Source: an uncultured Rhodobiaceae bacterium (GTDB lineage: Bacteria; Pseudomonadota; Alphaproteobacteria; RS24). Taken from it: DNA of 64,000 nucleotides. Numbering within the stretch: the stretch's first letter is position 1; each line of letters opens with the position of its first letter. A program made the position numbers and the translations under genes. Below are positions 1-64,000 of this stretch, piece after piece. Under the pieces are notes generated by a model that was not told the origin of the DNA, did no database searches, and was given only the letters and a program-made list of their open reading frames with translations. The stretch spans positions 621,501-685,500 of the forward strand of contig CALCUM010000003.1 in NCBI GenBank assembly GCA_937907245.1. Direction: 5' to 3'.

Positions 1-65
1 GCCGGCTCTTTGTATTTGGCAGGTCAGGTTTTAGCCGAAAACAGCTAGGCCGACGCGCAGGCGAA

Positions 66-386
66 TTACAGCGTTTCGTCGATCCAATCTTTGATTTGGC
101 TTTTTGGCGCGGCACCCACTTTTGTGGCGGCGGCTTGGCCATCTTGGAAAATCATCATCGTCGGAATAGACCGCACGCCATAGCTGGTGGGGGCTTCTGG
201 GTTCTCGTCAATATTCACTTTGATGATCGACAGCTTGTCACCATATTCAGCCGATAGCTCTTCTAGGGCTGGCGCGATTTGCTTGCAGGGGCCACACCAT
301 TCAGCCCAAAAGTCGACCAAGACGGGGCCTTCTGCGTTCAGCACTTTGGTTTCAAATTCTGCGTCATTTACATGCGATACGCTCAT
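66..386 (-). CDS. trxA: Thioredoxin
   Basis: Thioredoxin, 106 aa, a cytoplasmic disulfide reductase that feeds electrons to ribonucleotide reductase, PAPS reductase and protein disulfides. The redox motif WCGPC lies at residues 30-34 and the cis-proline motif SIPT about 40 residues later, both in the expected places, and the length is that of a single classical domain. The start ATG is preceded by a purine-rich site (GGAGAG). It lies 91 bp downstream of the addA stop on the same strand, so it may be partly co-transcribed with addBA; that neighbourhood is common in alphaproteobacteria. Nothing is unusual in the protein. Confidence 0.97.
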   Translation of the reverse strand: MSVSHVNDAEFETKVLNAEGPVLVDFWAEWCGPCKQIAPALEELSAEYGDKLSIIKVNIDENPEAPTSYGVRSIPTMMIFQDGQAAATKVGAAPKSQIKDWIDETL

Positions 387-477
387 GGCTCTCTCCTTTG
401 GATTGAAAATAATAGCTTAGAAGTAATGTAGGGAGGCGGGTGTTGATTCTCAAGGCGCCGCGTGGTTTTAAAATAGT

Positions 478-3400
478 TTACGGCTCTTTTAGCTCTCGCT
501 CACCGGAAAGCACCTGCGCCATGGCTGCGTCTAGCGCTGCGTCTTGCAGCCAGTCGATGCGCGCATTTTGGGTCCAAATCAACGCACAGCGTATTGGCTT
601 ACCCGGGCGCACCCCTTGCATCAAAGCGCGGTAGGCGGCCATTTGCGTCCAATAAGATGTTTCCTCGTCACGCGCTTGCGGCGGGTTTCCTGTTTTGAAG
701 TCGACTAGAATAATTTCATCCGAGCGCTCTACCAACCGGTCTATTTGCCCTGCCAAAGCCAATTTTTGCCCATCTAGCATTTCAACCACGCCAGCAACAG
801 AGGCTTCGGCCAAAGCTGTGGGGCCAAATAGGTCAGCCAAATCTGGATGCGCCAAAACCGACATCGCCTCCTCAACCAAACGCGCTTGGGTTGGCGCGTC
901 GAGCGATATATCGCTGGCTTCGCTGGCCCGCGCCACATAGGTCCGCGCGGCCGCCTCGCGCTCGGTCGGCTCTAACGCGGGCAGGCTCTCTAATAATTTA
1001 TGGACAATTTTACCGCGTTGCGAAGCCGCCCGCAAAACCTCGCCTTCTTGCCCCGCCGGTTGGGTCACCGGCATATCGCCATGTGACAAAGAGGATGGCG
1101 AGAATAATTTATTGCCAAAATACCGATACGCATTTTCATCTCGTGGCGCAGGCTCAAATAACCAATCAGGAGTGGGCGGCACGGCGGCCCGCGCGGCGGC
1201 CGCCGATGTGTCTTTGTCTTGGGTGTCCAGCACCGGCAGCGGCACCTCACCAGCGGCTAGCCATTGGCGCGCATTCACAGTCTCCCCTGCCGCATCCTGC
1301 CAGCTTTGCCCGAGGCCGCTATCCATCATGTCATACCAACTATCTTTGGGCGGCTCTTTCTGACGTTTGGCTAACCATCCGCCAATATACAAACGGTCGC
1401 GCGCGCGCGTAAGAGCGACATAAAGCAGACGCTTTTCTTCTTGTTTCGCCAATATCTCTTGCCGCTCCACCTGCTCCGTCCCATAGGGCTCTCGCAAAGT
1501 TTTGGTAGCGCGCCATAGCGGCAGACGCTCGGCATTAAACTGCAAGCGGTTAACTTGTCCGCCTCGTTTCGCGGGCGCGCGGCAGGTATCGGGTAAAAAC
1601 ACGATGGGCGCCTCCAGCCCTTTGGCGCCATGCACGGTCATAATCCGAACAGCCGAGCCAGCCCCTTCCATATCGCGTTTAATCTCTTGTTGGCCTTGGC
1701 GTAGCCAATGCAAAAACCCCTGAACGGAGCCCGCATGGCGCGTTTCATAAGCCAAAGCGAGACGCAATAATTCACCGATAGGGTCATCAATTTGGCTGCC
1801 AAGGCGCGCGCTTAAAAGTTTGTGGCCAAGCTTTGCGCCTAAAAACTGCGCCAGCAATTCATAAGGTGCCAGCTTATCGATAGCCTCTTGCAACCACATT
1901 AATCGCTCAAAAGCCGCTTTTATGGCGGGCGCCGCACTTGCCTGTTGGGCCAGGTTTTCCAGCGCTTGCCAAAGGCTGGCGGGGCGGCCGTGAGCCAAGT
2001 CGAAAAGCATGTCTTCGCTCACCCCGCCCAGCGGACTGCGCAAGAAAATCGCTAAGGATAAATCATCGTCTCGGTTCAGCGTCACGTCCAAAGCGGCCAA
2101 AATATCCATAATGGCTATTTGCTCCAGCAGCACCATACGGTCAGCGCCAGCCACGGCAATCTTTCTGGTTTTCAGCGCCCGTGTCATCTCTTCGACAAAG
2201 CCACTGCGTGTGCGTACCAAAATTAAAATATCGCCAGCCGATACATTCTGCGTCTTATCAGCCAATAGGTCAGCTATCTTGGCACTAATCCGTTCGGCCA
2301 AAATAGCTGGCCCTGTGCTGGCTTCTTGCGGCCCTTGTTCGGGGGTCGCCCAAGGTTCCAAATCCTCTTTGGGCTCGGGCGGCACCTCAACCGGCCAGAC
2401 TTCCACATGGCCCGGCTCGCCCTCGCGAAAGGCTTTATGTTCAATCGCATAGTCTTGCGCGCTAACGCCTTCACGCCGCTCTGGGGTGGCGAATACCAAG
2501 TCGACAAATTTCAACACTTGCGGCGTCGAACGACGCGACAGGGTAAGCGGCACGTAATTTAGCTGCCCGTTAATCTCATCAATGGCGCGTTTAAAATGTC
2601 TATATTGCGCGTCGAACTCGGTTGGATCGGCCCCTTGAAAGGAGAAGATTGATTGCTTCTCATCGCCCACGGCAAATAAAGTGCGCTCCATCGCCCGCTC
2701 GCTATCACCAATGAAAAACTCATCAGCCAAAGCCCGAATAACCCGCCATTGCGCGGGGCTTGTATCTTGCGCCTCATCGACCAGAATATGCTCCAGCCCA
2801 TTATCAATTTTAAACAACACCCATTGGGCGGCGCGCGTTCCGGTAAGTAGGTGATTGGTAACGGCAATTAAATCATCGTAATCCAACACTCCGCGCCGAC
2901 GCTTTTCAGCCTCATAGGCGGTCACCAGAAAATCAGCGAAATGGAATACCGCCTGGGTCATTTGATAGGTAGCTATAGCGTTGAGCGTGGCCCGTAAATC
3001 AAAGGCCGCCTGCGCCATCGCCGCCATTTTACGCGCCAAATCAGGCGCCCTTTCGAGGCTTTTTTTAGTCGCGACAGACGCCCGCAAGCCACCTTTTTGC
3101 GTCAAAAACACAGGTACTAATTTATCCCAAGCGGCACGTGGCGTTTGGCTGCCTAGGGCCTCACCCCATTGGGTCAGTGCCACAGATTTTTTGACATCTT
3201 CCTTGCTGCCCTCGGCCAACCAATCGGCCATGGCTTTGGCATCTTTGCGATAGCTATCGTTAAATCCTTGCAACACAACTTCAGGGTCTAGGACAGGCTG
3301 AGATAGGCCTAAATGCTTGGCCAAGTCTTGTAAGTTTTTGGCCTGATTAGCAGCTTGCAAAAATCCGCGACGAGCAATGATATCGCGTCCCAAAGACGCT

Positions 3401-4002
3401 AAATCAGGCTCGCTTAGGGCCCGAGTCAGCTTGCCCATACTGGCCTGCAAATCGACCCCATCCGGACTTTGCGACGCTGGCGAACCCGGCGAGGCGCCCA
3501 AAGCCCGTGCGACAATGGCTTGTTGAATTTCTTGCGCGTCTTGCTCATCCAACAGCTCAAATTGGGGCGACAAGCCGGCCTCTAGCGGGAAGCGTTTGAG
3601 CAAGCTCTCGCAAAACGCATGAATGGTTTGCACCCGCAGACCACCTGGCGTCTCTAGCGCCCGCGCAAATAAAATTCGTGCCCGGCCCAAATCTTCCAAT
3701 TGCACATCGGGGCCTAATCGTTCGGCAATTTCTTGGCCTAGTTTCGCATCCTCCATCAAGGCCCAATCGGCCAAGAGAGCGAACAATCGTTCTTGCATCT
3801 CGGCCGCTGCCGAGCGGGTATAGGTGAGGCACAAAAGCCGCTCGGGCGCCACGCCCTCAAGCATGAGCCGTACCAGACGCGACACCAAAACATAGGTTTT
3901 GCCCGAGCCCGCATTAGCGCCCACCCATACGGAAGCTTGGGGCTGTGTGGCCGCATGTGCGCCATTGGCACTTGGGTCTGGCGTTAGGGGTGCGTGGCTC
4001 AT
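478..4002 (-). CDS. addA: AddA, helicase-nuclease subunit of AddAB
   Basis: AddA of the AddAB double-strand-break repair complex (functional analogue of RecBCD): a UvrD-like superfamily 1A helicase with a C-terminal RecB-type nuclease, 1174 aa. Visible are a Walker A motif AGSGKT (about residues 31-36), the UvrD-type motif HILVDEAQDTSPAQW, the motif VHGAKGLEAPIVFLPD, YVALTRARDRLY, and the nuclease core ILVDFKTG near the C-terminus. I choose the ATG at 4002: it overlaps the addB stop as ATGA and has GGAGG upstream. A longer reading to 4056 would run into addB with low-complexity Arg residues and is unlikely. It is translationally coupled to addB. Confidence 0.95.
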   Translation of the reverse strand: MSHAPLTPDPSANGAHAATQPQASVWVGANAGSGKTYVLVSRLVRLMLEGVAPERLLCLTYTRSAAAEMQERLFALLADWALMEDAKLGQEIAERLGPDVQLEDLGRARILFARALETPGGLRVQTIHAFCESLLKRFPLEAGLSPQFELLDEQDAQEIQQAIVARALGASPGSPASQSPDGVDLQASMGKLTRALSEPDLASLGRDIIARRGFLQAANQAKNLQDLAKHLGLSQPVLDPEVVLQGFNDSYRKDAKAMADWLAEGSKEDVKKSVALTQWGEALGSQTPRAAWDKLVPVFLTQKGGLRASVATKKSLERAPDLARKMAAMAQAAFDLRATLNAIATYQMTQAVFHFADFLVTAYEAEKRRRGVLDYDDLIAVTNHLLTGTRAAQWVLFKIDNGLEHILVDEAQDTSPAQWRVIRALADEFFIGDSERAMERTLFAVGDEKQSIFSFQGADPTEFDAQYRHFKRAIDEINGQLNYVPLTLSRRSTPQVLKFVDLVFATPERREGVSAQDYAIEHKAFREGEPGHVEVWPVEVPPEPKEDLEPWATPEQGPQEASTGPAILAERISAKIADLLADKTQNVSAGDILILVRTRSGFVEEMTRALKTRKIAVAGADRMVLLEQIAIMDILAALDVTLNRDDDLSLAIFLRSPLGGVSEDMLFDLAHGRPASLWQALENLAQQASAAPAIKAAFERLMWLQEAIDKLAPYELLAQFLGAKLGHKLLSARLGSQIDDPIGELLRLALAYETRHAGSVQGFLHWLRQGQQEIKRDMEGAGSAVRIMTVHGAKGLEAPIVFLPDTCRAPAKRGGQVNRLQFNAERLPLWRATKTLREPYGTEQVERQEILAKQEEKRLLYVALTRARDRLYIGGWLAKRQKEPPKDSWYDMMDSGLGQSWQDAAGETVNARQWLAAGEVPLPVLDTQDKDTSAAAARAAVPPTPDWLFEPAPRDENAYRYFGNKLFSPSSLSHGDMPVTQPAGQEGEVLRAASQRGKIVHKLLESLPALEPTEREAAARTYVARASEASDISLDAPTQARLVEEAMSVLAHPDLADLFGPTALAEASVAGVVEMLDGQKLALAGQIDRLVERSDEIILVDFKTGNPPQARDEETSYWTQMAAYRALMQGVRPGKPIRCALIWTQNARIDWLQDAALDAAMAQVLSGERELKEP

Positions 4003-7000
4003 GCGTCGCCTCCATCGGCCGATGGGTCTGCGTCTATATCGGCGTCGGCTTGCCATTCTTTGCGGCGGGCCAAATGGTCATAGGCTCCGCCAAAATTGGT
4101 TTTTCGAGGGCGGATATGCACCGCGTAAGGCTGCTCTGGTTTTTGATATCCGGCAATCAGTTTCTCTACCGTAGCCCGCACGCCATCGACCAATTGCGGG
4201 GAATTCTCAATTTTCTTTACCTCCCCTGCTGGCTCGCGCCCAGTTAGATGCAAATAACGCATCTCATGGGTAAGCCCGCGCAAAACCCCACTCGAAGCCC
4301 GAAAACCACCGGCCTCTAAAATTGCCGCCTCTAAAGTCAATTGCGGCGACAGATGCTTTTCTACGCTAGATTTGGCGGGCGGCTCGCCCGTTTTGTAATC
4401 AATAATATCAAAGCGACCATCGTGTCTTTTATCAATGCGGTCGGCTTTGGCGGTAACGCCAAAAGAAGTGCCGCCAATATCTAACGACATCTCGCCTTGC
4501 ACCTCAGGGTAGCTTTGCTCTACCTCGCTTTGTCGCTCCCCCTCATAGCGCGCCACCCATTCAGACAGCGCCACAAGGCGGGCTTGCCAATGCTGCAGGA
4601 CGGCAGAACCGCCGGCGCGCGAGGTTTGGGCCGTCTCGGCCAACGCCAATAAAGCGCCCGCAACATCATCGGCTTTATGGCCATCCGTACGGATTAAATC
4701 TTCCATCAGCCCGTGCAGCCAAGTGCCTCGATGAGAGGCGGAAGCGGGCGCATCCACGGCTTCCCACTCACGCAAATTCAATATTTTCTTGGCATAAATC
4801 TCATACGGATTATGCAGCAAAGTCTCAATTTGGGTTACCGAAAGCTGCTTGGGGCGGGCTTCCACGGGCGGACGTGGGGCTGGGCTTTGCGCGCTTTGCA
4901 CCTGCTCTGCGGTGTCGAATTTCGCCCACCAATCGAGCAATCGATATTGCTCATCGCGGGGCAATTTGCCCGATAAGGTTTCCAGCCGACGCAGCCACCG
5001 CGCCGCTACGCTGGGCGCGCCATCCATTTTTTCTGACCGCGTAAGGTAAGTCGTCGGCGCGGCCGCGCCTTGCACAAAGTCATGCGCCGCCAAACCGATT
5101 TGGCGCTCGGGCTGGCTCATGCCTAAAGCTGTGCGCATGGGGCGCGATAGCCAAGGCCCCGTTTCTGGCAACGGGGGCCAGCTCGTTTCGTTCAGCCCGC
5201 CCAAAATCATCACATCCGCTTGCATCAGCCGCGCCTCTAAGGGGCCCCAGATAAACAGGCGCGCATGGGTTGGCATTTGCCGCCGCAGCGTTTGACGCAT
5301 CATCCACATATCTAAAATCGACGGCCAATCTTGGCGCGTAATGGGGCCCGCCGCCTCAGCATGCTGATATAATTTATCGACTAAATCAGCCAGAGTATTG
5401 CCTTCTTCCGTGGCCACAAAAAGCGTTGTGCCCTCGCTGTCCGTAGGGTGCAGCAGCGCCTCAGCACAAGCCAAGAGCCCTTCTAAATGCTCGCTCATTA
5501 GCGCTTCTTGCGGCACTTCATGGAGGGGCGCATAGGCTTGGCTCAGTCGAGCCACGAAGTCTTGCAAATTAGCTCGTGTCGCCTCATCGAGGCGTGGGTG
5601 TTCTTTGAGGGCGCCCGCAAGCGCTTCTAATCCACCTTGGGGCCGCGGGCCGCGAAGGAGGTGGCGCTCGAGACCTCGGGTAAGCGCGCGATGCTTGGCG
5701 CGATCGCCAACCAAATTAACCAGCGGGTGCTTCAGCATGGCTAGCAAATCTACCGGCGCAAAATCATTGGCCATACAGGCCAGCACCAAACGTAAGAATT
5801 TGCCGCGTTGGCTATTCGACAAAGGCTGGCCCGCACTATCATCAATATCGACGCCCCAACGGCGCAGCTCGCTGGCCACCCGGCGCGCCAAATTACGGTC
5901 GCGAGTGACCAGAGCCGCGGTCTTGCCTTGGCGCGTCAGGGTCTCGCGCATCAATAAGGCAATAACCCCCGCCTCGGCTCGCGCATCGGGGGTTTCCACC
6001 AAATGTAAATCAGCTAGCGCCCTCGCGTCATTGGGCTCGACTTGGCTTTCTGGTCGTAAAACTTGCGCGGCCCAACTGGCGGTTTGAGCGGCTGGCACGA
6101 GAGCTAAATTAAGCCGTTGCGCGCGCGCCGAGGCAGGCGCACTGCCCGGCCAAGGCTTTACCGCCTCGCGTTGCACGTCAATATGGCTCAACAATTGCGC
6201 CATTGCATATTGCGGATGCGCGAAATCATTTTGGATGGCGCCCCAAAGCTCGCTATCGGCCTGCCTATCTAGGCCAGGCAGCACAACACTGCCCTTGGGC
6301 AAGCGCGAGATGACTTTCAGCAAATCAGCCGTCGCCCGAATAGAGCCCGTCGAGCCCGCCGCAATAATTGGGTGTTGGGGGGGATTATGTTTCCAGTCTT
6401 GTGTGCGTTGCGCGAGCAATTGATTGCGCCGCTCGGTCGGGTCAAGGCAGCCCATATTGGCCACGTCTCGCGTCCAAATCTCGGTAATAATGGTCAAAAA
6501 ACTTAGTGTCTGTTGCCAGTTTTCAGCCAATTCATCCGGCACTAAATTGGGCAGTTCTTTGAAATCAATTTGTTCGTTTTGGGCTTGGTCGAAAAAACTT
6601 TCAAGGTCAAACGCCAAGCCCGAAAGTTTAACCGGATTGAGCGGTTGTCCGGCCAGCTCAACCCAGCGCCGAATGAGCGGTAGCAAATAAAAATGCCGCG
6701 CCATGGGGTCTATCGCTGGCGCTAAATCCAACCGATCACGACCCACTTGCGGGGCATCTTCATCCATATCGCCAAGGGTCTCAATGCGCGGCAATAAAAG
6801 CGCGCCCGTGCCTTGCTCATCGGCTAATTGTAAAAATAAATTCGCCAGCTCCCGCGCCGCACGACGCGTCGGCAAAAGCACCTGCACTTGCGATAATTCG
6901 CAAGCCCCATAAAGGCGCGTTCGCTCGTCATCCTCAAACAAAGTCCGCGCCAAATTATCCAAAAAAGGTTGGCCAGAAGCTATCGAGAAAAGGCGCGGTG

Positions 7001-7010
7001 AATCAATCAT
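3999..7010 (-). CDS. addB: AddB, second nuclease subunit of AddAB
   Basis: AddB, 1003 aa, partner of AddA in resecting broken DNA ends. It shows the inactive-helicase-type organisation of the alphaproteobacterial family (for example ILGGLNETSWPPLPETGPW in the middle) and a C-terminal PD-(D/E)XK nuclease with FDIIDYKTGEPP. I see no cysteine cluster after the nuclease motif of the kind that binds Fe-S in Bacillus AddB, which fits the alphaproteobacterial branch. The start is taken at the ATG at 7010 (MIDSPRLF); the 44-residue upstream extension is basic and unlike the family. The stop overlaps the addA start. Confidence 0.93.
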   Translation of the reverse strand: MIDSPRLFSIASGQPFLDNLARTLFEDDERTRLYGACELSQVQVLLPTRRAARELANLFLQLADEQGTGALLLPRIETLGDMDEDAPQVGRDRLDLAPAIDPMARHFYLLPLIRRWVELAGQPLNPVKLSGLAFDLESFFDQAQNEQIDFKELPNLVPDELAENWQQTLSFLTIITEIWTRDVANMGCLDPTERRNQLLAQRTQDWKHNPPQHPIIAAGSTGSIRATADLLKVISRLPKGSVVLPGLDRQADSELWGAIQNDFAHPQYAMAQLLSHIDVQREAVKPWPGSAPASARAQRLNLALVPAAQTASWAAQVLRPESQVEPNDARALADLHLVETPDARAEAGVIALLMRETLTRQGKTAALVTRDRNLARRVASELRRWGVDIDDSAGQPLSNSQRGKFLRLVLACMANDFAPVDLLAMLKHPLVNLVGDRAKHRALTRGLERHLLRGPRPQGGLEALAGALKEHPRLDEATRANLQDFVARLSQAYAPLHEVPQEALMSEHLEGLLACAEALLHPTDSEGTTLFVATEEGNTLADLVDKLYQHAEAAGPITRQDWPSILDMWMMRQTLRRQMPTHARLFIWGPLEARLMQADVMILGGLNETSWPPLPETGPWLSRPMRTALGMSQPERQIGLAAHDFVQGAAAPTTYLTRSEKMDGAPSVAARWLRRLETLSGKLPRDEQYRLLDWWAKFDTAEQVQSAQSPAPRPPVEARPKQLSVTQIETLLHNPYEIYAKKILNLREWEAVDAPASASHRGTWLHGLMEDLIRTDGHKADDVAGALLALAETAQTSRAGGSAVLQHWQARLVALSEWVARYEGERQSEVEQSYPEVQGEMSLDIGGTSFGVTAKADRIDKRHDGRFDIIDYKTGEPPAKSSVEKHLSPQLTLEAAILEAGGFRASSGVLRGLTHEMRYLHLTGREPAGEVKKIENSPQLVDGVRATVEKLIAGYQKPEQPYAVHIRPRKTNFGGAYDHLARRKEWQADADIDADPSADGGDA

Positions 7011-7087
7011 GCGATATGATATCACGAGTGGGCGCGACGGGGGCTTTGCGTCACAAGAAAACTGAGGGAAACTTTCTCGAACCGCGT

Positions 7088-7795
7088 TTAAAGCGCGGCT
7101 TCGGCTTCCGCACGTCCTTCCGGAGTGCCGACATGCATCCATAAGCCATTCAAAACATACCCATAAAGTCGGCCATTGTTTTGTGCCAAATCATAGGCTT
7201 GGTTCAAGGAGAAGGCGCCCTCTGGCAGGGTCTCGAAAAGCGAAGGCGAGAGAATTTGAACACCGGCAAAAATATAGTCTGCCTCGCGCTCGGTTTTGCG
7301 GCGCAATTGTCCATCCGCGCTCATCGTATAATCGCCTGTGCCATCATAGCCCGTCGCTTGGTTGCGCGGCGCGAGCAGCAAAAGCGCGTCCATTTTTTGC
7401 GGGTCGAACCGCGCCAAAAAGCCATCCAAAACGGCGGTTTCTTCGCGCCAAAGCACATCGCCATTGGCCACTAAAAAGCCAGCGGTCTCAGAGGTTGGCG
7501 CCAAATAAGAAAGCGCGCGCTTAACCCCCCCTCCGGTTTCCAGCAAAGCATCGCGCTCATCTGAAATCGTAATATTTGCGGGGCCAGAATAGCTCTCAAG
7601 GGCTGCCTCTATGGCTTGGGCTTTGTGATGCACATTCACAACAATGGTTTCCAGACCCGCAGCTTCTAAACGCCCCAGCATGCGAAATAACAAACTCTGG
7701 TTGCCAATCTGCGTCAGGGGTTTGGGTGGATCTTCGGCGCTCGCGCGCATTCGCGTGCCTTTGCCAGCAGCCAATATCATCGCCGTTTTAATCAC
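7088..7795 (-). CDS. murU: N-acetylmuramate-1-phosphate uridylyltransferase-like nucleotidyltransferase
   Basis: Sugar nucleotidyltransferase, about 235 aa, with the N-terminal signature MILAAGKGTRMR and an LETGGGVKRAL segment typical of the mannose-1-P guanylyl/MurU group. In the muropeptide recycling pathway MurU makes UDP-MurNAc from MurNAc-1-phosphate, bypassing de novo synthesis. The assignment to MurU rather than another sugar substrate rests on context: the preceding gene contains an AmgK-like kinase that would supply the sugar phosphate. The start is probably the GTG at 7795, which overlaps the upstream stop as GTGA. A 14-residue upstream extension and an internal ATG at 7780 are alternatives. 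Confidence 0.85.
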   Translation of the reverse strand: MIKTAMILAAGKGTRMRASAEDPPKPLTQIGNQSLLFRMLGRLEAAGLETIVVNVHHKAQAIEAALESYSGPANITISDERDALLETGGGVKRALSYLAPTSETAGFLVANGDVLWREETAVLDGFLARFDPQKMDALLLLAPRNQATGYDGTGDYTMSADGQLRRKTEREADYIFAGVQILSPSLFETLPEGAFSLNQAYDLAQNNGRLYGYVLNGLWMHVGTPEGRAEAEAAL

Positions 7796-9300
7796 GAGGC
7801 TTGCCCCAACCAATCGGGCGCATGGGCTTCTAACCATTGGGCCACTGGGGCCAAGGCGGGGCGGTCGAGGTGGCTTTGGATATAGCCCAAGACACGCGGC
7901 AAATGTTTTAAGTATCCTGACTTATGATCGCGTTCGGAGAGACGCACAAAAATGCCAGCAATCTTCAAATTGCGCTGCACCGCACAAATTGCATAAGCCG
8001 TTTGAAAGGCCGCGCGAGCTTCGGCATCTGTTGCAAACCGTGTGGCACAATAATGCTCGTAAGCTTGTGCTTGTAAATCGGGGTCTACATCGACGCGGGC
8101 ATCGCATAAAAGCGACGATAAATCATAAGCCGCATGCCCCGCCAAAGCGTCTTGCACGTCGATGAGCCCAACCCGAAAACGAGCTTGCGCGCCCTCGCGC
8201 CACAATAAATTCACCGAATGGTAATCGCGCATAACGCTGACGCTGGGCTCGACCAAAAGGGTATCGCCGAGCTGCACCCAAAGCGCGTGCCAGCTTTGTG
8301 CCGCCGTTTCAGATATCTCTATGCCGCAATAAGGCAAATACCATTGGGTAAAAAGATCCGCTTCCACTGCCTGCACTTTGCCGTCATAGGGCGCCAAAAA
8401 ATCAGCCGCTGGGCTTTGGTGCAAATGCGTTAAGTTAGACACGGCCTCGCGATAAAAAACCGCGCGGTCTAGGGTTTCATCATTGGCAATGTGGCGGTCG
8501 CCAAAATCTTCCATCAACGCAAACCCTTGCGCTTCGTCGCGCGCTAGAATATCTGGCGAGGCGAGCCCATGCGCGCCCAGCCAATCAACCATGGCGCAAT
8601 AGGCAGGCATGGCCTCGGCTAAATGCGCCACTTGGCTATAGGGTTTGCCGTCATAAATGGCTGGGCCATCCGGGCCTTTGGCCCAATCCATCAGCACACT
8701 TTGGCGCCCATCGGAAAATATGAGCCGCTCATAGCGTCGCGTCGAAGCATCGCCCGCAAGGGGGGTGCGTGCTGCCTCGCCCCAACCGGCTTTGGCGAGG
8801 AAACTTTGCAGCGCTTCCTCTCGGGCTTGTGCCGCCGTCAGGCCCGCAATAATTTCTGGTGCGGCTTCGATGGTAATCTGGCGCGCTTCGGGTGCCACCT
8901 CGAGCAAAGACAGCGTTACCGTCACCGTGGGTGAGGGCAAAATATCGCCGGCCCGACTGGCCCATTCAACCAGACAAATATGGCTATCCAGCGCGTCCAA
9001 AAGGCCAAGCTCCTCAACTTCCGAAGGCTCTGCTAGGCGATATAAATCACTGTGTATTAAGGGCGGCGTGCACGTTTCATAGGGTTGCGCCAAGGTAAAA
9101 CTTGGGCTTGGCACACGCGTATGTGGGCCGCATTTGGCTTTAACCAGCCCGCGCGCGAAAGCGGTTTTACCCGCTCCCAAATCTCCGTTCAGAAAAACCA
9201 ACCAACCGGCCTGCGCCTGCGCCGCCAGCCAAGCCGCCAGCCGCGCGGTGTCTGCTTCTTGCGCAGCGTAAAATTCAAAGTGGGTTTGCGTGCCAGCCAT
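7792..9300 (-). CDS. TsaE-AmgK fusion (t6A ATPase plus cell-wall sugar kinase)
   Basis: A two-domain protein of about 502 aa. Residues ~10-150 are TsaE, the P-loop ATPase needed for N6-threonylcarbamoyladenosine (t6A37) in tRNA, with Walker A NGDLGAGKT at ~38-46 and SPSFTLAQPYE. The remainder is an aminoglycoside-phosphotransferase fold like AmgK, the anomeric MurNAc/GlcNAc kinase, with catalytic segment VMRDYHSVNLLW and metal-binding segment GLIDVQDAL. AmgK plus the overlapping murU gives the recycling route from MurNAc to UDP-MurNAc. The start is taken as MAGTQTHF at 9300; an ATG nine codons upstream (9327) is possible. Such fusions are annotated in alphaproteobacteria. Confidence 0.9.
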   Translation of the reverse strand: MAGTQTHFEFYAAQEADTARLAAWLAAQAQAGWLVFLNGDLGAGKTAFARGLVKAKCGPHTRVPSPSFTLAQPYETCTPPLIHSDLYRLAEPSEVEELGLLDALDSHICLVEWASRAGDILPSPTVTVTLSLLEVAPEARQITIEAAPEIIAGLTAAQAREEALQSFLAKAGWGEAARTPLAGDASTRRYERLIFSDGRQSVLMDWAKGPDGPAIYDGKPYSQVAHLAEAMPAYCAMVDWLGAHGLASPDILARDEAQGFALMEDFGDRHIANDETLDRAVFYREAVSNLTHLHQSPAADFLAPYDGKVQAVEADLFTQWYLPYCGIEISETAAQSWHALWVQLGDTLLVEPSVSVMRDYHSVNLLWREGAQARFRVGLIDVQDALAGHAAYDLSSLLCDARVDVDPDLQAQAYEHYCATRFATDAEARAAFQTAYAICAVQRNLKIAGIFVRLSERDHKSGYLKHLPRVLGYIQSHLDRPALAPVAQWLEAHAPDWLGQAS

Positions 9301-9339
9301 ACTCGCTTTTAAGCCTATGGCTGGCATTCGGCAAGCTGC

Positions 9340-10707
<1,368 letters not shown>

Positions 10708-10763
10708 TCATATAAAGTTTTCTTTATGTGTTTATATCCAGCCCTCAGCTTCGAGCAAATGAC

Positions 10764-11042
10764 TTACTCTTCGCCAAACTTATCGTTGACCAATTGCGCG
10801 AGGGCATCGAGGGCATCTTGGGCTTGAGCCCCTTTGGCGGTCAGCTCGATGGTACTCCCAAGGCTGGCGCCAAGCATCATCAGCCCCATAATCGAAGTGG
10901 CTCGAACGCTCTCCCCGTCTTTGCTAACGGTAACTTGGGCGTTGAATTGTTCGGCCAATCTAACAAACTTGGCTGACGCGCGCGCGTGGAGCCCTCGCAA
11001 ATTAGCGATTTGTAGACTTACTTGAGCCGTATTGGCACTCAC
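10764..11042 (-). CDS. ptsH: HPr phosphocarrier protein
   Basis: HPr, 92 aa, the phosphocarrier of the regulatory phosphotransferase system. The phosphorylatable histidine is in GLHARAS and the regulatory serine in SIMGLMMLGAS, the site used by HPr kinase, which is encoded two genes upstream. No sugar-specific EIIBC transporter is seen in the window, matching the alphaproteobacterial incomplete PTS that works as a signalling chain rather than in sugar uptake. It is 28 bp downstream of the EIIA gene, so it is almost certainly in one operon with it and hprK. Confidence 0.95.
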   Translation of the reverse strand: MSANTAQVSLQIANLRGLHARASAKFVRLAEQFNAQVTVSKDGESVRATSIMGLMMLGASLGSTIELTAKGAQAQDALDALAQLVNDKFGEE

Positions 11043-11070
11043 GATGGTCGGCCCTTACAGCTTAAAAAGT

Positions 11071-11472
11071 TTAAGCATTGGCCAAGACCTCACTGGCGAC
11101 AGATATGTATTTACGCGCCGCTTCCTTGGCTTCCAAAACGGCCTCTGGCAAGGCTGTCGTTTCGCGAATGGAGGCAAATTTAATCAGCATCGGCAAATTA
11201 ATGCCGGCAATTACTTCTACCCGATCTTTCTCTAGTAGCGAGATCGCCAAATTGGAGGGCGTGCCGCCAAACATATCCGTCAAAAGCACGACGCCCTTGC
11301 CGCTATCCACTTTGGAAATAGCGTCGACAATATCTTGGCGCCGCTTTTCCATATTATCATCGGGGCCGATGGAAATTGTCTCGAGCTGGGTCTGCGGACC
11401 CACCACATGTTCCACAGCCGCCTGAAATTCTTGCGCCAAAGCCCCATGGGTTACCAATACTAAACCAATCAT
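11071..11472 (-). CDS. PTS EIIA component, mannose/fructose type
   Basis: A single-domain EIIA of the mannose family, about 133 aa. The active histidine is in LVLVTHGALA near the N-terminus, followed by VVLLTDMFGGTPSN, the conserved family segment. Here it is presumably the terminal phosphate acceptor of the regulatory PTS (with HPr at 10764 and HprK at 11542) and may signal to the neighbouring ChvG-ChvI system; that coupling is known in some alphaproteobacteria but is inferred here. The start is taken at 11472 because AAGGAG stands 8 bp before it; an in-frame ATG two codons upstream is too close to that site. Confidence 0.92.
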   Translation of the reverse strand: MIGLVLVTHGALAQEFQAAVEHVVGPQTQLETISIGPDDNMEKRRQDIVDAISKVDSGKGVVLLTDMFGGTPSNLAISLLEKDRVEVIAGINLPMLIKFASIRETTALPEAVLEAKEAARKYISVASEVLANA

Positions 11473-11541
11473 CTGCATCTCCTTCGCCCGCCAAGTTTCA
11501 GGCTCTAGCATGGGCGTGATTTGTTAAGGTTTCAAGATACC

Positions 11542-12024
11542 TCAGATTTCATAAATTCCATCATCTGAAAAGCCATTATTTTCAGCCGCCGCCGCGTTCA
11601 GTGTTTTCAGCGCGGTCTGGATGATGATTGGCGTGGTGCTATCATGGGCATGCAAAGCCAAACGCGCAACGCTAGCCTCGCCATATTCGAACGTGTCGGG
11701 CGCAGCCATGCGCGGCACATCGGCACGCGCCACTAAATCGATAGCTAAATGGATGGTGCCCGCCTCTATATAGGGACGTCGCACCAATCCAAATCCACGC
11801 AATTCCAGGAGCCCGAGGAGGCTTTCATGCGGGCTCGCAATCATTTTCTGGTCTCGCACTTGCAGGGTAAGGCGGTCATCGCCAATCAAAACAGCGCCGC
11901 AATGCTCTATCAGCCGCGCGGCCAAACTCGATTTACCGCTACCCGAAGGGCCAAATAAAAGGACGCCGCGCCCATTTATTTGCACCGCACTGGCGTGCCT
12001 TGTTTCGCTATCAGGGGACACCAT
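11542..12024 (-). CDS. hprK: HPr kinase/phosphorylase, short alphaproteobacterial form
   Basis: HPr(Ser) kinase, 160 aa, only the C-terminal kinase domain of the Firmicute enzyme (about 310 aa). The P-loop GPSGSGKSS is at residues 25-33, followed by LIGDDRLTL. The lack of the N-terminal domain is normal for alphaproteobacterial HprK. It would phosphorylate the serine of HPr encoded at 10764. It begins 2 bp after the chvG stop, so it is probably translated as part of the chvI-chvG-hprK-EIIA-ptsH unit. Confidence 0.93.
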   Translation of the reverse strand: MVSPDSETRHASAVQINGRGVLLFGPSGSGKSSLAARLIEHCGAVLIGDDRLTLQVRDQKMIASPHESLLGLLELRGFGLVRRPYIEAGTIHLAIDLVARADVPRMAAPDTFEYGEASVARLALHAHDSTTPIIIQTALKTLNAAAAENNGFSDDGIYEI

Positions 12025-12026
12025 GG

Positions 12027-13757
12027 TTAGGCTTTGCCTCGCGATGAGCTGGCTGTCTTGGCGTCCGGCACGGCTTTTGGAAGGGTGAGAGTAAAATAAG
12101 TTCCCATGCCGTCGGGACGATTGTCGGCCAGAAGGTCGCCGCCATGAGCGCGGGCAATCTGGCGAGAGATAGAGAGCCCCAAGCCCGAATGGCCTGCCGG
12201 ATGCGCGTGTTTCTTGGCCGACTTAGAGTTCGACGGCGTGGATGGCTGATGGCTACGGTCGGTATAAAAGCGCTCGAAAATCTTTTCCTGCGTGTCGGGC
12301 GCCAAACCTGGCCCTTCATCCGCGACGATTAACGCAACATGGCTGGGGTGAGATTGAGTGGTCACAAACACCCGCCCGCCATCCGGGCTGAACGAGAGCG
12401 CATTGCTCACCAGATTATCGAGAATTTGCGCAATGGGCGACTTTTGAGCCATGACAGGACACGCCACCTCAGCCCGCACCACCAGCTCTACCCCGTGGTT
12501 GGCCTCCGCCATGCCCTCGCCAATCGCGCCAGCTACCTCTTGCGTCAATTTGGTTAAATCAAAAGCCTCACTGGCCCCTCGGTTTAACTCGGCATCCAAA
12601 CGTGTGGCATTGGCAATATCCGATATCAATCGGTTGAGGCGCTGCACATCATTATGAATAATGCCCATCAGTTGCTCATGCGCTTCCGGCGTTTGGTTGC
12701 GGTCAGTATGCTCGATGCTTTGCACCGCGCTATGTAAAGAGGTCAGCGGATTTTTTAGCTCATGCGCCACATCCGCCGCAAAACGGTCGATGGTGTTAAT
12801 ACGGTCTAGCAGTCGTCCCGTCATGTCTCGCAAAGAAGAGGAGAGCTCAGCAATCTCATCGCCGCGCGGGGTGTAATCGGGAATGGTCTCAAGTCCGGGC
12901 AAGGTGGGGGAATTGGCGCCAAAGCCACGCATGGCCGCTGCCAAACGGCGCACGGGTAAAATCAACGTCGCCGCCAAAATAAGCGAGGTCATCACATTGA
13001 CCACCAAGGCGACGCCAGAGAGCTGCAAAACGGCTTGTCTTTCTTGCGCCAGAATAGCGTCAATTTCGCCCGGCTGGGTAGACACCATCAAGGCGCCAAT
13101 GATGGCGCGATAGCCTTGCACGGGAACGGCGACGGTTAGAATATCGCCGCCTTCTTCAGATTGGCGTTGCAAACTGGCGGTGCGCCCCCGCAAAGCCGCA
13201 ACCACTTCTTCCAGGCCCGAGCCGTCGGCCGCATTTATTTCGCTCAACAAGGGGGCCGAGGGGCGGAAGAACCGCTGCACAGATTGCCATATGGAGGTTA
13301 AAAAACCTGGCATCATGTCGTCCTTATCCATCGGCGGCAAAGATTTAGCAATAACGCGCGCCGAGCGATCCATATGGGCGCTGTCCAGAACCAAATTGCC
13401 ATTGCCCGCATAGAGCCGTAAACGCGCTGTCGAGACTTGGCGGGCTTGGCTCATGGCCCGCTCCGCATCGCGCAAGTCCCAACGCGGTTGACGGCCATCG
13501 CGCAGCAATCGGTTGAGCAGGGACGGTTCGAAAAACTGAAATGTCGTATCCGGTTGTGCGGTTTGGCTTAAGGCGCCTGCGATAAGGCGAGCTTGGGCTT
13601 CCAAGTTTTGGCGGTAGGCATTGGTCAGCCCTTGGCGCGTTTCATTGAGCACCAATATGCCGCCAACCAGCACCAAAAGCCCAACCATATTGAGCAATAT
13701 CAGCCGCGCCAAAAGCGTGCGCGGGACCGAAATTAAAAAAGAGGGCAAAAAGCGCAT
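12027..13757 (-). CDS. chvG: ChvG/ExoS-type sensor histidine kinase
   Basis: Membrane sensor kinase of 576 aa. Order: cytoplasmic start, TM1 near residues 17-40 (LILLNMVGLLVLVGGILVL), a periplasmic domain of ~200 residues, TM2 near 250-270 (VALVVNVMTSLILAATL), HAMP, the H-box AADVAHELKNPLTSL, and an ATPase domain with DEGPGLAPDTQEKIFERFY. This is the ChvG/ExoS family that senses acidity or envelope stress and phosphorylates ChvI. chvI ends one base upstream (13758) and hprK begins 2 bp downstream. A low-complexity stretch (SSTPSNSKSAKKHAHPAG) sits in the ATP lid. Confidence 0.93.
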   Translation of the reverse strand: MRFLPSFLISVPRTLLARLILLNMVGLLVLVGGILVLNETRQGLTNAYRQNLEAQARLIAGALSQTAQPDTTFQFFEPSLLNRLLRDGRQPRWDLRDAERAMSQARQVSTARLRLYAGNGNLVLDSAHMDRSARVIAKSLPPMDKDDMMPGFLTSIWQSVQRFFRPSAPLLSEINAADGSGLEEVVAALRGRTASLQRQSEEGGDILTVAVPVQGYRAIIGALMVSTQPGEIDAILAQERQAVLQLSGVALVVNVMTSLILAATLILPVRRLAAAMRGFGANSPTLPGLETIPDYTPRGDEIAELSSSLRDMTGRLLDRINTIDRFAADVAHELKNPLTSLHSAVQSIEHTDRNQTPEAHEQLMGIIHNDVQRLNRLISDIANATRLDAELNRGASEAFDLTKLTQEVAGAIGEGMAEANHGVELVVRAEVACPVMAQKSPIAQILDNLVSNALSFSPDGGRVFVTTQSHPSHVALIVADEGPGLAPDTQEKIFERFYTDRSHQPSTPSNSKSAKKHAHPAGHSGLGLSISRQIARAHGGDLLADNRPDGMGTYFTLTLPKAVPDAKTASSSRGKA

Positions 13758-14468
13758 TTAGTCGGTTTCTTTAAACTTATAGCCAACGCCATATAAAGTC
13801 TCGATGGCATCGAATTGCTTATCGACAGCCCGAAACTTGCGGCGCAAGCGCTTAATGTGGCTATCGATGGTGCGGTCATCTACGTAGATTTGGTCATCAT
13901 AGGCCGCGTCCATCAGGGCATCGCGACTTTTTACCACACCAGGGCGTCGCGCCAGCGCATCGAGGATCATAAATTCTGTGACGGTAAGCGAAACCGGACT
14001 ATCGCGCCAAAGGCAATCATGGCGATCGGCGTCTAAGCGCAAGGCCCCGCGGAGCAAAATAGCGCCCGCATCTTCTGGCGCCTTGGTCGATTTTGGTTCG
14101 GCACGCGCCTTGGTACGACGCAAGACAGCGCGTATCCGTTCGATCAGCAAGCGCTGCGAGAAGGGCTTGGTAATATAGTCGTCCGCGCCCATTTTGAGGC
14201 CGAAAACCTCATCTATCTCGTCGTCTTTACTGGTCAGAAAAACCACGGGCATCTGGCTTGTTTGGCGCAGTTTTCTGAGTAATTCGAGGCCATCCATGCG
14301 CGGCATTTTAATGTCAAAGACCCCAATATCCGATGGCGCTTGGGCCAAGGCCTGCAAGGCGGTTTCCCCATCGGTAAAACTGCGCACACCAAAACCCTCG
14401 CTCTCCAATGCCATGCGAACCGAGGCCAGAATATTAGCGTCATCATCAACCAGAATAATTTGTGCCAT
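13758..14468 (-). CDS. chvI: ChvI-type response regulator
   Basis: OmpR/PhoB-type response regulator, 236 aa. The receiver has the acidic pocket VDDDANI, the phospho-acceptor aspartate in [12 protein letters not shown], and the KPFS signature; the C-terminal half is a winged helix ([19 protein letters not shown]). It is the partner of ChvG, encoded immediately downstream. It is transcribed divergently from pckA across a 279-bp gap; in rhizobia ChvI acts on pckA, so the shared intergenic region is a natural place for its sites, although I cannot identify an operator by eye. AAGGAG precedes the ATG (revcomp of 14469-14478). Confidence 0.94.
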
Positions 14469-14712
14469 ACGTAACTCCTTGTCTTAATCCTAGGCTTTTG
14501 CGGGGCGTAAGAGAAGAACTGATGAAAAGAAAATTCATGGCAACACGCAACGCTGGTTTAGGCCAGCACTTCGCAAACCAAGCGCGATAGAGGGGCCGAT
14601 GGGTAAATCATCAACATGAATTGTGGCAAGGGTGCGGCAGGTGGCTTGCGTCTCACGAAAAGGTCGCATATATTCCGGCATCCGCTCAAGAGGGGCGCAT
14701 GTTTATTTGGCA

Positions 14713-14731
14713 CTCGTTTATGGCAAACGAG
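14713..14731 (+). promoter_or_regulatory. Leader hairpin abutting the pckA ribosome-binding site
   Basis: A perfect 7-bp inverted repeat CTCGTTT / AAACGAG with a 5-nt loop ends one base before the strong Shine-Dalgarno run AGGGGG that serves pckA (start 14748). The placement suggests either modulation of translation or a dyad operator. The rest of the chvI-pckA gap (14469-14747) shows no other feature I can name. Confidence 0.45.
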
Positions 14732-14747
14732 CAGGGGGTTTTAAATC

Positions 14748-16349
14748 ATGAAACAAACCGGATTCCACATCAGCAAGAACGGCATTGACCATCAAGGCCT
14801 GGACAAAGCGTCTGCTATTCACTGGAATTTGCGTCCATCGCAAATTTACGAAATGGCGCTGGCCCGCGGCGAAGGCGAAATTGCCGACAGCGGACCTTTA
14901 TTGGTGAAAACTGGCTCTCACACTGGCCGTTCCGCGCAGGATAAGTTCATTGTCCGCGACGCGACCACCGAAGACACCATCTGGTGGGACAATAATAAGT
15001 CGATGACGTCAGAGCAATTCGATGCTCTCCACGCCGACATGCTGGATTATTCGGCTGGAAAAGAGTTTCTCGTCCAAGACCTATTCGGCGGCGCTGATGA
15101 AACCCACCGCCTCGCTACCCGCGTGGTCACGGAATTGGCTTGGCATTCGCTATTCATTCAAAACCTACTGATTGAGCCAGAAACACAAGAGCTAGACGGT
15201 TTCGACCCAAGCTTCGTGATTATGAATTTCCCCGGCTTTAAAGCCGATACGGCCCGCCACGGCAGCCGCACGGAAACCATGATTGCCGTTAATTTCGACA
15301 AAAAACTAGTGCTGATTTGCGGCACGTCTTATGCGGGCGAAACCAAGAAGTCGGTTTTCTCGATGTTGAATTATGCCCTTCCCGCCAAACGCGTGATGCC
15401 GATGCACTGCTCGGTTAACGTGGGCGACGAAGGCGATAGCGCCGTGTTCTTTGGTTTGAGCGGCACAGGCAAAACGACCCTCTCCGCTGACCCGAACCGC
15501 GTTCTGGTAGGCGATGATGAGCATGGGTGGTCTGAAAATGGCGTCTTCAACTTTGAAGGCGGCTGCTATGCGAAAATGATTAATCTTTCGGCGGAAGCGG
15601 AACCAGAAATTTTTGCCACCACGAAACGCTTCGGCACCGTGTTGGAAAATGTGGTGATGGATCCAGATACCCGCGAGTTGGACTTCAATGATAATACATT
15701 GGCCGAAAACTCACGTGGTGCCTATCCTCTAAGCTTTATTCCCAATGCTTCGGAAACCGGAACCGCGGGGCACCCGAAAAACATCATTATGCTGACCGCC
15801 GATGCCTTTGGTGTCTTGCCGCCCATCTCGCGCATGACCCCAAGCCAAGCGATGTATCACTTCTTGTCAGGCTACACCGCTAAAGTGGCCGGCACCGAAA
15901 AAGGCGTTACTGAGCCAGAAGCAACTTTCTCAACCTGCTTTGGCGCGCCTTTCATGCCGCGTCACCCATCCGAATATGGCAACCTGCTGCGCGACTTGAT
16001 TGCGGAACATGACGCCAAATGCTGGTTGGTCAACACAGGTTGGACCGGCGGAGCTTATGGTATTGGCAACCGCATGCCGATTAAAGAGACCCGTGCGTTG
16101 CTCTCAGCCGCGCTCGATGGCAGCCTGAACAATGTAGAGTTCCGCGTCGATGAAAACTTTGGTTTCGATGTGCCAGTCTCCGTCCCCGGTGTCGATGGGT
16201 CGATTTTGAACCCGCGCGATACATGGGCCGATAAAGACGGCTATGACGCGCAAGCCAAGAAATTGGTTGCCATGTTCGTCAATAATTTCGACAAATTCAT
16301 GGACCACGTAGACGAAAACGTCCGCGCGGCAGCTCTTGCTGCTGAATAA
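14748..16349 (+). CDS. pckA: Phosphoenolpyruvate carboxykinase (ATP)
   Basis: ATP-dependent PEPCK, 533 aa, which converts oxaloacetate and ATP to PEP in gluconeogenesis. The kinase-1a loop [16 protein letters not shown], the substrate motif [10 protein letters not shown] and the metal-binding region around [18 protein letters not shown] are all present at family positions and the length is standard. The start has AGGGGG at good spacing. It is divergent from chvI and convergent with polA, and ends before a clear intrinsic terminator. Its stop codon lies in a short tandem repeat (16338-16372). Confidence 0.97.
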
Positions 16350-16372
16350 GGGCTGCTGAATAGTCCTGAATA
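16338..16372. repeat. Short tandem duplication across the pckA stop codon
   Basis: The 11-bp block GCTGCTGAATA occurs at 16338-16348 and again at 16352-16362 (14-bp period), and its last seven bases (CTGAATA) recur at 16366-16372. The first copy carries the TAA stop of pckA (16347-16349). It resembles replication-slippage duplication and is one of several such cases in this window. Confidence 0.8.
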
Positions 16373-16389
16373 AGTCAGGTAAATAATTC

Positions 16390-16420
16390 AAAAGGCGGGG
16401 CTTATACCCCGCCTTTTTTG
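16390..16420 (+). terminator. Intrinsic terminator after pckA
   Basis: Stem AAAAGGCGGGG, loop CTTATA, stem CCCCGCCTTTT, then a T run (TTTTTTG). This is a textbook Rho-independent terminator 40 bp beyond the pckA stop. The A run on its left side would also allow it to work for polA, which converges from the right. Confidence 0.93.
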
Positions 16421-16440
16421 TTTCTGAATGAATTTATATA

Positions 16441-16480
16441 ATTAATACTATTAATAAATTATATTAATAATACTATTAAT
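16441..16480. repeat. AT-only repeat over the polA stop
   Basis: ATTAATACTATTAAT at 16441-16455 recurs as ATTAATAATACTATTAAT at 16463-16480, separated by 7 bp. Each unit is nearly palindromic. The right copy contains the polA stop codon (complement of 16476-16478). It is probably a slippage duplication. Confidence 0.7.
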
Positions 16481-19370
16481 GCGCTTCTTCCCAATTATCC
16501 GCCGCCATCGCGTCTACAACGAGGGGAACGGATAGGGTTAGCTTTGGCGCGCAGGCATTTTCCATGGTTTGGCGGACAATTTCGATAAGTTTTGGGCAAT
16601 CTTCTTTCGGGGCCTCAAAAATCAACTCATCATGCACTTGCAACAGCATCCGCGCATCTGTAAGTCCAGCTTTTTTCAGCGCGCCGGGCATTTGTATCAT
16701 CGCGCGACGAATAATATCGGCGGCCGTGCCTTGAATGGGCGCATTAATGGCGGCGCGCTCGGCAAACGCCCGTCGGGCCGGTATTTTGGCGTTAATTTCG
16801 CTTAAATGCACTTTGCGGCCGAATAAAGTAGTCACATAGCCTTGCGCTTTGGCCTCGGCCTTCACGGTTTCCATATAGTCTTTAATGCCGGGGAATTTGG
16901 CGAAATAAGCGTTGATGTAATCGCTGGCCTGCCCGCGCGAAATGCCCAATTGATTGGCTAAGCCAAAAGCGGAAATGCCATAGATAATGCCAAAGTTAAT
17001 CGCCTTGGCGCGGCGGCGCACTTCGGGGGGCATCTCGGCCAAAGGCACGTTAAACATCTCGGAAGCCGTCATCGCATGAATATCATGGCCCGCCTGAAAA
17101 GCATCTCGTAGCGCGTCAATCTCGGCCATATGCGCCAAGACCCGCAGCTCGATTTGGCTGTAATCGGCACTGACCAATTGATAGCCCTCCGGTGCCACAA
17201 ATGCCGTCCGAATGCGCCGACCGTCTTCCGTGCGAATGGGAATATTCTGCAAATTCGGATCTGACGAAGACAAGCGCCCCGTCGTTGTGGCGGCCAAAGA
17301 GTAGGAGGTATGAATACGCCCCGTTTCAGGATGAATAAAGCCCGGCAAAGCATCCGTATATGTAGACTTCAGCTTGGCCAATCCGCGCCATTCCAAAACC
17401 AAACTAGCCAGCTCATGACCATCGGCGGCGATGCCTTCCAGCACTTCGGCACCGGTTGCCCAAGCGCCGGTTTTGGTTTTCTTGCCGCCGGGCAAGGCCA
17501 TTTTCTCAAACAAAATATCGCCAAGCTGCTTTGGGCTCGCAATATTAAAGGTCTCCCCAGCTGCCGCGAAAATAGCTTCTTCCATACCCGCCATTTTTTG
17601 CGCGAACTCGCCCGACAGCCGCGATAAAACCGTGCGATCGACATGCACGCCAATGGCTTCCATTTCGCGCAAAACCGGTACCAAAGGCCGCTCGGTCGAC
17701 TCGTAAACCCCCACCATATGTTCGCGCGCCAACCGCGGCTTTAAATGCCGCCAAAGCCGCAAAGTCACATCCGCATCTTCCGCCGCATAAGGCACGGCCT
17801 TGTCGATAGGCACTTGGTCGAAGGTAATCATGTTCTTGCCGCTGCCCAGCAATTCCTTGATAGGGATGGGCGAATGATCGAGATATTTTTGCGCCAGAAA
17901 ATCCATGCCATGGCCATGCGAGCCCGCATCCAGCGTGTAAGATAATAACATCGTGTCATCAAATGGCGTGACCTCCAGCCCATTGCGGGCGAGCACTTGC
18001 AAATCAAACTTCGCGTTCTGCAAAACCTTTATTATCGACGGGTCCGCCAGAAGCGGTTTTAAAATAGCCAAGGCCTTTGACATATTGATCTGGGTTGGGG
18101 CGCTATCGCCAAAATCAAGCCCGTCCGTTGCCCCATGTTGCAGCGGCATATAGGCCGCCTCGCCTGGCGCCACGGCCATGGATATGCCCACCAAACGGCA
18201 TTGCATCGTATCCAAACCATCGGTTTCTGTATCTATCGCCAAGACGCCGGTCTCATAGGCGCGCGCCACCATGGCCTCTAATTGCGCCTCGGTCTCAAGG
18301 CACGTATAGCTCGCCGCATCGATGGCGGGCATGGCGGCAGGTAAGCTGCGATAGGTGCCAAGGCGGCTGCCCGCATCGCTATCGGTCGCGTGGTTTTCAA
18401 CCGATGGTTTTTCGTCCGCCGCCAAAGCATCCGACGCATCAAACGCATCCGCATCCCAATCATAGCGGGTCGCCAAGCGTTTGGTCAGCGTGTTAAATTC
18501 CATGGCCTTCGCAAAGCCCAATAATTTAGCGCCCTGTGGCGCCCGCATCGCCATGTCTTCAAAACCGATGGGCATAGGCGTGTCTTGGCGCAAGGTTACG
18601 AGCTCGCGACTGATGCGCGCCTGTTCGGCAAATTCGATGAGGTTTTCGCGACGTTTGTTTTGCTTAATCTCCGAGGCGCGTTCCAAAAGCGTATCGAGGT
18701 CGCCATATTCGTCGATCAATTGCGCGGCAGTTTTAATGCCAATGCCCGGCACGCCCGGCACGTTATCGGCGCTATCGCCAGCCAAGGATTGCACATCAAT
18801 GACCTTATTAGGCGCAACGCCAAACTTCTCCAGCACTTGCTCAGGGCCGATGAATTTATCTTTCATCGTATCGACCATATCAATGGTGCCACCGACCAAT
18901 TGCATCAAATCTTTATCCGATGAGACAATCGTCACACGCGCGCCCATTTTGGCCGCCTCCACCGCATAAGTGGCAATCAAATCATCGGCTTCAAAGCCTT
19001 GCAAATCAATGGCAGGAATATCAAACGCGCGCACCGCTTCGCGCACCAAAGGAAACTGCGGGCGCAAGTCTTCGGGCGCCGGTGGACGATGGGCTTTATA
19101 TTGATCGTAAATATCGCTGCGGAAGGTTTTGCCCGAAGCGTCAAAAATCACCGCCAAATGTGTGGGCGTTTGCGCCTCTCCCATCTCGTTCAATAGCTTT
19201 AGCAGCATATTGCAAAAACCAGACACGGCGCCCACAGGCAGGCCATCCGACTTTCGGGTCAAGGGCGGCAGCGCGTGATAGGCACGAAAAATATAGCCAG
19301 ACCCATCGACCAAATAGAGATGATCGTCTTTGCTTAGCGGGCTGGGTGTGGATGCTGGCGATGACGTCAT
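16476..19370 (-). CDS. polA: DNA polymerase I
   Basis: DNA polymerase I, about 964 aa, used in Okazaki-fragment processing and repair. All three domains are visible: an N-terminal 5' nuclease (LYLVDGSGYIFRAYHALPP; SLAGDSADNVPGVPGIG), a 3'-5' exonuclease with its acidic site (LAIDTETDGLDT), and the polymerase with motif A SADYSQIELRVLA, motif B RRAKAINFGIIYG and motif C LLQVHDELIFEAP. The ATG at 19370 is preferred over a TTG two codons upstream. It is convergent with pckA and divergent from the ABC ATPase gene. Confidence 0.96.
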   Translation of the reverse strand: MTSSPASTPSPLSKDDHLYLVDGSGYIFRAYHALPPLTRKSDGLPVGAVSGFCNMLLKLLNEMGEAQTPTHLAVIFDASGKTFRSDIYDQYKAHRPPAPEDLRPQFPLVREAVRAFDIPAIDLQGFEADDLIATYAVEAAKMGARVTIVSSDKDLMQLVGGTIDMVDTMKDKFIGPEQVLEKFGVAPNKVIDVQSLAGDSADNVPGVPGIGIKTAAQLIDEYGDLDTLLERASEIKQNKRRENLIEFAEQARISRELVTLRQDTPMPIGFEDMAMRAPQGAKLLGFAKAMEFNTLTKRLATRYDWDADAFDASDALAADEKPSVENHATDSDAGSRLGTYRSLPAAMPAIDAASYTCLETEAQLEAMVARAYETGVLAIDTETDGLDTMQCRLVGISMAVAPGEAAYMPLQHGATDGLDFGDSAPTQINMSKALAILKPLLADPSIIKVLQNAKFDLQVLARNGLEVTPFDDTMLLSYTLDAGSHGHGMDFLAQKYLDHSPIPIKELLGSGKNMITFDQVPIDKAVPYAAEDADVTLRLWRHLKPRLAREHMVGVYESTERPLVPVLREMEAIGVHVDRTVLSRLSGEFAQKMAGMEEAIFAAAGETFNIASPKQLGDILFEKMALPGGKKTKTGAWATGAEVLEGIAADGHELASLVLEWRGLAKLKSTYTDALPGFIHPETGRIHTSYSLAATTTGRLSSSDPNLQNIPIRTEDGRRIRTAFVAPEGYQLVSADYSQIELRVLAHMAEIDALRDAFQAGHDIHAMTASEMFNVPLAEMPPEVRRRAKAINFGIIYGISAFGLANQLGISRGQASDYINAYFAKFPGIKDYMETVKAEAKAQGYVTTLFGRKVHLSEINAKIPARRAFAERAAINAPIQGTAADIIRRAMIQMPGALKKAGLTDARMLLQVHDELIFEAPKEDCPKLIEIVRQTMENACAPKLTLSVPLVVDAMAADNWEEAH

Positions 19371-19526
19371 GGGCAATGGCTCTCTTTCTCAACGATTCTA
19401 TTTTGTCACTCTAGCAAAGCGCAGAGACAAAGAAGACACCTAATGGCGTTTTGTCGATTTATTCCCCAGAACAAAAATGCTACACCTTTGGCTCTCGGTT
19501 TCACGAGAGATTATAAGGATTGTATT

Positions 19527-20456
19527 ATGTCTGAATTTGCACTGAGCGCCCAAGGTCTTAAAAAAACCTATAAGGCAGCTGGCAATGCACCCGCGAAGCA
19601 AGCCCTCAAGGGCATTGATTTAAAGGTGCCGCGCGGGTCTATTTTTGGCCTCTTGGGGCCGAACGGGGCAGGCAAATCGACTTTCATCAACATCCTCGCT
19701 GGCATGGTGATGAAAACCGAAGGCACGGCCTCCATTTGGGGCTTTGATATTGACGAAAACCCGCGCCAATCGCGCGCGTCTATTGGCATTGTGCCGCAAG
19801 AATTATCTATCGACCCGTTTTTTACCCCGGGCGAAATTATGGATTTTCAGGCGGGTATGTATGGGGTTCCAAAATCGGAACGCCGCACCATGGATATTTT
19901 AAAAGCGGTCGGCCTCGACGACAAAGTGAACGCTTATGCGCGCACGCTTTCGGGCGGTATGCGGCGGCGTTTATTGGTTGCCAAAGCTCTGGTTCATAAT
20001 CCGCCCGTTTTGGTTCTCGACGAGCCGACAGCAGGCGTCGACATTGAGTTGCGTCGCCAACTTTGGGATTATGTCAAAGAGCTGAACGCGCAAGGTGTGA
20101 CCATTGTTTTGACCACGCATTACCTCGAAGAAGCCGAAGAACTATGCGACACCATTGCGATTATCGACCAAGGCGGGCTTGTGGCCTGTGACAGCACGCA
20201 AAACTTGCTGAGCCAAATTGATAATAAAACACTGCTTATTCGTCCCAGCTCGGCTCTATCGGCCGCTCCAGATTTGGGCAATATCGCTTGCAACTTGCGC
20301 GAAGATGGCCGCTTGGCGGTGCAGTATAATCCGGGCGATATGCACGCCGGCGCTGTGCTGGCTGCCGTACAAGGCGCCGGCATTGAAATTGTCGACCTCG
20401 ACACGCAAGGGGCCGAGCTTGAAACCATATTTATGAAACTCACCAGCCACAAATAA
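19527..20456 (+). CDS. ABC transporter ATP-binding protein (CcmA/NatA type)
   Basis: ATPase subunit of an ABC exporter, about 309 aa. Walker A GLLGPNGAGKST, signature LSGGMRRRLLVAKAL, Walker B PVLVLDEPTAGVD and the H-loop TTHYLEEAEELCD are all intact, followed by a ~90-residue C-terminal region typical of the multidrug/gliding-type ATPases. No permease gene is adjacent in the window, so the membrane partner must be elsewhere. The start is taken at 19527 (MSEFALSAQG) with AAGGA upstream; the 28 upstream codons are not family-like. It ends 19 bp before mce. Confidence 0.9.
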   Translation: MSEFALSAQGLKKTYKAAGNAPAKQALKGIDLKVPRGSIFGLLGPNGAGKSTFINILAGMVMKTEGTASIWGFDIDENPRQSRASIGIVPQELSIDPFFTPGEIMDFQAGMYGVPKSERRTMDILKAVGLDDKVNAYARTLSGGMRRRLLVAKALVHNPPVLVLDEPTAGVDIELRRQLWDYVKELNAQGVTIVLTTHYLEEAEELCDTIAIIDQGGLVACDSTQNLLSQIDNKTLLIRPSSALSAAPDLGNIACNLREDGRLAVQYNPGDMHAGAVLAAVQGAGIEIVDLDTQGAELETIFMKLTSHK

Positions 20457-20475
20457 TCTCAAACAGGAGCCACCC

Positions 20476-20892
20476 ATGATCGGACGTTTAAACCATGTCG
20501 GCGTTGCCACCCCCTCCATTGACGAAGCGGTAAAGCTGTATCGCGACGTGCTGGGAGCCACGAGTATCGGCGAAAAGTTTAAAATGGAAGAGCAAGGCGT
20601 CTGGGTCTGTTTCGTCGATTTGCCGAATAGCCAAATCGAGCTCATTGAGCCGATTGACGAGAGCAGCACCATCACGGGCTTTTTGAAAAACAACCCGCTG
20701 GGCGGCCAGCATCACATCTGCTTTGAGGTAGAAGACCTTTTGGCGGCACGCGACGACATGGTCGCCAAAGGCGCCCGCGTGCTAGGCGAGCCGCGCATCG
20801 GCGCCCACGGCACCCCAATTATTTTCATCCACCCAAAAGACATGGGCGGCATGTTGGTCGAATTGATGCAAACACCAGAGGCCGCGCATTAA
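20476..20892 (+). CDS. mce: Methylmalonyl-CoA epimerase
   Basis: A vicinal-oxygen-chelate protein of 138 aa that interconverts (2R)- and (2S)-methylmalonyl-CoA in propionyl-CoA breakdown. The family start RLNHVGVATPSIDEAVKLYR, metal-ligand segments QHHICFEVED and the ending MGGMLVELMQ match epimerases closely. AGGAG precedes the ATG. It is likely co-transcribed with the upstream ABC ATPase gene although the functions seem unrelated. Confidence 0.93.
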   Translation: MIGRLNHVGVATPSIDEAVKLYRDVLGATSIGEKFKMEEQGVWVCFVDLPNSQIELIEPIDESSTITGFLKNNPLGGQHHICFEVEDLLAARDDMVAKGARVLGEPRIGAHGTPIIFIHPKDMGGMLVELMQTPEAAH

Positions 20893-20979
20893 ATCCAACC
20901 GCTCCGCAACTTGACCTTTGCCGGCGAAACTGACAGTCTTTTTGTATGAATTTTTCAAATCTCTGTCAGGGAGCGCAAA

Positions 20980-21879
20980 ATGTTCAGTTATAAGCCAAAA
21001 GACGTAGAAACCATCGTCATCCGCGATTTCGATTTCGCGTTCCCCGATGACTTAGACCCTGTATGGATACCGGGACAGCGCGTGCGCAGCCATATGTTCA
21101 ATGGCCTATCTTTGACCATGCCGCATCTCGAACCATTTCTCGTAAAAAACGGCAGGGAAACCGCAAGGCAGGTGGAAGACAAACAACTGCTGCAAGATAT
21201 TCGTGATTTCTGCGGACAAGAAAGCCAGCACTTTAAATGCCATCGCCGCCTTAACGATATTCTGACAGCCAATGGCTATCCGGAATTTAAAAAAGTCGAA
21301 GAGGGCATGGCTAAATCTTGGAAAGACTTAAGCGGCAAAAGCCTCGAGCATCGCCTCGCTTACTCGGCCGGTTTTGAAACCATGACCAATGGCTTTACCC
21401 GCTGGCTGATTAAAAAGCGTTTGCAGCTATTTAAAAATGCAAACCCGCATATCACCTCGTTCTGGCTCGTTCATATGATTGAAGAAACCGAACATAAGAC
21501 CGTCGCGCTAGATTGCTATATGGCTCATTCGGGGCGTTATCTGCCGCGTTTCTTGGGCGTGTTTCATGGCTCCTTCCACGTGGTGGGCCATGGCCTCAAG
21601 GCGATGATGGTGGCACTCAAAAAAGACGGCGTTCTGCACAAGCCAAGCACTTGGTGGGAGCTGGCGCGTGAAATGTCATCGATGATTTACCACACCAGCC
21701 CTTTTTTGCTGCGCGCCCTATTGCCAGGGCACGATGCGCGCGATGAAATAGACCCGGAATGGATGCAACAATGGATACAAGGCTATGCCCAAATGCCAGC
21801 CTCCCAAAGCATTCCGTTGGTAGACACGCAACACCCAGACATGCCAGTGCCGTTTGAAACGCTGCAAGCAGCCGAATAA
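20980..21879 (+). CDS. Metal-dependent hydrolase-like protein (PF10118 type)
   Basis: A 299-aa soluble protein of the family usually annotated 'metal-dependent hydrolase'. Carboxylate/His pairs suited to a di-metal site are visible: GQESQHFKCHRRLND at ~84-98 and MIEETEHKTVALD at ~167-179, in a mainly helical protein. The exact reaction is not known to me. It starts with SD AGGGAG (20968-20973) and is followed 24 bp later by the isomerase-like membrane protein, so the two may form a small operon and share a substrate. Confidence 0.8.
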   Translation: MFSYKPKDVETIVIRDFDFAFPDDLDPVWIPGQRVRSHMFNGLSLTMPHLEPFLVKNGRETARQVEDKQLLQDIRDFCGQESQHFKCHRRLNDILTANGYPEFKKVEEGMAKSWKDLSGKSLEHRLAYSAGFETMTNGFTRWLIKKRLQLFKNANPHITSFWLVHMIEETEHKTVALDCYMAHSGRYLPRFLGVFHGSFHVVGHGLKAMMVALKKDGVLHKPSTWWELAREMSSMIYHTSPFLLRALLPGHDARDEIDPEWMQQWIQGYAQMPASQSIPLVDTQHPDMPVPFETLQAAE

Positions 21880-21903
21880 AATAAAACAAATAGGAAAAAA
21901 ACC

Positions 21904-22383
21904 ATGGCTAGATATCAGAAATTAATGATTGCCCACGGCTTCTTAGTCATTTTGGTCAGCCTGCTGGCAGGCTTTATGTTGATGTTCAATATGCTGGGCG
22001 GCCTAGAATATTGGCCAGGCACCTTCTTTAAATTTGGCGTTTACGGAACAACCGAAGGCTGGGTGCGCGCCCATACAGGCGGCGTGACCAATGGCCTGCT
22101 TACCGTGGTTGTGGCGCTAGCCTTACCAAAGCTTGAGATAAGCGAAAAAATGACGGCGTTTTTTGCCTGGGGCCTAATTTACTGCGCTTGGACCTTCACC
22201 GCATTTTATTGGATCGGCAATGCGTCGGGCAATCGGGCTTTATCGATGGGCGACAATGTCTTCGGGTCGGCCGATTGGCTGAGCCTCATCGGCTTTGTGC
22301 CCGGCATACCGAGTATTTTCATCGGTCCCGTGGTGCTTTATATCGGTGCCCGCGGTGCCTTTCGCGCCATGAAAAACGACTAG
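21904..22383 (+). CDS. Small membrane protein resembling styrene oxide isomerase
   Basis: A 159-aa integral membrane protein with four hydrophobic helices. It matches what I remember of styrene oxide isomerase (StyC, ~169 aa) in the signature EGWVRAHTGGVTNG (residues 51-64) and in the later region YWIGNASGNRALSMG. His57, Asn63 and Tyr102 sit one position before the residues I recall as heme ligand and active-site residues in StyC (H58, N64, Y103). StyC converts styrene oxide to phenylacetaldehyde. No styrene monooxygenase is nearby, so the natural substrate is open. The recall needs an alignment to confirm. Confidence 0.65.
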   Translation: MARYQKLMIAHGFLVILVSLLAGFMLMFNMLGGLEYWPGTFFKFGVYGTTEGWVRAHTGGVTNGLLTVVVALALPKLEISEKMTAFFAWGLIYCAWTFTAFYWIGNASGNRALSMGDNVFGSADWLSLIGFVPGIPSIFIGPVVLYIGARGAFRAMKND

Positions 22384-22563
22384 CTCAAGCCTGAGACGTT
22401 CGTCCACCGCACCACATGCTTTTATTTGGCGAGGTTGAAAAACCAGCCATAAGACCCGAGCTGGCGCCCCTTCATAAGCGGTTTTGCTTCCTCCAGCTCG
22501 TCTGTGCTAGAACTTCCCCATGGCGCAGCACCCAAGCCATGGAATATTCGTAAAGTGGTACCC

Positions 22564-23601
22564 ATGACGGCTCTACAAGACAGATTTGCCAATATGGCCT
22601 TGCTGATAGATGAGGCCTGCGCCCTCTTGGATGCGCGCGGAATTGTTATTGCCGCCAATGATAAAATGTTCGCCCTGCTCGGCCACCAAATTGCCGAGTA
22701 TCCAATGGAACGATTCATTCGCCACGAAGGTTTTGTCGAGGCCCTGCGGGCCGCGCGAGACCAAGCCTTGGTGAGCGAGCTTACCTATTCTCGTACCGAT
22801 AAGTTGCGCCGCGAGTTTCATTTGCGCCTTGCCCCTTTCGAAGAAACCCATGTGCTAGTGGTTATCGTCGATGATACCGACACGGTTTCTGTAAACCGAA
22901 TTCGCTCTGATTTCGTCGCCAATGTAAGTCACGAATTGCGCTCGCCTTTATCCGTCCTATCTGGCTTTATCGAGACACTGCGCGATGGCGCAGACGCAGA
23001 ACCTGAGACCCGCGGGAAGTTTCTGACCATTATGCAATCCGAGGCCGAGCGCATGCAGCGATTGGTTGATGATCTATTATCTCTCTCGCGCGTCGAGGCC
23101 ATTGAGCATCGCACACCGAACGACAAGGTAGATGTCTATACGATAATGCAGCAAACGGTGGACGCCTTTTCGGCACAGTCTCTTGCCAAGAAAATGAGCT
23201 TTCAATGGCAGTTGGAAGACGCTCTTTGCGCCGACGAGTTAATCGTTTTAGGCAACGCAGATGAATTACGCCAAGTATTTCAAAACCTCATCGAGAACGC
23301 CATTCGCTATGGCGATGCTGACAGCGAGATTGAGTTGGCTTTCAGCCTCGAAGATACCGCGCCCCTAAATTTGCTGCGCGTGCAAGTCATTAACCAAGGG
23401 CCTACCATAGACAGCCATGATATCGCGCGGCTGACCGAACGGTTCTATCGGGTCGATTCGGGCAGAGCCCGGCAAATGGGTGGCACGGGGCTTGGTTTAG
23501 CGATTGTAAAACACATTATCAATCGCCACCGTGGCCGCTTGCGAATTACGAGCACTGCCGGAAAAACCAGCTTTTCCGTAAGTTTGCGACGCAATATCTA
23601 G
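22564..23601 (+). CDS. phoR: PhoR-type phosphate-regulon histidine kinase
   Basis: Sensor kinase of about 345 aa: a PAS-like N-terminal domain (residues ~10-100), a dimerisation/H-box FVANVSHELRSPLSVLSGF, and an ATPase domain with NLIENAIRYGD and GGTGLGLAIVKHI. It lies directly before pstS and in the same direction as pstSCAB-phoU-phoB, which fixes its role. No transmembrane segment is visible in this start choice or in 20 codons upstream, so this PhoR appears soluble and would have to sense phosphate through PstB/PhoU contacts. The start at 22564 is preferred, but the ribosome site is weak. Confidence 0.9.
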   Translation: MTALQDRFANMALLIDEACALLDARGIVIAANDKMFALLGHQIAEYPMERFIRHEGFVEALRAARDQALVSELTYSRTDKLRREFHLRLAPFEETHVLVVIVDDTDTVSVNRIRSDFVANVSHELRSPLSVLSGFIETLRDGADAEPETRGKFLTIMQSEAERMQRLVDDLLSLSRVEAIEHRTPNDKVDVYTIMQQTVDAFSAQSLAKKMSFQWQLEDALCADELIVLGNADELRQVFQNLIENAIRYGDADSEIELAFSLEDTAPLNLLRVQVINQGPTIDSHDIARLTERFYRVDSGRARQMGGTGLGLAIVKHIINRHRGRLRITSTAGKTSFSVSLRRNI

Positions 23602-23645
23602 ACTATTCCCAATTTCTTCAAAATAGCCGCCGCCGCTTCACAAAA

Positions 23646-23674
23646 CTGTAACATAGGCATCACACAAGGGTCGT
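23646..23674 (+). promoter_or_regulatory. Possible Pho box upstream of pstS
   Basis: Three 7-bp units with 4-bp spacers, CTGTAAC, GCATCAC and GGGTCGT, resemble the CTGTCAT direct repeats bound by phosphorylated PhoB (5/7, 4/7 and 4/7 matches). They lie ~55-80 bp before the pstS start, where a Pho box is expected. The match is loose. Confidence 0.45.
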
Positions 23675-23726
23675 GAAACGAAGCTTAGGTGTGCATTCAG
23701 GTAATATTAATTTTTGGAGTTCAACG

Positions 23727-24779
23727 ATGACCAGACTAAGAATGTGCCTTCCCATCTTCGCCATGGCGATATCCCTCACCAGTCAATCCCACGCCCGCGA
23801 CCAAATAGAAGTGGTCGGCTCTTCCACCGTGTTCCCATTTGCAACTTCTGTGGCCGAACAATTCGGGCGGAAGGGTAAGTTTAAAACACCCGTTGTCGAA
23901 GCCACAGGCTCGGGCGGCGGATTGAAATTATTCTGCTCTGGCATCGGCCTGCAGCACCCCGATGTGACCAATGCCTCGCGTCGGATTAAGAAAAAAGAAT
24001 TCGATAAATGCCAAGCCAATGGCATCGATATGACTGAAATTGTCATCGGCTTCGATGGCATTGTTCTGGCCAATGCCCGCAGCGGTGTGCCGCTAAAGCT
24101 TACGCGTAAACAAATTTATCTGGCTACCGCCAAGCTGGTGCCAGACCCCAAAAACCCATGTCAAGACACATGGTGCGCGCCGATTGCCAATCCGTATAAA
24201 AAATGGAGCGATATAGATGCTTCCCTGCCGGATATGAAAATTGAAATTCTTGGCCCGCCCCCAACCTCGGGCACGCGCGACGCGTTTCAAGAGCTGGCTA
24301 TGTCAGAAGGCGCCAATCAGTTTCCTCATATGAAAGCCCTGAAGAAGTCAGATAAAGCGCGTTGGAAAAAACTCACCCGAACCATTCGCGAAGACGGCGG
24401 CTGGATTGATGCGGGCGAGAATGACAACCTCATGGTCTCGAAACTAGCCGCCAATCCCCGCGCCGTCGGCGTGTTTGGCTTTAGTTTCCTTGACCAAAAC
24501 GCAGAGAAAATTCGCGGTGCCGTTGTGGAGAATATTGTGCCGAGTTTCGACAATATCGCCGATGGGAAATACGGCATCTCCCGCTCGCTTTATTTCTACG
24601 TTAAACAAGCGCATGTGGGCACTGTTCCCGGCATTCTGGAATATATACGAGAGTTTACAAGCGAAGAGGCCTTCGGCGAAGACGGCTATTTGCTCGACAA
24701 AGGGCTTATTCCTCTGCCGCGTCAAGAGCGCCTAAAATATCGTAAAGATGGACAGAATCTGACAAAACTGTCGATGTAA
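23727..24779 (+). CDS. pstS: Phosphate ABC transporter substrate-binding protein
   Basis: PstS, about 350 aa, the periplasmic phosphate binder. It has a signal peptide (LPIFAMAISLTSQSHA), the phosphate-loop motifs VVGSSTVFPF and EATGSGGGLKLFC, and a central GPPPTSGTRDAFQEL. GGAG precedes the ATG at 23727. It is the first gene of the pst operon and is followed by pstC after 48 bp. Confidence 0.95.
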   Translation: MTRLRMCLPIFAMAISLTSQSHARDQIEVVGSSTVFPFATSVAEQFGRKGKFKTPVVEATGSGGGLKLFCSGIGLQHPDVTNASRRIKKKEFDKCQANGIDMTEIVIGFDGIVLANARSGVPLKLTRKQIYLATAKLVPDPKNPCQDTWCAPIANPYKKWSDIDASLPDMKIEILGPPPTSGTRDAFQELAMSEGANQFPHMKALKKSDKARWKKLTRTIREDGGWIDAGENDNLMVSKLAANPRAVGVFGFSFLDQNAEKIRGAVVENIVPSFDNIADGKYGISRSLYFYVKQAHVGTVPGILEYIREFTSEEAFGEDGYLLDKGLIPLPRQERLKYRKDGQNLTKLSM

Positions 24780-24827
24780 TCTAACCTCGTCTGGCGGGTG
24801 CCAGTCGGATTTGAAAAGGCCAACCCT

Positions 24828-26210
24828 ATGAGCGCTAGCTCTTTATTTCTTTGTCTTGTCGGGTTGGGCCTTTTCTCGTTTTTCTTCGGGCGTCGGCGCA
24901 TTCATAGGCTGGCAACCGGCGCCAGCCAAAAACAACACTCGCGGGATGTATATCACGCCAGCTTTCTCGTCATATGCGCCACATTTGTTCCTATTGTTCT
25001 ATTGGTTATTTGGACAGGCATCTCGCCGCTCGTCATCGACGCTTTGCTCGAAAGCTTTTTAAAGGCGCGCGCCAATACCGCCTCCCTCGGCGAGCTGAGC
25101 GTTATGATTGCCAAAACCAAGGCCTATTATGCGGGCTCCATCAGCGCTGCTTTCATTGACGACACAATTGCCGAAGCCACAAATTACTATGCCGATTTGG
25201 TGGCACACTCTTTGCAAGCCCGCAGTTTCGCGGTGCTACTATTGGCGATTGCGGGCGTGGGGCTGGGCGTTCGCAAAATCGCGCTGCGTTTTACCGCCCG
25301 CCATTCGGTCGAGCGCGTGGCGCAACTCATTATGCTGGTCGCGTCCGCCATCGCCGTGTTGACGACCGTTGGCATTGTGCTGTCCTTAATATTTGAAACC
25401 ATCCGCTTTTTCGCCACTGTCTCGGTAACGGAATTTCTTTTTGGGCTACATTGGTCGCCGCAAATCGCCATTCGCGAAGACCAAGCTGGCGGCTCTGGTT
25501 CCTTCGGAGCGATACCGCTTTTTGCTGGCACCTTGATGATAACCTTCATCGCCATGATTGTGGCCGTGCCCATAGGCTTAATGTCAGCGATTTATCTTTC
25601 TGAATATGCCAGCCCTCGATTGCGCGGCATCGCCAAGCCAGGCATTGAAATGCTGGCGGGCATTCCCACCGTCGTCTATGGCTTTTTCGCAGCCTTAGTG
25701 GTGGCGCCGTTTTTGCGCGATGGCGGGGCCGACATCGGTCTCACCCTATCGTCAGAATCCGCTCTGGCGGCCGGCTTGGTTATGGGCATTATGATTATCC
25801 CCTTCATCTCGTCGCTTTCAGATGATGTGATTAACGCCGTGCCACAAACCTTGCGCGATGGCGCCGCCGCACTGGGCGCCACCCATTCTGAGACCATCAA
25901 ACAAGTGGTCTTGCCAGCCGCCCTGCCCGGCATTGTAAGTGCCATTCTTCTGGCCATTTCGCGGGCCATTGGCGAGACCATGATTGTGGTTATGGCGGCT
26001 GGTGTCGCCGCTAATTTAACCGCCAATCCGTTTGAAAGCGTCACCACGGTAACCGTGCAAATTGTGATGCTGCTGGTAGGTGACCAAGAGTTCGATAGCG
26101 CCAAAACATTGGCGGCTTTTGCCCTTGGACTTGTGCTGTTTTTCATTACCCTCGCGCTGAATATTCTGGCGCTTTATGTGGTCAATAAATACCGAGAGCA
26201 ATATGACTGA
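24828..26210 (+). CDS. pstC: Phosphate ABC transporter permease PstC
   Basis: PstC, about 460 aa, inner-membrane permease. The C-terminal ~270 residues are the standard MetI-like domain (PLFAGTLMITFIAMIVAVP; the EAA-type loop DGAAALGATHSETIKQVVLP). The N-terminal ~190 residues add two or more extra membrane segments, as in other alphaproteobacterial PstC that are longer than the E. coli protein (~320 aa). The start is taken at 24828 (MSASSLFL). Its stop overlaps the pstA start by 8 bp. Confidence 0.94.
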   Translation: MSASSLFLCLVGLGLFSFFFGRRRIHRLATGASQKQHSRDVYHASFLVICATFVPIVLLVIWTGISPLVIDALLESFLKARANTASLGELSVMIAKTKAYYAGSISAAFIDDTIAEATNYYADLVAHSLQARSFAVLLLAIAGVGLGVRKIALRFTARHSVERVAQLIMLVASAIAVLTTVGIVLSLIFETIRFFATVSVTEFLFGLHWSPQIAIREDQAGGSGSFGAIPLFAGTLMITFIAMIVAVPIGLMSAIYLSEYASPRLRGIAKPGIEMLAGIPTVVYGFFAALVVAPFLRDGGADIGLTLSSESALAAGLVMGIMIIPFISSLSDDVINAVPQTLRDGAAALGATHSETIKQVVLPAALPGIVSAILLAISRAIGETMIVVMAAGVAANLTANPFESVTTVTVQIVMLLVGDQEFDSAKTLAAFALGLVLFFITLALNILALYVVNKYREQYD

Positions 26211-27468
26211 ATTCAGACAAACAGAGGCCCGCAAGGCCCAATTGGCGAAACGTTATCGCGCCGAATACCGCTTCAAAGCCTTTGGCATTGGCGCCATTTG
26301 CACGGCGGGTCTTATTTTATTGTTCCTCATGGGATCCATTTTAATCTCGTCGCTGCCCGCTTTTACCCAACATTATGTGACCCTAGATATTGAGATTACC
26401 GAACGACATATCGATACACAAAACCTAGCCAATAGCGATTGGCGCGGCCTCGCGCGTACATCTTTGCGCGCCCAATTCCCCGAAGTCCAGGGCCGACGTG
26501 ATAAACGCGCGCTGGGAAAATTGCTCTCTATTGGCGCCAGTGACGATGTGCGAGATTATGTCTTGGCCAACCCTTCGAGCCTAGGCACCAAAATTCGCCT
26601 TCCCGTCACTTTATCAGATGATATCGACTTATTATTAAAAGGCGTGATTGACCGCGAACTGCCAGAAAACGAGCGCGTGGTATCCAACCAAAATTTAGCG
26701 TGGTTGGATAAATTAGTCGCCGAAGATCGCATCAGCCGTCAATTTGCGACGAAAATATTCACCAATGGGGACAGCCGCGAGCCCGAATTAGCTGGCCTGC
26801 ACGGCGCTTTGGTTGGCACCCTCTGGACACTGCTGGTTACGCTTTTGGCCAGTTTCCCCCTCGGCGTCATGGCCGCCATTTACCTAGAGGAAATTGCCCC
26901 AAAAAATCGCCTCACCCGAATTATTGAAGTCAATATTAACAATCTCGCCGCCGTGCCATCGATTGTCTTTGGCCTCTTGGGGCTTGCCGTTTTTATCAAT
27001 TTTTTCGGTATGCCGCGTTCGGCACCCCTAGTCGGTGGTTTGGTTTTGGCGCTCATGACCTTGCCGCGAATTATCATCCCGACCCGCGCCGCTTTTGCCG
27101 CCATTCCGCCTTCGATTCGCGAGGCGGCCATGGGCGTGGGGGCTTCGCGTTTACAGGTGATTATGCACCATGTTTTGCCCCTCGCGATGCCAGGTATTTT
27201 AACCGGAACCATTATCGGACTGGCGCAAGCGGCGGGCGAAACCGCGCCGCTATTGATGATTGGCATGATGGCCTTTATCGTCGATGTGCCGAGTGATGTG
27301 ACGGCCAAGGCAACGGTTTTGCCGGCGCAAATTTACATGTGGGCGAACAACCCAGAACGTGCCTTTATGGCGCGCACGAGCGCTGGCATAGTGGTTTTAT
27401 TGAGCCTGCTTTTGCTGGTCAATGCGACGGCAATTTACTTCCGCAAACGGTTTGAGAAACGATGGTAA
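26203..27468 (+). CDS. pstA: Phosphate ABC transporter permease PstA
   Basis: PstA, about 421 aa, second inner-membrane permease, with TM1 near residues 25-47, a periplasmic domain of about 150 residues, then the MetI-like core ([40 protein letters not shown]). The N-terminal extension relative to E. coli PstA (~296 aa) is typical of this branch. It overlaps pstC and is followed one base later by pstB, so translation is coupled. Confidence 0.94.
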
Positions 27469-27469
27469 A

Positions 27470-28246
27470 ATGAGTGAAAAGACAGACCCAAAAATCAAAA
27501 TTGAAGCCCGCGGCGTCGAAGTTTTCTATGGCGAGGCGCAAGCCTTGCACGGCATTGACCTCGACGTAAACGCCAATCAAGTGACGGCTCTTATTGGCCC
27601 TTCTGGTTGCGGCAAGTCGACATTTTTGCGCTGTATCAACCGGATGAATGACGTCATCGACGGCTGCCGCGTCAACGGCAATATCGCCATCGATGGACAA
27701 GATATTTATAGCGCTGAAATTGATGTGGTGGAATTGCGCGCGCGCGTCGGCATGGTATTTCAAAAGCCTAACCCATTTCCAAAATCCATCTACGATAATG
27801 TCGCCTATGGACCCCGCATTCATGGGCTATCGCAGAGCCGCGAACAATTAGACCATATCGTGGAAAGCAGCCTAAAACGAGCTGGCCTCTGGGCCGAAGT
27901 CAGCGACCGTTTACTTGCAAGTGGCACTAGTCTTTCGGGCGGGCAGCAGCAGCGCTTGTGCATCGCGCGCGCCATTGCCGTTAGCCCCGATGTCGTGTTG
28001 ATGGATGAACCCTGCTCGGCACTCGACCCGATTGCGACCGCCGTGATTGAAGAACTTATGGAAGAGCTGCGCAAAGATTATACCATTGTGATTGTCACCC
28101 ATTCGATGCAACAGGCCGCACGGATTTCACAACGCACCGCCTATTTTCATCTGGGCAATGTCGTCGAACACGGCGCCACGCAGCAGATTTTTACCAACCC
28201 TCAGAACCAACAAACCGAAGCTTATATTTCAGGGAAAATTGGCTAA
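27470..28246 (+). CDS. pstB: Phosphate ABC transporter ATPase PstB
   Basis: PstB, 258 aa, with Walker [10 protein letters not shown], signature [15 protein letters not shown], Walker [14 protein letters not shown] and the H-loop [12 protein letters not shown]. All are canonical. The start is taken at 27470 (MSEKTDPK), one base after the pstA stop. The phoU start overlaps the pstB stop by one base (TAATG). Confidence 0.96.
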
Positions 28247-28968
28247 TGGAAGACCAACATATCGTAAGCGCTTTCGACCGCGACCTTACCGAATTGAACC
28301 GAATGATTGCCCAATTGGGCGGCATGGCCGAGCAGCAATTGGCCGCCGCAACCGAATTATTAGACGCGCGCAATCCGGCTCCCATCGATGCGCTTATCGC
28401 CAAAGACAAAGAGTTGGATGCGCTGGAGTTTCATCTCAATGAGCGCGCCATCGAGATTATCGCCATCCGCTCCCCCATGGCGACCGATTTACGCCGCATT
28501 ATTGCCGCCGTTAAAATTGCGTCTGTGCTGGAACGAATCGGCGATTACGCCAAAAATATAGCGAAGCGCAGCCGTGTGATTATCAATAGCGAAACCAATC
28601 GCGCGGACAGCATTAGCCTCACGCGTATGGCCAGCCTGGTGCAGCAGATGCTCAATCAAGTGCTGGACGCCTATGCCACCAGCGATGCCGACTTGGCCAT
28701 GGACGTTTGGGACCGTGACCAAGAAGTCGATCAATTGCACACCAGCATGTATCGCGATTTATTGGCGATGATATCGGCGCAATCGGAAGTTGCGGAAGTC
28801 AGCTCGCATTTATTATTTATCGCCAAAAACATCGAGCGCATTGGTGACCACACGACAAGCATTGCCGAACAAGTTTACTTCCTCGTGAATGGCGAACTAC
28901 CCAGCGATGACCGCCCCAAAGCCGACGAGAGTAGCGGCGCCAACAAAGACACTGATAAGGGTGCTTAG
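28246..28968 (+). CDS. phoU: Phosphate-signalling protein PhoU
   Basis: PhoU, 240 aa, all-helical with two homologous three-helix halves; the metal-binding-type motifs ERIGDYAKNIAKR and ERIGDHTTSIAEQ are the paired E(R)IGD signatures of the family. It restrains PhoR when phosphate is plentiful. It is coupled to pstB (1-bp overlap) and precedes phoB by 12 bp. Confidence 0.96.
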   Translation: MEDQHIVSAFDRDLTELNRMIAQLGGMAEQQLAAATELLDARNPAPIDALIAKDKELDALEFHLNERAIEIIAIRSPMATDLRRIIAAVKIASVLERIGDYAKNIAKRSRVIINSETNRADSISLTRMASLVQQMLNQVLDAYATSDADLAMDVWDRDQEVDQLHTSMYRDLLAMISAQSEVAEVSSHLLFIAKNIERIGDHTTSIAEQVYFLVNGELPSDDRPKADESSGANKDTDKGA

Positions 28969-28980
28969 AGCGAGTATTGA

Positions 28981-29688
28981 ATGTCTGGAAAAATACTTAT
29001 TGTTGATGATGAGCCAGCGCAATTAGAGCTGCTACGTTACAATTTGGAAACTGCAGGCTTTGAAGTCTTACAAGCCGAGAACGGCGCCGATGCCCTAGAA
29101 ATGGCAAGCGCGGGGATGCCCGACTTATTGGTCATAGATTGGATGATGCCAGAGGCTTCGGGCATTGATGTGTGTCGCATTTTGCGCTCGCGCGCGGAGA
29201 CGAAGGCACTTCCGATTATTATGTTGAGCGCGCGCGGCGAAGAAAGCGATAGAACTCTGGGGCTCGATATTGGCGCCGATGACTATATTACCAAGCCGTT
29301 TTCGCCGCGCGAACTCGTGGCCCGGGTGAAGGCTTTGCTGCGTCGTTCGCGGCCTATGCTGGCCGACGAGGTTCTGACGTTTGCAGGACTGGAGTTAAAT
29401 CCATCGACCATGCGGGTGAGCCGAGAGGGGAAAAATATCCACCTCGGGCCGAAAGAATACCAACTATTGGCGCTGATGATGGAGAGCCCGGAGCGCGTGT
29501 TCAGCCGCGAGCAATTGCTCGACCGCGTTTGGGGGCACGGTATTTATGTCGAAGATCGCACGGTAGATGTGCACATGAGCCGCCTGCGCCGCGCGCTTAA
29601 TGCGGCCCAAGCCTCGCAAGGGGAAGACACTTTGGTCATCCGTACTGTGCGTGGCACGGGGTATGCGCTCTCACGGGAGCCTAAATAG
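28981..29688 (+). CDS. phoB: Phosphate regulon response regulator PhoB
   Basis: PhoB, 235 aa: receiver domain (VDDEPAQ, phospho-aspartate in LLVIDWMMPEASG, KPFSPREL) and a winged-helix DNA-binding domain (YVEDRTVDVHMSRLRRAL). It closes the phoR-pstSCAB-phoU-phoB cluster and binds Pho boxes such as the candidate at 23646. It is the last host protein gene before the tRNA-Arg/island junction. Confidence 0.96.
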   Translation: MSGKILIVDDEPAQLELLRYNLETAGFEVLQAENGADALEMASAGMPDLLVIDWMMPEASGIDVCRILRSRAETKALPIIMLSARGEESDRTLGLDIGADDYITKPFSPRELVARVKALLRRSRPMLADEVLTFAGLELNPSTMRVSREGKNIHLGPKEYQLLALMMESPERVFSREQLLDRVWGHGIYVEDRTVDVHMSRLRRALNAAQASQGEDTLVIRTVRGTGYALSREPK

Positions 29689-29851
29689 GCCTCTTCGGTG
29701 CTTTGTTTAACCATAGTCTGTCATCAAACGTTGGTGCAAAAGCGACGGGTCTGCGCCGACCGAGAAAGGCCGTAACCCAGTTTTCAAGAGCCCACATCGC
29801 GCGTTTTGCGATTGCGCCGTTTCAAAAAATCACTCGAGAGACAACTAGAGA

Positions 29852-29880
29852 TGGTCAGGTACTTGAGGACGAGCTATAAC
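29852..29880 (+). promoter_or_regulatory. Likely promoter of tRNA-Arg
   Basis: TGGTCA, a 17-bp spacer and TATAAC end 10 bp before the 5' end of the tRNA. The match to the -35/-10 consensus is fair (4/6 and 5/6). The remainder of 29689-29851 shows nothing I can name. Confidence 0.5.
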
Positions 29881-29890
29881 ACTCAAGGAA

Positions 29891-29967
<77 letters not shown>

Positions 29968-29996
29968 ATCATTTCAATGACTTAGGCGACTTTTAG

Positions 29997-30039
29997 AAGT
30001 AAATAATAAGTAAATATACCGCTTACTAATCGTTTACTT
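29997..30039. promoter_or_regulatory. Candidate integrase arm sites, left end
   Basis: AAGTAAATA occurs at 29997-30005 and 30008-30016 in direct orientation, and the inverse core TTTACTT at 30033-30039, between the tRNA and the integrase gene. A matching ATTTACTTTT lies near the right end (43546-43555). The arrangement resembles arm-type binding sites of a tyrosine integrase. Confidence 0.4.
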
Positions 30040-30107
30040 TTTTCTTTCTTTTTTTGAAATCCCAAGATACGGTTCAAAAAGTTAGCATTTGTATTGAGTA
30101 TGTTGAA

Positions 30108-31290
30108 ATGAGTATGGGAAAAGACGCCGATGAGCGAATAGATTTGTATGACGATGGGCGAATAATCCTATTCAAACGCCCCGAATACAAGAAGCCGAAT
30201 TGGTATGCTCGGATAAAGGTCAGGGGATCTACTGGCTATAAAGTCGTTAGCACCAAAACAAGCGACCTAAGAAAAGCTGGTCGTTATGCTGACGAGTTAG
30301 CGGAAGAATTATATTACAAAGTTAAAGAGGGTGGGTCAGTCAACTCACCGTCATTCAAAAAAGTCTATAATGATTGGAAAAAGAACGCCCTTACAACTTC
30401 CTCCACACGCCAAGGGCAATCCTGGAAGAATACCTGTGAACGCATCGAAGCTTATGCCTTGGACTACTTCGCCAGCAAACGAATAGATAGCTTTAAGTCG
30501 GGGGACTTTGTTGAATATTTTAGTTGGCGTGAACACAACTACAAACGAACGAAACCATCGCCAAATACTTTAAAAAGAGAACGAACCTGCCTCTTACCCA
30601 TCTTTAATTATGCGTATCAAAAGAACCTAATCCGTGAACTGCCTTCAATACCTACAATAAAAGCCGAAGCAAAGCGCCGCCCCACTTTCACCGCCAAGGA
30701 GTGGGCGCGAATTACAAGAAAAATGCGCGATTGGGTTAAAGAGGGTAAGAAAGTTGGTAGCTGGCGTGAGCGATTTGTTGCCCAACAATATTTTCTTATT
30801 TTAGCCAATACTGGACTTAGGGTGGGAGAAGCAAGGGAACTGACTTGGGCAGATATTCGAAGGGTGGACACAAATAAAGAAAAGTTCGTTATTGCTGAGG
30901 TCGGGGGTAAAACAGGAAGTCGCGAAGTCATTTTTTCAGCAACAAGCTGAAACCTATATCGACCGCCTATGGGATCTTAGAAAAGAAGAATTGGGCGAAA
31001 ATCCGAGCGACGCTGAATTCGTATTTTGTAAAAAAGATGGGTCTTCGATTCATTCATTTAAGAAGTCATTCAGGAGCCTAATCGAGTTTTCGGGTATTAC
31101 TGAAAAACGTAATGGAATGGCTCGGAGTATCTACTCTCTTAGACACTTCTACGCAACGATGCGGCTCTCTAATAATGTAAGCCCCTGGATGCTAGCTAAG
31201 AATATGGGGACATCGGTTGAGATGCTCGACAAACATTACGGTCAAACTATTAACTCCGAACTCGCCGACCAGATCACTAAGACTTTATAG
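30108..31290 (+). pseudogene. Tyrosine-recombinase integrase, frameshifted
   Basis: An island integrase split into two frames. Part 1 (30108-30950) has an N-terminal arm-binding region, a SAM-like core-binding domain and the first catalytic arginine in NTGLRVGEAREL; part 2 (in the +1 frame) has SLRHFYATMRL and the nucleophile tyrosine in DKHYGQT. The frames join cleanly if one T is removed from the T6 run at 30931-30936, giving ...EVIFQQQAETY. All catalytic residues are otherwise present, so the lesion is recent, a sequencing error, or a slippage site. The start could also be an upstream TTG at 30054. Confidence 0.9.
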
Positions 31291-31383
31291 CTGAGACGGC
31301 TAGAACAGGGAAAGCTTATCTCCACTAGCTATAAATAGTTGGTATAAACCCCGACACACGCACATAAGCGTCTAGGAGACAAA

Positions 31384-31557
31384 ATGCTGGATAACGATAA
31401 AAGACAAAAAATCCAAAAAATTTCCGCTGCGAAAAATAGGTTCGTTCAAGCCGCGAGCAAACTGACAGGCAGTAACGATAAAACACTTAATCAAAATATA
31501 GCCGACGCACGGAGAGCGTTGGCTGAACTAAACCAAGCTATGGGAGAGCTACTATGA
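31384..31557 (+). CDS. Small helical protein, unknown
   Basis: A 57-aa, highly charged, helical protein (MLDNDKRQKIQKIS...MGELL). AGGAG stands 6 bp before the ATG, and its stop overlaps the next start as ATGA, so it is very probably expressed and coupled. I recognise no domain. Its position directly after the integrase would suit an excisionase or accessory factor, but there is no winged-helix signature to support this. Confidence 0.65.
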   Translation: MLDNDKRQKIQKISAAKNRFVQAASKLTGSNDKTLNQNIADARRALAELNQAMGELL

Positions 31558-31766
31558 TTGATGACGGAAATATCCTAATTCCCCACCACATTCAGGCTAA
31601 GAGACAGAAAGAGGCTTTACAGAAAGAAGCCCTTCGCCGCCAGTTCATAACTCAACAAAAGAAGAAGGGTTTTGAGATGGGTGATAGCGCGAAAGATTTG
31701 AAATCTGACTTGTTTAAAACGATTAGGGCGGTGGCTAAGAAAAATATGAAAACTGGCGGAAGGTAA
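31554..31766 (+). CDS. Small basic protein, unknown
   Basis: A 70-aa Lys/Arg/Gln-rich protein, translationally coupled to 31384 (ATGA overlap) with GGGAGAG upstream. The middle is a strongly basic helix (KRQKEALQKEALRRQF). It could be a nucleic-acid binder; no family recognised. Convergent with the membrane-protein gene at 31779, which ends 12 bp beyond. Confidence 0.65.
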   Translation: MIDDGNILIPHHIQAKRQKEALQKEALRRQFITQQKKKGFEMGDSAKDLKSDLFKTIRAVAKKNMKTGGR

Positions 31767-31778
31767 CCGCAAGTTGCT

Positions 31779-32246
31779 TCATTTTCCTGACCTTGAGACG
31801 TTTGTAATTTCTCTAATTTCACCAGTCTCTTCATCTGTCAGCTGAAGTTCGTAAGTCAGCCCTTTTAGCTTAACGCGCCGAACCCTCTCAGCATAGATTT
31901 GAAAAAGAATGTTGATCTGCTTCATCGTTGCTCTTTCCGATAAAAACTTCGGCTGTGTTCTTACCTTTTCCTGAATATTCAAGAAAAAGTCGTGCTCCCA
32001 TTTAGTCATTCGTCTTTGGTGTTTTTCAATTTCTGGCAAGAGCTGACCAAGTGGGGGAACATCAGAAAGACGCTTCATCATTATCTTAGATGAGACGTAT
32101 CCCCAAAAGAACTCAAACGCGACCCAAGTCACTCCGCCAATCAAAAGCGCGAGCAGAAAACTCTCAATTCCAAAAACATTTACTGAGGCTGAGTATCCCA
32201 AGTAGCCGAGGAGAAACGCTCTTACCAAAACGAAAAAATCACTCAT
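31779..32246 (-). CDS. Two-helix membrane protein, unknown
   Basis: A 155-aa protein with two N-terminal membrane segments (about residues 6-25 and 28-50) followed by a ~100-residue charged cytoplasmic region with helical and beta character (EIEKHQRRMTKWEHDFF; LTYELQLTDEETGEI). No family recognised. The 235-bp gap on its upstream side (32247-32481) contains only an imperfect 16-bp direct repeat near 32397-32441 and no gene. Confidence 0.7.
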   Translation of the reverse strand: MSDFFVLVRAFLLGYLGYSASVNVFGIESFLLALLIGGVTWVAFEFFWGYVSSKIMMKRLSDVPPLGQLLPEIEKHQRRMTKWEHDFFLNIQEKVRTQPKFLSERATMKQINILFQIYAERVRRVKLKGLTYELQLTDEETGEIREITNVSRSGK

Positions 32247-32481
32247 ACCTCTACTCTACTCGTCAAATCGGGAAAGGTAAAGCTGACGGGTGACCCGAGA
32301 TGAACTTCCTGTAGCCGTCGTCTCATAATTCCACGATGGATGCTCGGAGTTGACCTCGAGTATCAAATCCGATCACGTCAACGCTAAGGTTCTATTCTTG
32401 AGCTAGATGAACCTGCTCTTACTTGAACTAGACGGAACCTAATTCATTTAATATCGCATTGGAGAGGAGTTTTTGACGGCT

Positions 32482-33099
32482 CTAGGGAAACTGCCCCTCA
32501 CAAACCCTTCCCATCGTTTCTCTCGCCCGTTTTAGAGCTCTATTGACGGTATTGGTGAGTTCTTTTTGGTCTACGTCGTAAAAGTTACCATCTTCTGACA
32601 TCTTCTTGCCGTGTGGATTTAAGCTCGTATAACTAAAACGCTCGCTAACGGCGTCCCTTGGTTTCTTACTGCGGCTATCTAAACCTAGCTCAAATCTATA
32701 TACGGCATTTGCTATATCCAGCGTGTTCCTTCGCTTTCCTATTTTCATAGGCGCATCTTTAAATCTATAACAAAGCCAGCTTAAGCGGATGCTCTCGGTT
32801 TTAGGTCGGGTTGTTGTGAAGGGAAATTTTTGTTTATCGGTTCGCTCTACTAGTCCGAAACAATCCCTCCAATATTCCCGCCACCAGTTATCAAAGCTCA
32901 TACCCATTACGGCTTTTTTACCGCCCCACTTCTTGTATTTCCGCCAATTAACGGAAAAATTAGGATCCTTTTCGGCAATCTGTAGCAACCTAAACCAGTA
33001 AATGTAGTTCACCTTTCTGTAGGGTATCCATAGACCGTCTTTGTGGCGGATCCAGTCCGACGCGCTTTGGTCTCGATTGGGAATATCTATCCTAGGCAT
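32482..33099 (-). CDS. Aromatic-rich island protein, unknown
   Basis: A 205-aa basic protein exceptionally rich in Trp and Tyr in its first half (VNYIYWFRLLQIAE; FDNWWREYWRDCFGL). Proteins with the pattern YxYWFxxLxxA...WWxxxW are familiar to me from integrated elements as uncharacterised, but I know no function. The C-terminal half is basic and may bind nucleic acid. It is divergent from the 33218 gene, and the leader repeat copy A begins 19 bp upstream of its start. Confidence 0.7.
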   Translation of the reverse strand: MPRIDIPNRDQSASDWIRHKDGLWIPYRKVNYIYWFRLLQIAEKDPNFSVNWRKYKKWGGKKAVMGMSFDNWWREYWRDCFGLVERTDKQKFPFTTTRPKTESIRLSWLCYRFKDAPMKIGKRRNTLDIANAVYRFELGLDSRSKKPRDAVSERFSYTSLNPHGKKMSEDGNFYDVDQKELTNTVNRALKRARETMGRVCEGQFP

Positions 33100-33117
33100 A
33101 GTTAATATTAACCTAAC

Positions 33118-33217
33118 CAGACTTTACCTCCGACTACTTTTTTAGCCTCCTTAGCTATTCTGTTTATAGAGGTTCGGTAATGGTTCTCTACCTCTTAGAC
33201 AGAACTGGAGATAGAAT
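33118..33217 (+). promoter_or_regulatory. Leader repeat, copy A, with conserved hairpin
   Basis: First of three related ~100-bp segments, each placed directly before a small gene. It opens with CAGACTTTACCTCCGACTAC, continues to TTAGCTATTCT, then has a hairpin AGAGGT (33168-33173) / ACCTCT (33190-33195) around a 16-nt loop containing GGTAATGGTTCTC, then GGAG and the start ATG at 33218. The stem differs from copies B and C at three positions, each with a matching change in the partner strand. Confidence 0.8.
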
Positions 33218-33661
33218 ATGTCTGATTGTAAAAAAAGCACAGACACTCAAAAGCACCTTCGAGAGATTAAGCTTAATCAAGCAGTAGAGCTGAATGATAG
33301 TTTCGGTTATTGGATATCCCGAAGCGCCTATATCTATTCTTTTAGAAAAGACTTGCTACCTTTGCCCCCATATAAGCATCAAATTTTACCTTTCAAAGGC
33401 GCGGGCTTGGTGTTCCGCTCGGGGTGGATGACTATTATTGAGGACGAGACAATTCCCGAAGACGAATTCCACAAATATCATATTCTATATCGTGGGATAG
33501 GCTTTCCGAATGGCGAATATTGGAAAATTTGTGATTTTGTTCCTGAGAATTTTGAGACCGACTTACCCTATGTGTCGTTTGTTGATGATTTTTGCCAACA
33601 AGCTTACCCGACTAATATGCGAATTTGTCCTTCTTCACGCAAATCAACAATTAGCATTTGA
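33218..33661 (+). CDS. Island protein behind leader A, unknown
   Basis: A 147-aa soluble protein starting at the ATG that follows GGAG by 7 bp. It is rich in Tyr, Phe and Pro and ends in a short basic tail (CPSSRKSTISI). No family recognised. It is the first of three genes (33218, 33783, 34320) that share the repeated leader, which suggests common control; the three proteins themselves are not obviously related to one another. Confidence 0.7.
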   Translation: MSDCKKSTDTQKHLREIKLNQAVELNDSFGYWISRSAYIYSFRKDLLPLPPYKHQILPFKGAGLVFRSGWMTIIEDETIPEDEFHKYHILYRGIGFPNGEYWKICDFVPENFETDLPYVSFVDDFCQQAYPTNMRICPSSRKSTISI

Positions 33662-33677
33662 TCTTAGATGGCTGGAA

Positions 33678-33782
33678 CAGACTTTACCTCCGACTACTTT
33701 TTAGCCGCCGTTAGCTATTCTGAATATGAAGCTAGGGAATGGTTTTTTAGCTTCTTAACTGAAAAGTCTTATGGAGAAAACT
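33678..33782 (+). promoter_or_regulatory. Leader repeat, copy B, with conserved hairpin
   Basis: Second leader copy. The first 44 bp are nearly identical to copy C. Hairpin GAAGCT (33728-33733) / AGCTTC (33749-33754), extendable by one A-T pair, loop GGGAATGGTTTTT; GGAG at 33773-33776 serves the ATG at 33783. Confidence 0.8.
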
Positions 33783-34196
33783 ATGGCTCAACTACAACAA
33801 TTTAAGCTTGCTCGCGAGCAAGGAAGAAAAGTAAAGCACACCAAAACATCACCTTTTTTAACGTCAATGATAGAAGACCTATCTCACGACTTGAAGGGTT
33901 GTATAAACGATAGCAGGTTTGTGTTTGAGGATAAAAATACTGGAATAGAAGTTCACGTTGATTTTGACGAGAACGCAACCTTCCAACGTGAAACTCCGAG
34001 GCAAAAACTTGCTGAGAACGTCTTTCTTATCCTTTATCCAGGCTCAAAAAAGAGACACGCAAAGATGTTTACAAGAGAGACTGGCTATAAAGGTTCGTTA
34101 AACACAGCCGCGTTTCTATTGGCTCACGCTAGCTATTTGTTGGCGCTGAAAGAAGCTGAATTCCTTAATACATTTTTATGTGATGAAGCTGCCTAA
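33783..34196 (+). CDS. Island protein behind leader B, unknown
   Basis: A 137-aa protein (MAQLQQFKLAREQ...). I place the start at 33783 because GGAG lies 6 bp upstream and this aligns with the starts after leaders A and C; an ATG four codons earlier overlaps that GGAG. The N-terminus is basic, the middle has a beta-rich stretch (GIEVHVDFDENATF), and the C-terminal third is helical and hydrophobic (AAFLLAHASYLLALKEAEF). No family recognised. Confidence 0.7.
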   Translation: MAQLQQFKLAREQGRKVKHTKTSPFLTSMIEDLSHDLKGCINDSRFVFEDKNTGIEVHVDFDENATFQRETPRQKLAENVFLILYPGSKKRHAKMFTRETGYKGSLNTAAFLLAHASYLLALKEAEFLNTFLCDEAA

Positions 34197-34215
34197 TTAG
34201 CTTTTAGGCGGTTGT

Positions 34216-34319
34216 CAGACTTTACCTCCGACTACTTTTTAGCCGCCGTTAGCTATTCTAATAATGAAGCTGAGGAATGGTTCTTTAGCTTCTTAATTGA
34301 AAAAACTATGAGGTTTAAA
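34216..34319 (+). promoter_or_regulatory. Leader repeat, copy C, with conserved hairpin
   Basis: Third leader copy. Hairpin GAAGCT (34266-34271) / AGCTTC (34287-34292), extendable by a G-T wobble where copy B has A-T; loop AGGAATGGTTCTT. GAGG near 34310 serves the ATG at 34320. The 20 bp upstream of the copy (TTTTAGGCGGTTGTCAGAC region) recurs at 34683-34701, beyond the gene. Confidence 0.8.
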
Positions 34320-34667
34320 ATGACTAAAATTGAAAAAACTATAACTTTGAATGAACTGAACTCTATTGAGTTCGAAGCTGCCTGCCCCCGCTGTGATGCT
34401 GAAACCACTATCGGTTTAAGGGGTTCTCATTCCTGTAGTAACTGTGGTTTGGTGATTGAATATGTGGCTCGCTCTTACATACCCACCGATTTAGAGGAAA
34501 TAAACGAACAACGTGATAATCACGCCTTAGAACCGATGAGTGAAATGGATATCCCTACTTGGTGGATGGATTATGCTTGTCGAAATAAGGAGTTTTCCTT
34601 AGGGGTGGATTTTCAACTTAAGGATGAGGTTTCGCTTCCGTTTGAATGGAAAGCTGAGCCCCGCTAA
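34320..34667 (+). CDS. Zinc-ribbon protein behind leader C
   Basis: A 115-aa acidic protein with a zinc-ribbon: CPRC at residues 22-25 and CSNC at 39-42, followed by a helical C-terminal region. Start at 34320 (MTKIEKT), chosen by analogy with the other two leader-controlled genes and by GAGG upstream; the frame stays open into the leader back to a TTG at 34212, but that extension is the repeat itself. Zinc ribbons of this size are found in small regulators and in accessory proteins; no function is assigned. Confidence 0.7.
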   Translation: MTKIEKTITLNELNSIEFEAACPRCDAETTIGLRGSHSCSNCGLVIEYVARSYIPTDLEEINEQRDNHALEPMSEMDIPTWWMDYACRNKEFSLGVDFQLKDEVSLPFEWKAEPR

Positions 34668-34682
34668 AGCAGCTAAATTCGT

Positions 34683-34722
34683 TTTTAGGCGGTTGTCAGA
34701 CTTTACTTACGACCGCCTAAAA
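34683..34722. repeat. 11-bp inverted repeat, possible origin or terminator
   Basis: TTTTAGGCGGT (34683-34693) and ACCGCCTAAAA (34712-34722) enclose an 18-nt loop that contains CAGACTTTAC, the opening of the leader repeats. It lies 16 bp after the zinc-ribbon gene, so it may be its terminator (T-rich tail follows). It is also 187 bp before the RHH/Rep operon and could be part of a replication origin. Confidence 0.6.
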
Positions 34723-34837
34723 TCCTTTCTTGTATAAATATTACCTGAAATACCTGAAGTAATACCGCTTGGCTGGTGTGGTTTAAGCCCTTAAGTAAGC
34801 CGCCGTATTACGTCTGTTTTTCTTAATAAATATCTCT

Positions 34838-34863
34838 GTCAGCTGAAAACCGTTTTAGCTGAC
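34838..34863. repeat. Inverted repeat upstream of RHH-Rep operon
   Basis: GTCAGCTGAAAAC then C then GTTTTAGCTGAC: a 12-bp stem with one bulged base and almost no loop, ending 45 bp before the RHH start. It is well placed as an operator for the ribbon-helix-helix protein or as the cruciform of a rolling-circle double-strand origin. The rest of 34723-34908 is AT-rich with no gene visible. Confidence 0.6.
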
Positions 34864-34908
34864 GTAGCTTGCTAATGCCTAATTACCCTTAAAGAGGATT
34901 AACCCCTA

Positions 34909-35061
34909 ATGAACTCTAAAACGACTAACCCTTATGAACGTATTGTAACCTTTAAAGTTCCTAACGCTCTCTACAAACAAATAAATAAAGAGGCTGATAA
35001 ACGTCTGATGAATAAATCTACTCTTATCCGCTCTTTAATCCTGAAAGAATTAAACGCTTAA
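34909..35061 (+). CDS. Ribbon-helix-helix (CopG-like) regulator
   Basis: A 50-aa protein with the ribbon-helix-helix layout: strand RIVTFKVP (residues 11-18), helix A ~19-32, turn NKS, helix B TLIRSLILKEL. The size and position, 5 bp before a probable rolling-circle Rep, mimic copG-repB of the pMV158 plasmid family, where CopG (45 aa) represses its own operon and limits copy number. GAGGA stands 8 bp before the ATG. The inverted repeat at 34838 is the natural operator candidate. Confidence 0.75.
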   Translation: MNSKTTNPYERIVTFKVPNALYKQINKEADKRLMNKSTLIRSLILKELNA

Positions 35062-35066
35062 ATCCT

Positions 35067-35741
35067 ATGAATTTAGAACACCTGACATATCAAAAAGTAA
35101 AACTCTTTACTGACCTCTATAAAGATACTGAAGCTGATAGGGCTAAAGAAGCCTGTCTATATCACGCTACCGTTACCTTTCGCCCAGGCTGGCTATTTAA
35201 AAATAAGGATAAAGAATTTGAAGTAGTGAAGGCTGCTTATCTGGCTCTAATTAATAAAGCTAATAAGGCGTCGATGAATAAATCTGACAGAGCACGAAAT
35301 AAGCCTTATCTGCTTCAAGACTTTTCTAGCTTTGAGGATTTATCTAGAAACTCAATAGATGATACTTACCTTCACGCGCACGCTATCTGGTTTATCCATC
35401 CTAAAGTCGTCTCCCGCTTTAACCAACGCTTTGAGGATATGTGGCGGAATAGTTCGCCGCTCTTTATTGCTGATGAGCCTGTAGAACTTTCTAAAGCTAT
35501 ACATTCCGTAAAGCTCGTTCCTATTCGCCCTAAAATGCGCCGTTATGGATTTAAGGAGCGTTGGGAACTCTTAACTACGGAAATTAACTACATCCTTAAG
35601 CAAAATGAATTCAGTGGAAAATTTATAAAGGATACAAGTAATTCCTTAGGCGGCGTTTCTTTTGCTGATGAACTAAAGAACCTTACTAAACGACAATCAC
35701 GCTTCGGTTTGTTTTCTCCCGTGAGTAGCCGCTTTTACTAG
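35067..35741 (+). CDS. Probable HUH rolling-circle replication initiator
   Basis: A 224-aa protein that carries, in order, a motif-I-like strand ATVTF (34-38), the metal-binding pair H103-A-H105 within YLHAHAIWFI, an RFEDMW segment and INYILKQN with a Y175-x-x-K178 nucleophile motif. That order and spacing match HUH Rep proteins, which nick a double-strand origin and attach to the 5' end. It directly follows the RHH gene with no ribosome site of its own, implying coupling. Identification is from motifs only, with no overall similarity that I can name. Its last ~15 codons recur as a remnant at 36824. Confidence 0.65.
   Translation: MNLEHLTYQKVKLFTDLYKDTEADRAKEACLYHATVTFRPGWLFKNKDKEFEVVKAAYLALINKANKASMNKSDRARNKPYLLQDFSSFEDLSRNSIDDTYLHAHAIWFIHPKVVSRFNQRFEDMWRNSSPLFIADEPVELSKAIHSVKLVPIRPKMRRYGFKERWELLTTEINYILKQNEFSGKFIKDTSNSLGGVSFADELKNLTKRQSRFGLFSPVSSRFY
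35691..35735. repeat. 3' end of rep, left copy of cargo-flanking repeat
   Basis: A 31-bp core (35701-35731) is identical to 36834-36864, with imperfect extension on both sides. In this copy it encodes the C-terminus SRFGLFSPVSSRFY of the Rep-like protein. Confidence 0.85.
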
Positions 35742-35799
35742 ACTTATAAAAACCTCTGGAATTTGTTACTCTTAGATTGGTTATTTGAGGAAATATTGA

Positions 35800-36822
35800 A
35801 TGAGCGATAATCAAGAAGGTAACTACACAATAAAGGTAGTTGAAGGCGATGGATTTCGCCTTCAGGAATATAACTTGGATGATGAAGAAATTGGGTATGA
35901 GTTGGAGCCCAACGTAATGACTCACTTCTTTGACGTCTATGATGTTGAACTAACGTCTGAGTTGGGTAATGAAACAGAAACGTTAGAATGGGAACTATCT
36001 TCATTTCCGATGTTCGACAAGTCACCAAGGCTAGAAGCGTATTTTAGACGATTCAATAGCTTGGAGGGGCAAACCCAAAAAGCCAAATCCATCAAAATAG
36101 ATCAACGACTGACGGCTAAATTAAAAACGACGCTAACAAAATATGATCGAAGCTGGGGTGATCCATTAAAGTATTTTATAATGGGGTCTCATAAACCGAT
36201 TGAGGAGTTTGCTTTAAAAATATCAACCACTGATCAAGATGAAGAATATATGGTGGTTTTGGTTAACGACGCTTGGGAATATGAGGGCGAAACTCTCCCG
36301 TCAAGGTTATCAATCAATGTTTTGCTTCACAAACAAAACTTTGATGACCTTATCAACTCCTTAGAAAAATTCCCCGAACAGAAAATAAGCTTTTCGTGTG
36401 AACTTTCGGGGGCTTACTCGCAATATTCTTATTTATCGTCTTATGACGTCTCTGAGGTAAAGTTATTAACCGAGCATACTTTGGACGGCATCATAGCGGG
36501 TAATAAAACTTTTTTTGGTAAACATAAAGGTTTCGATCCTTACCATCTAAATTGTTCTTTGACCGATAAAGAACGCACTCTAGACGAGTTTTCCTTACGC
36601 ACGGTGACAAAATTAAGTAATTCGGAAAGCCTTCAAAGCGAAGCCGAGGAAGACACTGAACCGCAGCAGGAGCTTGATAGTATTGATTATAATATACCAT
36701 CGGAAATAACCAATGTCACAGCCAGCTCAGCTTCGACGAAAGAAGAGTTTAGTTATACGGTATTAGTTATTCCACTTTGGACCATAGCAGTTTTAATATT
36801 TCTGAGCCTCGTAATTAATTGA
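35800..36822 (+). CDS. Tail-anchored cargo protein, unknown
   Basis: A 340-aa acidic protein with a long soluble N-terminal region and one C-terminal membrane helix (VLVIPLWTIAVLIFLSLVI, final 20 residues), so it is probably anchored to the inner membrane facing the cytoplasm. GAGGA precedes the ATG. A Gln/Glu-rich linker (EAEEDTEPQQELDS) joins body and anchor. No family recognised. The gene lies alone between the rep gene and a remnant of a second rep 3' end, which marks it as separately acquired cargo; such lone membrane-tethered proteins on islands are often defence or exclusion factors, but that is conjecture. Confidence 0.75.
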   Translation: MSDNQEGNYTIKVVEGDGFRLQEYNLDDEEIGYELEPNVMTHFFDVYDVELTSELGNETETLEWELSSFPMFDKSPRLEAYFRRFNSLEGQTQKAKSIKIDQRLTAKLKTTLTKYDRSWGDPLKYFIMGSHKPIEEFALKISTTDQDEEYMVVLVNDAWEYEGETLPSRLSINVLLHKQNFDDLINSLEKFPEQKISFSCELSGAYSQYSYLSSYDVSEVKLLTEHTLDGIIAGNKTFFGKHKGFDPYHLNCSLTDKERTLDEFSLRTVTKLSNSESLQSEAEEDTEPQQELDSIDYNIPSEITNVTASSASTKEEFSYTVLVIPLWTIAVLIFLSLVIN

Positions 36823-36823
36823 A

Positions 36824-36869
36824 CGGCAATCAAGCTTCGGTTTGTTTTCTCCCGTGAGTAGCCGTTTAT
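36824..36869 (+). pseudogene. Remnant of a second rep gene 3' end
   Basis: Immediately after the stop of the 35800 gene the reading frame RQSSFGLFSPVSSRL followed by TAA matches the C-terminus of the Rep-like protein (RQSRFGLFSPVSSRFY). The nucleotide core is 31 identical bases (36834-36864). No upstream part of rep is present here. Confidence 0.75.
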
Positions 36870-36916
36870 AAGTATCGGAATGGGTTTTGAGGAGACTTAC
36901 CCCCCCTAACTGGGTA

Positions 36917-37366
36917 TTACTTTTGAATGTATATCGGAGCTAGACCGCCGTATATCATCGAGCAGTTGTAAGCTGTGTCGGGTCGCTCCTCTTCCGATGT
37001 AAACATTTTGACCGTTATAGTGGCTCTAGGTTTTCTGCTTGAAATCGTTCCGCCTCCCGAGGTAAAGCATTGACCTCCGATACAATTTGTTGTGATAGGG
37101 AGCTGAGCCGAGGCGGTGGCTACATTTTCGCTTCGATTCATTGGAATGAAGAAAGAAAACTTTTTATCCTGGCATAATTCTGAAGCCTTCAGCAAAATGT
37201 GATCGTTTATTTCTTTGGGACTAGTATCCCCGTTCCCGCTAGCTCTTATTTCAAAAACGCTGTCGTTAACTTGGAGAGCTGAGTTGATTGAGTCGGGGTA
37301 GGGAGTGGCGCAACCAGACAACACTAACGCACCAACAAAAATCATCTGGGATTGATATCTCATCAT
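36917..37366 (-). CDS. Lipoprotein, unknown
   Basis: A 149-aa predicted lipoprotein: short signal with lipobox VLSGC, then a ~120-residue domain with several cysteines (LCQDKKF; TTNCIGGQCFTS; YNCSM) that could form disulfides in the periplasm. The layout resembles small envelope lipoproteins of unknown role. Start at 37366 with AAGGA upstream. It is the last of four minus-strand genes (39304 to 36917) that seem to form one unit. Confidence 0.75.
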   Translation of the reverse strand: MMRYQSQMIFVGALVLSGCATPYPDSINSALQVNDSVFEIRASGNGDTSPKEINDHILLKASELCQDKKFSFFIPMNRSENVATASAQLPITTNCIGGQCFTSGGGTISSRKPRATITVKMFTSEEERPDTAYNCSMIYGGLAPIYIQK

Positions 37367-37482
37367 TCAAAAATCCTTCTGTACCCAAACTTTATCATAT
37401 TGGGGTGGGAATGGAAGGTAGGAAAATTATAAACTTCTAAAATAGCGACGGTTCGCCCCTATCAATCTCCCGCCTTTTCTTT

Positions 37483-38055
37483 TTAGAACTTTACTGCTGA
37501 CGCTTCATAGGCGTCTTCATAGTCAGAAAGGGTGTCACGCCAAAACTGCTCCTTCCCCTCCTCGCCATACTTACATTCATACTCATCAGAAAATGGTTCG
37601 AGCGCAAGACAGTCATCACCCTTACAACCAGGCAAATTGGCTTTATGCCCAGGGGAACTTACTGTCACCTTTCCATTGGTTCTATCCAATACAACACTTC
37701 TGCTGGCAGCACCATTCCATTTATATTGAAGGGGCGTAATTCTAGGGTTTTTGATGCGACTGGAGCGGCTCAAATATGTAAAATCAGTAGGTTTGCCTTT
37801 AGCAATTATTGCGTCGTCTTCCGCCTTGTAATAAAAAACTGAAAACGTGTCGCCCTCTCTAGCTAGAGCAAATTTGAATCTTAGATTTTTACTACACGAG
37901 AAATAACCAATCACGTCAAAGCCAGCGTCATATCCGACCTCAAATGCCTCAACATCTTTTTTAGGTGGAGCGTGAGTTGATACAGCGACAACACCAGCCA
38001 AGACAGCCAGAGCTAGCAAACCTAAAGGGCTATATTTTTTAAGTTTTTCTCTCAT
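37483..38055 (-). CDS. Membrane-anchored periplasmic protein, unknown
   Basis: About 190 aa with an N-terminal signal anchor (YSPLGLLALAVLAGVVAVSTHA) and a predominantly beta periplasmic domain containing cysteines (YFSCSKN; LPGCKGDDCLALEPF; EYECKYG). No family recognised. The ATG at 38055 and a GTG three codons upstream are both possible starts. It is second-to-last in the four-gene minus-strand operon, 32 bp after the membrane-protein gene. Confidence 0.72.
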   Translation of the reverse strand: MREKLKKYSPLGLLALAVLAGVVAVSTHAPPKKDVEAFEVGYDAGFDVIGYFSCSKNLRFKFALAREGDTFSVFYYKAEDDAIIAKGKPTDFTYLSRSSRIKNPRITPLQYKWNGAASRSVVLDRTNGKVTVSSPGHKANLPGCKGDDCLALEPFSDEYECKYGEEGKEQFWRDTLSDYEDAYEASAVKF

Positions 38056-38087
38056 CACTCTCACGCCTTTTTCAAACTATCAAACAT

Positions 38088-38729
38088 TTAAGAAGCCATC
38101 GGGTTGTAAAGGAATAGTAATAACAAAGTTGTGTACGCGTATATTGAGGCTCTTTGCCCGCTGGTAACTAACTTTTCAAACCAGCCCATCTCTAATGAAT
38201 TATCCTTTAAAATTTGAGCCACCTCAGTTTCAGTAAACGGGCTATCATCAGACGACTGATTGTTAAATTCTTCCCTTATCAATTCTAACCTTCTTATTAC
38301 ATCATCCCTGTAAAACATATTAACCACCCAATCGTTTTTGGGGATTTCAAGGATTAGTTCATCAGCCCAAGTGTCTGGCTCCTTCTTGAGAGCTAAGGCT
38401 CTTACCGCCTTTTCACCGTTCCAAACAACCAATTGTGCCTCCTCCTTGGTTCTTCCGTCGTGTGGAATAACATCTACAAGGAGTGAGAAAATGAATTGGA
38501 ATAATTTGTCAGTGACATTGAAAATTAAGAGGAGCCAAATCAACTCTATTACGAATAGCGATATTAGAGAAATTAGGATTTGAAAAAATCTTGTTTCAGC
38601 TAACTGAAAGCCAATTAGATAATTTATTAGCGGGAGACCAAAAATCGCTATCAGAAAAAGAATTTTGCTGGGTATGAAAAATAACAACCAGTAGAGTTTA
38701 TGGGCTCTGTAATCCAACATTCCAAACAT
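38088..38729 (-). CDS. Multi-spanning membrane protein, unknown
   Basis: About 213 aa. Two or three membrane segments at the start (LYWLLFFIPSKILFLIAIF; ILISLISLFVIELIWLLLIF), a ~110-residue cytoplasmic domain (charged; EEAQLVVWNGEKAVRAL), and one final helix (YAYTTLLLLFLYN). The start is taken at 38729, where GAGGA lies 9 bp upstream in the 11-bp gap after the preceding gene. No family recognised. With its upstream neighbour it may be a soluble-sensor plus membrane-effector pair. Confidence 0.72.
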   Translation of the reverse strand: MFGMLDYRAHKLYWLLFFIPSKILFLIAIFGLPLINYLIGFQLAETRFFQILISLISLFVIELIWLLLIFNVTDKLFQFIFSLLVDVIPHDGRTKEEAQLVVWNGEKAVRALALKKEPDTWADELILEIPKNDWVVNMFYRDDVIRRLELIREEFNNQSSDDSPFTETEVAQILKDNSLEMGWFEKLVTSGQRASIYAYTTLLLLFLYNPMAS

Positions 38730-38740
38730 AAAAAATTCCT

Positions 38741-39304
38741 CTAAGCCGCCTGTTTTAGCCAATCCCAAAACTCTTGCGTCATTCCCTCGTCTACCTGAGT
38801 GATGTTTCTTTTATTCACGGTAGCATTACACCCCAAAAGAGGAACGATGATTTCAACGTCTTTTATCTTCCAATCCACTCTATGATAAGTAAGCCCTGTT
38901 GATTTGCTCTCTGCGCTCTCAGTGACCTCACCGTAAGCGTGAATTTTCATCGTCTCGCCGAACTCGTGGCGCTTTTTCAAAATAATCTTATCGCCAGCGT
39001 GGATCGCGCAAAATGATGCTAACTGAGCTTTACTTTCAATATAGGCGAAATCGATAAATCCATCTTTTATCCATTCAATGTCTCTTCGGTTTTCAATATC
39101 CCCACCAGGGCAATAACCCATAAACACATATTCAGCTTCAAGCGATGGAACGGCTGTTCTACCTATGAGGTCAATCAGTTCTTGGATACGAGGATTATCA
39201 CCTAAGCGACTTTCGGCATTTGTTTTCATTTGTAGCAGCTGTGTTCTATCCATCTTACCGCCGCTTACCTGCGCCATCGCGCTTTCAATCTGACTGTCTT
39301 TCAT
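38741..39304 (-). CDS. Soluble protein with PUA/EVE-like segment, unknown
   Basis: A 187-aa soluble protein, first gene of the minus-strand operon. The middle and C-terminal half (HAGDKIILKKRHEFGETMKI; YGEVTES; YHRVDWKI) has the beta-barrel rhythm of PUA/EVE-like modified-base or RNA-binding domains seen next to restriction systems; I would treat this as a guess from pattern. The N-terminal third is helical. It diverges from the resolvase and R-M genes, with 266 bp between them. Confidence 0.65.
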   Translation of the reverse strand: MKDSQIESAMAQVSGGKMDRTQLLQMKTNAESRLGDNPRIQELIDLIGRTAVPSLEAEYVFMGYCPGGDIENRRDIEWIKDGFIDFAYIESKAQLASFCAIHAGDKIILKKRHEFGETMKIHAYGEVTESAESKSTGLTYHRVDWKIKDVEIIVPLLGCNATVNKRNITQVDEGMTQEFWDWLKQAA

Positions 39305-39499
39305 AACAAACCCCCATCACTATCAATCTGAGGCTAACAAACCTTCTTACAGCCTTCCAGTATCTTTATTAGTAGGGTTAGGTTTAGTTATCTGATTTTA
39401 CTGATATTTCTAGTTTTGATGGTTGAAATCCGAAAACGATGTAAAAACAACCCAATAGCAATTTATCCAATAAAAACAGACATTTATATTTAAAATGGG

Positions 39500-39528
39500 T
39501 TGACATTTTATATAATATTTTATACTAT
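39500..39528 (+). promoter_or_regulatory. Strong promoter for the recombinase/R-M segment
   Basis: TTGACA (39500-39505), 17-bp AT-only spacer, TACTAT (39523-39528), then 42 bp to the resolvase ATG. The match is near consensus (6/6 and 5/6). Everything else in 39305-39499 appears non-coding. Confidence 0.8.
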
Positions 39529-39570
39529 AGTCTAAGATGCTAAAAAGAGAGTTTTAGAAGGAATTGAATA

Positions 39571-40131
39571 ATGTTTATCGGATACGCCAGAACTTCAACA
39601 GTCGAACAGCAATACGGCTTAGACCACCAAGAGACGATACTTATCGATACTGTCGGCTGTGATAAAGTTTTTAAGGAGCAAGTATCAAGCGTTGGTAAAC
39701 GCCCTGAGTTTGAAGCGGCTATAGAATTCGCCCGTGAAGGGGATGTCTTTGTCGTGACTAAGCTGGATAGGTTCGCCCGCTCCATTACTGACTTGTGGAA
39801 TAACGTCGAACGGCTTCGGGCTAAGGGCGTTGAGTTGAATATCGTTGATATGAACCTTGATACTTCCACGCCTACAGGAAAGCTACTTTTGAGCCTGATG
39901 GGTTCGATCGCTGAGTTTGAACGGGAGATATTGCTGGAACGTCAGCGTATTGGTATCGCTAAGGCTAAGGCTGAAGGAAAATACAAAGGGCGTGCTCCGA
40001 AAGCTCGAGATAAGGAATTGGATATTCAACGTATGACTGCTGAGGGTAAGAAGCCCAAAGCCATCGCTGAGGCTCTCGGAATCTCTGTTCCCTCTGTCTA
40101 TAAGTATCGAAATAGGTTATCCAGTATTTGA
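39571..40131 (+). CDS. Serine recombinase (resolvase/invertase family)
   Basis: A 186-aa small serine recombinase. The nucleophile is Ser9 in YARTSTVEQQ with Arg7 beside it; KLDRFARS and the long helix SIAEFEREILLERQRIG follow, and the C-terminus is a helix-turn-helix (KPKAIAEALGISVPSVYKY). All catalytic parts appear intact. AAGGA precedes the ATG. It could invert, resolve or integrate DNA within the island. The segment coding its HTH (40051-40110) recurs, diverged, after the R-M genes. Confidence 0.92.
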   Translation: MFIGYARTSTVEQQYGLDHQETILIDTVGCDKVFKEQVSSVGKRPEFEAAIEFAREGDVFVVTKLDRFARSITDLWNNVERLRAKGVELNIVDMNLDTSTPTGKLLLSLMGSIAEFEREILLERQRIGIAKAKAEGKYKGRAPKARDKELDIQRMTAEGKKPKAIAEALGISVPSVYKYRNRLSSI

Positions 40132-40162
40132 CCCTGTTAACGAACAGTAATAATTTTACCAA

Positions 40163-41410
40163 ATGATACCGAGTCCAGAAAATACAGCAGATTATATTAA
40201 ATACAAACGACAGAGCCTTGGCTTAACTCAAAAGGAATTCGCTGAGTTACTGGGGCTTAGGGATACTAGCGAGCGAACTATCAGCGGCTGGGAGCGTGGC
40301 GAACACACTCCAACCAAAGCAAAATTCAAAGAAATAGAAACGATCAATGTTTCAGTTCCCTTCCGCAAAACAGGTAAAACCACGTTTGATTTTATTGACC
40401 TATTCGCTGGTATTGGCGGGATGCGTCTGCCATTTCAAGAATTAGGCGGGAAATGCGTCTTTACATCGGAGTGGGATAAATTCGCTAAAAAGACATACGC
40501 CGCTAACTACGGCGAACTACCATTCGGAGACATTTCAAAAATTCCAAGCGAACAAATTCCTAACCACGATGTTTTGCTTGCTGGATTTCCCTGCCAAGCA
40601 TTCTCACAGGCTGGGCTAAAGAGGGGTTTCGCCGACACTCGCGGAACTATGTTTTTCGAAATTCAAAGAATTCTATCAGCTAAGCGACCTAAAGCGTTTC
40701 TATTAGAGAATGTTAAGCAATTAAAAGGGCACGACAAGGGCAGAACTCTAGAGACCATCCTCTCAATTCTAAGGGGTGAAAACGCACCTAAAATTCCAGA
40801 TAACATTCAAATATCCGACGAAGCTCGTCAAAGCCTTCAGGCAAGATTAAACTATGCTGTAGATTTCCGAGTTTTAAAGGCTTCAGATTTTGGCGTGCCT
40901 CAAGGTAGGGAGCGTGTTTATATCGTCGGATTCGACAGATCCCAACTTGGTGATAAAAGCATTGATACAGTTTTAAACGATATTTTCGAGGACTTGTGTT
41001 CCCGAAAGAGCGCCACACGCCTCGGGGATATTATGGAGAAACACGCAGAAATAGATCCAAAATATACGATTTCAGATAAATTGCTTTCGGGTCACAAAAG
41101 GCGTCTGGAAGAGCACAAAAATAAGGGCAATGGCTTTGGTTTCAGTGTATTCAATGAGGATAGCCCTTATTGTAATACAATCAGTGCTCGCTACTACAAA
41201 GACGGCAGTGAGATTTTGCTTAGTCAGGAAAAATTAGGGAAAAACCCAAGAAAGCTCACTCCAAGAGAGTGCGCTCGGATCCAGGGATTTCCTGAAAACT
41301 TCATAGTTAGTGCCGTTTCTGACGCTCAAATATACAAACAATTTGGCAACTCTGTAGCCGTTCCTGTCGTTCGAGAAGTAGCAAAAAAAATAGTCCAAAC
41401 TATTTCCTAG
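40163..41410 (+). CDS. C5-cytosine DNA methyltransferase with N-terminal HTH
   Basis: A 415-aa modification methylase. Residues ~8-60 are an XRE-type helix-turn-helix (LTQKEFAELLG...TISGWERGEHTP), followed by a complete C5-methylase: motif I DLFAGIGGMRLPF, catalytic PCQ with Cys144 (AGFPCQAFSQAG), ENV at ~182-184, QGRERVYIVGFD, and GNSVAVPVVREVAKKI. An HTH-fused methylase that represses its own R-M operon is known from the SsoII/Ecl18kI group; the architecture here is the same, but the recognition sequence cannot be predicted by eye. Little ribosome site is visible. The endonuclease follows after 58 bp. Confidence 0.93.
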   Translation: MIPSPENTADYIKYKRQSLGLTQKEFAELLGLRDTSERTISGWERGEHTPTKAKFKEIETINVSVPFRKTGKTTFDFIDLFAGIGGMRLPFQELGGKCVFTSEWDKFAKKTYAANYGELPFGDISKIPSEQIPNHDVLLAGFPCQAFSQAGLKRGFADTRGTMFFEIQRILSAKRPKAFLLENVKQLKGHDKGRTLETILSILRGENAPKIPDNIQISDEARQSLQARLNYAVDFRVLKASDFGVPQGRERVYIVGFDRSQLGDKSIDTVLNDIFEDLCSRKSATRLGDIMEKHAEIDPKYTISDKLLSGHKRRLEEHKNKGNGFGFSVFNEDSPYCNTISARYYKDGSEILLSQEKLGKNPRKLTPRECARIQGFPENFIVSAVSDAQIYKQFGNSVAVPVVREVAKKIVQTIS

Positions 41411-41468
41411 TCCACTCGCTTAATCTGTTGTTTTATGGAACAATAAAACCCTAATCTGAGGGTTACCT

Positions 41469-42455
41469 ATGAAGCGACTTACATTCGATGGAAAAACAAT
41501 AACAATAACCGATCCTAAAGAATTACATTTTGAAAATTCTTTGGACGAGTTCCTCTATGGTTTCGTTTACCAGCGTTTGACAGATGGGTCGGATTATCGA
41601 CCACTGATAAACGCAGATGCCCTTCACGATGGCTCACTAGGAATCAATATAAAAGAACTTTTTTTGGATTCTGGAATTAAAATTAAGCCGCCATCGGTGA
41701 AAGCAACAAATCAACATCGATTATTCGACCAACATATAATTAGGAATTTCATTAGTAGGTTCCCTGTTTTTCTCGGACTTTTCCAAAATGTTGTAGTGCT
41801 CGCCGATCAAGCCATAAAAAACGCAGAGATACTGGTTGGCGAGGAAGTGAATTCAAAGAACTTTATCAAAATCAAAGGCGTAATTGATGAGGTAAATAGA
41901 AAGGCTTGGAGCAGGGTTAAAGATCAAAGCGAAAGCCAGTCTGGCGTATCAACGCTTGGAACTATATCAGAGACTTTGTTGAAGATTATTTTCGATAAGC
42001 TTGTAGATGAAACAACGTTTTTTAAAGTCGATCAAAGCTCAGTTCAGTCATATGGCGACTTTGTGCTGATGTGTTTGCCAAATAATCTATGGTTATCCGT
42101 GAAGTCAAACTTTGCTCGTGAGCGACTTTTGGCTTCTGGATATACTAATGACATTCTTGGCGTTGGATTCTTTCAAGACCCAACCGAATTCACTAGCAAT
42201 GTAAGAATTAGGAATTTTCAACGAGCTGGCTTCTTGGCTATGTATTGCCCTGACGTGTCGGTAAGCGAGGAGCAACTCGCTGATAACACTAATACCTATG
42301 ACCTTATTATAGCCTCCTATAAAGCTCAGGGCAGCACGCTGCCAACGAATATTAACGGTAAGCCGTTTATACGAAAACTAAGTGACCTTTATGGTGATCT
42401 CGAGGCTCTATTAATTGAATCTGACATTAGAAAAAGAACCACGGTAAACTTTTAA
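41469..42455 (+). CDS. Type II restriction endonuclease, PD-(D/E)XK-like
   Basis: A 328-aa protein directly after the C5-methylase, with GAGGG before the ATG. The likely catalytic core is YGDFVL...LSVKSN: Asp197, then S-V-K with Lys212, spaced as in many type II nucleases with degenerate PD-(D/E)XK sites. The position and the core make it the cognate restriction enzyme. Family beyond that is not recognised. It ends 15 bp before the resolvase remnant. Confidence 0.8.
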   Translation: MKRLTFDGKTITITDPKELHFENSLDEFLYGFVYQRLTDGSDYRPLINADALHDGSLGINIKELFLDSGIKIKPPSVKATNQHRLFDQHIIRNFISRFPVFLGLFQNVVVLADQAIKNAEILVGEEVNSKNFIKIKGVIDEVNRKAWSRVKDQSESQSGVSTLGTISETLLKIIFDKLVDETTFFKVDQSSVQSYGDFVLMCLPNNLWLSVKSNFARERLLASGYTNDILGVGFFQDPTEFTSNVRIRNFQRAGFLAMYCPDVSVSEEQLADNTNTYDLIIASYKAQGSTLPTNINGKPFIRKLSDLYGDLEALLIESDIRKRTTVNF

Positions 42456-42470
42456 ACTTGGTGGGGTCTA

Positions 42471-42542
42471 AAGCTCAAAGCAATCGCTGAGGCTCTCGGA
42501 ATTTCGGTTCCCTCGGTTTACAAATATCGGGAGGCTGCTTAG
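42471..42542 (+). pseudogene. Remnant of a second resolvase 3' end
   Basis: Sixty bases (42471-42530) match the resolvase segment 40051-40110 at 51 positions and preserve the reading frame: KLKAIAEALGISVPSVYKYREAA followed by TAG. Eight of the nine differences are synonymous, so this derives from a functional homologue rather than a fresh copy. Nothing upstream of the HTH remains. Confidence 0.85.
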
Positions 42543-42579
42543 TCTCAAACAGAATTTTGTAGCGCAATCACTCAGGTAA

Positions 42580-42993
42580 ATGATGATGACTCTAAGAGAA
42601 CTTGGCAATTCAGTAAAAAATTTAGCCACATCGGCGAATGAAGAGGGCATTGGTTCCATCGAGCACACGGACCCAGACACCAGATTCGCGGACTTTTGGG
42701 CGCTGGCAGAGGGTTGGTATAGTTGCGCAGATGACAAGAACTATGCTGTTTACTACGAATGCGGCTGCGGTATCGAACACCCATTAGATAGCAGCGATGA
42801 AGCAGCCTTCGCAGCACGGATTGTTGAAGGTGAGTATGAGAAGGTTATTGCGAGATGCCGCAATGGTTGGATTACAAACCTGACTATCTCGCTTGACGGT
42901 TCCCAAGAAGTTAACATTGTCTTTTCGTTATATACTGGGAAATACAATTATATTTTGAGAGAGAATGGCTTTGGATATTGGGAAACTCGTTAG
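42580..42993 (+). CDS. Unknown protein, first of a coupled pair
   Basis: A 137-aa acidic soluble protein with a Cys/His cluster near the middle (YSCADDK; YECGCGIEH) and a beta-rich C-terminus (TNLTISLDGSQEVNIVFSLY). Three successive ATGs make the exact start uncertain (42580, 42583 or 42586; AGG at 42574 favours the second or third). It overlaps the next gene by 29 bp. No family recognised. The pair sits at the distal end of the island, a common place for defence or toxin-antitoxin cargo. Confidence 0.7.
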   Translation: MMMTLRELGNSVKNLATSANEEGIGSIEHTDPDTRFADFWALAEGWYSCADDKNYAVYYECGCGIEHPLDSSDEAAFAARIVEGEYEKVIARCRNGWITNLTISLDGSQEVNIVFSLYTGKYNYILRENGFGYWETR

Positions 42994-43483
42994 CGAAGCC
43001 ATTGCTGTCTTTAAAGAGGGAAAGGACGCAAGCAAAAAGCTCCGTATAATAAATTCCGACAGCTTGGCGTTTACGCATTGGGTTTACGAGACAGGTATTT
43101 TCATTGATGAGGATGACTTCATTTTAATCATCAGTAAAGAGACTCTGTCCGCAGAGTTTGAAGAATATTTGGTCGAATACTTACCCGAAGAAGAAAAAAG
43201 AGAACTTACTGACGATAATTTATACGAATTTTTGATTTCTTGTTTTGAGCGAGAGGAATGTGTTTCTCTTCATTTTGCCCAAGTGAAAGATGTTTGTTTG
43301 ACTTGCGAAGCCGAGTCATTTGGGCAAAGTGGCTTTAACTTTAGCAGCCTCCTACTTTGGAACAGGCGAGAAACGGCAATCGAGCAATATAAAAAGTTTG
43401 ATTATTTTCTATATGACAAGGTGATGCCGCCCAAGGATGAGGTAGTTGCGTTATTGCGGGAAAAGCTTAACGCCTTGGAGTGA
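42965..43483 (+). CDS. Unknown acidic protein, second of a coupled pair
   Basis: A 172-aa strongly acidic soluble protein, last gene of the island. GAGAGA lies just before its ATG inside the previous gene, whose end it overlaps by 29 bp in another frame, so the two are translationally coupled. It is helical at both ends with a mixed middle (DDFILIISKETLSAEF). No family recognised. The overlap suggests the two products act together. Confidence 0.7.
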   Translation: MALDIGKLVSEAIAVFKEGKDASKKLRIINSDSLAFTHWVYETGIFIDEDDFILIISKETLSAEFEEYLVEYLPEEEKRELTDDNLYEFLISCFEREECVSLHFAQVKDVCLTCEAESFGQSGFNFSSLLLWNRRETAIEQYKKFDYFLYDKVMPPKDEVVALLREKLNALE

Positions 43484-43545
43484 TATTCATTGTTGATTTT
43501 TGGTAACAACGACATTGTTATAGGCTTAATTTAATGAGCGTTTTT

Positions 43546-43555
43546 ATTTACTTTT
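43546..43555. promoter_or_regulatory. Candidate integrase arm site, right end
   Basis: ATTTACTTTT is the inverse of the AAGTAAAT sites found at the left end (29997-30016). It lies 64 bp inside the right attachment repeat. The remaining part of 43484-43618 shows no gene. Confidence 0.35.
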
Positions 43556-43618
43556 CATCAACTTTTTTAAGGCGTCCGCTGTAACGCCCTTCCACAAACG
43601 CTTTCATCATCGCCCTTA

Positions 43619-43666
43619 GCCCTCCGAAGGCAGAGGTCACAGGTTCGAATCCTGTCGGGTGCACCA
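43619..43666 (+). repeat. Right attachment repeat (attR), tRNA-Arg 3' fragment
   Basis: A 48-bp copy of the tRNA-Arg 3' half including CCA, without the 5' half, so not a functional tRNA. It differs from the left copy in one T-stem pair (both sides changed) and the discriminator base. By the usual logic of tRNA integration this is the original host 3' end displaced by the island. Confidence 0.92.
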
Positions 43667-43698
43667 CTCGCTAAAAGCACTTCGCAGCTTAGCCGCGT

Positions 43699-45330
43699 TT
43701 ATCGCGTTTTGTTTTCCAGCAAATCGAAGGCGCCTTGTGTCAAATCATCGACCCCCGCAATCAATTTGTTTTTCGCAATCTTATTCGACGGCGTGCGCGG
43801 AAATTCATCAACATAAGCAATATAGCGCGGCACTTTAAATTTGCTTAGCCGCTCCAAGCAATGCGCTTGAATATCGGCGGGCGAGACATCCTCCGCGCTT
43901 TTGCCTTCGGCTAACAAGACATAGGCCTTCACTTCTTCATTGCGCATCGGGTCTGGCACTCCGACCACAGCCGCCTCGACAATCGCCTCATGTTCGGCCA
44001 AGACTTCTTGCACTTCAATCGCTGCAATATTCTCGCCGCTGCGTTTGATCATTTCTTTTAGCCGTCCAACAATCGACACATAGCGGTTTTCGTCCATAAC
44101 CGCCACATCACCGGTACGAAACCATTTCCCGCGGAAGCTCTCGCGATTGGCTTCAGGTTTTTTGTAATAACCCCAAAACAGGCCCTCGCCGGCAATGCAT
44201 AATTCTCCCGGCTCGCCGTGCGGTTTCTCATTGCCGTCTTCATCGGCAATCATTATCTCGCGATAAGGCGCGGGTAGCCCAACGGTGCCTGCCCCAACTT
44301 TATGCGTGGCCGCCGTGGGTGTATAAAGCGCAACCCCTACTTCGGTCATGCCAAAAGCATCTCGGCCAACGCAATTGAAGCGCTTTTCCAACGCCGCATG
44401 CGTGTCTTCTTTATGATAGAAGGCAGAGATATAGCGTAACTCATTATCGCCATCATCTGGCAGCTCGGGCATGGCCCGAAAAACAGGCGGCGTAATCGTC
44501 GCCACATGAATATTGAATTCGCGTATCCAATCGCGAAACTTCGACAAAGAATGCTGCGCCGCAATAAACGCCGTGCCATTACCGCGCAAAGCCATCAGCA
44601 CTTGCAACTGCGGATCCATATAAAACATCGGAAATGTAACCAGCACATTTTCTAGATTCAGCAGTTGAAAATTAGCCGCCACCAGCGACAACCGAAGCCA
44701 ATAATCTTGCGATTGCAGGCAGCCCTTGGGAGCGCCCGTGGTGCCAGAGGTATATTGAATAGATAATAAATCAGAGGCGTGCACCTGCACCGGAGACACG
44801 AAGGGCGCCTGCCCGCTTGCTATAACTTCGTCGAAAACATGACCCGGCGCTTGGCTTTTTGGGCCCAACACAATCATCCGCTCTTGTGTAATCGCCACGC
44901 TGTCATCGGCCACGGCTTCCACCACCGCTTCAAACATTGGATCATAGATCAAGAAAGTCGCATCGCTATCGGACAAAACGTAGACCAACTCCCGCACCGT
45001 ATAGGTGGGGTTTACCGGCACCATAACGGCGCCGATTTTGGCAATGGCGAACCAGCTCAATACAAAGCCAGATGAGTTGGGCGTCACCAGCGCGACATGC
45101 GAGCCTTTGCGCACGCCCATTTTCATCAGCGCATCGGCCAATTTATCGGTCTTCTCGTCAATCTCTCGATAGCTTAATTCTTCGTCGCTTTGGAAAAAAT
45201 GCACGGCCGTTTTGTCGCCAAGCTGGCCAGATTTTTCGGCCAATAATTCGGCAAAATTTTTGTTCATCGAAAGCCCCTCGATGCGGGCTTGCGCGGCCTC
45301 TATATGGGCCAGGGTCGCTTCATGTGTCAT
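43699..45330 (-). CDS. AMP-dependent acyl-CoA synthetase (CaiC-like)
   Basis: A 543-aa acyl-adenylating enzyme: motif IQYTSGTTGAPKGCLQS (P-loop-like), YVSIVGRLKEMIKRSGENIAA and the C-terminal catalytic lysine in TPSNKIAKNKL. It activates a carboxylic acid to its CoA ester; closest in flavour to crotonobetaine/carnitine-CoA ligases, but the substrate is uncertain. It is the second gene of a minus-strand pair following the MaoC-like gene by 13 bp, with AGGAA before the ATG. It ends 32 bp from the island's right border. Confidence 0.9.
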   Translation of the reverse strand: MTHEATLAHIEAAQARIEGLSMNKNFAELLAEKSGQLGDKTAVHFFQSDEELSYREIDEKTDKLADALMKMGVRKGSHVALVTPNSSGFVLSWFAIAKIGAVMVPVNPTYTVRELVYVLSDSDATFLIYDPMFEAVVEAVADDSVAITQERMIVLGPKSQAPGHVFDEVIASGQAPFVSPVQVHASDLLSIQYTSGTTGAPKGCLQSQDYWLRLSLVAANFQLLNLENVLVTFPMFYMDPQLQVLMALRGNGTAFIAAQHSLSKFRDWIREFNIHVATITPPVFRAMPELPDDGDNELRYISAFYHKEDTHAALEKRFNCVGRDAFGMTEVGVALYTPTAATHKVGAGTVGLPAPYREIMIADEDGNEKPHGEPGELCIAGEGLFWGYYKKPEANRESFRGKWFRTGDVAVMDENRYVSIVGRLKEMIKRSGENIAAIEVQEVLAEHEAIVEAAVVGVPDPMRNEEVKAYVLLAEGKSAEDVSPADIQAHCLERLSKFKVPRYIAYVDEFPRTPSNKIAKNKLIAGVDDLTQGAFDLLENKTR

Positions 45331-45343
45331 GGTGTCAATTCCT

Positions 45344-45814
45344 TTACGAGCTGAACCGCAAATAGGCTAGCCATTCCGCTGCCAATACGGTGCCGGGCGT
45401 GCCTTCCGCCTCAAAGCTTACGTCCAAGGTTACCAAAGTGGCTTGGTCGTCCTTAGCTTCTGCATGTTTCAAATGAAAGCGCGCGCGAAATCTCTGGCCG
45501 GTTTTTACCGGCTGAATGACACGTACTTTATTGAACCCATAACTGAGACGAAAAACCATGTCGCCCGGAGGCCAGACTAAAGATTTGGCCATGCTGGTAA
45601 ATGTAGAAAGAAGCAAAGAACCCTGCACAATCGTGCCGCCAAAAGGCGTATTGGCGCGGCAATACTCGGGGTCGCTATGAATGGGGCCATCATCACCAGA
45701 ATTGGCGCCATGCGTGCTCACTGCCTTTTGGTCATAGCAATACCAATCGGTAAGCCCCATTTCGTCTCCGGTCTTGGCCTTTAGGGCTTCCAGAAAGTGT
45801 TTTGCGTCGCTCAT
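45344..45814 (-). CDS. MaoC-like dehydratase domain protein
   Basis: A 156-aa single hot-dog-fold protein with the MaoC family pattern (HSDPEYCRANTPFGGTIVQGSLLLS). MaoC-type enzymes hydrate enoyl-CoA or act as hydroxyacyl-CoA dehydratases. The context with an acyl-CoA ligase just downstream supports a degradative CoA pathway. AAGGAA precedes the ATG. Confidence 0.85.
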   Translation of the reverse strand: MSDAKHFLEALKAKTGDEMGLTDWYCYDQKAVSTHGANSGDDGPIHSDPEYCRANTPFGGTIVQGSLLLSTFTSMAKSLVWPPGDMVFRLSYGFNKVRVIQPVKTGQRFRARFHLKHAEAKDDQATLVTLDVSFEAEGTPGTVLAAEWLAYLRFSS

Positions 45815-45838
45815 GTTTTGTTTCCTTTTAAGTGCTTC

Positions 45839-47227
45839 TTATATAGCTGTCGGTTTATGAGACCAAGGCGCTGCTTCTTCCAGAGCATAAGCCAAATCAA
45901 ACAAAAGAGCGTCCATGCCCGGCGCAGCCATAAAGTGTGCGCCAATCGGCAAGCCCCCCGACATATTGGTGGGTATCGACATGGCAGGCAATCCATAAAC
46001 ATTGGCAAGCGCCATATAGCTCATCATGTCGGCAATCTTTTGCCCATCGGCGGCCAAACTCCCTTGCGGCGTCAGCTCATCATGGCCAAATGGCATCATC
46101 GGCGTTACCGGCGTTAGCAGAACATCGACGCTTTCAAAGCCCGCCAGTAAGCTGGCACGATGCTGCTCGAAAGCCTGTAAAGATTTAGCTTCGGCTTGGT
46201 CTGGCAAATCGCGCGAGGCCACTCCCATAGACGTGGTGAAAGGAGACAACAACGCGTTGTCTTCAAAAGCAGCGCCTGTGGCTTGCTCAATCGCGGCCAC
46301 CAAAAAGGGCATTCGCACGAGGAACATATTCTCGACATGACCCCAAAAACCTTGGCCATCAACCCCCGCCAGCGAGAGGTCGATAACCTCATGGCCAAGC
46401 GCGGCGCAAGTTTTAGCCGTCTCCTCAATGGCTTGGCGTATCGGCTGTGCGACTTCGGCATGTTGAATATTATCGAACATCAGCCCAATTTTTAGCGGCT
46501 GGTTTTGCCGCGCCAACTGCTTTGCCGAAAGGGGCCGATAGGTAGCTTGGGCCGAGCGGTCTTGCGTTACATCAAACAACCAAGCGCTATCGCGCACACT
46601 GCGAGTAATCGCATGATGATGCTTCAGGAAGGGATGCGAGCCATCCGCCTCGCCGGATAGCAAACGCTGGCGCGATGGCTTGAAGCCAAAGGTTCCGCAA
46701 AACGAAGACGGCATGCGAATGGAGCCCGCGCCATCGGTGGCATGGGCGGCGGCCACATATCCCGCAGCTACCGCGACAGCCGAGCCGCCGCTGGAGCCCG
46801 CCGATGTTTTGGAGATATCCCACGGATTGGCCGTGGCGCCAAAAGTCTGATTATTGGTGACGGGTAGCGAAGCAAATTCAGGGGTATTGGTGGCACCTAA
46901 AAAGGTAAGGCCAGATTTTTGCAAAGCAGCGATAAGGGGCGGCGCGGCCTCAGGCTGCTGATGCAAAGCCGGATGAGCGCCATCGCTGCGCACAAAGCCC
47001 GGTACATCGACCAAATCTTTATGCATAAAAGGGGCGCCCGCAAACGGCGTTTCGAGGTCGGCTGTCTCGGCCGCGATAAGAGCTTCTTCAAAGCGGCGCG
47101 TGGTCAAAGCGTTGAGCTTCGGCTCCAGCGCTTCAGCCCTCGCGATACTTGCCGCCACCAACTCCTTTGGAGACATTTCTCTAGCTTTTAAAAGAGCTAC
47201 CTGCGCTGTTAAATCCAAATCTACCAT
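45839..47227 (-). CDS. Amidase (amidase-signature family)
   Basis: About 462 aa. The amidase signature is clear: catalytic Lys in PFMHKDLVDVPG, the Gly/Ser-rich SAGSSGGSAVAVAAGY with the cis-Ser and nucleophile region. Such enzymes hydrolyse carboxamides to acids. The start is taken at 47227 (MVDLDLTAQ); the 20-codon upstream extension looks non-native. The MaoC-like gene begins 24 bp beyond its stop, so the three may form one operon in which the amide product is activated by the ligase. Confidence 0.9.
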   Translation of the reverse strand: MVDLDLTAQVALLKAREMSPKELVAASIARAEALEPKLNALTTRRFEEALIAAETADLETPFAGAPFMHKDLVDVPGFVRSDGAHPALHQQPEAAPPLIAALQKSGLTFLGATNTPEFASLPVTNNQTFGATANPWDISKTSAGSSGGSAVAVAAGYVAAAHATDGAGSIRMPSSFCGTFGFKPSRQRLLSGEADGSHPFLKHHHAITRSVRDSAWLFDVTQDRSAQATYRPLSAKQLARQNQPLKIGLMFDNIQHAEVAQPIRQAIEETAKTCAALGHEVIDLSLAGVDGQGFWGHVENMFLVRMPFLVAAIEQATGAAFEDNALLSPFTTSMGVASRDLPDQAEAKSLQAFEQHRASLLAGFESVDVLLTPVTPMMPFGHDELTPQGSLAADGQKIADMMSYMALANVYGLPAMSIPTNMSGGLPIGAHFMAAPGMDALLFDLAYALEEAAPWSHKPTAI

Positions 47228-47356
47228 GCGAGGAACTTTGGCAAACTCAAAAATATTTGCAAGCTTTTTGACACCCCAAAAACACATTTCTGACGGGGTA
47301 GACAGACAGTGGTTTCTTTGTTGTTGTATAGGCAGAAGAATAAAAGGGAGAAACCA

Positions 47357-48460
47357 ATGCAGCGTCGCGACATTTTAAAATTAGTTGGTGGAGGCGTCAT
47401 TGTTTCGGCCGCCTCTCTGGCTGGCTTTGCCAGCACACGAAGCCCCACAAAGGCCCTAAGACCCTGGGGGCAAGCTGGCCAATATGAAGAGGTGCGCCGC
47501 TTTGCTTTATCCTATGCCATTTTGGCGCCTAATCCCCATAACCGCCAACCTTGGATGGCCGAGCTGGTGGACGAGCATGAAATTCATATCTACCGCGACC
47601 TCGACAAGAACCTGCCAGAGACCGACCCGTTTGACCGCCAATTAACCATTGGCATGGGGTGCTTTTTAGAAGCCCTCACTGTGGCTGCGGCCCAGAAAAA
47701 CTATCGCGCCGAGACCCAATTATTCCCGACCCAAAACGAAGACTATGTGGCGCGCATTACCCTGAAAGCCGAAGCCGGGCTGGCCGGCACAGATGGCGAG
47801 CTATTTGGCGCTTTCCAAGACCGGCGCTCGTGCAAAGAACCTTTTTCCGATACCGAGCTGGAGCCAGCGCACGCGCAAGCCCTATCGGTGTTTGGCGATG
47901 TCTACACCAATGCCCGCGCCGTCGACCGTCTGAAGACAATAAGTTGGGATGCGTTTTTGGTGGAATATGAAACCGAACGCACGCTCAAAGAGAGTGTCGA
48001 TTTAATGCGCATCGGAAAGTCTCAAATCAATGCGACCCCCGATGGTATCGACCTTGGTGGCCCGCTATTGGAGATGCTGAGTTTGATCGGCAATCTGACG
48101 CCAGAAACCCTAATGGACCCGCAAAGCGCTTCCTATCAACAAGGCCGCGACATGTATGAGAAAATGTTAAAATCGACCCCTGCCTATATTTTGTTGAAGA
48201 CCCAAGGCAATACACGCGCCGACCAAATAGCGGCGGGGCGGCAATGGTTGCGGCTCAACTTAATGACCACATATCTTGGCGTTTCTTTGCATCCTATTAG
48301 CCAAGCCTTGCAAGAATATAGCGAGATGAAACCGCTGAACCAAGCCATTCAAACTAGCTTCGCTCGCGACGGAGATACCATTCAAATGTTTGGTCGCTTG
48401 GGCTATGGCCCCAAAACACCGCCTGCCCCTCGGTGGGGTGTGGAAGCCAAACTGATTTGA
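47357..48460 (+). CDS. Tat-exported nitroreductase-like protein
   Basis: A 367-aa protein with a twin-arginine signal (QRRDILKLVGGGVIVSAASLAGFAS), followed by a nitroreductase-like fold (SYAILAPNPHNRQPW, the FMN-site opening; YGPKTPPAPRWGVEA near the C-terminus). Tat export is consistent with folding around a flavin before transport. The substrate is unknown. GGGAG precedes the ATG at 47357. Its stop lies in a triple 14-bp tandem repeat. Confidence 0.82.
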   Translation: MQRRDILKLVGGGVIVSAASLAGFASTRSPTKALRPWGQAGQYEEVRRFALSYAILAPNPHNRQPWMAELVDEHEIHIYRDLDKNLPETDPFDRQLTIGMGCFLEALTVAAAQKNYRAETQLFPTQNEDYVARITLKAEAGLAGTDGELFGAFQDRRSCKEPFSDTELEPAHAQALSVFGDVYTNARAVDRLKTISWDAFLVEYETERTLKESVDLMRIGKSQINATPDGIDLGGPLLEMLSLIGNLTPETLMDPQSASYQQGRDMYEKMLKSTPAYILLKTQGNTRADQIAAGRQWLRLNLMTTYLGVSLHPISQALQEYSEMKPLNQAIQTSFARDGDTIQMFGRLGYGPKTPPAPRWGVEAKLI

Positions 48461-48493
48461 GACAACTGATTTGAGACAACTGATTTGAGACAG
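48452..48493. repeat. 14-bp x3 tandem repeat on a stop codon
   Basis: CTGATTTGAGACAA at 48452-48465, 48466-48479 and (last base changed) 48480-48493. The first copy holds the TGA stop of the nitroreductase-like gene, so the stop is triplicated. Confidence 0.93.
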
Positions 48494-48510
48494 AGCTAGG
48501 GATACGAAAA

Positions 48511-48541
48511 AGGGCGCGGCAGCCATATGGCGCCGCGCCCT
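48511..48541 (-). terminator. Intrinsic terminator between convergent genes
   Basis: Stem AGGGCGCGGC (48511-48520) / GCCGCGCCCT (48532-48541), 11-nt loop. On the minus strand it is followed by TTTTTC, and on the plus strand by TGATTGTTTT, so it can serve both convergent genes. A second small hairpin (TTACTCGT / ACGAGTAA) lies at 48549-48570. Confidence 0.85.
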
Positions 48542-48575
48542 GATTGTTTTACTCGTCAAAAAACGAGTAATTAGG

Positions 48576-49559
48576 TTAGTTGGTAACCGTTAGGCTTACT
48601 GAAAACGGGTCAGCGCCGTTCTTCAACGCAGTCACCGAGCCCGAATTCTCATCCAAGTGCATATCAATGCTCACAGAGCGAGTTAGCGTAAATTTGAGAT
48701 CAAACTGACTGGAAGGTGTTACTTCCGCGGTAAGAGGCATCGCCACTAAAATTCGCTTGGCGTTTGCGGCTGAGATAGCCGTCGTCACATTGTCAGACGC
48801 CAGCAATATAGCTTGCTGCGAGCCAGGTTCGATGGCTGCAAACGCGCCTTGGCCAAAGTTATCGTAAATTTCAGTCGCAAATTGCGGCGTCCCTGGTGTA
48901 GCACCACAGTCCATCCCCAAAGTAGACCGATCATTTGGATCCGAGCTTACAATGGTGCCGTCCGGATAATCCGCATCCTGCAACGTACCTGTAAAGGTTG
49001 TGATGGCATCATTGGTCCAGCAATAACTTCCCACTCCGGTTTCCCCGATGAGGGTTCTAGGGTCTCCATTTTGATCGATAAATTCTTCCAAATGCTTGAT
49101 TTGCAGCTCATTGGATAAAATCAGAGCTAGGAAAGTATAACTGCCACTAGCAATGGGGGTATCGGCGGAGGAAGTATCTAGAACGGCAGCATTGTTGGTG
49201 CCTTCAATCAAGTGCTCCACACCGTTATCATCATTGAGCAAAAGGGTGCACCCATCGAGACTGTTGGAATTTAGGATTGGGTTCGAAGTACACATAGCCA
49301 TGCGATAAAAAGTTACCTTATAGCCATCTGGAATCTCTTTGCAGCTTGCCCCCAAGTTCCCGTCAATGTCTTCTACAACGCTAGGCTGAAGACCTGCTTG
49401 ATTGGGGTCACTATCAGTCCCAAATTTGCTAGAATCGATGAGAATTGCGCCATCCGCTCTCACACATGCATTGTCGGTCTCTGCTGAAGCTGGCGACATG
49501 AAAACGAGTAGAGAAAAGCAGACTAAATTTAAAACACTAAAACTAGAAATCAATTTCAT
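48576..49559 (-). CDS. Secreted protein, unknown
   Basis: About 327 aa with a signal peptide (FSVLNLVCFSLLVFMSPASA). The mature part begins ETDNACVRADGAIL and is Thr/Asp/Ser-rich with several cysteines, ending in a beta-rich segment (VSIDMHLDENSGSVTALKNG). No family recognised. The start is taken at 49559 (MKLISS) with GGGAG upstream. It follows the barrel protein by 4 bp, so the two are one operon and the secreted protein may use or decorate the barrel. Confidence 0.72.
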   Translation of the reverse strand: MKLISSFSVLNLVCFSLLVFMSPASAETDNACVRADGAILIDSSKFGTDSDPNQAGLQPSVVEDIDGNLGASCKEIPDGYKVTFYRMAMCTSNPILNSNSLDGCTLLLNDDNGVEHLIEGTNNAAVLDTSSADTPIASGSYTFLALILSNELQIKHLEEFIDQNGDPRTLIGETGVGSYCWTNDAITTFTGTLQDADYPDGTIVSSDPNDRSTLGMDCGATPGTPQFATEIYDNFGQGAFAAIEPGSQQAILLASDNVTTAISAANAKRILVAMPLTAEVTPSSQFDLKFTLTRSVSIDMHLDENSGSVTALKNGADPFSVSLTVTN

Positions 49560-49563
49560 TGGT

Positions 49564-50475
49564 TTATACTCCCGAAACAGAAACAACAAAGGCGCCACCC
49601 GACTTGGCAATCGTATTGGCACGACGCACCTTCTCAAAACGACGATCGCGCACTGGACTTAGCTGATAGGCGACGTCCGAAATGAAAGTCGTTGGGGCTG
49701 AAGAAGAGGATCCAAAAGCCATCCGATAAGATAGATTGGCGTAATCTTGGTCCGCCGTATTATCGTCATAGGAAGTCGTTCCAAGCTCGATCGTGAAACT
49801 ATACGGCAAGGCACTTCGCAGGCTAAAGGTTTGTCCTTCAATGACCGTAGCCACATCATCGCTATCAAACTTAAAAGCTTTTGCATGCAGTTTGGTTTGC
49901 GGGAGATACGGCAATGGCACAGCAAGTTCGGCGTCATAGCCGTCGAGGGCACGTTCTTGCGCAGCCCCCTCGCCGGTCAAGGCATCGCTGAGCGCGAAAT
50001 ACTGATTATAGCGGAAGTCGCCAACGCTGGAGAGAACTTCAAGACCGGCCGAAGCGCGCTCGTGTTTATAAGTCCACTCGTTATCATAGAAGCCATTGAC
50101 CCCAAGAATAAGTTTGCCATCTGCCACGAGCTTGCGGTAACCGAGGCCAATATTGGCCGTGTTGCGCTTGGCGGTGCGGTTGGCACTCACTTGCAAAAAC
50201 ACAGCCGTACCATTTTCCTCGTTATCAACAAGCGGTTGAACCGTTAAAAGGCTGTAACTGGTATCTTGGTCTTCGATATCTGAAATCGTGATTTCAAGGT
50301 TTGATATCGGCAGACTATCCAACGCGCCTTCCAGAGCATTTGTTGCACTGGCCCGGGCTTGGGAGGTCAAATTAGTTTTAAAAAAATTCACGGCCTCTTG
50401 GCCGCCATCTTGTGCCGCGGCGGGTCCACAAATTAGGGCTCCACTACACAAGGCTAGAATAGACAATCTCGACAT
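49564..50475 (-). CDS. Inverse-autotransporter-type beta-barrel protein
   Basis: A 303-aa exported protein: signal peptide (LALCSGALICGPAAAQ) followed by alternating beta strands with the intimin/invasin barrel signature GLGYRKLVADGKLILGVNGF, YDNEW and ERASAGLEVL, and ALDGYDAELAVPLPYLP. In intimins the barrel carries a C-terminal passenger; here the protein ends after the barrel with no passenger, so its function may be pore or anchor for the adjacent secreted protein. It is divergent from the Crp/Fnr gene. Confidence 0.78.
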   Translation of the reverse strand: MSRLSILALCSGALICGPAAAQDGGQEAVNFFKTNLTSQARASATNALEGALDSLPISNLEITISDIEDQDTSYSLLTVQPLVDNEENGTAVFLQVSANRTAKRNTANIGLGYRKLVADGKLILGVNGFYDNEWTYKHERASAGLEVLSSVGDFRYNQYFALSDALTGEGAAQERALDGYDAELAVPLPYLPQTKLHAKAFKFDSDDVATVIEGQTFSLRSALPYSFTIELGTTSYDDNTADQDYANLSYRMAFGSSSSAPTTFISDVAYQLSPVRDRRFEKVRRANTIAKSGGAFVVSVSGV

Positions 50476-50615
50476 AATTTACTCCTTAAAGACTGAACCC
50501 TAAAAAACTAGCCAACTTTTTGGCAGATAAATAGTTCACCTGAACATTGTTGTGCACAATCAGGACAAGGCCCTAATTGCTTTTGCAAATTTGCCCTCAG
50601 AGAAGGTAAGCTAAA

Positions 50616-50650
50616 AGGCGTAAGTTTAGGTGTAAGTTTAGGTGTAAAGC
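50616..50650. repeat. 12-bp tandem repeat upstream of the Crp/Fnr gene
   Basis: Units AGGCGTAAGTTT, AGGTGTAAGTTT and partial AGGTGTAAAGC in a row end 8 bp before the regulator start. They may be a slippage product and could also affect expression. Confidence 0.85.
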
Positions 50651-50658
50651 ATTTCGGT

Positions 50659-51300
50659 ATGGTTGAGTGTTTCTGGGATAAATTGTCACAAAAAACCCAA
50701 AATAATTTGCTTGAAGTAGGCGAGTTAAAGTCTTTTGCCGCCGATGAGTTAATTTATGATGAGGATGACATGTATGCCAGCCTCAACATAATCCTGAGCG
50801 GCGAAATTCAATTTAGCAAAACCCAACCCAATGGGCATATCGTCAAGTTCTCACAAAACCTCGTAGGCAATGTTTTTGGTCACTCCACCGTATTCCTCGA
50901 CACCCCTCGCCTATTTAAGGCGGTAAGCCTTGAGCCGTCAAAAATACTGCGGATCAACCGGACACAAACCCAAAAGATGTTTGCTCGCGATACAGCTTTC
51001 GCCATGGCCATTGTTCAAAACTTCACGGAAATTGTTGAACACGGGTTGTTTATGGTTACGGATATCGTCAAACCCAATCCCTTGTCTCGTGTCGTTAAGT
51101 CTTTACTGGAACGGCAGAAACACAGCGACCCGTGGATTAAAGCCACGCAAAGTCAACTTGGCAATGAAAGCGGACTGTCGCGTTTACAGACGCATAGGGC
51201 CCTTAAAAAGTTGCAGGAGCGTAATATTATTTCACTGGCCTATGGCAGGCTAAAAGTAGAAAATCAATCGGCGCTCGAGAGCCTAGCCTTAGAGGACTAA
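50659..51300 (+). CDS. Crp/Fnr-family transcriptional regulator
   Basis: A 213-aa regulator: cyclic-nucleotide-binding-type barrel (residues ~20-120, ILSGEIQFSKTQPNGHIV), a dimerisation helix, and a C-terminal winged helix (QSQLGNESGLSRLQTHRALKKLQE). No cysteine cluster for Fe-S as in Fnr, so effector unknown. It is divergent from the barrel/secreted-protein operon and is the obvious candidate regulator of it. The ribosome site is weak. Confidence 0.88.
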   Translation: MVECFWDKLSQKTQNNLLEVGELKSFAADELIYDEDDMYASLNIILSGEIQFSKTQPNGHIVKFSQNLVGNVFGHSTVFLDTPRLFKAVSLEPSKILRINRTQTQKMFARDTAFAMAIVQNFTEIVEHGLFMVTDIVKPNPLSRVVKSLLERQKHSDPWIKATQSQLGNESGLSRLQTHRALKKLQERNIISLAYGRLKVENQSALESLALED

Positions 51301-51340
51301 CCCGCTTTGCGTTTTTACGCCGACATGCTAGGGATTTTGG

Positions 51341-51577
51341 ATGACTGATATAGACAAGCTCGAAGCCCTCGAACGCCGCATTGCAGCTTTAGAAGAGATG
51401 CTTACGCACCAAGCCCACACCCTAGATGAGGTGAGCGATCAATTGCATTTGGCCGAACAGGCGCGCGAGACCCTGGCCCGCAAGCAAAAGGCCTTGCTGG
51501 CGCGCGTGCAAGAAGTGGAAGATACAAGCCCCGGCGGTGCGCCTTCCCTGCAAGACGAAAAACCGCCGCATTACTGA
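51341..51577 (+). CDS. slyX: SlyX family protein
   Basis: A 78-aa coiled-coil protein (LEALERRIAALEEMLTHQAH... continuing heptads) ending in a Pro-rich tail with KPPHY, the SlyX C-terminal signature. The function of SlyX is unknown. It is preceded by 40 bp after the Crp/Fnr gene. Confidence 0.88.
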   Translation: MTDIDKLEALERRIAALEEMLTHQAHTLDEVSDQLHLAEQARETLARKQKALLARVQEVEDTSPGGAPSLQDEKPPHY

Positions 51578-51663
51578 GCCCCATTTGTAAAAGCTGCGCA
51601 ATTGCAAAGCCCCAGACTTTTGCTAGTATCACCTCACTTATTTGCTTTTTGAGGGATGTCATT

Positions 51664-53484
51664 ATGAAAAATATTCGCGCAGGCTTGCTCGCTTCCACAC
51701 TGGCACTTTCGATGGCCACCTCGGGCGCCACATCGGCTTTGGCAGCAGATGCCCCAACCCAGCTTTACTGGGGCGATACGCATTTACATACCTCTTATTC
51801 GCTCGACGCCTATTTGCTCGGCAATCGGACAGCCGACCCTGACACAGCCTATCGTTTTGCCAAAGGCTTGCCGGTGGTGCATCCGGGCCATCGCGCGCGG
51901 GTGCGCATCGACCGCCCGCTTGACTTTCTTGTGGTCACAGACCATGCCGAGTTTCTGGGCGTCTTTGCGGAAATTGAAGCCGGCAACCCTTCGATTCTGA
52001 GCACAAAAATGGGAAAGCGAATTTATAATGATTTAAAGGCGGGCAAGCAAAACGAAGTGTTTGCCGATATCGTGGGATTGGTAGCGCGCGGCAAACTGCG
52101 GGACTTGGCGCCTATCAATGCCAAAAAAGTGCGCACCTCCGTTTGGAGCAAAATGGTAGACTTCGCCGACGCCCATAATGAGCCTGGGAAATTTACGAGC
52201 TTCACGGGTTGGGAATGGAGCTCTATGCCCAACTCCGTCAACTTGCACCGCATCGTCTTCACCCCGGATGGTGGCGACACGGCGAAAAGCTATCTGCCAT
52301 TTTCGTCTATCGACTCGAGTAAGCCGCGTGACCTTTGGGCGTGGATGGAAAAAACCTCCGCCAAATACGACACAGATTTCGTCGCCATTGGCCATAATAT
52401 GAATCTTTCTCTGGGACGGTTTTTCCCTGAAGTAGATGAAAGCGGCAATCCGGTAGACTTGGCCTATGCTCAAGCGCGCGCCAAATGGGAACCCGTAGAA
52501 GAAGTCATTCAATATAAAGGCGACAGCGAAACCCATCCTATTTTGTCGCCGGTCGATGAGTTTGCAGGCTTTGAAAAATACAAACATTTGCTCGGCCCGC
52601 ATATTTTGCCAAATGGCAAACGCTCCATCGAAGCCACCCCTGCCGTTGGCGCTTTCATGCGCTCGGGCTTGCGCCGTGGACTGGAGCTAGAACAAAAAAT
52701 TGGCGCCAATCCATATAAATTTGGCGTCGTGGGCGCCTCCGATAGCCACACCGCTTTGGCCAGCGTCGAGGAGGGCAATTTTCACGGTAAATATGCCAAT
52801 GACAGCCGCCCTGAAACCAAGCACAAACCGACAGTGCCAACCTCTGTGGGCTGGGATGCTTCGGCGCAAGGCCTGTCGGCGGTTTGGGCCCATGAGAACA
52901 CCCGCGACGCCATTACGGCCGCGTTCAAACGCCGCGAAGTCTACGCCACTTCGGGCCCCCGCATTGCTTTGCGGGTATTTGGCGGCACGCGCTTTAAATC
53001 TTATGACGCCAAGCGCCCGAACCTAGCCAAAATTGGCTATAAAAAAGGCGTTCCCATGGGCAGCGAAATTACCGGCCACGCCAAAGCCCGGCCCATGCAA
53101 TTGCTCATCCACGCGGCCAAAGACCCGATGAGCCAAAACCTAGACCGCCTGCAAGTCATCAAAGGCTGGGTCGATGCGAGCGGCAAGAGCCATGAAAAAA
53201 TCTATGACGCCAAGCGCGCCAAAACCGGCAAGCAAGAAGTTCGCATTAGCGATGCCACCACGCATCACGAAGGCGGCTCAGCTCAATTGGCCACTGTCTG
53301 GACGGACCCAGATTTCAACCCAAAGCAAAACGCCTTTTATTATGTGCGGGTTTTAGAATTGCCAAGCACGCGCCACACATTGCTAGATGCGATTGCTATG
53401 GAAAAAGACCCGGCAATTACCAAACACACGAGCATTTTGCGCGAGCGCGCTTTCTCGTCGCCGATTTGGTATAATAGCCAATAA
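51664..53484 (+). CDS. Exported DUF3604 protein
   Basis: About 606 aa with a signal peptide (TLALSMATSGATSALA) and a PHP-like start (LYWGDTHLHTSYSLDAY; LDFLVVTDHAEFLG) characteristic of DUF3604. The His/Asp motifs (GDTHLHTSYS, TDHAE) suggest a metal-dependent phosphatase/hydrolase in the periplasm. The internal HEN and DSHTALA segments are further ligand candidates. Start taken at 51664; GAGGG lies 10 bp upstream. Confidence 0.88.
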   Translation: MKNIRAGLLASTLALSMATSGATSALAADAPTQLYWGDTHLHTSYSLDAYLLGNRTADPDTAYRFAKGLPVVHPGHRARVRIDRPLDFLVVTDHAEFLGVFAEIEAGNPSILSTKMGKRIYNDLKAGKQNEVFADIVGLVARGKLRDLAPINAKKVRTSVWSKMVDFADAHNEPGKFTSFTGWEWSSMPNSVNLHRIVFTPDGGDTAKSYLPFSSIDSSKPRDLWAWMEKTSAKYDTDFVAIGHNMNLSLGRFFPEVDESGNPVDLAYAQARAKWEPVEEVIQYKGDSETHPILSPVDEFAGFEKYKHLLGPHILPNGKRSIEATPAVGAFMRSGLRRGLELEQKIGANPYKFGVVGASDSHTALASVEEGNFHGKYANDSRPETKHKPTVPTSVGWDASAQGLSAVWAHENTRDAITAAFKRREVYATSGPRIALRVFGGTRFKSYDAKRPNLAKIGYKKGVPMGSEITGHAKARPMQLLIHAAKDPMSQNLDRLQVIKGWVDASGKSHEKIYDAKRAKTGKQEVRISDATTHHEGGSAQLATVWTDPDFNPKQNAFYYVRVLELPSTRHTLLDAIAMEKDPAITKHTSILRERAFSSPIWYNSQ

Positions 53485-53499
53485 GGGGTCAGCGCAGGG

Positions 53500-53703
53500 C
53501 TAAGAGACCCGCTTGCGCAACTCATTGACCGGCTCGCCGCCGATGGCCCAGTTCTCGGTTTCTACTTCGTCGATGATGACGATTGTGGTGGCTGGGTTTT
53601 TGCCTAACACGCGGGCCAGCACTTCGGTCATCTCGGCCATCACTTGCTTTTTCTGCTCGGTGGTGGCGCCTTCTTTGGTAATTTTTACATTTATCATCGG
53701 CAT
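53500..53703 (-). CDS. 4-oxalocrotonate tautomerase-family protein
   Basis: A 67-aa tautomerase-like protein; after Met removal the N-terminus is Pro (PMINVKITKEG), the general base of the family. Ends NELRKRVS. The natural substrate is unknown. GGAG precedes the start. Convergent with the DUF3604 gene. Confidence 0.88.
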   Translation of the reverse strand: MPMINVKITKEGATTEQKKQVMAEMTEVLARVLGKNPATTIVIIDEVETENWAIGGEPVNELRKRVS

Positions 53704-53841
53704 GGCTTGTCTCCCTAGCTAACCTGTAAACTCGACTATAGGCCGCCTTCTGTTAAAATTTAAGCGCAATCAGACTTGCTCAAAGCCCCGCAAATCGACA
53801 TGATGCCAAGCAGATATTTTACGTCCAACAGGAGAGACACC

Positions 53842-55128
53842 ATGAGCGATATTGCAGCCTATATGAATGAAGCCACCCAAACCGCGCGGGTTATCGATGG
53901 CCTGGCCGCGGGGAGCCATTTGCGCCCGATTCACAAAGTCGGCATTATCGGCGCGGGCACGATGGGCGGCGGTATCGCAATGAATTTTGCCACCGCGGGC
54001 ATTCAAGTCATCCTGATTGAAACCAAAGAAGAGGCCCTGACGCGCGGACTTGGCGTCATTCAAGCCAATTATCAGCGCAGCGCCGATCGTGGGCGGTTTC
54101 CGGTCGAAGAAGTTGCCGAGCGCATGGCGCGCATTGATGGCGCTTTGGATATGTCAGCATTGGCCGATTGCGACCTGATTATTGAAGCGGTGTTCGAGGA
54201 TATGGAATTGAAAAAATCCATTTTCAAAACCCTCGACGGTATCGCCAAGCAAGGCGCTATTTTGGGCACCAATACATCCGGCCTTGATATTGATGCGATT
54301 GCCGCGCAAACCACGCGCCCGCAAGATGTTATTGGCTTGCACTTCTTCTCGCCGGCCAATGTGATGAAGCTTTTAGAAATCGTTCGCGCCGACGCCACCA
54401 CCGACGATGTGGTGGCTACCTCGATGGATATCGCGGTAAAAATTGGCAAAGTGGCGACGCTTGTGGGTGTTTGCCCAGGCTTTGTTGGCAACCGCATTTT
54501 GGCGGCGCGCCAATTCCAATCCAATGAATTGGTCAAGCGCGGTGTGCTGCCATGGGATGTGGATGCGGCGTTTAATAATTTCGGATTTAAAATGGGCCCG
54601 TTCCAAATGTCTGATTTGGCAGGCCTAGATATCGGTTGGAAAAAAGGCGCTAAAACCTCCAACGCCATTCGCGATACATTGTGCGAAATGGACCGTCGCG
54701 GACAAAAAACCGGCGCTGGCTTTTACGATTATGACGAGAACCGCCAACGCAGTCCTTCCAAAGTAACCGAGCAAGTGATTGCCGATGTTACGGGCGTTGC
54801 GCCTGGCGAGGCAGGCCTGTCGGAAGAAGATATTCTGGCGCGTTGCCTGCACCCAATGGTCAATGAAGCGCTGATTATTCTGGAAGAAAACAAAGCCCAA
54901 CGCCCAAGCGATGTCGACGTCATTTGGTCTTATGGCTACGGCTGGCCGGGCGACACAGGTGGGCCTATGGCGTATGGCGATTTGGTTGGAGCGGATAAAA
55001 TTTTGGCCACAATGGAAACGCTACACAGCGAGAATGGCGATGTAAAAATATCTGACACGCTGCGCCAGCTTGCCAGCCAAGGCGGCAAATTTATTGAGCT
55101 AGATTTAGGCGGCCTGAAAACAGGTTAA
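53842..55128 (+). CDS. 3-hydroxyacyl-CoA dehydrogenase
   Basis: About 428 aa, the dehydrogenase half of a FadB-like protein without the enoyl-CoA hydratase part. NAD-binding GIIGAGTMGGGIAMNFA near residue 34, the HFFSPANVMKLLEIVR catalytic region, and a duplicated C-terminal helical domain ending with YGYGWPGDTGGPMAYGD. It oxidises 3-hydroxyacyl-CoA in beta-oxidation. The start ATG at 53842 has AGGAG upstream; a longer reading from 53776 is improbable. Confidence 0.93.
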   Translation: MSDIAAYMNEATQTARVIDGLAAGSHLRPIHKVGIIGAGTMGGGIAMNFATAGIQVILIETKEEALTRGLGVIQANYQRSADRGRFPVEEVAERMARIDGALDMSALADCDLIIEAVFEDMELKKSIFKTLDGIAKQGAILGTNTSGLDIDAIAAQTTRPQDVIGLHFFSPANVMKLLEIVRADATTDDVVATSMDIAVKIGKVATLVGVCPGFVGNRILAARQFQSNELVKRGVLPWDVDAAFNNFGFKMGPFQMSDLAGLDIGWKKGAKTSNAIRDTLCEMDRRGQKTGAGFYDYDENRQRSPSKVTEQVIADVTGVAPGEAGLSEEDILARCLHPMVNEALIILEENKAQRPSDVDVIWSYGYGWPGDTGGPMAYGDLVGADKILATMETLHSENGDVKISDTLRQLASQGGKFIELDLGGLKTG

Positions 55129-55134
55129 CCAACG

Positions 55135-55158
55135 CTCTAGTCAACTCTCTAGTCAACG
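55135..55158. repeat. 12-bp x2 tandem repeat on the fpr stop codon
   Basis: CTCTAGTCAACT at 55135-55146 and CTCTAGTCAACG at 55147-55158. The right copy contains the fpr stop (complement of 55149-55151); the left copy duplicates it. Confidence 0.85.
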
Positions 55159-55952
55159 AAGGCCCGCTCGATTACAAAATCGGCCGGGTCTGAGTTGGCG
55201 CCTTCGCGCAGCCCATGTTCTTCCATCAAGTCTTTCAACTCTTTGGTCATATCGATAGAGCCGCAAATCATCGCCCTATCGACACTTGGGTCAAGACGCT
55301 CGAGGCCGAGGTCTTCGAATAATTTTCCCGAACGAATAAGATCGGTGGGACGACCGGTGTTTTCAAACGCTTCGCGCGTGCAGCTTTGGTAGAGGCGCAA
55401 TTTACCTTGCGCAATTTCGCCAAGGTCTGGATCATTTAAAAACCCATCCACAATCTCGCGGCTATAGGCCAGCTCGGCAACATCGCGGCAGGTATGGCTG
55501 ACGATAACTTCGTCGAATTTCTCATAGGTTTCTGGGTCGCGCACAAGACTGGCGAAAGGCGCAAAGCCGGTGCCCGTTGAGAACATCCAAAGCCGCTTGC
55601 CAGGTTTCAAAGCATCCAACACCAAAGTGCCGACGGGTTTTTTACCGAGCAGGACTTTATCGCCTTCGCCAATTTTTTGCAGCTGCGAGGTCAACGGGCC
55701 ATCGGGAACTTTAATCGAGTAAAACTCAACCGTGTCATCCCAACTAGGGCTGGCGATACTATAGGCGCGCAAAAGTGGTTTGCCGTTTTCTTGCGGCAGG
55801 CCAATCATAATAAATTCGCCGGAGCGGAAGCGGAAAGCTTGCGGGCGAGTGAGGCGGAACTTAAACAGTCGATCGGTATAATGCTCAACGCTCAGAACCG
55901 TTTCAGGCGTGGGCGCATTTGGGCTCACGGGTTTCTTGGCGGCTTCGGTCAT
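55149..55952 (-). CDS. fpr: Ferredoxin/flavodoxin-NADP+ reductase
   Basis: A 267-aa FAD enzyme: FAD-binding RAYSIASPSWDD, NADP-binding FSTGTGFAPFASL, and a typical C-terminus (SDPADFVIERAFVD). It exchanges electrons between NADPH and ferredoxin or flavodoxin, for oxidative stress and Fe-S work. Its stop is within the 55135 repeat and its leader contains another 14-bp duplication (56010). Confidence 0.95.
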   Translation of the reverse strand: MTEAAKKPVSPNAPTPETVLSVEHYTDRLFKFRLTRPQAFRFRSGEFIMIGLPQENGKPLLRAYSIASPSWDDTVEFYSIKVPDGPLTSQLQKIGEGDKVLLGKKPVGTLVLDALKPGKRLWMFSTGTGFAPFASLVRDPETYEKFDEVIVSHTCRDVAELAYSREIVDGFLNDPDLGEIAQGKLRLYQSCTREAFENTGRPTDLIRSGKLFEDLGLERLDPSVDRAMICGSIDMTKELKDLMEEHGLREGANSDPADFVIERAFVD

Positions 55953-56009
55953 TCGGCTGTTCCTTGCTTGGTAAATTATCTCTTGGGCGCGTTATACAGG
56001 CAAAACAGC

Positions 56010-56040
56010 CATCACGCAAAGGGCATCACACAAAGGGCAT
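56010..56040. repeat. 14-bp tandem repeat in the fpr leader
   Basis: CATCACGCAAAGGG (56010-56023) and CATCACACAAAGGG (56024-56037), followed by CAT. It is 58 bp before the fpr start on the opposite strand. Confidence 0.85.
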
Positions 56041-56120
56041 TAAGCTTTTTAGGCTTTGCGCGGCCCGCCAAACGGGTTATTTACCGCCTATCTTATCTTG
56101 AGTTTAAAGAGCCGTTTATT

Positions 56121-56450
56121 TTGCGTGTTATCCACCTTTTCATTGCCTGTTGGCTACTCACCAATGCAGCCCTTAGTTCTGCGTGTCATACCGTCGGCGA
56201 TGTGCATGTTATTTGTTCCTCGCAAGGGCTGGAAACGGTCTATGTGCCCAGCCCGGAGACGGCAGACGAAGCCCGACCCAGCGCAGAATGCTGCCCAAGC
56301 GCGCCCATCGCGGTTTTGCAGGGTCTTGATTTAGCCCAACTTCTGCTGACAAACCTTGCCCCTAGAGCTTGGGTTAGCTGGCCACAACACGCGCTGCGCT
56401 TCGATAGTGCTGCGGTACCAAGAGCGCCCCCAAAATCTGTCTCCATTTGA
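56121..56450 (+). CDS. DUF2946-like small exported protein
   Basis: About 109 aa beginning at a TTG (LRVIHLFIACWLLTNAALSS, a signal/anchor segment), with VICSSQGLETVYVP and CCPSAPI that resemble the DUF2946 family often found in copper or membrane-redox operons. AAAGAG lies ~10 bp before the TTG; no better in-frame start is seen. It precedes the Met-rich outer-membrane-type protein by 29 bp, as such proteins often do. Confidence 0.65.
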   Translation: MRVIHLFIACWLLTNAALSSACHTVGDVHVICSSQGLETVYVPSPETADEARPSAECCPSAPIAVLQGLDLAQLLLTNLAPRAWVSWPQHALRFDSAAVPRAPPKSVSI

Positions 56451-56479
56451 ATTTCATTTAGATTTAACAGGACAGATTT

Positions 56480-57562
56480 ATGACTTATTTACCTACCTTA
56501 GGAATGGGCGCCTTGCTGCTCATCATACCAACCCTCACGCCCGCTTTTGCCGATGAGGCCTCCGCCACCCGCCCCGATAGCCATGCCCCCATTGGGGTGA
56601 TGGGCGACCATCGCCATAAAGCCGGCGAATGGATGGTTTCTTTGCGCCATATGGATATGTCGATGAAAGGCAATTTAAAAGGCCGCCACTCGATAGACGA
56701 CGCGCAGATTTTAAACCTCCCGAACCAGCATGGCAGCCCTGCGCAATTGCGCGTAGTGCCGCAAACCATGGACATGAAAATGACCATGCTTGGCGCCATG
56801 TATGCGCCCAATGACGAAATCACATTTTTGGCCATGGCCATGCAGCACGAAACCAGCATGCGCCTGAACACCTATGGCGCCATGAGCCGAACTCTGCTCG
56901 GTAGTTTCACGAGCCGAAGCGAAGGCTTGGGCGATACCACGCTAGGCGCACTGCTTGCGGGTGGCGATGTGACCCAAAAATATCTAAACGGCACTTGGCA
57001 TTATGGTTTGGCGCTGTCTATTCCCACAGGGTCTATCCAACAGACAGGCCGCGTGCTGACGCCGATGAACCAGCAGATAAGCGGCAAACGCCTGCCTTAC
57101 CCGATGCAATTAGGCTCTGGCACCTATGACTTCAAACCCTCGCTGACCTTCAATAGCGCCGCGCATGGGGAGTGGCGTTACGGCGGGCAAGTATCGGGCG
57201 TGGTGCGCCTCGACGATAATTCACAAGGCTATCGCTTAGGCGATAAAACCAATTTGCAAGGCTGGGTGTCGCGCCGCCTTGCCGCATTTGCTAGTGCCTC
57301 CATTCGTCTTGATGCCAGCTATCAAGACCGGCTTAGAGGTGCAGATAGCGCCATCACTTTGCCAGTGCCGACCGCACAAACGGATTTCACTGGTGGCGAA
57401 TTAGCCAATCTCTCCGTCGGCTTTAATTTCGTTGGGCAGCACGGCATCTGGGCTGGCCATCGGTTGGCTTTGGAATGGACAAGCGCCATCCACCAAAAAG
57501 CCAATGGCGTGCAAATGGAGTTTCAAGATACGCTCACGCTCGGCTATCAAAAAGCTTGGTAA
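56480..57562 (+). CDS. Met-rich exported protein, copper-associated outer-membrane type
   Basis: A 360-aa protein with a signal peptide (LGMGALLLIIPTLTPAFA) and a Met/His-rich beginning (HAPIGVMGDHRHKAGEWM; LRHMDMSMKGNLKGRHS). The remainder is beta-strand-rich and looks like an outer-membrane barrel. Proteins of this kind accompany DUF2946 and copper-export genes; I infer a metal-related role. Start with AGGAC 9 bp upstream. Confidence 0.75.
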   Translation: MTYLPTLGMGALLLIIPTLTPAFADEASATRPDSHAPIGVMGDHRHKAGEWMVSLRHMDMSMKGNLKGRHSIDDAQILNLPNQHGSPAQLRVVPQTMDMKMTMLGAMYAPNDEITFLAMAMQHETSMRLNTYGAMSRTLLGSFTSRSEGLGDTTLGALLAGGDVTQKYLNGTWHYGLALSIPTGSIQQTGRVLTPMNQQISGKRLPYPMQLGSGTYDFKPSLTFNSAAHGEWRYGGQVSGVVRLDDNSQGYRLGDKTNLQGWVSRRLAAFASASIRLDASYQDRLRGADSAITLPVPTAQTDFTGGELANLSVGFNFVGQHGIWAGHRLALEWTSAIHQKANGVQMEFQDTLTLGYQKAW

Positions 57563-57586
57563 GAAGATGAAACGCAGGCATGCGCG

Positions 57587-58369
57587 CTAGTTATTTCTGG
57601 CGCGCATGCCGCCATCAACGGGAATGGCCACGCCGGTGACATAACTAGAGGCTGGCAAACATAAAGACAAAGTGACATGCGCCACTTCTTCGGGCCGCCC
57701 ATACCGGCGCAAAGCCGTGCGGCGGCGCGCAAATGTTGCCTTATGCTCGTCCGGAATAAGCTCGGTAATGCCCGTGTGAATGGGGCCTGGGCAAACCGCA
57801 TTGACGGTGATGCCTTGTTTGCCCAATTCCACCGCGAGGCTTTTGGTCAAACCAATGAGCCCATGTTTAGCCGCCGTATAGGGCGAGCTGCCCGCGCTGC
57901 CGCCCAGACCTTCGGTCGAGGCAATGTTCACAATGCGCGCGGCGTCGGAGTTTCGTAAATGAGACAAAGCATGACGGATTAAGATTTGTGGGCCCTCGAG
58001 CATCACAGCCAAAGATTTGTCCCAGCTTTGCAAGTAAGCCGCATCATCAATATTCGCAATCATCGAGAAGCCTGCGTTATTGACCAGAATATCCAAGCCA
58101 CCAAAATGGGCGGTAATCTCGCCCACGCAAGTTTCAATCGCCGCCGCGTCTGCCATGTCCATGGCCCAAGCCTTCGCGGTGGTAAACCCCGCAGCTTCAA
58201 TTTCTCCAACTACGTTTTGGCAGGCCTCTAGGTCTAAATCGGTCACCGCCACATTGGCGCCTTCGCTAGCCAACAGATGCGCTGTGGCGCGCCCCATGCC
58301 GCTGGCGGCCCCGGTAACAATGGCCGTACGCCCTTTTATAGACCGGCTTAGCACTTGATATTCTTCCAT
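57587..58369 (-). CDS. Short-chain dehydrogenase/reductase
   Basis: A 260-aa SDR: NAD(P)-binding TAIVTGAASGMGRA, NAG segment LVNNAGFSM, catalytic YTAAK with Ser upstream (NIASTEG...SSPYTAAKHG). Resembles 3-oxoacyl-ACP or 3-hydroxybutyrate dehydrogenases; substrate not settled. GGAG precedes the ATG at 58369. Confidence 0.88.
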   Translation of the reverse strand: MEEYQVLSRSIKGRTAIVTGAASGMGRATAHLLASEGANVAVTDLDLEACQNVVGEIEAAGFTTAKAWAMDMADAAAIETCVGEITAHFGGLDILVNNAGFSMIANIDDAAYLQSWDKSLAVMLEGPQILIRHALSHLRNSDAARIVNIASTEGLGGSAGSSPYTAAKHGLIGLTKSLAVELGKQGITVNAVCPGPIHTGITELIPDEHKATFARRRTALRRYGRPEEVAHVTLSLCLPASSYVTGVAIPVDGGMRARNN

Positions 58370-58528
58370 GGTTTATCTCCATTTTTCGACACGATGAAAG
58401 CCAAAGCTTAAGCGCCACCCGCAAAGCCCGCAAGCGCCATCAAGGTAAATTCAGCGCGTCATTTGACTTACCAGGTGTATTTGCCATACTCGAAGGCAAA
58501 TCCGAAACCAAACCATTGGGAGAGCTTC

Positions 58529-59503
58529 ATGAGCGTTTCAGCAGATCAAAAACCAATCGATAGCGGTATTCACCCAACCCCAGAGGCCAGCGAAGTTGTG
58601 GCGGGTCTCGACCTTTCGGGCAAAACCGTGATGGTAACCGGCGGCTATTCGGGCATTGGCTTTGAAACCGTGAAGGCTCTGGTGAGCGCTGGCGCCCATG
58701 TGCATGCGCCCGGCCGCGATATCGAGCGTGCGCGCAAAGCCTTAGATGGCGTGGTGAGCGCTGAGCATATCGACAAAATGGATTTATCCGATTTAAACTC
58801 CGTTGAAAAATTCGGCGATGATTTTTTAAGCCGCCACAAAAAGCTAGACCTGCTAATTTGTAATGCCGGCATCATGGCCTGCCCGTTTGAGAAAACCGCA
58901 CAAGGCTTTGAAAGCCAAATCGGGGTCAATCATTTTGGCCATTTCGCCCTTATTCAAAAACTCATGGGCGCGCTAGAGGCCGCCCAAGGCGCGCGGGTAG
59001 TTACCCTATCGTCCATCGGGCACCGTATCGGCGGCATCGACTTTGAAGACATGCATTATGAAAATCGCGCTTATGAAAAATGGCCTTCCTATGGCCAATC
59101 GAAAACTGCCAAGGCTCTGTTGGCCGTGGAACTAGACCGCCGCGGCAAAGAGAAAGGCATACGCGCTTTTTCTGTTCACCCAGGCGGTATTTTCACGCCT
59201 TTGCAACGCCATTTGGCCAATGAAGAAATGGTCGCCCTCGGCTGGACCAAGGAAGACGGCAGCCCCTCAGATCTAGCCGCCGCTGGCTTTAAAACACCAT
59301 CGGTTGGCGCCAGCACAACTTTATGGGCCGCCACCTCCCCCAAGCTTGAGGGGTTAGGCGGGCTTTATTGCAATGATTGTAATGTCGCTGAGGCCGTGGC
59401 CGCAGATAGCCCGGCTATGGACGGTGTGCGCCCTTGGGCCGCGGACCAAGAGCTGGCGGAACGCCTTTGGGAAACCACGGCGGCGCAAATCGCAGCGCTT
59501 TAA
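58529..59503 (+). CDS. Short-chain dehydrogenase, retinol-dehydrogenase-like
   Basis: About 324 aa. TGGYSGIGFET (cofactor site), LLICNAGIMACPF, and catalytic YGQSKTAKALLAVEL are present; the C-terminal half is extended as in eukaryote-like retinol dehydrogenase SDRs. Start taken at 58529 with GGGAGAG upstream. Its stop falls in the 59498 tandem repeat shared with the convergent GST gene. Confidence 0.88.
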   Translation: MSVSADQKPIDSGIHPTPEASEVVAGLDLSGKTVMVTGGYSGIGFETVKALVSAGAHVHAPGRDIERARKALDGVVSAEHIDKMDLSDLNSVEKFGDDFLSRHKKLDLLICNAGIMACPFEKTAQGFESQIGVNHFGHFALIQKLMGALEAAQGARVVTLSSIGHRIGGIDFEDMHYENRAYEKWPSYGQSKTAKALLAVELDRRGKEKGIRAFSVHPGGIFTPLQRHLANEEMVALGWTKEDGSPSDLAAAGFKTPSVGASTTLWAATSPKLEGLGGLYCNDCNVAEAVAADSPAMDGVRPWAADQELAERLWETTAAQIAAL

Positions 59504-59549
59504 GTCGTACAATTAAGTCAGACAATTAAGTCAGACTTACAAGTCAGAC
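59498..59549. repeat. 13-bp x4 tandem repeat bridging two stop codons
   Basis: Four 13-bp units: CTTTAAGTCGTAC, AATTAAGTCAGAC, AATTAAGTCAGAC, TTACAAGTCAGAC. The middle two are identical. The first unit contains the TAA of the SDR (59501-59503), the last the complement of the GST stop (59544-59546). Confidence 0.88.
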
Positions 59550-60185
59550 CATCTCACTGGTGTCTGGCCACGCCGTCTCGCGGATGGCGGGGCGCTGGCG
59601 TAAAGCATCGAGCCAAGCCTTCAGAGCTGGCAAATCCGCCACCATCGCGGCCCCTTCGGGGGCGGCGCAAGTGGCTTCGATAACAGGATACATAAAACTA
59701 TCCGCCAAAGAATATTCCGCCCCAGCCAAAAACGCGACTTCTTGTAAACGCGCTTCCACCACGCGGAGGTGATAGAGAATGACGGGCAAGGCATCGGCGA
59801 TTAATTTTTCATCCGGCGCGCGCCCCATCAAAGGGGCCACGACGCGCGGCAAAACCAAACGCTCTTCAGTAATAGGAAACACATAATGCGCCGCCACATT
59901 GGCCCATTGCCACATCCGCGCTTGCCCCTCTGGGGAGGCGGGGTGTAGGGCGCCCTTATTATGAGCACGGTCGAGGTAGCTGCAAATCGCGGGCGTCTCG
60001 TAAAAATGTAAATCATCAATATAAGCGGCTGGAGACCGCATAAAAGGATGATGCTCGGCCATCTCTTTGGAGCCAGATCCGGTCGGGATAATCTCCCAAG
60101 TAAGCCCCGCTTCCGCCGCCACAATGGCGCAAATGCGGGTAAAAGTAGAGACGGTAGGGCCATAAAGTGTCAATTGCGCGGGCAT
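59544..60185 (-). CDS. Glutathione S-transferase family protein
   Basis: About 213 aa: thioredoxin-like N-terminal domain (LTLYGPTVSTFTRIC; ETPAICSYLDR) and an all-helical C-terminal domain (SLADSFMYPVIEA). Substrate unknown. The start at 60185 has AAGGA upstream; it follows the hydrolase gene by 10 bp on the same strand. Its stop is in the 59498 repeat. Confidence 0.88.
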   Translation of the reverse strand: MPAQLTLYGPTVSTFTRICAIVAAEAGLTWEIIPTGSGSKEMAEHHPFMRSPAAYIDDLHFYETPAICSYLDRAHNKGALHPASPEGQARMWQWANVAAHYVFPITEERLVLPRVVAPLMGRAPDEKLIADALPVILYHLRVVEARLQEVAFLAGAEYSLADSFMYPVIEATCAAPEGAAMVADLPALKAWLDALRQRPAIRETAWPDTSEMV

Positions 60186-60195
60186 GCGATTATCC

Positions 60196-61176
60196 TTACC
60201 TGGCGGCTTCAGACAAAAGTTTGCCAATAAAGCTAAATATCTCAGCGTTGCAATGTTGCGAGACCGGCGCTTCGGCCGCAAAGCCATTGAAGCCATGGAA
60301 AGCGCCGGGGTAAATATGGAAATGTATTGGTACGCCTGCCCGCGTAAGCTTTTGGGCATAGTCAATATTCTCTTGCAAGAATAAGTCTAGATCTCCCACC
60401 GGCATATAGGTCGGGGGCAGGCCCGATAAATCTTCGGCGCGCGCCGGCGCCGCATAAATCGGCACATCCTCATTCCCAAAAGCATCCCCCAAATAAGACT
60501 GCCAACCAAACGCATTGGCTTTACGGCTCCAAACCAAAGTATCCCTTAGCGTATCGCTGGCGGGTGCCACATTGCGGTCATCTATCATCGGGTACAGCAG
60601 CACTTGGCCCAATAAAGACATCTCGGCACGATCGCGCACCAAAAGCCCAAGCCCCGCGGCCAAACCACCGCCCGCGCTCACGCCGCCAATAATCACGCGT
60701 GTGGGGTCAATATTAAATTCGGCGGCATGGTCGAGTAGATATTTCAGCCCCCGATAGCAATCTTCTAACGGTTCTGGATAGGCCGCTTCGGGCGCCAGTC
60801 GGTAGTCCACCGACGCCGCAAAACAACCCAATTGTTGCGCTGCCGTGAGGGTGAATAAATCCCCCTGCTTGGCCGTGCCCAAAACATAGCCGCCGCCATG
60901 CATCCAATAGAACAAAGGCATGGGCGCTTTCGTTTCGCGCGGATACATGACCCGCATCTCAACGTTCGGCTGCTCGCCTTCTGCCGGACACACAAGCTGA
61001 TCTTGGACAACCGCCTCCGGTATCTGCAAGGCTTTGATAAGAGTTTCATCGCGCGCATTAGAATTTACGCGCGATGCCTCCAAATCTTTCGCGACATCCA
61101 GACCGTCGCCCACCAAAGCTTTTAAGCGCTCCAGCCCGGGAATTAAATCTGGATCGACATATTTTGAAACTGCCAT
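60196..61176 (-). CDS. Alpha/beta hydrolase (HSL-like esterase)
   Basis: About 326 aa with the hormone-sensitive-lipase marks: oxyanion motif HGGGYVLG, nucleophile elbow GGVSAGGGLA, Asp in MPVGDLDLF and His in YPGAFHGFNG. It likely hydrolyses short acyl esters. GGAGG lies 8 bp before the ATG at 61176. It is central in a minus-strand set (reductase, hydrolase, GST) that is probably one operon. Confidence 0.9.
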   Translation of the reverse strand: MAVSKYVDPDLIPGLERLKALVGDGLDVAKDLEASRVNSNARDETLIKALQIPEAVVQDQLVCPAEGEQPNVEMRVMYPRETKAPMPLFYWMHGGGYVLGTAKQGDLFTLTAAQQLGCFAASVDYRLAPEAAYPEPLEDCYRGLKYLLDHAAEFNIDPTRVIIGGVSAGGGLAAGLGLLVRDRAEMSLLGQVLLYPMIDDRNVAPASDTLRDTLVWSRKANAFGWQSYLGDAFGNEDVPIYAAPARAEDLSGLPPTYMPVGDLDLFLQENIDYAQKLTRAGVPIHFHIYPGAFHGFNGFAAEAPVSQHCNAEIFSFIGKLLSEAAR

Positions 61177-61231
61177 ATCGCGTGCCTCCACTTGTTACCA
61201 CTTGCCACCACTGGGATTCACCGGATTTGGC

Positions 61232-62425
61232 TTAGCCTTCGAGCTTGAAATATAGGCCCGCGTTCTCGCAAAGGCGCTTTATCAAGGCGTCGCCCATGGC
61301 CGGGGCTGGGGTGTAAATGCCGCCCCTCACGCCGCCGTTCTCGGTCGAGCCTTCGCGCAGCAAGCACATAGCGCTTTCCGCCAGCATTTTAGAGGTCGAG
61401 CCATAGCCCGGGTCTAGATCGCCACCAACACTGGCTTCAATGCGTCGGCCATCGGAAGTCAGACCGATAAACAAGACGTCATAATTACCCGCTTCGCGCG
61501 ACGCTTTGTCTGGACCTTCGCCTGGCTGGGGAACCCCTTCGCCAACCAATGGATTGTGGCCAGCCACAAACTCAGCCATGGCTTTGCCTTCTTCGCCAGC
61601 GCCCGTCACCATCATCTCGTCATATTTAAAGTCTTCGCCATAGGCATGACCCAAAAGGGCGTTCGAGCGATGTACGTTTTTCGTATTAATTGCCGCCATA
61701 ATAAAAGGCGCAACCCACATGCCGGTCAGCTCATCTTCATAAATCGCATTATCGGCAGGTTGCTCTGGCCCCTGATGGGTGCCATTGGCGGTAATTGCGA
61801 GAGAAAACGGATTGGCCAAAACTTGCAATAGCTCTGGGTTCTTGCCCAAAGCGGCCATAGTTGCGTTCAGGGAAGCGGCGGTGCCGCCCGAGAACTCGCC
61901 ATTCATGGCGCGCACGCGTCCGCGCACTTGGTTGCAATGCGTGCCGAGTTTTTCTTGGGCTGATTTTTGCAAGAAATAGACGCCCATATCGAACGGAATG
62001 GAATCGAAACCACAGCTATGCACAATGCGGGCACCGGAAGCACGGGCGGCAGCCTCATGCGCGCCAATCATTTCGTGCATCCAACCTGGCTCCCCGCTGA
62101 GGTCGACATAATCGGTACCTGCGGCGGCACATGCGGCGACCACAGGAGAGCCGTATAATTGGTAAGGGCCAACCGTGGTCAGCAATACTTTGGTGTTTTC
62201 GACCATAGCTTTTAGCGAAGCGGCATCATCGGCATCGGCCACCACGAGAGGGGTGTCTTGCGAGATGCCCATTTCGTCGCGCACTTGCGCAAGTTTGGTT
62301 TCGCTGCGGCCTGCCATCGCCCAGTTAACCGTCCGGCCATACTGTTTGTGCATATATTCGGCCACCAAACGGCCGGTAAAGCCGCTCGCGCCATAAACCA
62401 CAATATCAAAATCTCTATTACTCAT
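61232..62425 (-). CDS. Saccharopine-dehydrogenase-like trans-acting enoyl reductase
   Basis: About 397 aa. NAD(P)-binding start FDIVVYGASGFTGRLVAEY, AGRSETKLAQV, and a large C-terminal region as in the family whose members act as trans-acting enoyl reductases of polyketide or lipid synthesis. Start at 62425 (MSNRDF) with GGGAGA upstream. Its upstream region carries a four-copy 21-bp repeat array (62439-62523). Confidence 0.87.
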   Translation of the reverse strand: MSNRDFDIVVYGASGFTGRLVAEYMHKQYGRTVNWAMAGRSETKLAQVRDEMGISQDTPLVVADADDAASLKAMVENTKVLLTTVGPYQLYGSPVVAACAAAGTDYVDLSGEPGWMHEMIGAHEAAARASGARIVHSCGFDSIPFDMGVYFLQKSAQEKLGTHCNQVRGRVRAMNGEFSGGTAASLNATMAALGKNPELLQVLANPFSLAITANGTHQGPEQPADNAIYEDELTGMWVAPFIMAAINTKNVHRSNALLGHAYGEDFKYDEMMVTGAGEEGKAMAEFVAGHNPLVGEGVPQPGEGPDKASREAGNYDVLFIGLTSDGRRIEASVGGDLDPGYGSTSKMLAESAMCLLREGSTENGGVRGGIYTPAPAMGDALIKRLCENAGLYFKLEG

Positions 62426-62438
62426 CTCTGTCTCCCGT

Positions 62439-62523
62439 AAAATATAGGCGTTATGCCTCAAAATATAGGCGATATGCCCTGATATATAGGCGGTATGCCC
62501 CGATATATAGGCGGTATGCCCAT
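62439..62523. repeat. Four-copy 21-bp array upstream of the reductase gene
   Basis: Units at 62439-62459, 62460-62481, 62482-62502 and 62503-62523, each with the form ATATAGGCGNTATGCC. Each contains the imperfect dyad GGCGGTATGCC. It lies 14 bp upstream of the reductase start, in the intergenic region shared with the MFS gene, and could be iterated operator sites or slippage products. Confidence 0.9.
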
Positions 62524-62661
62524 ACCATTTCCCTTAAATATGAATGTAAACCACGCGCTTTTACATGCAAGGCTTGAGGTGAGCATTTAACTCATATTTG
62601 GACTTTTCTTTTACGTGGCGTTTGTTAGGCTCTGTCCATCTACTGCTTTGGGAGGAGCCTC

Positions 62662-63942
62662 ATGTCCAGCACAACAATCGAAACAGATCCAATCTACAAA
62701 GGCCGTCACTACGCGTTGGCCATTCTTGTGGTGATCTACACTTTTAATTTTATTGACCGCCAAATTCTGTCGATATTGTTGGAGCCCGTGAAATCTGAAC
62801 TGGGGTTATCGGATACCGCTATGGGTATGCTTACGGGTTTTGCCTTTGCCATGTTCTACGCAACCTTAGGTATTCCCATTGCGCGTTTCGCAGACCGCAC
62901 CAACCGCCGCAACCTCATCGCCGGCGCTTTGGGTATCTGGAGTATTTTTACCGCCCTTTCGGGGTTGGCGCAAAATTTCTGGCATCTGCTGGCCGCGCGC
63001 ATCGGCGTGGGTGTCGGCGAAGCCGGTTGCTCCCCTCCCGCTCACTCGATGATTGCGGATTATTATCCCGCCGAACAACGCGCCACGGCATTGGGAATTT
63101 ATTCTTTGGGCATTCCCTTTGGCATTATGTTTGGACTTTTCGCTGGCGGCTGGATTAACGAATTATATGGATGGCGCACCGCTTTTTTCCTAGTTGGGGT
63201 TCCCGGCATTTTGCTGGCCATCATTACGCGCTTTACCCTCACAGAACCGCCTCGCGGCCTGGCCGAAGGGCGTGTCGACACTGGCGAACAACCAAGCGTT
63301 CGCGAGACATTAAGATTTCTATGGGCCAAAAAATCGTTTCGCCACATGTCTTTCGCTGCCGCTCTGACCGCTTTCGTGGGCTATGGCTTTATTACCTGGG
63401 CGCCGTCTTTCCTAATCCGTTCCTTCGGCATGGGCACGGGCGAGATTGGCACTTGGTTTGGCCTTATCTTGGGCGTGGCTGGCGGCATAGGTATTGCGCT
63501 AGGTGGCTATATGGCAGATAAATTCGGCGCCAAAGACCCAAAATGGTTTCTTTGGATTACCGCCATCGCCCTCCTTATCATCTTCCCGTTTAATATTTTG
63601 GTCTATACGTCAACCGATTCGAAGATGGTGCTGGTGGCAATGATTGTTCCGGTCATTTTGGGTAATTTTTATCAAGCCACGACCTTCAGCCAAACCCAAG
63701 GCATATCCGAATTGCGGATGCGCGCTGTCGCGGCCGGTATTTTACTGTTCATCTTGAACATGATCGGCCTTGGCTTAGGCCCGCAATTTGTTGGCATCGT
63801 GTCTGATTTATTGTCAGACAGATACGGCCAAGAGAGCCTGCGCTATGCTCTACTTATTTGTTCTCTGGTGAACTTATGGGCGGCTTGGCATTATTTCATC
63901 GCCGGTCGTCACTTGAAGGATGACTTAATCATCGAGGGTTAA
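62662..63942 (+). CDS. MFS transporter (Spinster-like)
   Basis: A 426-aa major facilitator with ~12 membrane helices; N-terminal signature FIDRQILSILLEPVKSELGL and GFAFAMFYATLGIPIARFADR (the conserved loop between helices 2 and 3). Similar to the spinster-type transporters often adjacent to lipid or aromatic catabolism genes; substrate unknown. GGAGGAG precedes the ATG. Divergent from the reductase operon, so it may carry the same substrate. Confidence 0.9.
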   Translation: MSSTTIETDPIYKGRHYALAILVVIYTFNFIDRQILSILLEPVKSELGLSDTAMGMLTGFAFAMFYATLGIPIARFADRTNRRNLIAGALGIWSIFTALSGLAQNFWHLLAARIGVGVGEAGCSPPAHSMIADYYPAEQRATALGIYSLGIPFGIMFGLFAGGWINELYGWRTAFFLVGVPGILLAIITRFTLTEPPRGLAEGRVDTGEQPSVRETLRFLWAKKSFRHMSFAAALTAFVGYGFITWAPSFLIRSFGMGTGEIGTWFGLILGVAGGIGIALGGYMADKFGAKDPKWFLWITAIALLIIFPFNILVYTSTDSKMVLVAMIVPVILGNFYQATTFSQTQGISELRMRAVAAGILLFILNMIGLGLGPQFVGIVSDLLSDRYGQESLRYALLICSLVNLWAAWHYFIAGRHLKDDLIIEG

Positions 63943-63970
63943 TCCGCATGACGGAGCAAAAAAAATCAGG

Positions 63971-63996
63971 GGAAGCGCGTCCAAAGATGCGCTTCC
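63971..63996. terminator. Hairpin near the window end, probable terminator
   Basis: GGAAGCGC (63971-63978) / GCGCTTCC (63989-63996) with a 10-nt loop. An A8 run lies just left of it, so on the minus strand the hairpin is followed by TTTTTTTT, as expected for a leftward gene beyond the window; it may also end the MFS transcript. Confidence 0.7.
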
Positions 63997-64000
63997 TCTC

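Follow-up and report, generated by a model that had tools for sequence, protein, structure and literature searches.

A repeated leader with a retained hairpin precedes three unrelated genes of a tRNA-Arg island and may be a 5′-UTR module

Why should three small, co-directional genes that encode unrelated proteins all be preceded by nearly the same segment of DNA? The question is raised by an island in the window (the whole stretch of DNA analyzed, 64,000 nt in length), which belongs to a 1.8-Mb genome assembly of three contigs. A first-pass annotation had placed three copies of a shared leader at 33118, 33678, and 34216, each ending at the start of a different gene, and on both counts our analysis agrees with it. 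Copy A (33118–33217, + strand), copy B (33678–33782, + strand), and copy C (34216–34319, + strand) each carry an 88-nt repeat and match a covariance model (95 bits for copy A), and each copy of the repeat stops just short of the Shine–Dalgarno (SD) sequence and start codon of an unrelated gene. Within the genome, the leaders cross-match with E = 5.6e-14 (A/B, 83% identity), 1.3e-12 (A/C, 82%), and 6.9e-31 (B/C, 92%), and copies B and C are, judging by their sequences, recent duplicates of one another. A fourth, partial copy (D; 34667–34713, + strand), which the annotation had missed, follows the last gene of the array on the 3′ side of gene C and has its left part in common with copy C (34186–34232, 85%). 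Copy D holds a near-perfect 14-pair hairpin (34683–34722, z −6.8) with no T run after it, which may mark the end of the array transcript.

The genes behind the leaders were delineated by open reading frame (ORF) and homology searches, and all three encode orphans on the + strand: gene A (33218–33661, 147 aa), gene B (33783–34196, 137 aa, with an alternative in-frame ATG at 33771), and gene C (34320–34667, 115 aa, with a weak zinc-ribbon match under the Pfam cut-off). As first annotated, the three are mutually unrelated; comparison of their proteins gave no similarity, and an origin by tandem duplication of entire genes is rejected for that reason. No homologues of these genes or of the ORF at 35067 were found in the databases searched, and the single-sequence structure model of the gene B product is poor (mean pLDDT 39). 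The ORF at 35067–35741 encodes a 224-aa orphan whose HxH motif (HAHAIWFIHP) recalls HUH Rep proteins; it yielded no family, homologue, or structural match (model mean pLDDT 48, fold search empty).

The 13.7-kb region that houses the array lies between tRNA-Arg(CCG) (29891–29967) and a repeat of the tRNA 3′ end (43619–43682), and we infer its status as an island from this tRNA repeat, the presence of an integrase, and its composition (41% G+C, whereas the whole window has 51%). The integrase region (30054–31290) is split into two overlapping frames, 30054–30950 and 30892–31290, so the gene is either frameshifted or mis-sequenced; only distant relatives of it were found (27%–35% identity), and their surroundings contain no copy of the leader. 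The island also contains two further direct repeats. In the first (35689–35737/36822–36870, 92%), the 3′ end of ORF 35067–35741 recurs beyond an ORF of 340 aa; the terminal part of the second copy (36864–36886) weakly resembles a resolvase tail at 40096–40118 (87% over 23 nt, E 0.55). In the second (40044–40109/42464–42529, 83%), the repeated unit is the 3′ end of a serine resolvase gene (39571–40131); its distal copy (42464–42529) is an in-frame, diverged resolvase C-terminus, and between the two copies lie a cytosine methyltransferase gene (40163–41410) and a 328-aa ORF (41469–42455), which resemble a restriction–modification pair. Outside the island, a tandem 21-nt repeat of about four units with the common core ATATAGGCG occupies 62435–62518.

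The repeats within the island introduce the main rival explanation, in which the leader is a linker left at the borders of gene modules by recombination or duplication, new genes having been inserted beside a copied stretch of intergenic DNA, and in which the hairpin is incidental or a relic. The two other direct repeats (35689/36822 and 40044/42464) also sit at module borders, and duplication with no evident regulatory role thus occurs here too; since gene addition in the island tends to leave short duplications, the leader could be another such linker. Moreover, the part shared by copies C and D starts within the last bases of gene B in one case and past the gene C stop codon in the other, so that it is not confined to the leader, and the genes are unrelated orphans, as cargo would be. 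Against this stand the ends of the copies, which stop at start codons every time, the invariance of the 5′ block while other parts diverged, and a hairpin that is stable across the divergence between A and B and better on the + strand. We regard the linker as possible, if somewhat unlikely, as a full account. It can also be compatible with a role as a leader, because a linker bringing expression signals would be favored when genes are added.

Much therefore turns on the hairpin, which RNA folding places at 33158–33204 in copy A, 33718–33763 in copy B (12-bp core, 33728–33754), and 34256–34301 in copy C (12-bp core, 34266–34292), all on the + strand. The short stems first reported are present, AGAGGT/ACCTCT in copy A (33168–33173/33190–33195) and GAAGCT/AGCTTC in copies B (33728–33733/33749–33754) and C (34266–34271/34287–34292), and the predicted structures extend beyond them. 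Copies B and C fold as GAAGCU(AG/GA)GGAA-UGG-UU(U/C)UUUAGCUUC, and because these 12 pairs are closed by a UGG triloop, the supposed conserved loop GG(T)AATGGTTYT takes part in base pairing, its GGAA-UGG-UUYU portion forming the tip of the stem in B and C. In copy A, which folds as UUCUGUUUA-U-AGAGGU...ACCUCU-UAGACAGAA, the hairpin has 15 stem pairs and a loose tip, and the outer stem UUCUGUUUA/UAGACAGAA had been overlooked. The 3′ end of the hairpin lies 12 to 28 nt from the start codon in all three copies. Predicted pairing of the hairpin was at least 0.98 in every transcript context tried, and Z-scores of the 61-nt segments were −2.8 (A), −1.0 (B), and −3.45 (C), the fold of copy B not being extreme. 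The hairpin segments have energies of −18.0 (A), −11.3 (B), and −14.7 (C) kcal/mol on the + strand and −11.4, −7.4, and −7.1 kcal/mol, respectively, on the − strand; the + strand folds better because the hairpin uses G-U pairs. In these models, the asymmetry points to a + strand RNA and favors mRNA over a cruciform, which the annotation had allowed and which is the less likely form because the G-U pairs at the stem tip are lost on the opposite strand.

The evidence that the fold is under selection depends in part on how the copies are compared. Three of the six pairs do differ on both sides, as had been claimed, in an alignment based on structure, for which one loop base of copy A was set aside so that the stems line up. 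In this alignment, 95.6% of cells pair, a value that falls to 40%–67% when the partners are slid by 1 to 3 columns, and the RNAalifold consensus beats 396 of 400 column shuffles; of 500 trials with the 3′ letters shuffled, 52 reached three double changes. In the MAFFT alignment, the single-base indel falls outside the loop, on the 5′ side of the stem, and the consensus fold beats 335 of 400 column shuffles, with 65 equal or better, which is not significant. Because the fold fails this test on a MAFFT-type alignment, the three compensatory changes depend on the alignment chosen. Copies B and C are near-identical, so all double changes stem from one divergence in which B/C is counted once, and the independent sequences for covariation are only two (A and B/C).

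Retention of the hairpin is a separate matter from compensatory change. The same hairpin is found in A, B, and C despite 21 to 22 differences over 86 columns. In neutral simulations starting from a B-like, C-like, or mixed ancestor, both hairpins were as stable as observed in 0 to 3 of 4,000 runs; from an A-like ancestor, the observed stability was reached in 481 (A,B) and 76 (A,C) of 4,000 runs, and a gapped version of the simulation gave the same trend. Stem pairing, column shuffles, and neutral simulations together agree with the earlier view that the hairpin was kept while the copies diverged, and the tests of stability retention and shuffling moderately support selection on it. We grade the hairpin as probably genuine and useful and selection on it as likely rather than certain; the results vary with the alignment and the assumed ancestor, and B/C counts once.

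Upstream of the hairpin, the first 25 alignment columns are identical in all copies (33118–33142 in A, 33678–33702 in B, and 34216–34240 in C, + strand) and include the motif CCTCC, all 21 to 22 differences falling within the other 61 columns. If differences were placed uniformly, an invariant run this long would be expected anywhere with a chance of about 0.6%–2%, and the invariance of the block suggests function or gene conversion. In minimal-leader folds, the CCUCC of this block is able to pair with each SD sequence, namely TGGAG in gene A (33206–33210), TGGAG in gene B (33772–33776), and GAGGT in gene C (34310–34314), all on the + strand. Folding predicts that the SD pairs with far-upstream sequence at 0.91–1.0 in minimal leaders, a level reached by 9 (A), 7 (B), and 32 (C) of 300 dinucleotide shuffles, so that A and B stand clear of the shuffled background and C does so less markedly. 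Long-range SD pairing of at least 0.7 is also seen in 5 of 23 control genes, and any CCUCC is capable of pairing with an SD, which weighs against specific sequestration. SD–CCUCC pairing ranges from 0.00 to 0.94 depending on the flanking sequence added and is 0.00–0.35 in several longer transcripts; because it shifts in this way with the transcript ends, we treat SD sequestration as a modeled hypothesis, perhaps involving a bistable fold.

How the leaders would be transcribed bears on whether they act as RNA at all. A scan of 32900–35300 found no σ70-like promoter (0, against 5.0 expected in shuffles), which leaves TATTCT, put forward in the first-pass annotation as a −10 element, without support. 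The companion proposal, that the hairpin forms the 5′ end of the mRNA, is likewise unsupported, and the invariant 25 nt upstream of the hairpin would fall outside such a transcript. Leader A shares a 118-bp gap, bounded by a divergent gene, with a perfect palindrome, GTTAATATTAAC (33101–33112, 0.06 expected), that lies immediately before it and is a possible operator. Inspection by eye suggests TTGGGA-18-GTTAAT (33077–33106), which, if a promoter, would place the transcription start within the first bases of the repeat. The lack of recognizable promoters between the genes fits a single A-B-C operon.

The same region suggests a control site at the DNA level, at which the 25-nt block and the inverted repeat would bind an island regulator, for example the small ribbon-helix-helix protein encoded just downstream (34909–35061), each gene having its own promoter. 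The position of leader A, in the divergent gap and adjoining the palindrome, and the invariance of the 25-nt block are in keeping with this idea. It is nevertheless quite unlikely in our estimation: the palindrome is absent from copies B and C, the hairpin arms vary from copy to copy, as a binding site would not, and the promoter scan recognized no σ70-like sequence.

The leader might alternatively be a translated leader peptide or the remnant of a duplicated gene (DFTSDYFLAAVSYS...), since copies B and C both keep the frame open and that of C continues into gene C. Copy A has no start in this frame and a stop one codon upstream, and its peptide diverges after DFTSDYF, so that most of the peptide is missing; B–C differences are distributed over codon positions 1:2:3 as 3:2:2, which gives no coding signal, and no homologue was found. 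In a search for further leader copies, a pattern for the peptide-coding sequence had at least 119 matches in genome contigs, and among the matches listed none was alike beyond the pattern. With no start in copy A and no coding signal, we set this very improbable reading aside.

The explanation we prefer, to which we tentatively assign a probability of about 45%, is that the leader is a duplicated 5′-UTR module on three co-directional, unrelated island genes that acts on translation initiation or mRNA stability. The sequence itself displays the parts of such a module: the 5′ block of 25 invariant nucleotides that includes CCUCC, then a short linker that varies, and last the retained + strand hairpin. 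Under the 5′-UTR reading, the segment would be transcribed as the leader of each gene, with A, B, and C probably in one operon, and would exert its effect at translation initiation or on mRNA stability. In the version we favor, the hairpin would bring the CCUCC block beside the SD, and the closed form would lower translation until some protein, RNA, or ribosome opened the leader. A more ambitious form, in which an undescribed, self-contained leader RNA, made up of the invariant CCUCC block and the covarying hairpin, serves as a plug-in unit of translational control that the island sets before each captured gene, we consider unlikely.

Because no relative of the leader was found anywhere searched, its role is one that we infer. 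The first-pass annotation had pointed to a covariance-model search for further copies; our model, for which one loop base of copy A was dropped to bring the stems into register, matched only the genome's own copies across 97 relatives and a 385-genome sample of the class, apart from two weak matches (E 0.05–0.09 per genome) that are at chance level over 97 genomes. A search of the whole genome recovered no leader copies outside the island, and no relative was found in the phages, plasmids, or viral contigs searched, where leader patterns of 16 to 21 nt gave no matches or chance matches in the viral contigs. In line with the annotation, which named no described element with this loop, the leader has no Rfam match, and tRNA-Arg is the only Rfam match in the window. 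The confinement of the leader to one island in the data searched limits its present reach. The coordinated small-gene regulon that the annotation suggested is a candidate reading, given orphan genes, a leader with no relative in these searches, and duplications elsewhere in the island that have no evident regulatory role. How newly acquired island and phage genes are controlled is mostly unexplained, and a common leader before unrelated cargo would, if true, be a simple answer; the plug-in form would place unrelated cargo genes under one post-transcriptional switch. If it is only a linker, the leader documents how such islands are assembled.

Several known systems share features with the array. 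Integron attC arrays also consist of co-directional, unrelated small ORFs with foldable repeats between them, whereas here folding is stronger on the + strand and each repeat stops at a start codon; an integron array was rejected, no integron integrase (TIGR02249) scoring over the cut-off in the genome. Leaders that sequester the SD include ROSE-type thermometers and translational riboswitches. With these the element has in common a 5′ leader of about 100 nt and an upstream segment that in minimal-leader folds can pair with the SD, but it has no Rfam match above the gathering score and suggests no ligand. An RNA thermometer was discarded, SD pairing being predicted in silico to hold steady at 0.88–0.98 from 10 to 45 °C. 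ROSE-like elements are the subject of PMC3669281.

By analogy, the nearest described system is the Extended Start-Associated Sequences (ESAS) of Cluster K mycobacteriophages, which consists of imperfect inverted repeats with a variable spacer just upstream of several translation starts (PMC3203893). The ESAS genes are unrelated and non-structural, and a role in translation is suspected; the element has 17-bp arms of conserved sequence, adjoins the conserved 13-bp SAS GGGATAGGAGCCC at the ribosome-binding site, and occurs in many copies across related phages (PMC3203893). The leader resembles it in that several unrelated genes of one mobile element each have an inverted repeat immediately ahead of their translation start. 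The two differ in that the SAS is absent from all three SD regions, the leader arms vary between copies whereas those of ESAS are conserved, a 25-nt block precedes the leader hairpin, the leader copies number only three, and the host is unrelated. Lacking the SAS and having an invariant block of its own, the leader may work like ESAS but is not one; it adds a new case, so far from a single island, of a leader repeated close to gene starts.

Follow-up and report, generated by a model that had tools for sequence, protein, structure and literature searches.

A gene for a 340-residue protein lies between two copies of the 3' end of the gene that precedes it, a putative replication initiator (here called rep). 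The arrangement belongs to a 13.7-kb island in the window, the 64-kb stretch of DNA that was analysed as a whole, and similar patterns are seen at three places in this island: at rep and its 340-residue cargo, at a serine recombinase and its methyltransferase cargo, and at the tRNA boundary. We propose, and give the idea an even chance of being right, that the island grew stepwise and that its cargo was gained by recombination at the 3' ends of mobility genes that it carries itself. The feature itself is real and of a known kind, namely an insertion at the 3' end of a gene in which the gene tail is repeated; what is unusual is that it recurs in one island and that the island's own mobility genes are used.

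The island is bounded by tRNA-Arg(CCG) and a copy of the tRNA 3' end (Table 1), and its GC content is about 0.40, compared to about 0.52 outside. From left to right it contains an integrase, a CopG-like gene, the putative rep, the 340-residue cargo, four minus-strand genes, the serine recombinase, the methyltransferase with a partner ORF, two small ORFs and the right border. Between positions 20000 and 64000 all long direct repeats fall inside the island, except for one weak host pair (25713, 74%). The tyrosine integrase (30054-31290) is spread over two frames with a break at about 30930 near a six-T run, so that it looks frameshifted, through either a broken gene or a sequencing error. The same genome has a second integrase island (C2, tRNA-Met), which shares with the present one only a distant integrase. 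An island-like region at a tRNA-Met (L048:267-19901), with an integrase that is distantly related, carries apparent metal efflux genes (CusA-like, MerR-like).

Table 1. Features of the island, with positions in the 64-kb window.
Feature	Position	Strand	Remarks
tRNA-Arg(CCG), island attachment site	29891-29967	+	last 48 nt (29920-29967) recur at 43619-43666
Strong hairpin 5' of copG/rep, candidate replication origin	34683-34722	+	14-bp stem plus 2 bp, 6-nt loop; contains TTACTTACGAC
CopG/ribbon-helix-helix protein, 50 aa	34909-35061	+	Pfam RHH_1 E 8e-4, just under cut-off; PHROG CopG-like repressor E 5e-6
Putative HUH-type replication initiator (rep), 224 aa	35067-35741	+	motifs HATVTF (33), HAHAIWF (103), NYILK (174), read from the sequence
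rep 3' tail copy 1, 43 nt	35689-35731	+	core 35701-35731
340-aa cargo gene	35800-36822	+	single C-terminal hydrophobic helix, residues ~320-340
rep 3' tail copy 2	36822-36864	+	41/43 identical to copy 1; core 36834-36864
Serine-recombinase 3' tail remnant (VYKYRNGF, stop), joined directly to rep tail	36864-36890	+	19/22 nt to 40097-40118
Complete small serine recombinase, 186 aa, Resolvase + HTH	39571-40131	+	PF00239 E 2e-38
Second cargo: C5-cytosine methyltransferase (40163-41410) and partner ORF (41469-42455)	40163-42455	+	PF00145 E 1e-96; PADLOC MTase_II
Serine-recombinase 3' tail remnant behind second cargo (KLKAIAEALGISVPSVYKYREAA, stop)	42471-42542	+	83% over 66 nt; tblastn E 1e-7
Island right boundary, copy of tRNA-Arg 3' end	43619-43666	+	repeat search

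The 31-bp core of the rep repeat, GCTTCGGTTTGTTTTCTCCCGTGAGTAGCCG, occurs exactly twice in the 64 kb, with 0 occurrences expected in shuffles. As the first-pass annotation had noticed, its two copies are identical and differences occur nearby; the sequence differs at both borders. Ungapped similarity runs from 35689 to 35737 and from 36822 to 36870 (92%), and at the protein level the rep tail matches 36815-36865 with E = 4e-4 within the island. The second copy starts 0 nt behind the stop codon of the cargo (TGA, 36820-36822), and 2 nt further an in-frame remnant, RQSSFGLFSPVSSRL followed by a stop, begins in the frame of rep; the earlier description of a lone 340-residue gene between a full rep-like gene and such a remnant is thus correct. 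The island has one complete rep, located before the cargo. The two differences between the 43-nt copies are too few to separate exchange from in-place duplication. For the cargo protein the structural model was unusable (pLDDT 35). A terminator or a structured RNA was rejected as an explanation of the repeat, which shows no T-run, no clear fold and no Rfam match; a degenerate DNA pattern of the core gave 0 matches in GTDB and IMG/VR. Nor was the repeat encountered as a widespread terminator-like sequence, a finding named beforehand as one that would speak against the insertion.

The sequence to the right of the second copy has a different origin from that first assumed. The remnant, including its final leucine and stop, had been taken as a rep 3' end, yet rep-derived sequence ends at about 36864, and TTTATAAGTATCGGAATGGGTTTTGA after it matches the 3' end of the island serine recombinase. 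A repeat search pairs 36864-36886 with 40096-40118 in this 3' end (20/23). When the 40 nt after the second core were compared with the last 90 nt of 18 island genes, the serine recombinase was the best gene tail (19/22); none of 1000 dinucleotide-shuffled queries reached this match, nor did any of 300 shuffled queries against the whole island. Read in frame, the remnant is VYKYRNGF and a stop, compared to VYKYRNRLSSI and a stop in the resident recombinase. Because recombinase sequence follows the second core, the final leucine and stop of the rep-frame remnant come from the recombinase, read in a different frame, and are a by-product of the fusion.

The pattern recurs where the methyltransferase and its partner ORF, by its position probably a restriction enzyme, follow the complete serine recombinase. 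Behind this second cargo, DNA similarity to the recombinase tail starts at 42464, 8 nt behind the stop (42455). In a tblastn comparison of all island proteins with the island (E < 1e-3), leader repeats aside, the only tail duplications were two, that of rep and that of the recombinase behind the methyltransferase. The aligned recombinase tails KPKAIAEALGISVPSVYKYR and KLKAIAEALGISVPSVYKYR differ by 8 synonymous and 1 non-synonymous codons in the 20 aligned codons up to YKYR, and by 8 and 5 if the unaligned last codons are added. Since mostly synonymous divergence is the pattern of copies evolving in working proteins, the tail at 42471 belongs to another allele and is no copy of the present gene made at insertion. 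It is what is left of a separate allele that was once functional, and this favours exchange over in-place duplication. Seventeen other serine-recombinase loci (3.6-19.5 kb), together with four shorter or viral ones, had no short in-frame copy of their own tail behind other genes. The only extra matches were to a second recombinase or to HTH-like stretches in other frames, so this family of recombinases does not routinely leave tail remnants. Elsewhere in the genome, a second C5-methyltransferase with a partner ORF (L046:1302-2749), distantly related to that of the island (34%), is located between thiD-like and TPR genes. Behind the TPR gene there is a 0.48-kb intergenic tandem duplication (L046:4657-5411) whose parts are 82-88% identical and contain terminator-like hairpins.

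How might such units have been gained? We hypothesize that the 340-residue gene arrived by recombination with a crossover in the last ~43 nt of rep. The incoming DNA would have consisted of a rep tail, a 58-nt spacer and the cargo, most simply as a small circle that entered by a Campbell-type single crossover. A crossover at the resident rep end would leave the cargo preceded by a complete rep and followed at once by a spare tail. In copy 1 the left part, and in copy 2 the right part, would then stem from the recipient, and the empty site is predicted to read AACGACAATCAC-core-TTTATAAGTATCGG, with TTTATAAGTATCGGAATGGG following the core without a gap. As a recombinase tail forms the right flank, the recipient site would already have been a scar, presumably of an earlier event in which the rep end became joined to the final codons of a serine recombinase. 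A similar event may have put the methyltransferase cargo behind the present recombinase, leaving the tail of another allele. The repeats, with their identity, positions and junctions, and the recurrence are observed; the direction of the events and the circular intermediate are inferred, and recombination at the tail could be homologous or site-specific. Stepwise gain is supported by the exact 31-bp core and the 41/43 tail, by a tail that starts at the cargo stop, by the second case with its recombinase tail 8 nt behind a stop, and by a third recombinase tail that begins just where the rep tail stops. Counting against it, no related element that would show the empty site or the donor turned up in the collections searched, no integrase acting at these tails was identified, and homologous recombination over only 31-43 bp is inefficient. 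The original suggestion that a unit of cargo plus rep 3' end was added at the rep terminus is supported in part: the geometry agrees with it, with one complete rep, a 43-nt tail behind the cargo stop and flanks that differ around an identical core, but the downstream flank is not a simple rep end.

The main rival is a tandem duplication, or the integration of a whole related replicon, which would have given two full reps, followed by deletion of the second down to its last codons, with the recombinase treated likewise. Islands often decay by deletion, the integrase of the present one seems frameshifted as well, and recombinase tails from different alleles are to be expected of former whole genes. 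However, with tails that start 0 and 8 nt behind the cargo stops, deletions must have hit there twice by chance or have been confined by selection, and a rep remnant 5' of codon 206 is found nowhere else in the island. We consider this history possible, if on balance unlikely.

A second alternative, insertion with long target duplication, in which the insertion reaction itself would have copied the rep end, is the closest described pattern. Nobusato et al. (2000) reportedly recognized it at restriction-modification loci of Helicobacter pylori, and descriptions of the pattern are available (PMC1643837, PMC4978471). Here, too, the cargo is bracketed by a direct repeat of the end of a neighbouring gene that is complete on one side and a remnant on the other, the rep tails are 95% identical, and one of the two cargos has a methyltransferase gene. 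On the other hand, the repeat is only 43-72 nt long, the targets are the island's own mobility genes, and the 340-residue cargo stands alone, encodes a C-terminal hydrophobic helix and was assigned to restriction-modification by no search. Moreover, one of the two tails comes from another allele: with 8/20 codons synonymously different, the recombinase tail is no duplicate of the present gene. We regard this reaction as quite improbable here.

The rep protein itself could also have driven the capture, if the 3' end of its gene were the nick site, or origin, and if duplication of this origin allowed cargo circles to be cut out and joined by rolling-circle replication in an IS91/ISCR-like manner. 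The 224-residue protein has an HUH motif followed by a catalytic-tyrosine candidate in the order of HUH enzymes (HAH 103-105, Tyr 175 in NYILK), and a CopG gene precedes it. Its single-sequence model (pLDDT 48) indicates no more than a ferredoxin-like/RRM-like palm class, and IS608 TnpA is among the weak structural matches (Z 6.7), tied with unrelated entries. Because no family match in Pfam, PHROG or NCBIfam, no meaningful PDB match and no confident match in structure searches with the low-confidence model confirm an HUH initiator, rep is only the likely label for this protein. YagK_YfjJ (PF11726), considered as the rep family, was absent from the genome itself and from the sampled class genomes. 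Against capture by rep, no hairpin is conserved in the rep tail (z of +1.5 and -0.8 on the plus strand; overall range +1.5 to -1.5 against shuffles). A strong hairpin is instead present upstream of copG, where pMV158-type origins are located (DNA fold z = -5.2; 0/200 shuffles). The recombinase tails would also be left unexplained, and we regard this mechanism as very improbable.

In pMV158, the hairpin that RepB nicks, at TACTACG/AC, is located upstream of copG (PMC5030251, PMC3387028). The island module resembles such copG-rep systems in that a small RHH/CopG gene immediately precedes an HUH-like rep, and in the strong upstream hairpin with a TACG/AC-like flank. It differs in that the protein matches neither RepB/Rep_2 nor any other family, the candidate nick motif TTACTTACGAC is similar to the pMV158-type TACTACGAC but not exact, and the module is inside a chromosomal island. 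Similar stretches are found behind two of three leader-preceded genes (34186-34232 and 34667-34713). The first has only the left arm and loop of the hairpin, AGGCGGTTGTCAGACTTTACyTmCGAC, the full structure being that in Table 1, and is a candidate half-site repeat of the putative origin.

Chance or an assembly artefact, for which nothing specific speaks, is of negligible probability: no matches are expected in shuffles, copies and flanks that differ are not the product of simple misassembly, and the contig exceeds 1 Mb in a genome of three contigs.

Returning to stepwise gain, comparison with other systems shows both likenesses and differences. Like attL/attR attachment at tRNA genes, by which the island itself docks at tRNA-Arg, the proposed events would use a gene 3' end as docking site, restore the gene by the incoming copy and leave a tail at the far side. 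Unlike it, the inserted units (~1.1 and 2.4 kb) contain no integrase, and for the tails of rep and of the recombinase no integrase is known. Integron cassettes (ORF and attC) are also compact ORFs with a short recombination-like tail right behind, but here the tails are protein-gene ends without an attC-like fold, and no integron integrase was found. A broader version, in which rep and serine-recombinase 3' ends are reusable docking sites for compact cassettes (a cargo ORF or operon plus a gene tail), exchange is integron-independent and the order of capture can be read from the tails, is distinctly unlikely to hold. The arrangement suggests how a tRNA island may add accessory genes, including methyltransferase/restriction genes, one at a time with its own mobility genes unharmed. 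Searches for mobility-gene tails that follow cargo stop codons could also serve to map cargo boundaries and the order of gains in other islands.

Neither rep nor the 340-residue cargo has a convincing relative in the collections searched, and no related core was found in them either; for rep they comprised IMG/VR, GTDB genome contigs, phages, plasmids and overlapping sets of 144 relatives, 385 class and 398 phylum genomes; the absence holds for these collections, and several of the scans detect close relatives only. A relative that carries the cargo without the repeat, which would have contradicted the first-pass reading, was accordingly not encountered in them. Weak rep matches, such as that in G134, were rejected as fragments with stops or short stretches in other frames, and a 31-bp blastn match of the remnant in G062 lies inside an unrelated conserved gene. 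Three other island proteins found only distant serine recombinases in IMG/VR.

The leader repeats of the island likewise had no relatives in the collections searched. This 88-nt leader is present in three copies that are 68-92% identical (33118-33205, 33678-33765 and 34216-34303), each before a different small gene (starts at 33218, 33771 and 34320). It could encode a short peptide (beginning DFTSDYFLAAVSYS) that overlaps the start of the next gene, and the differences between the two closest copies are mostly non-synonymous.
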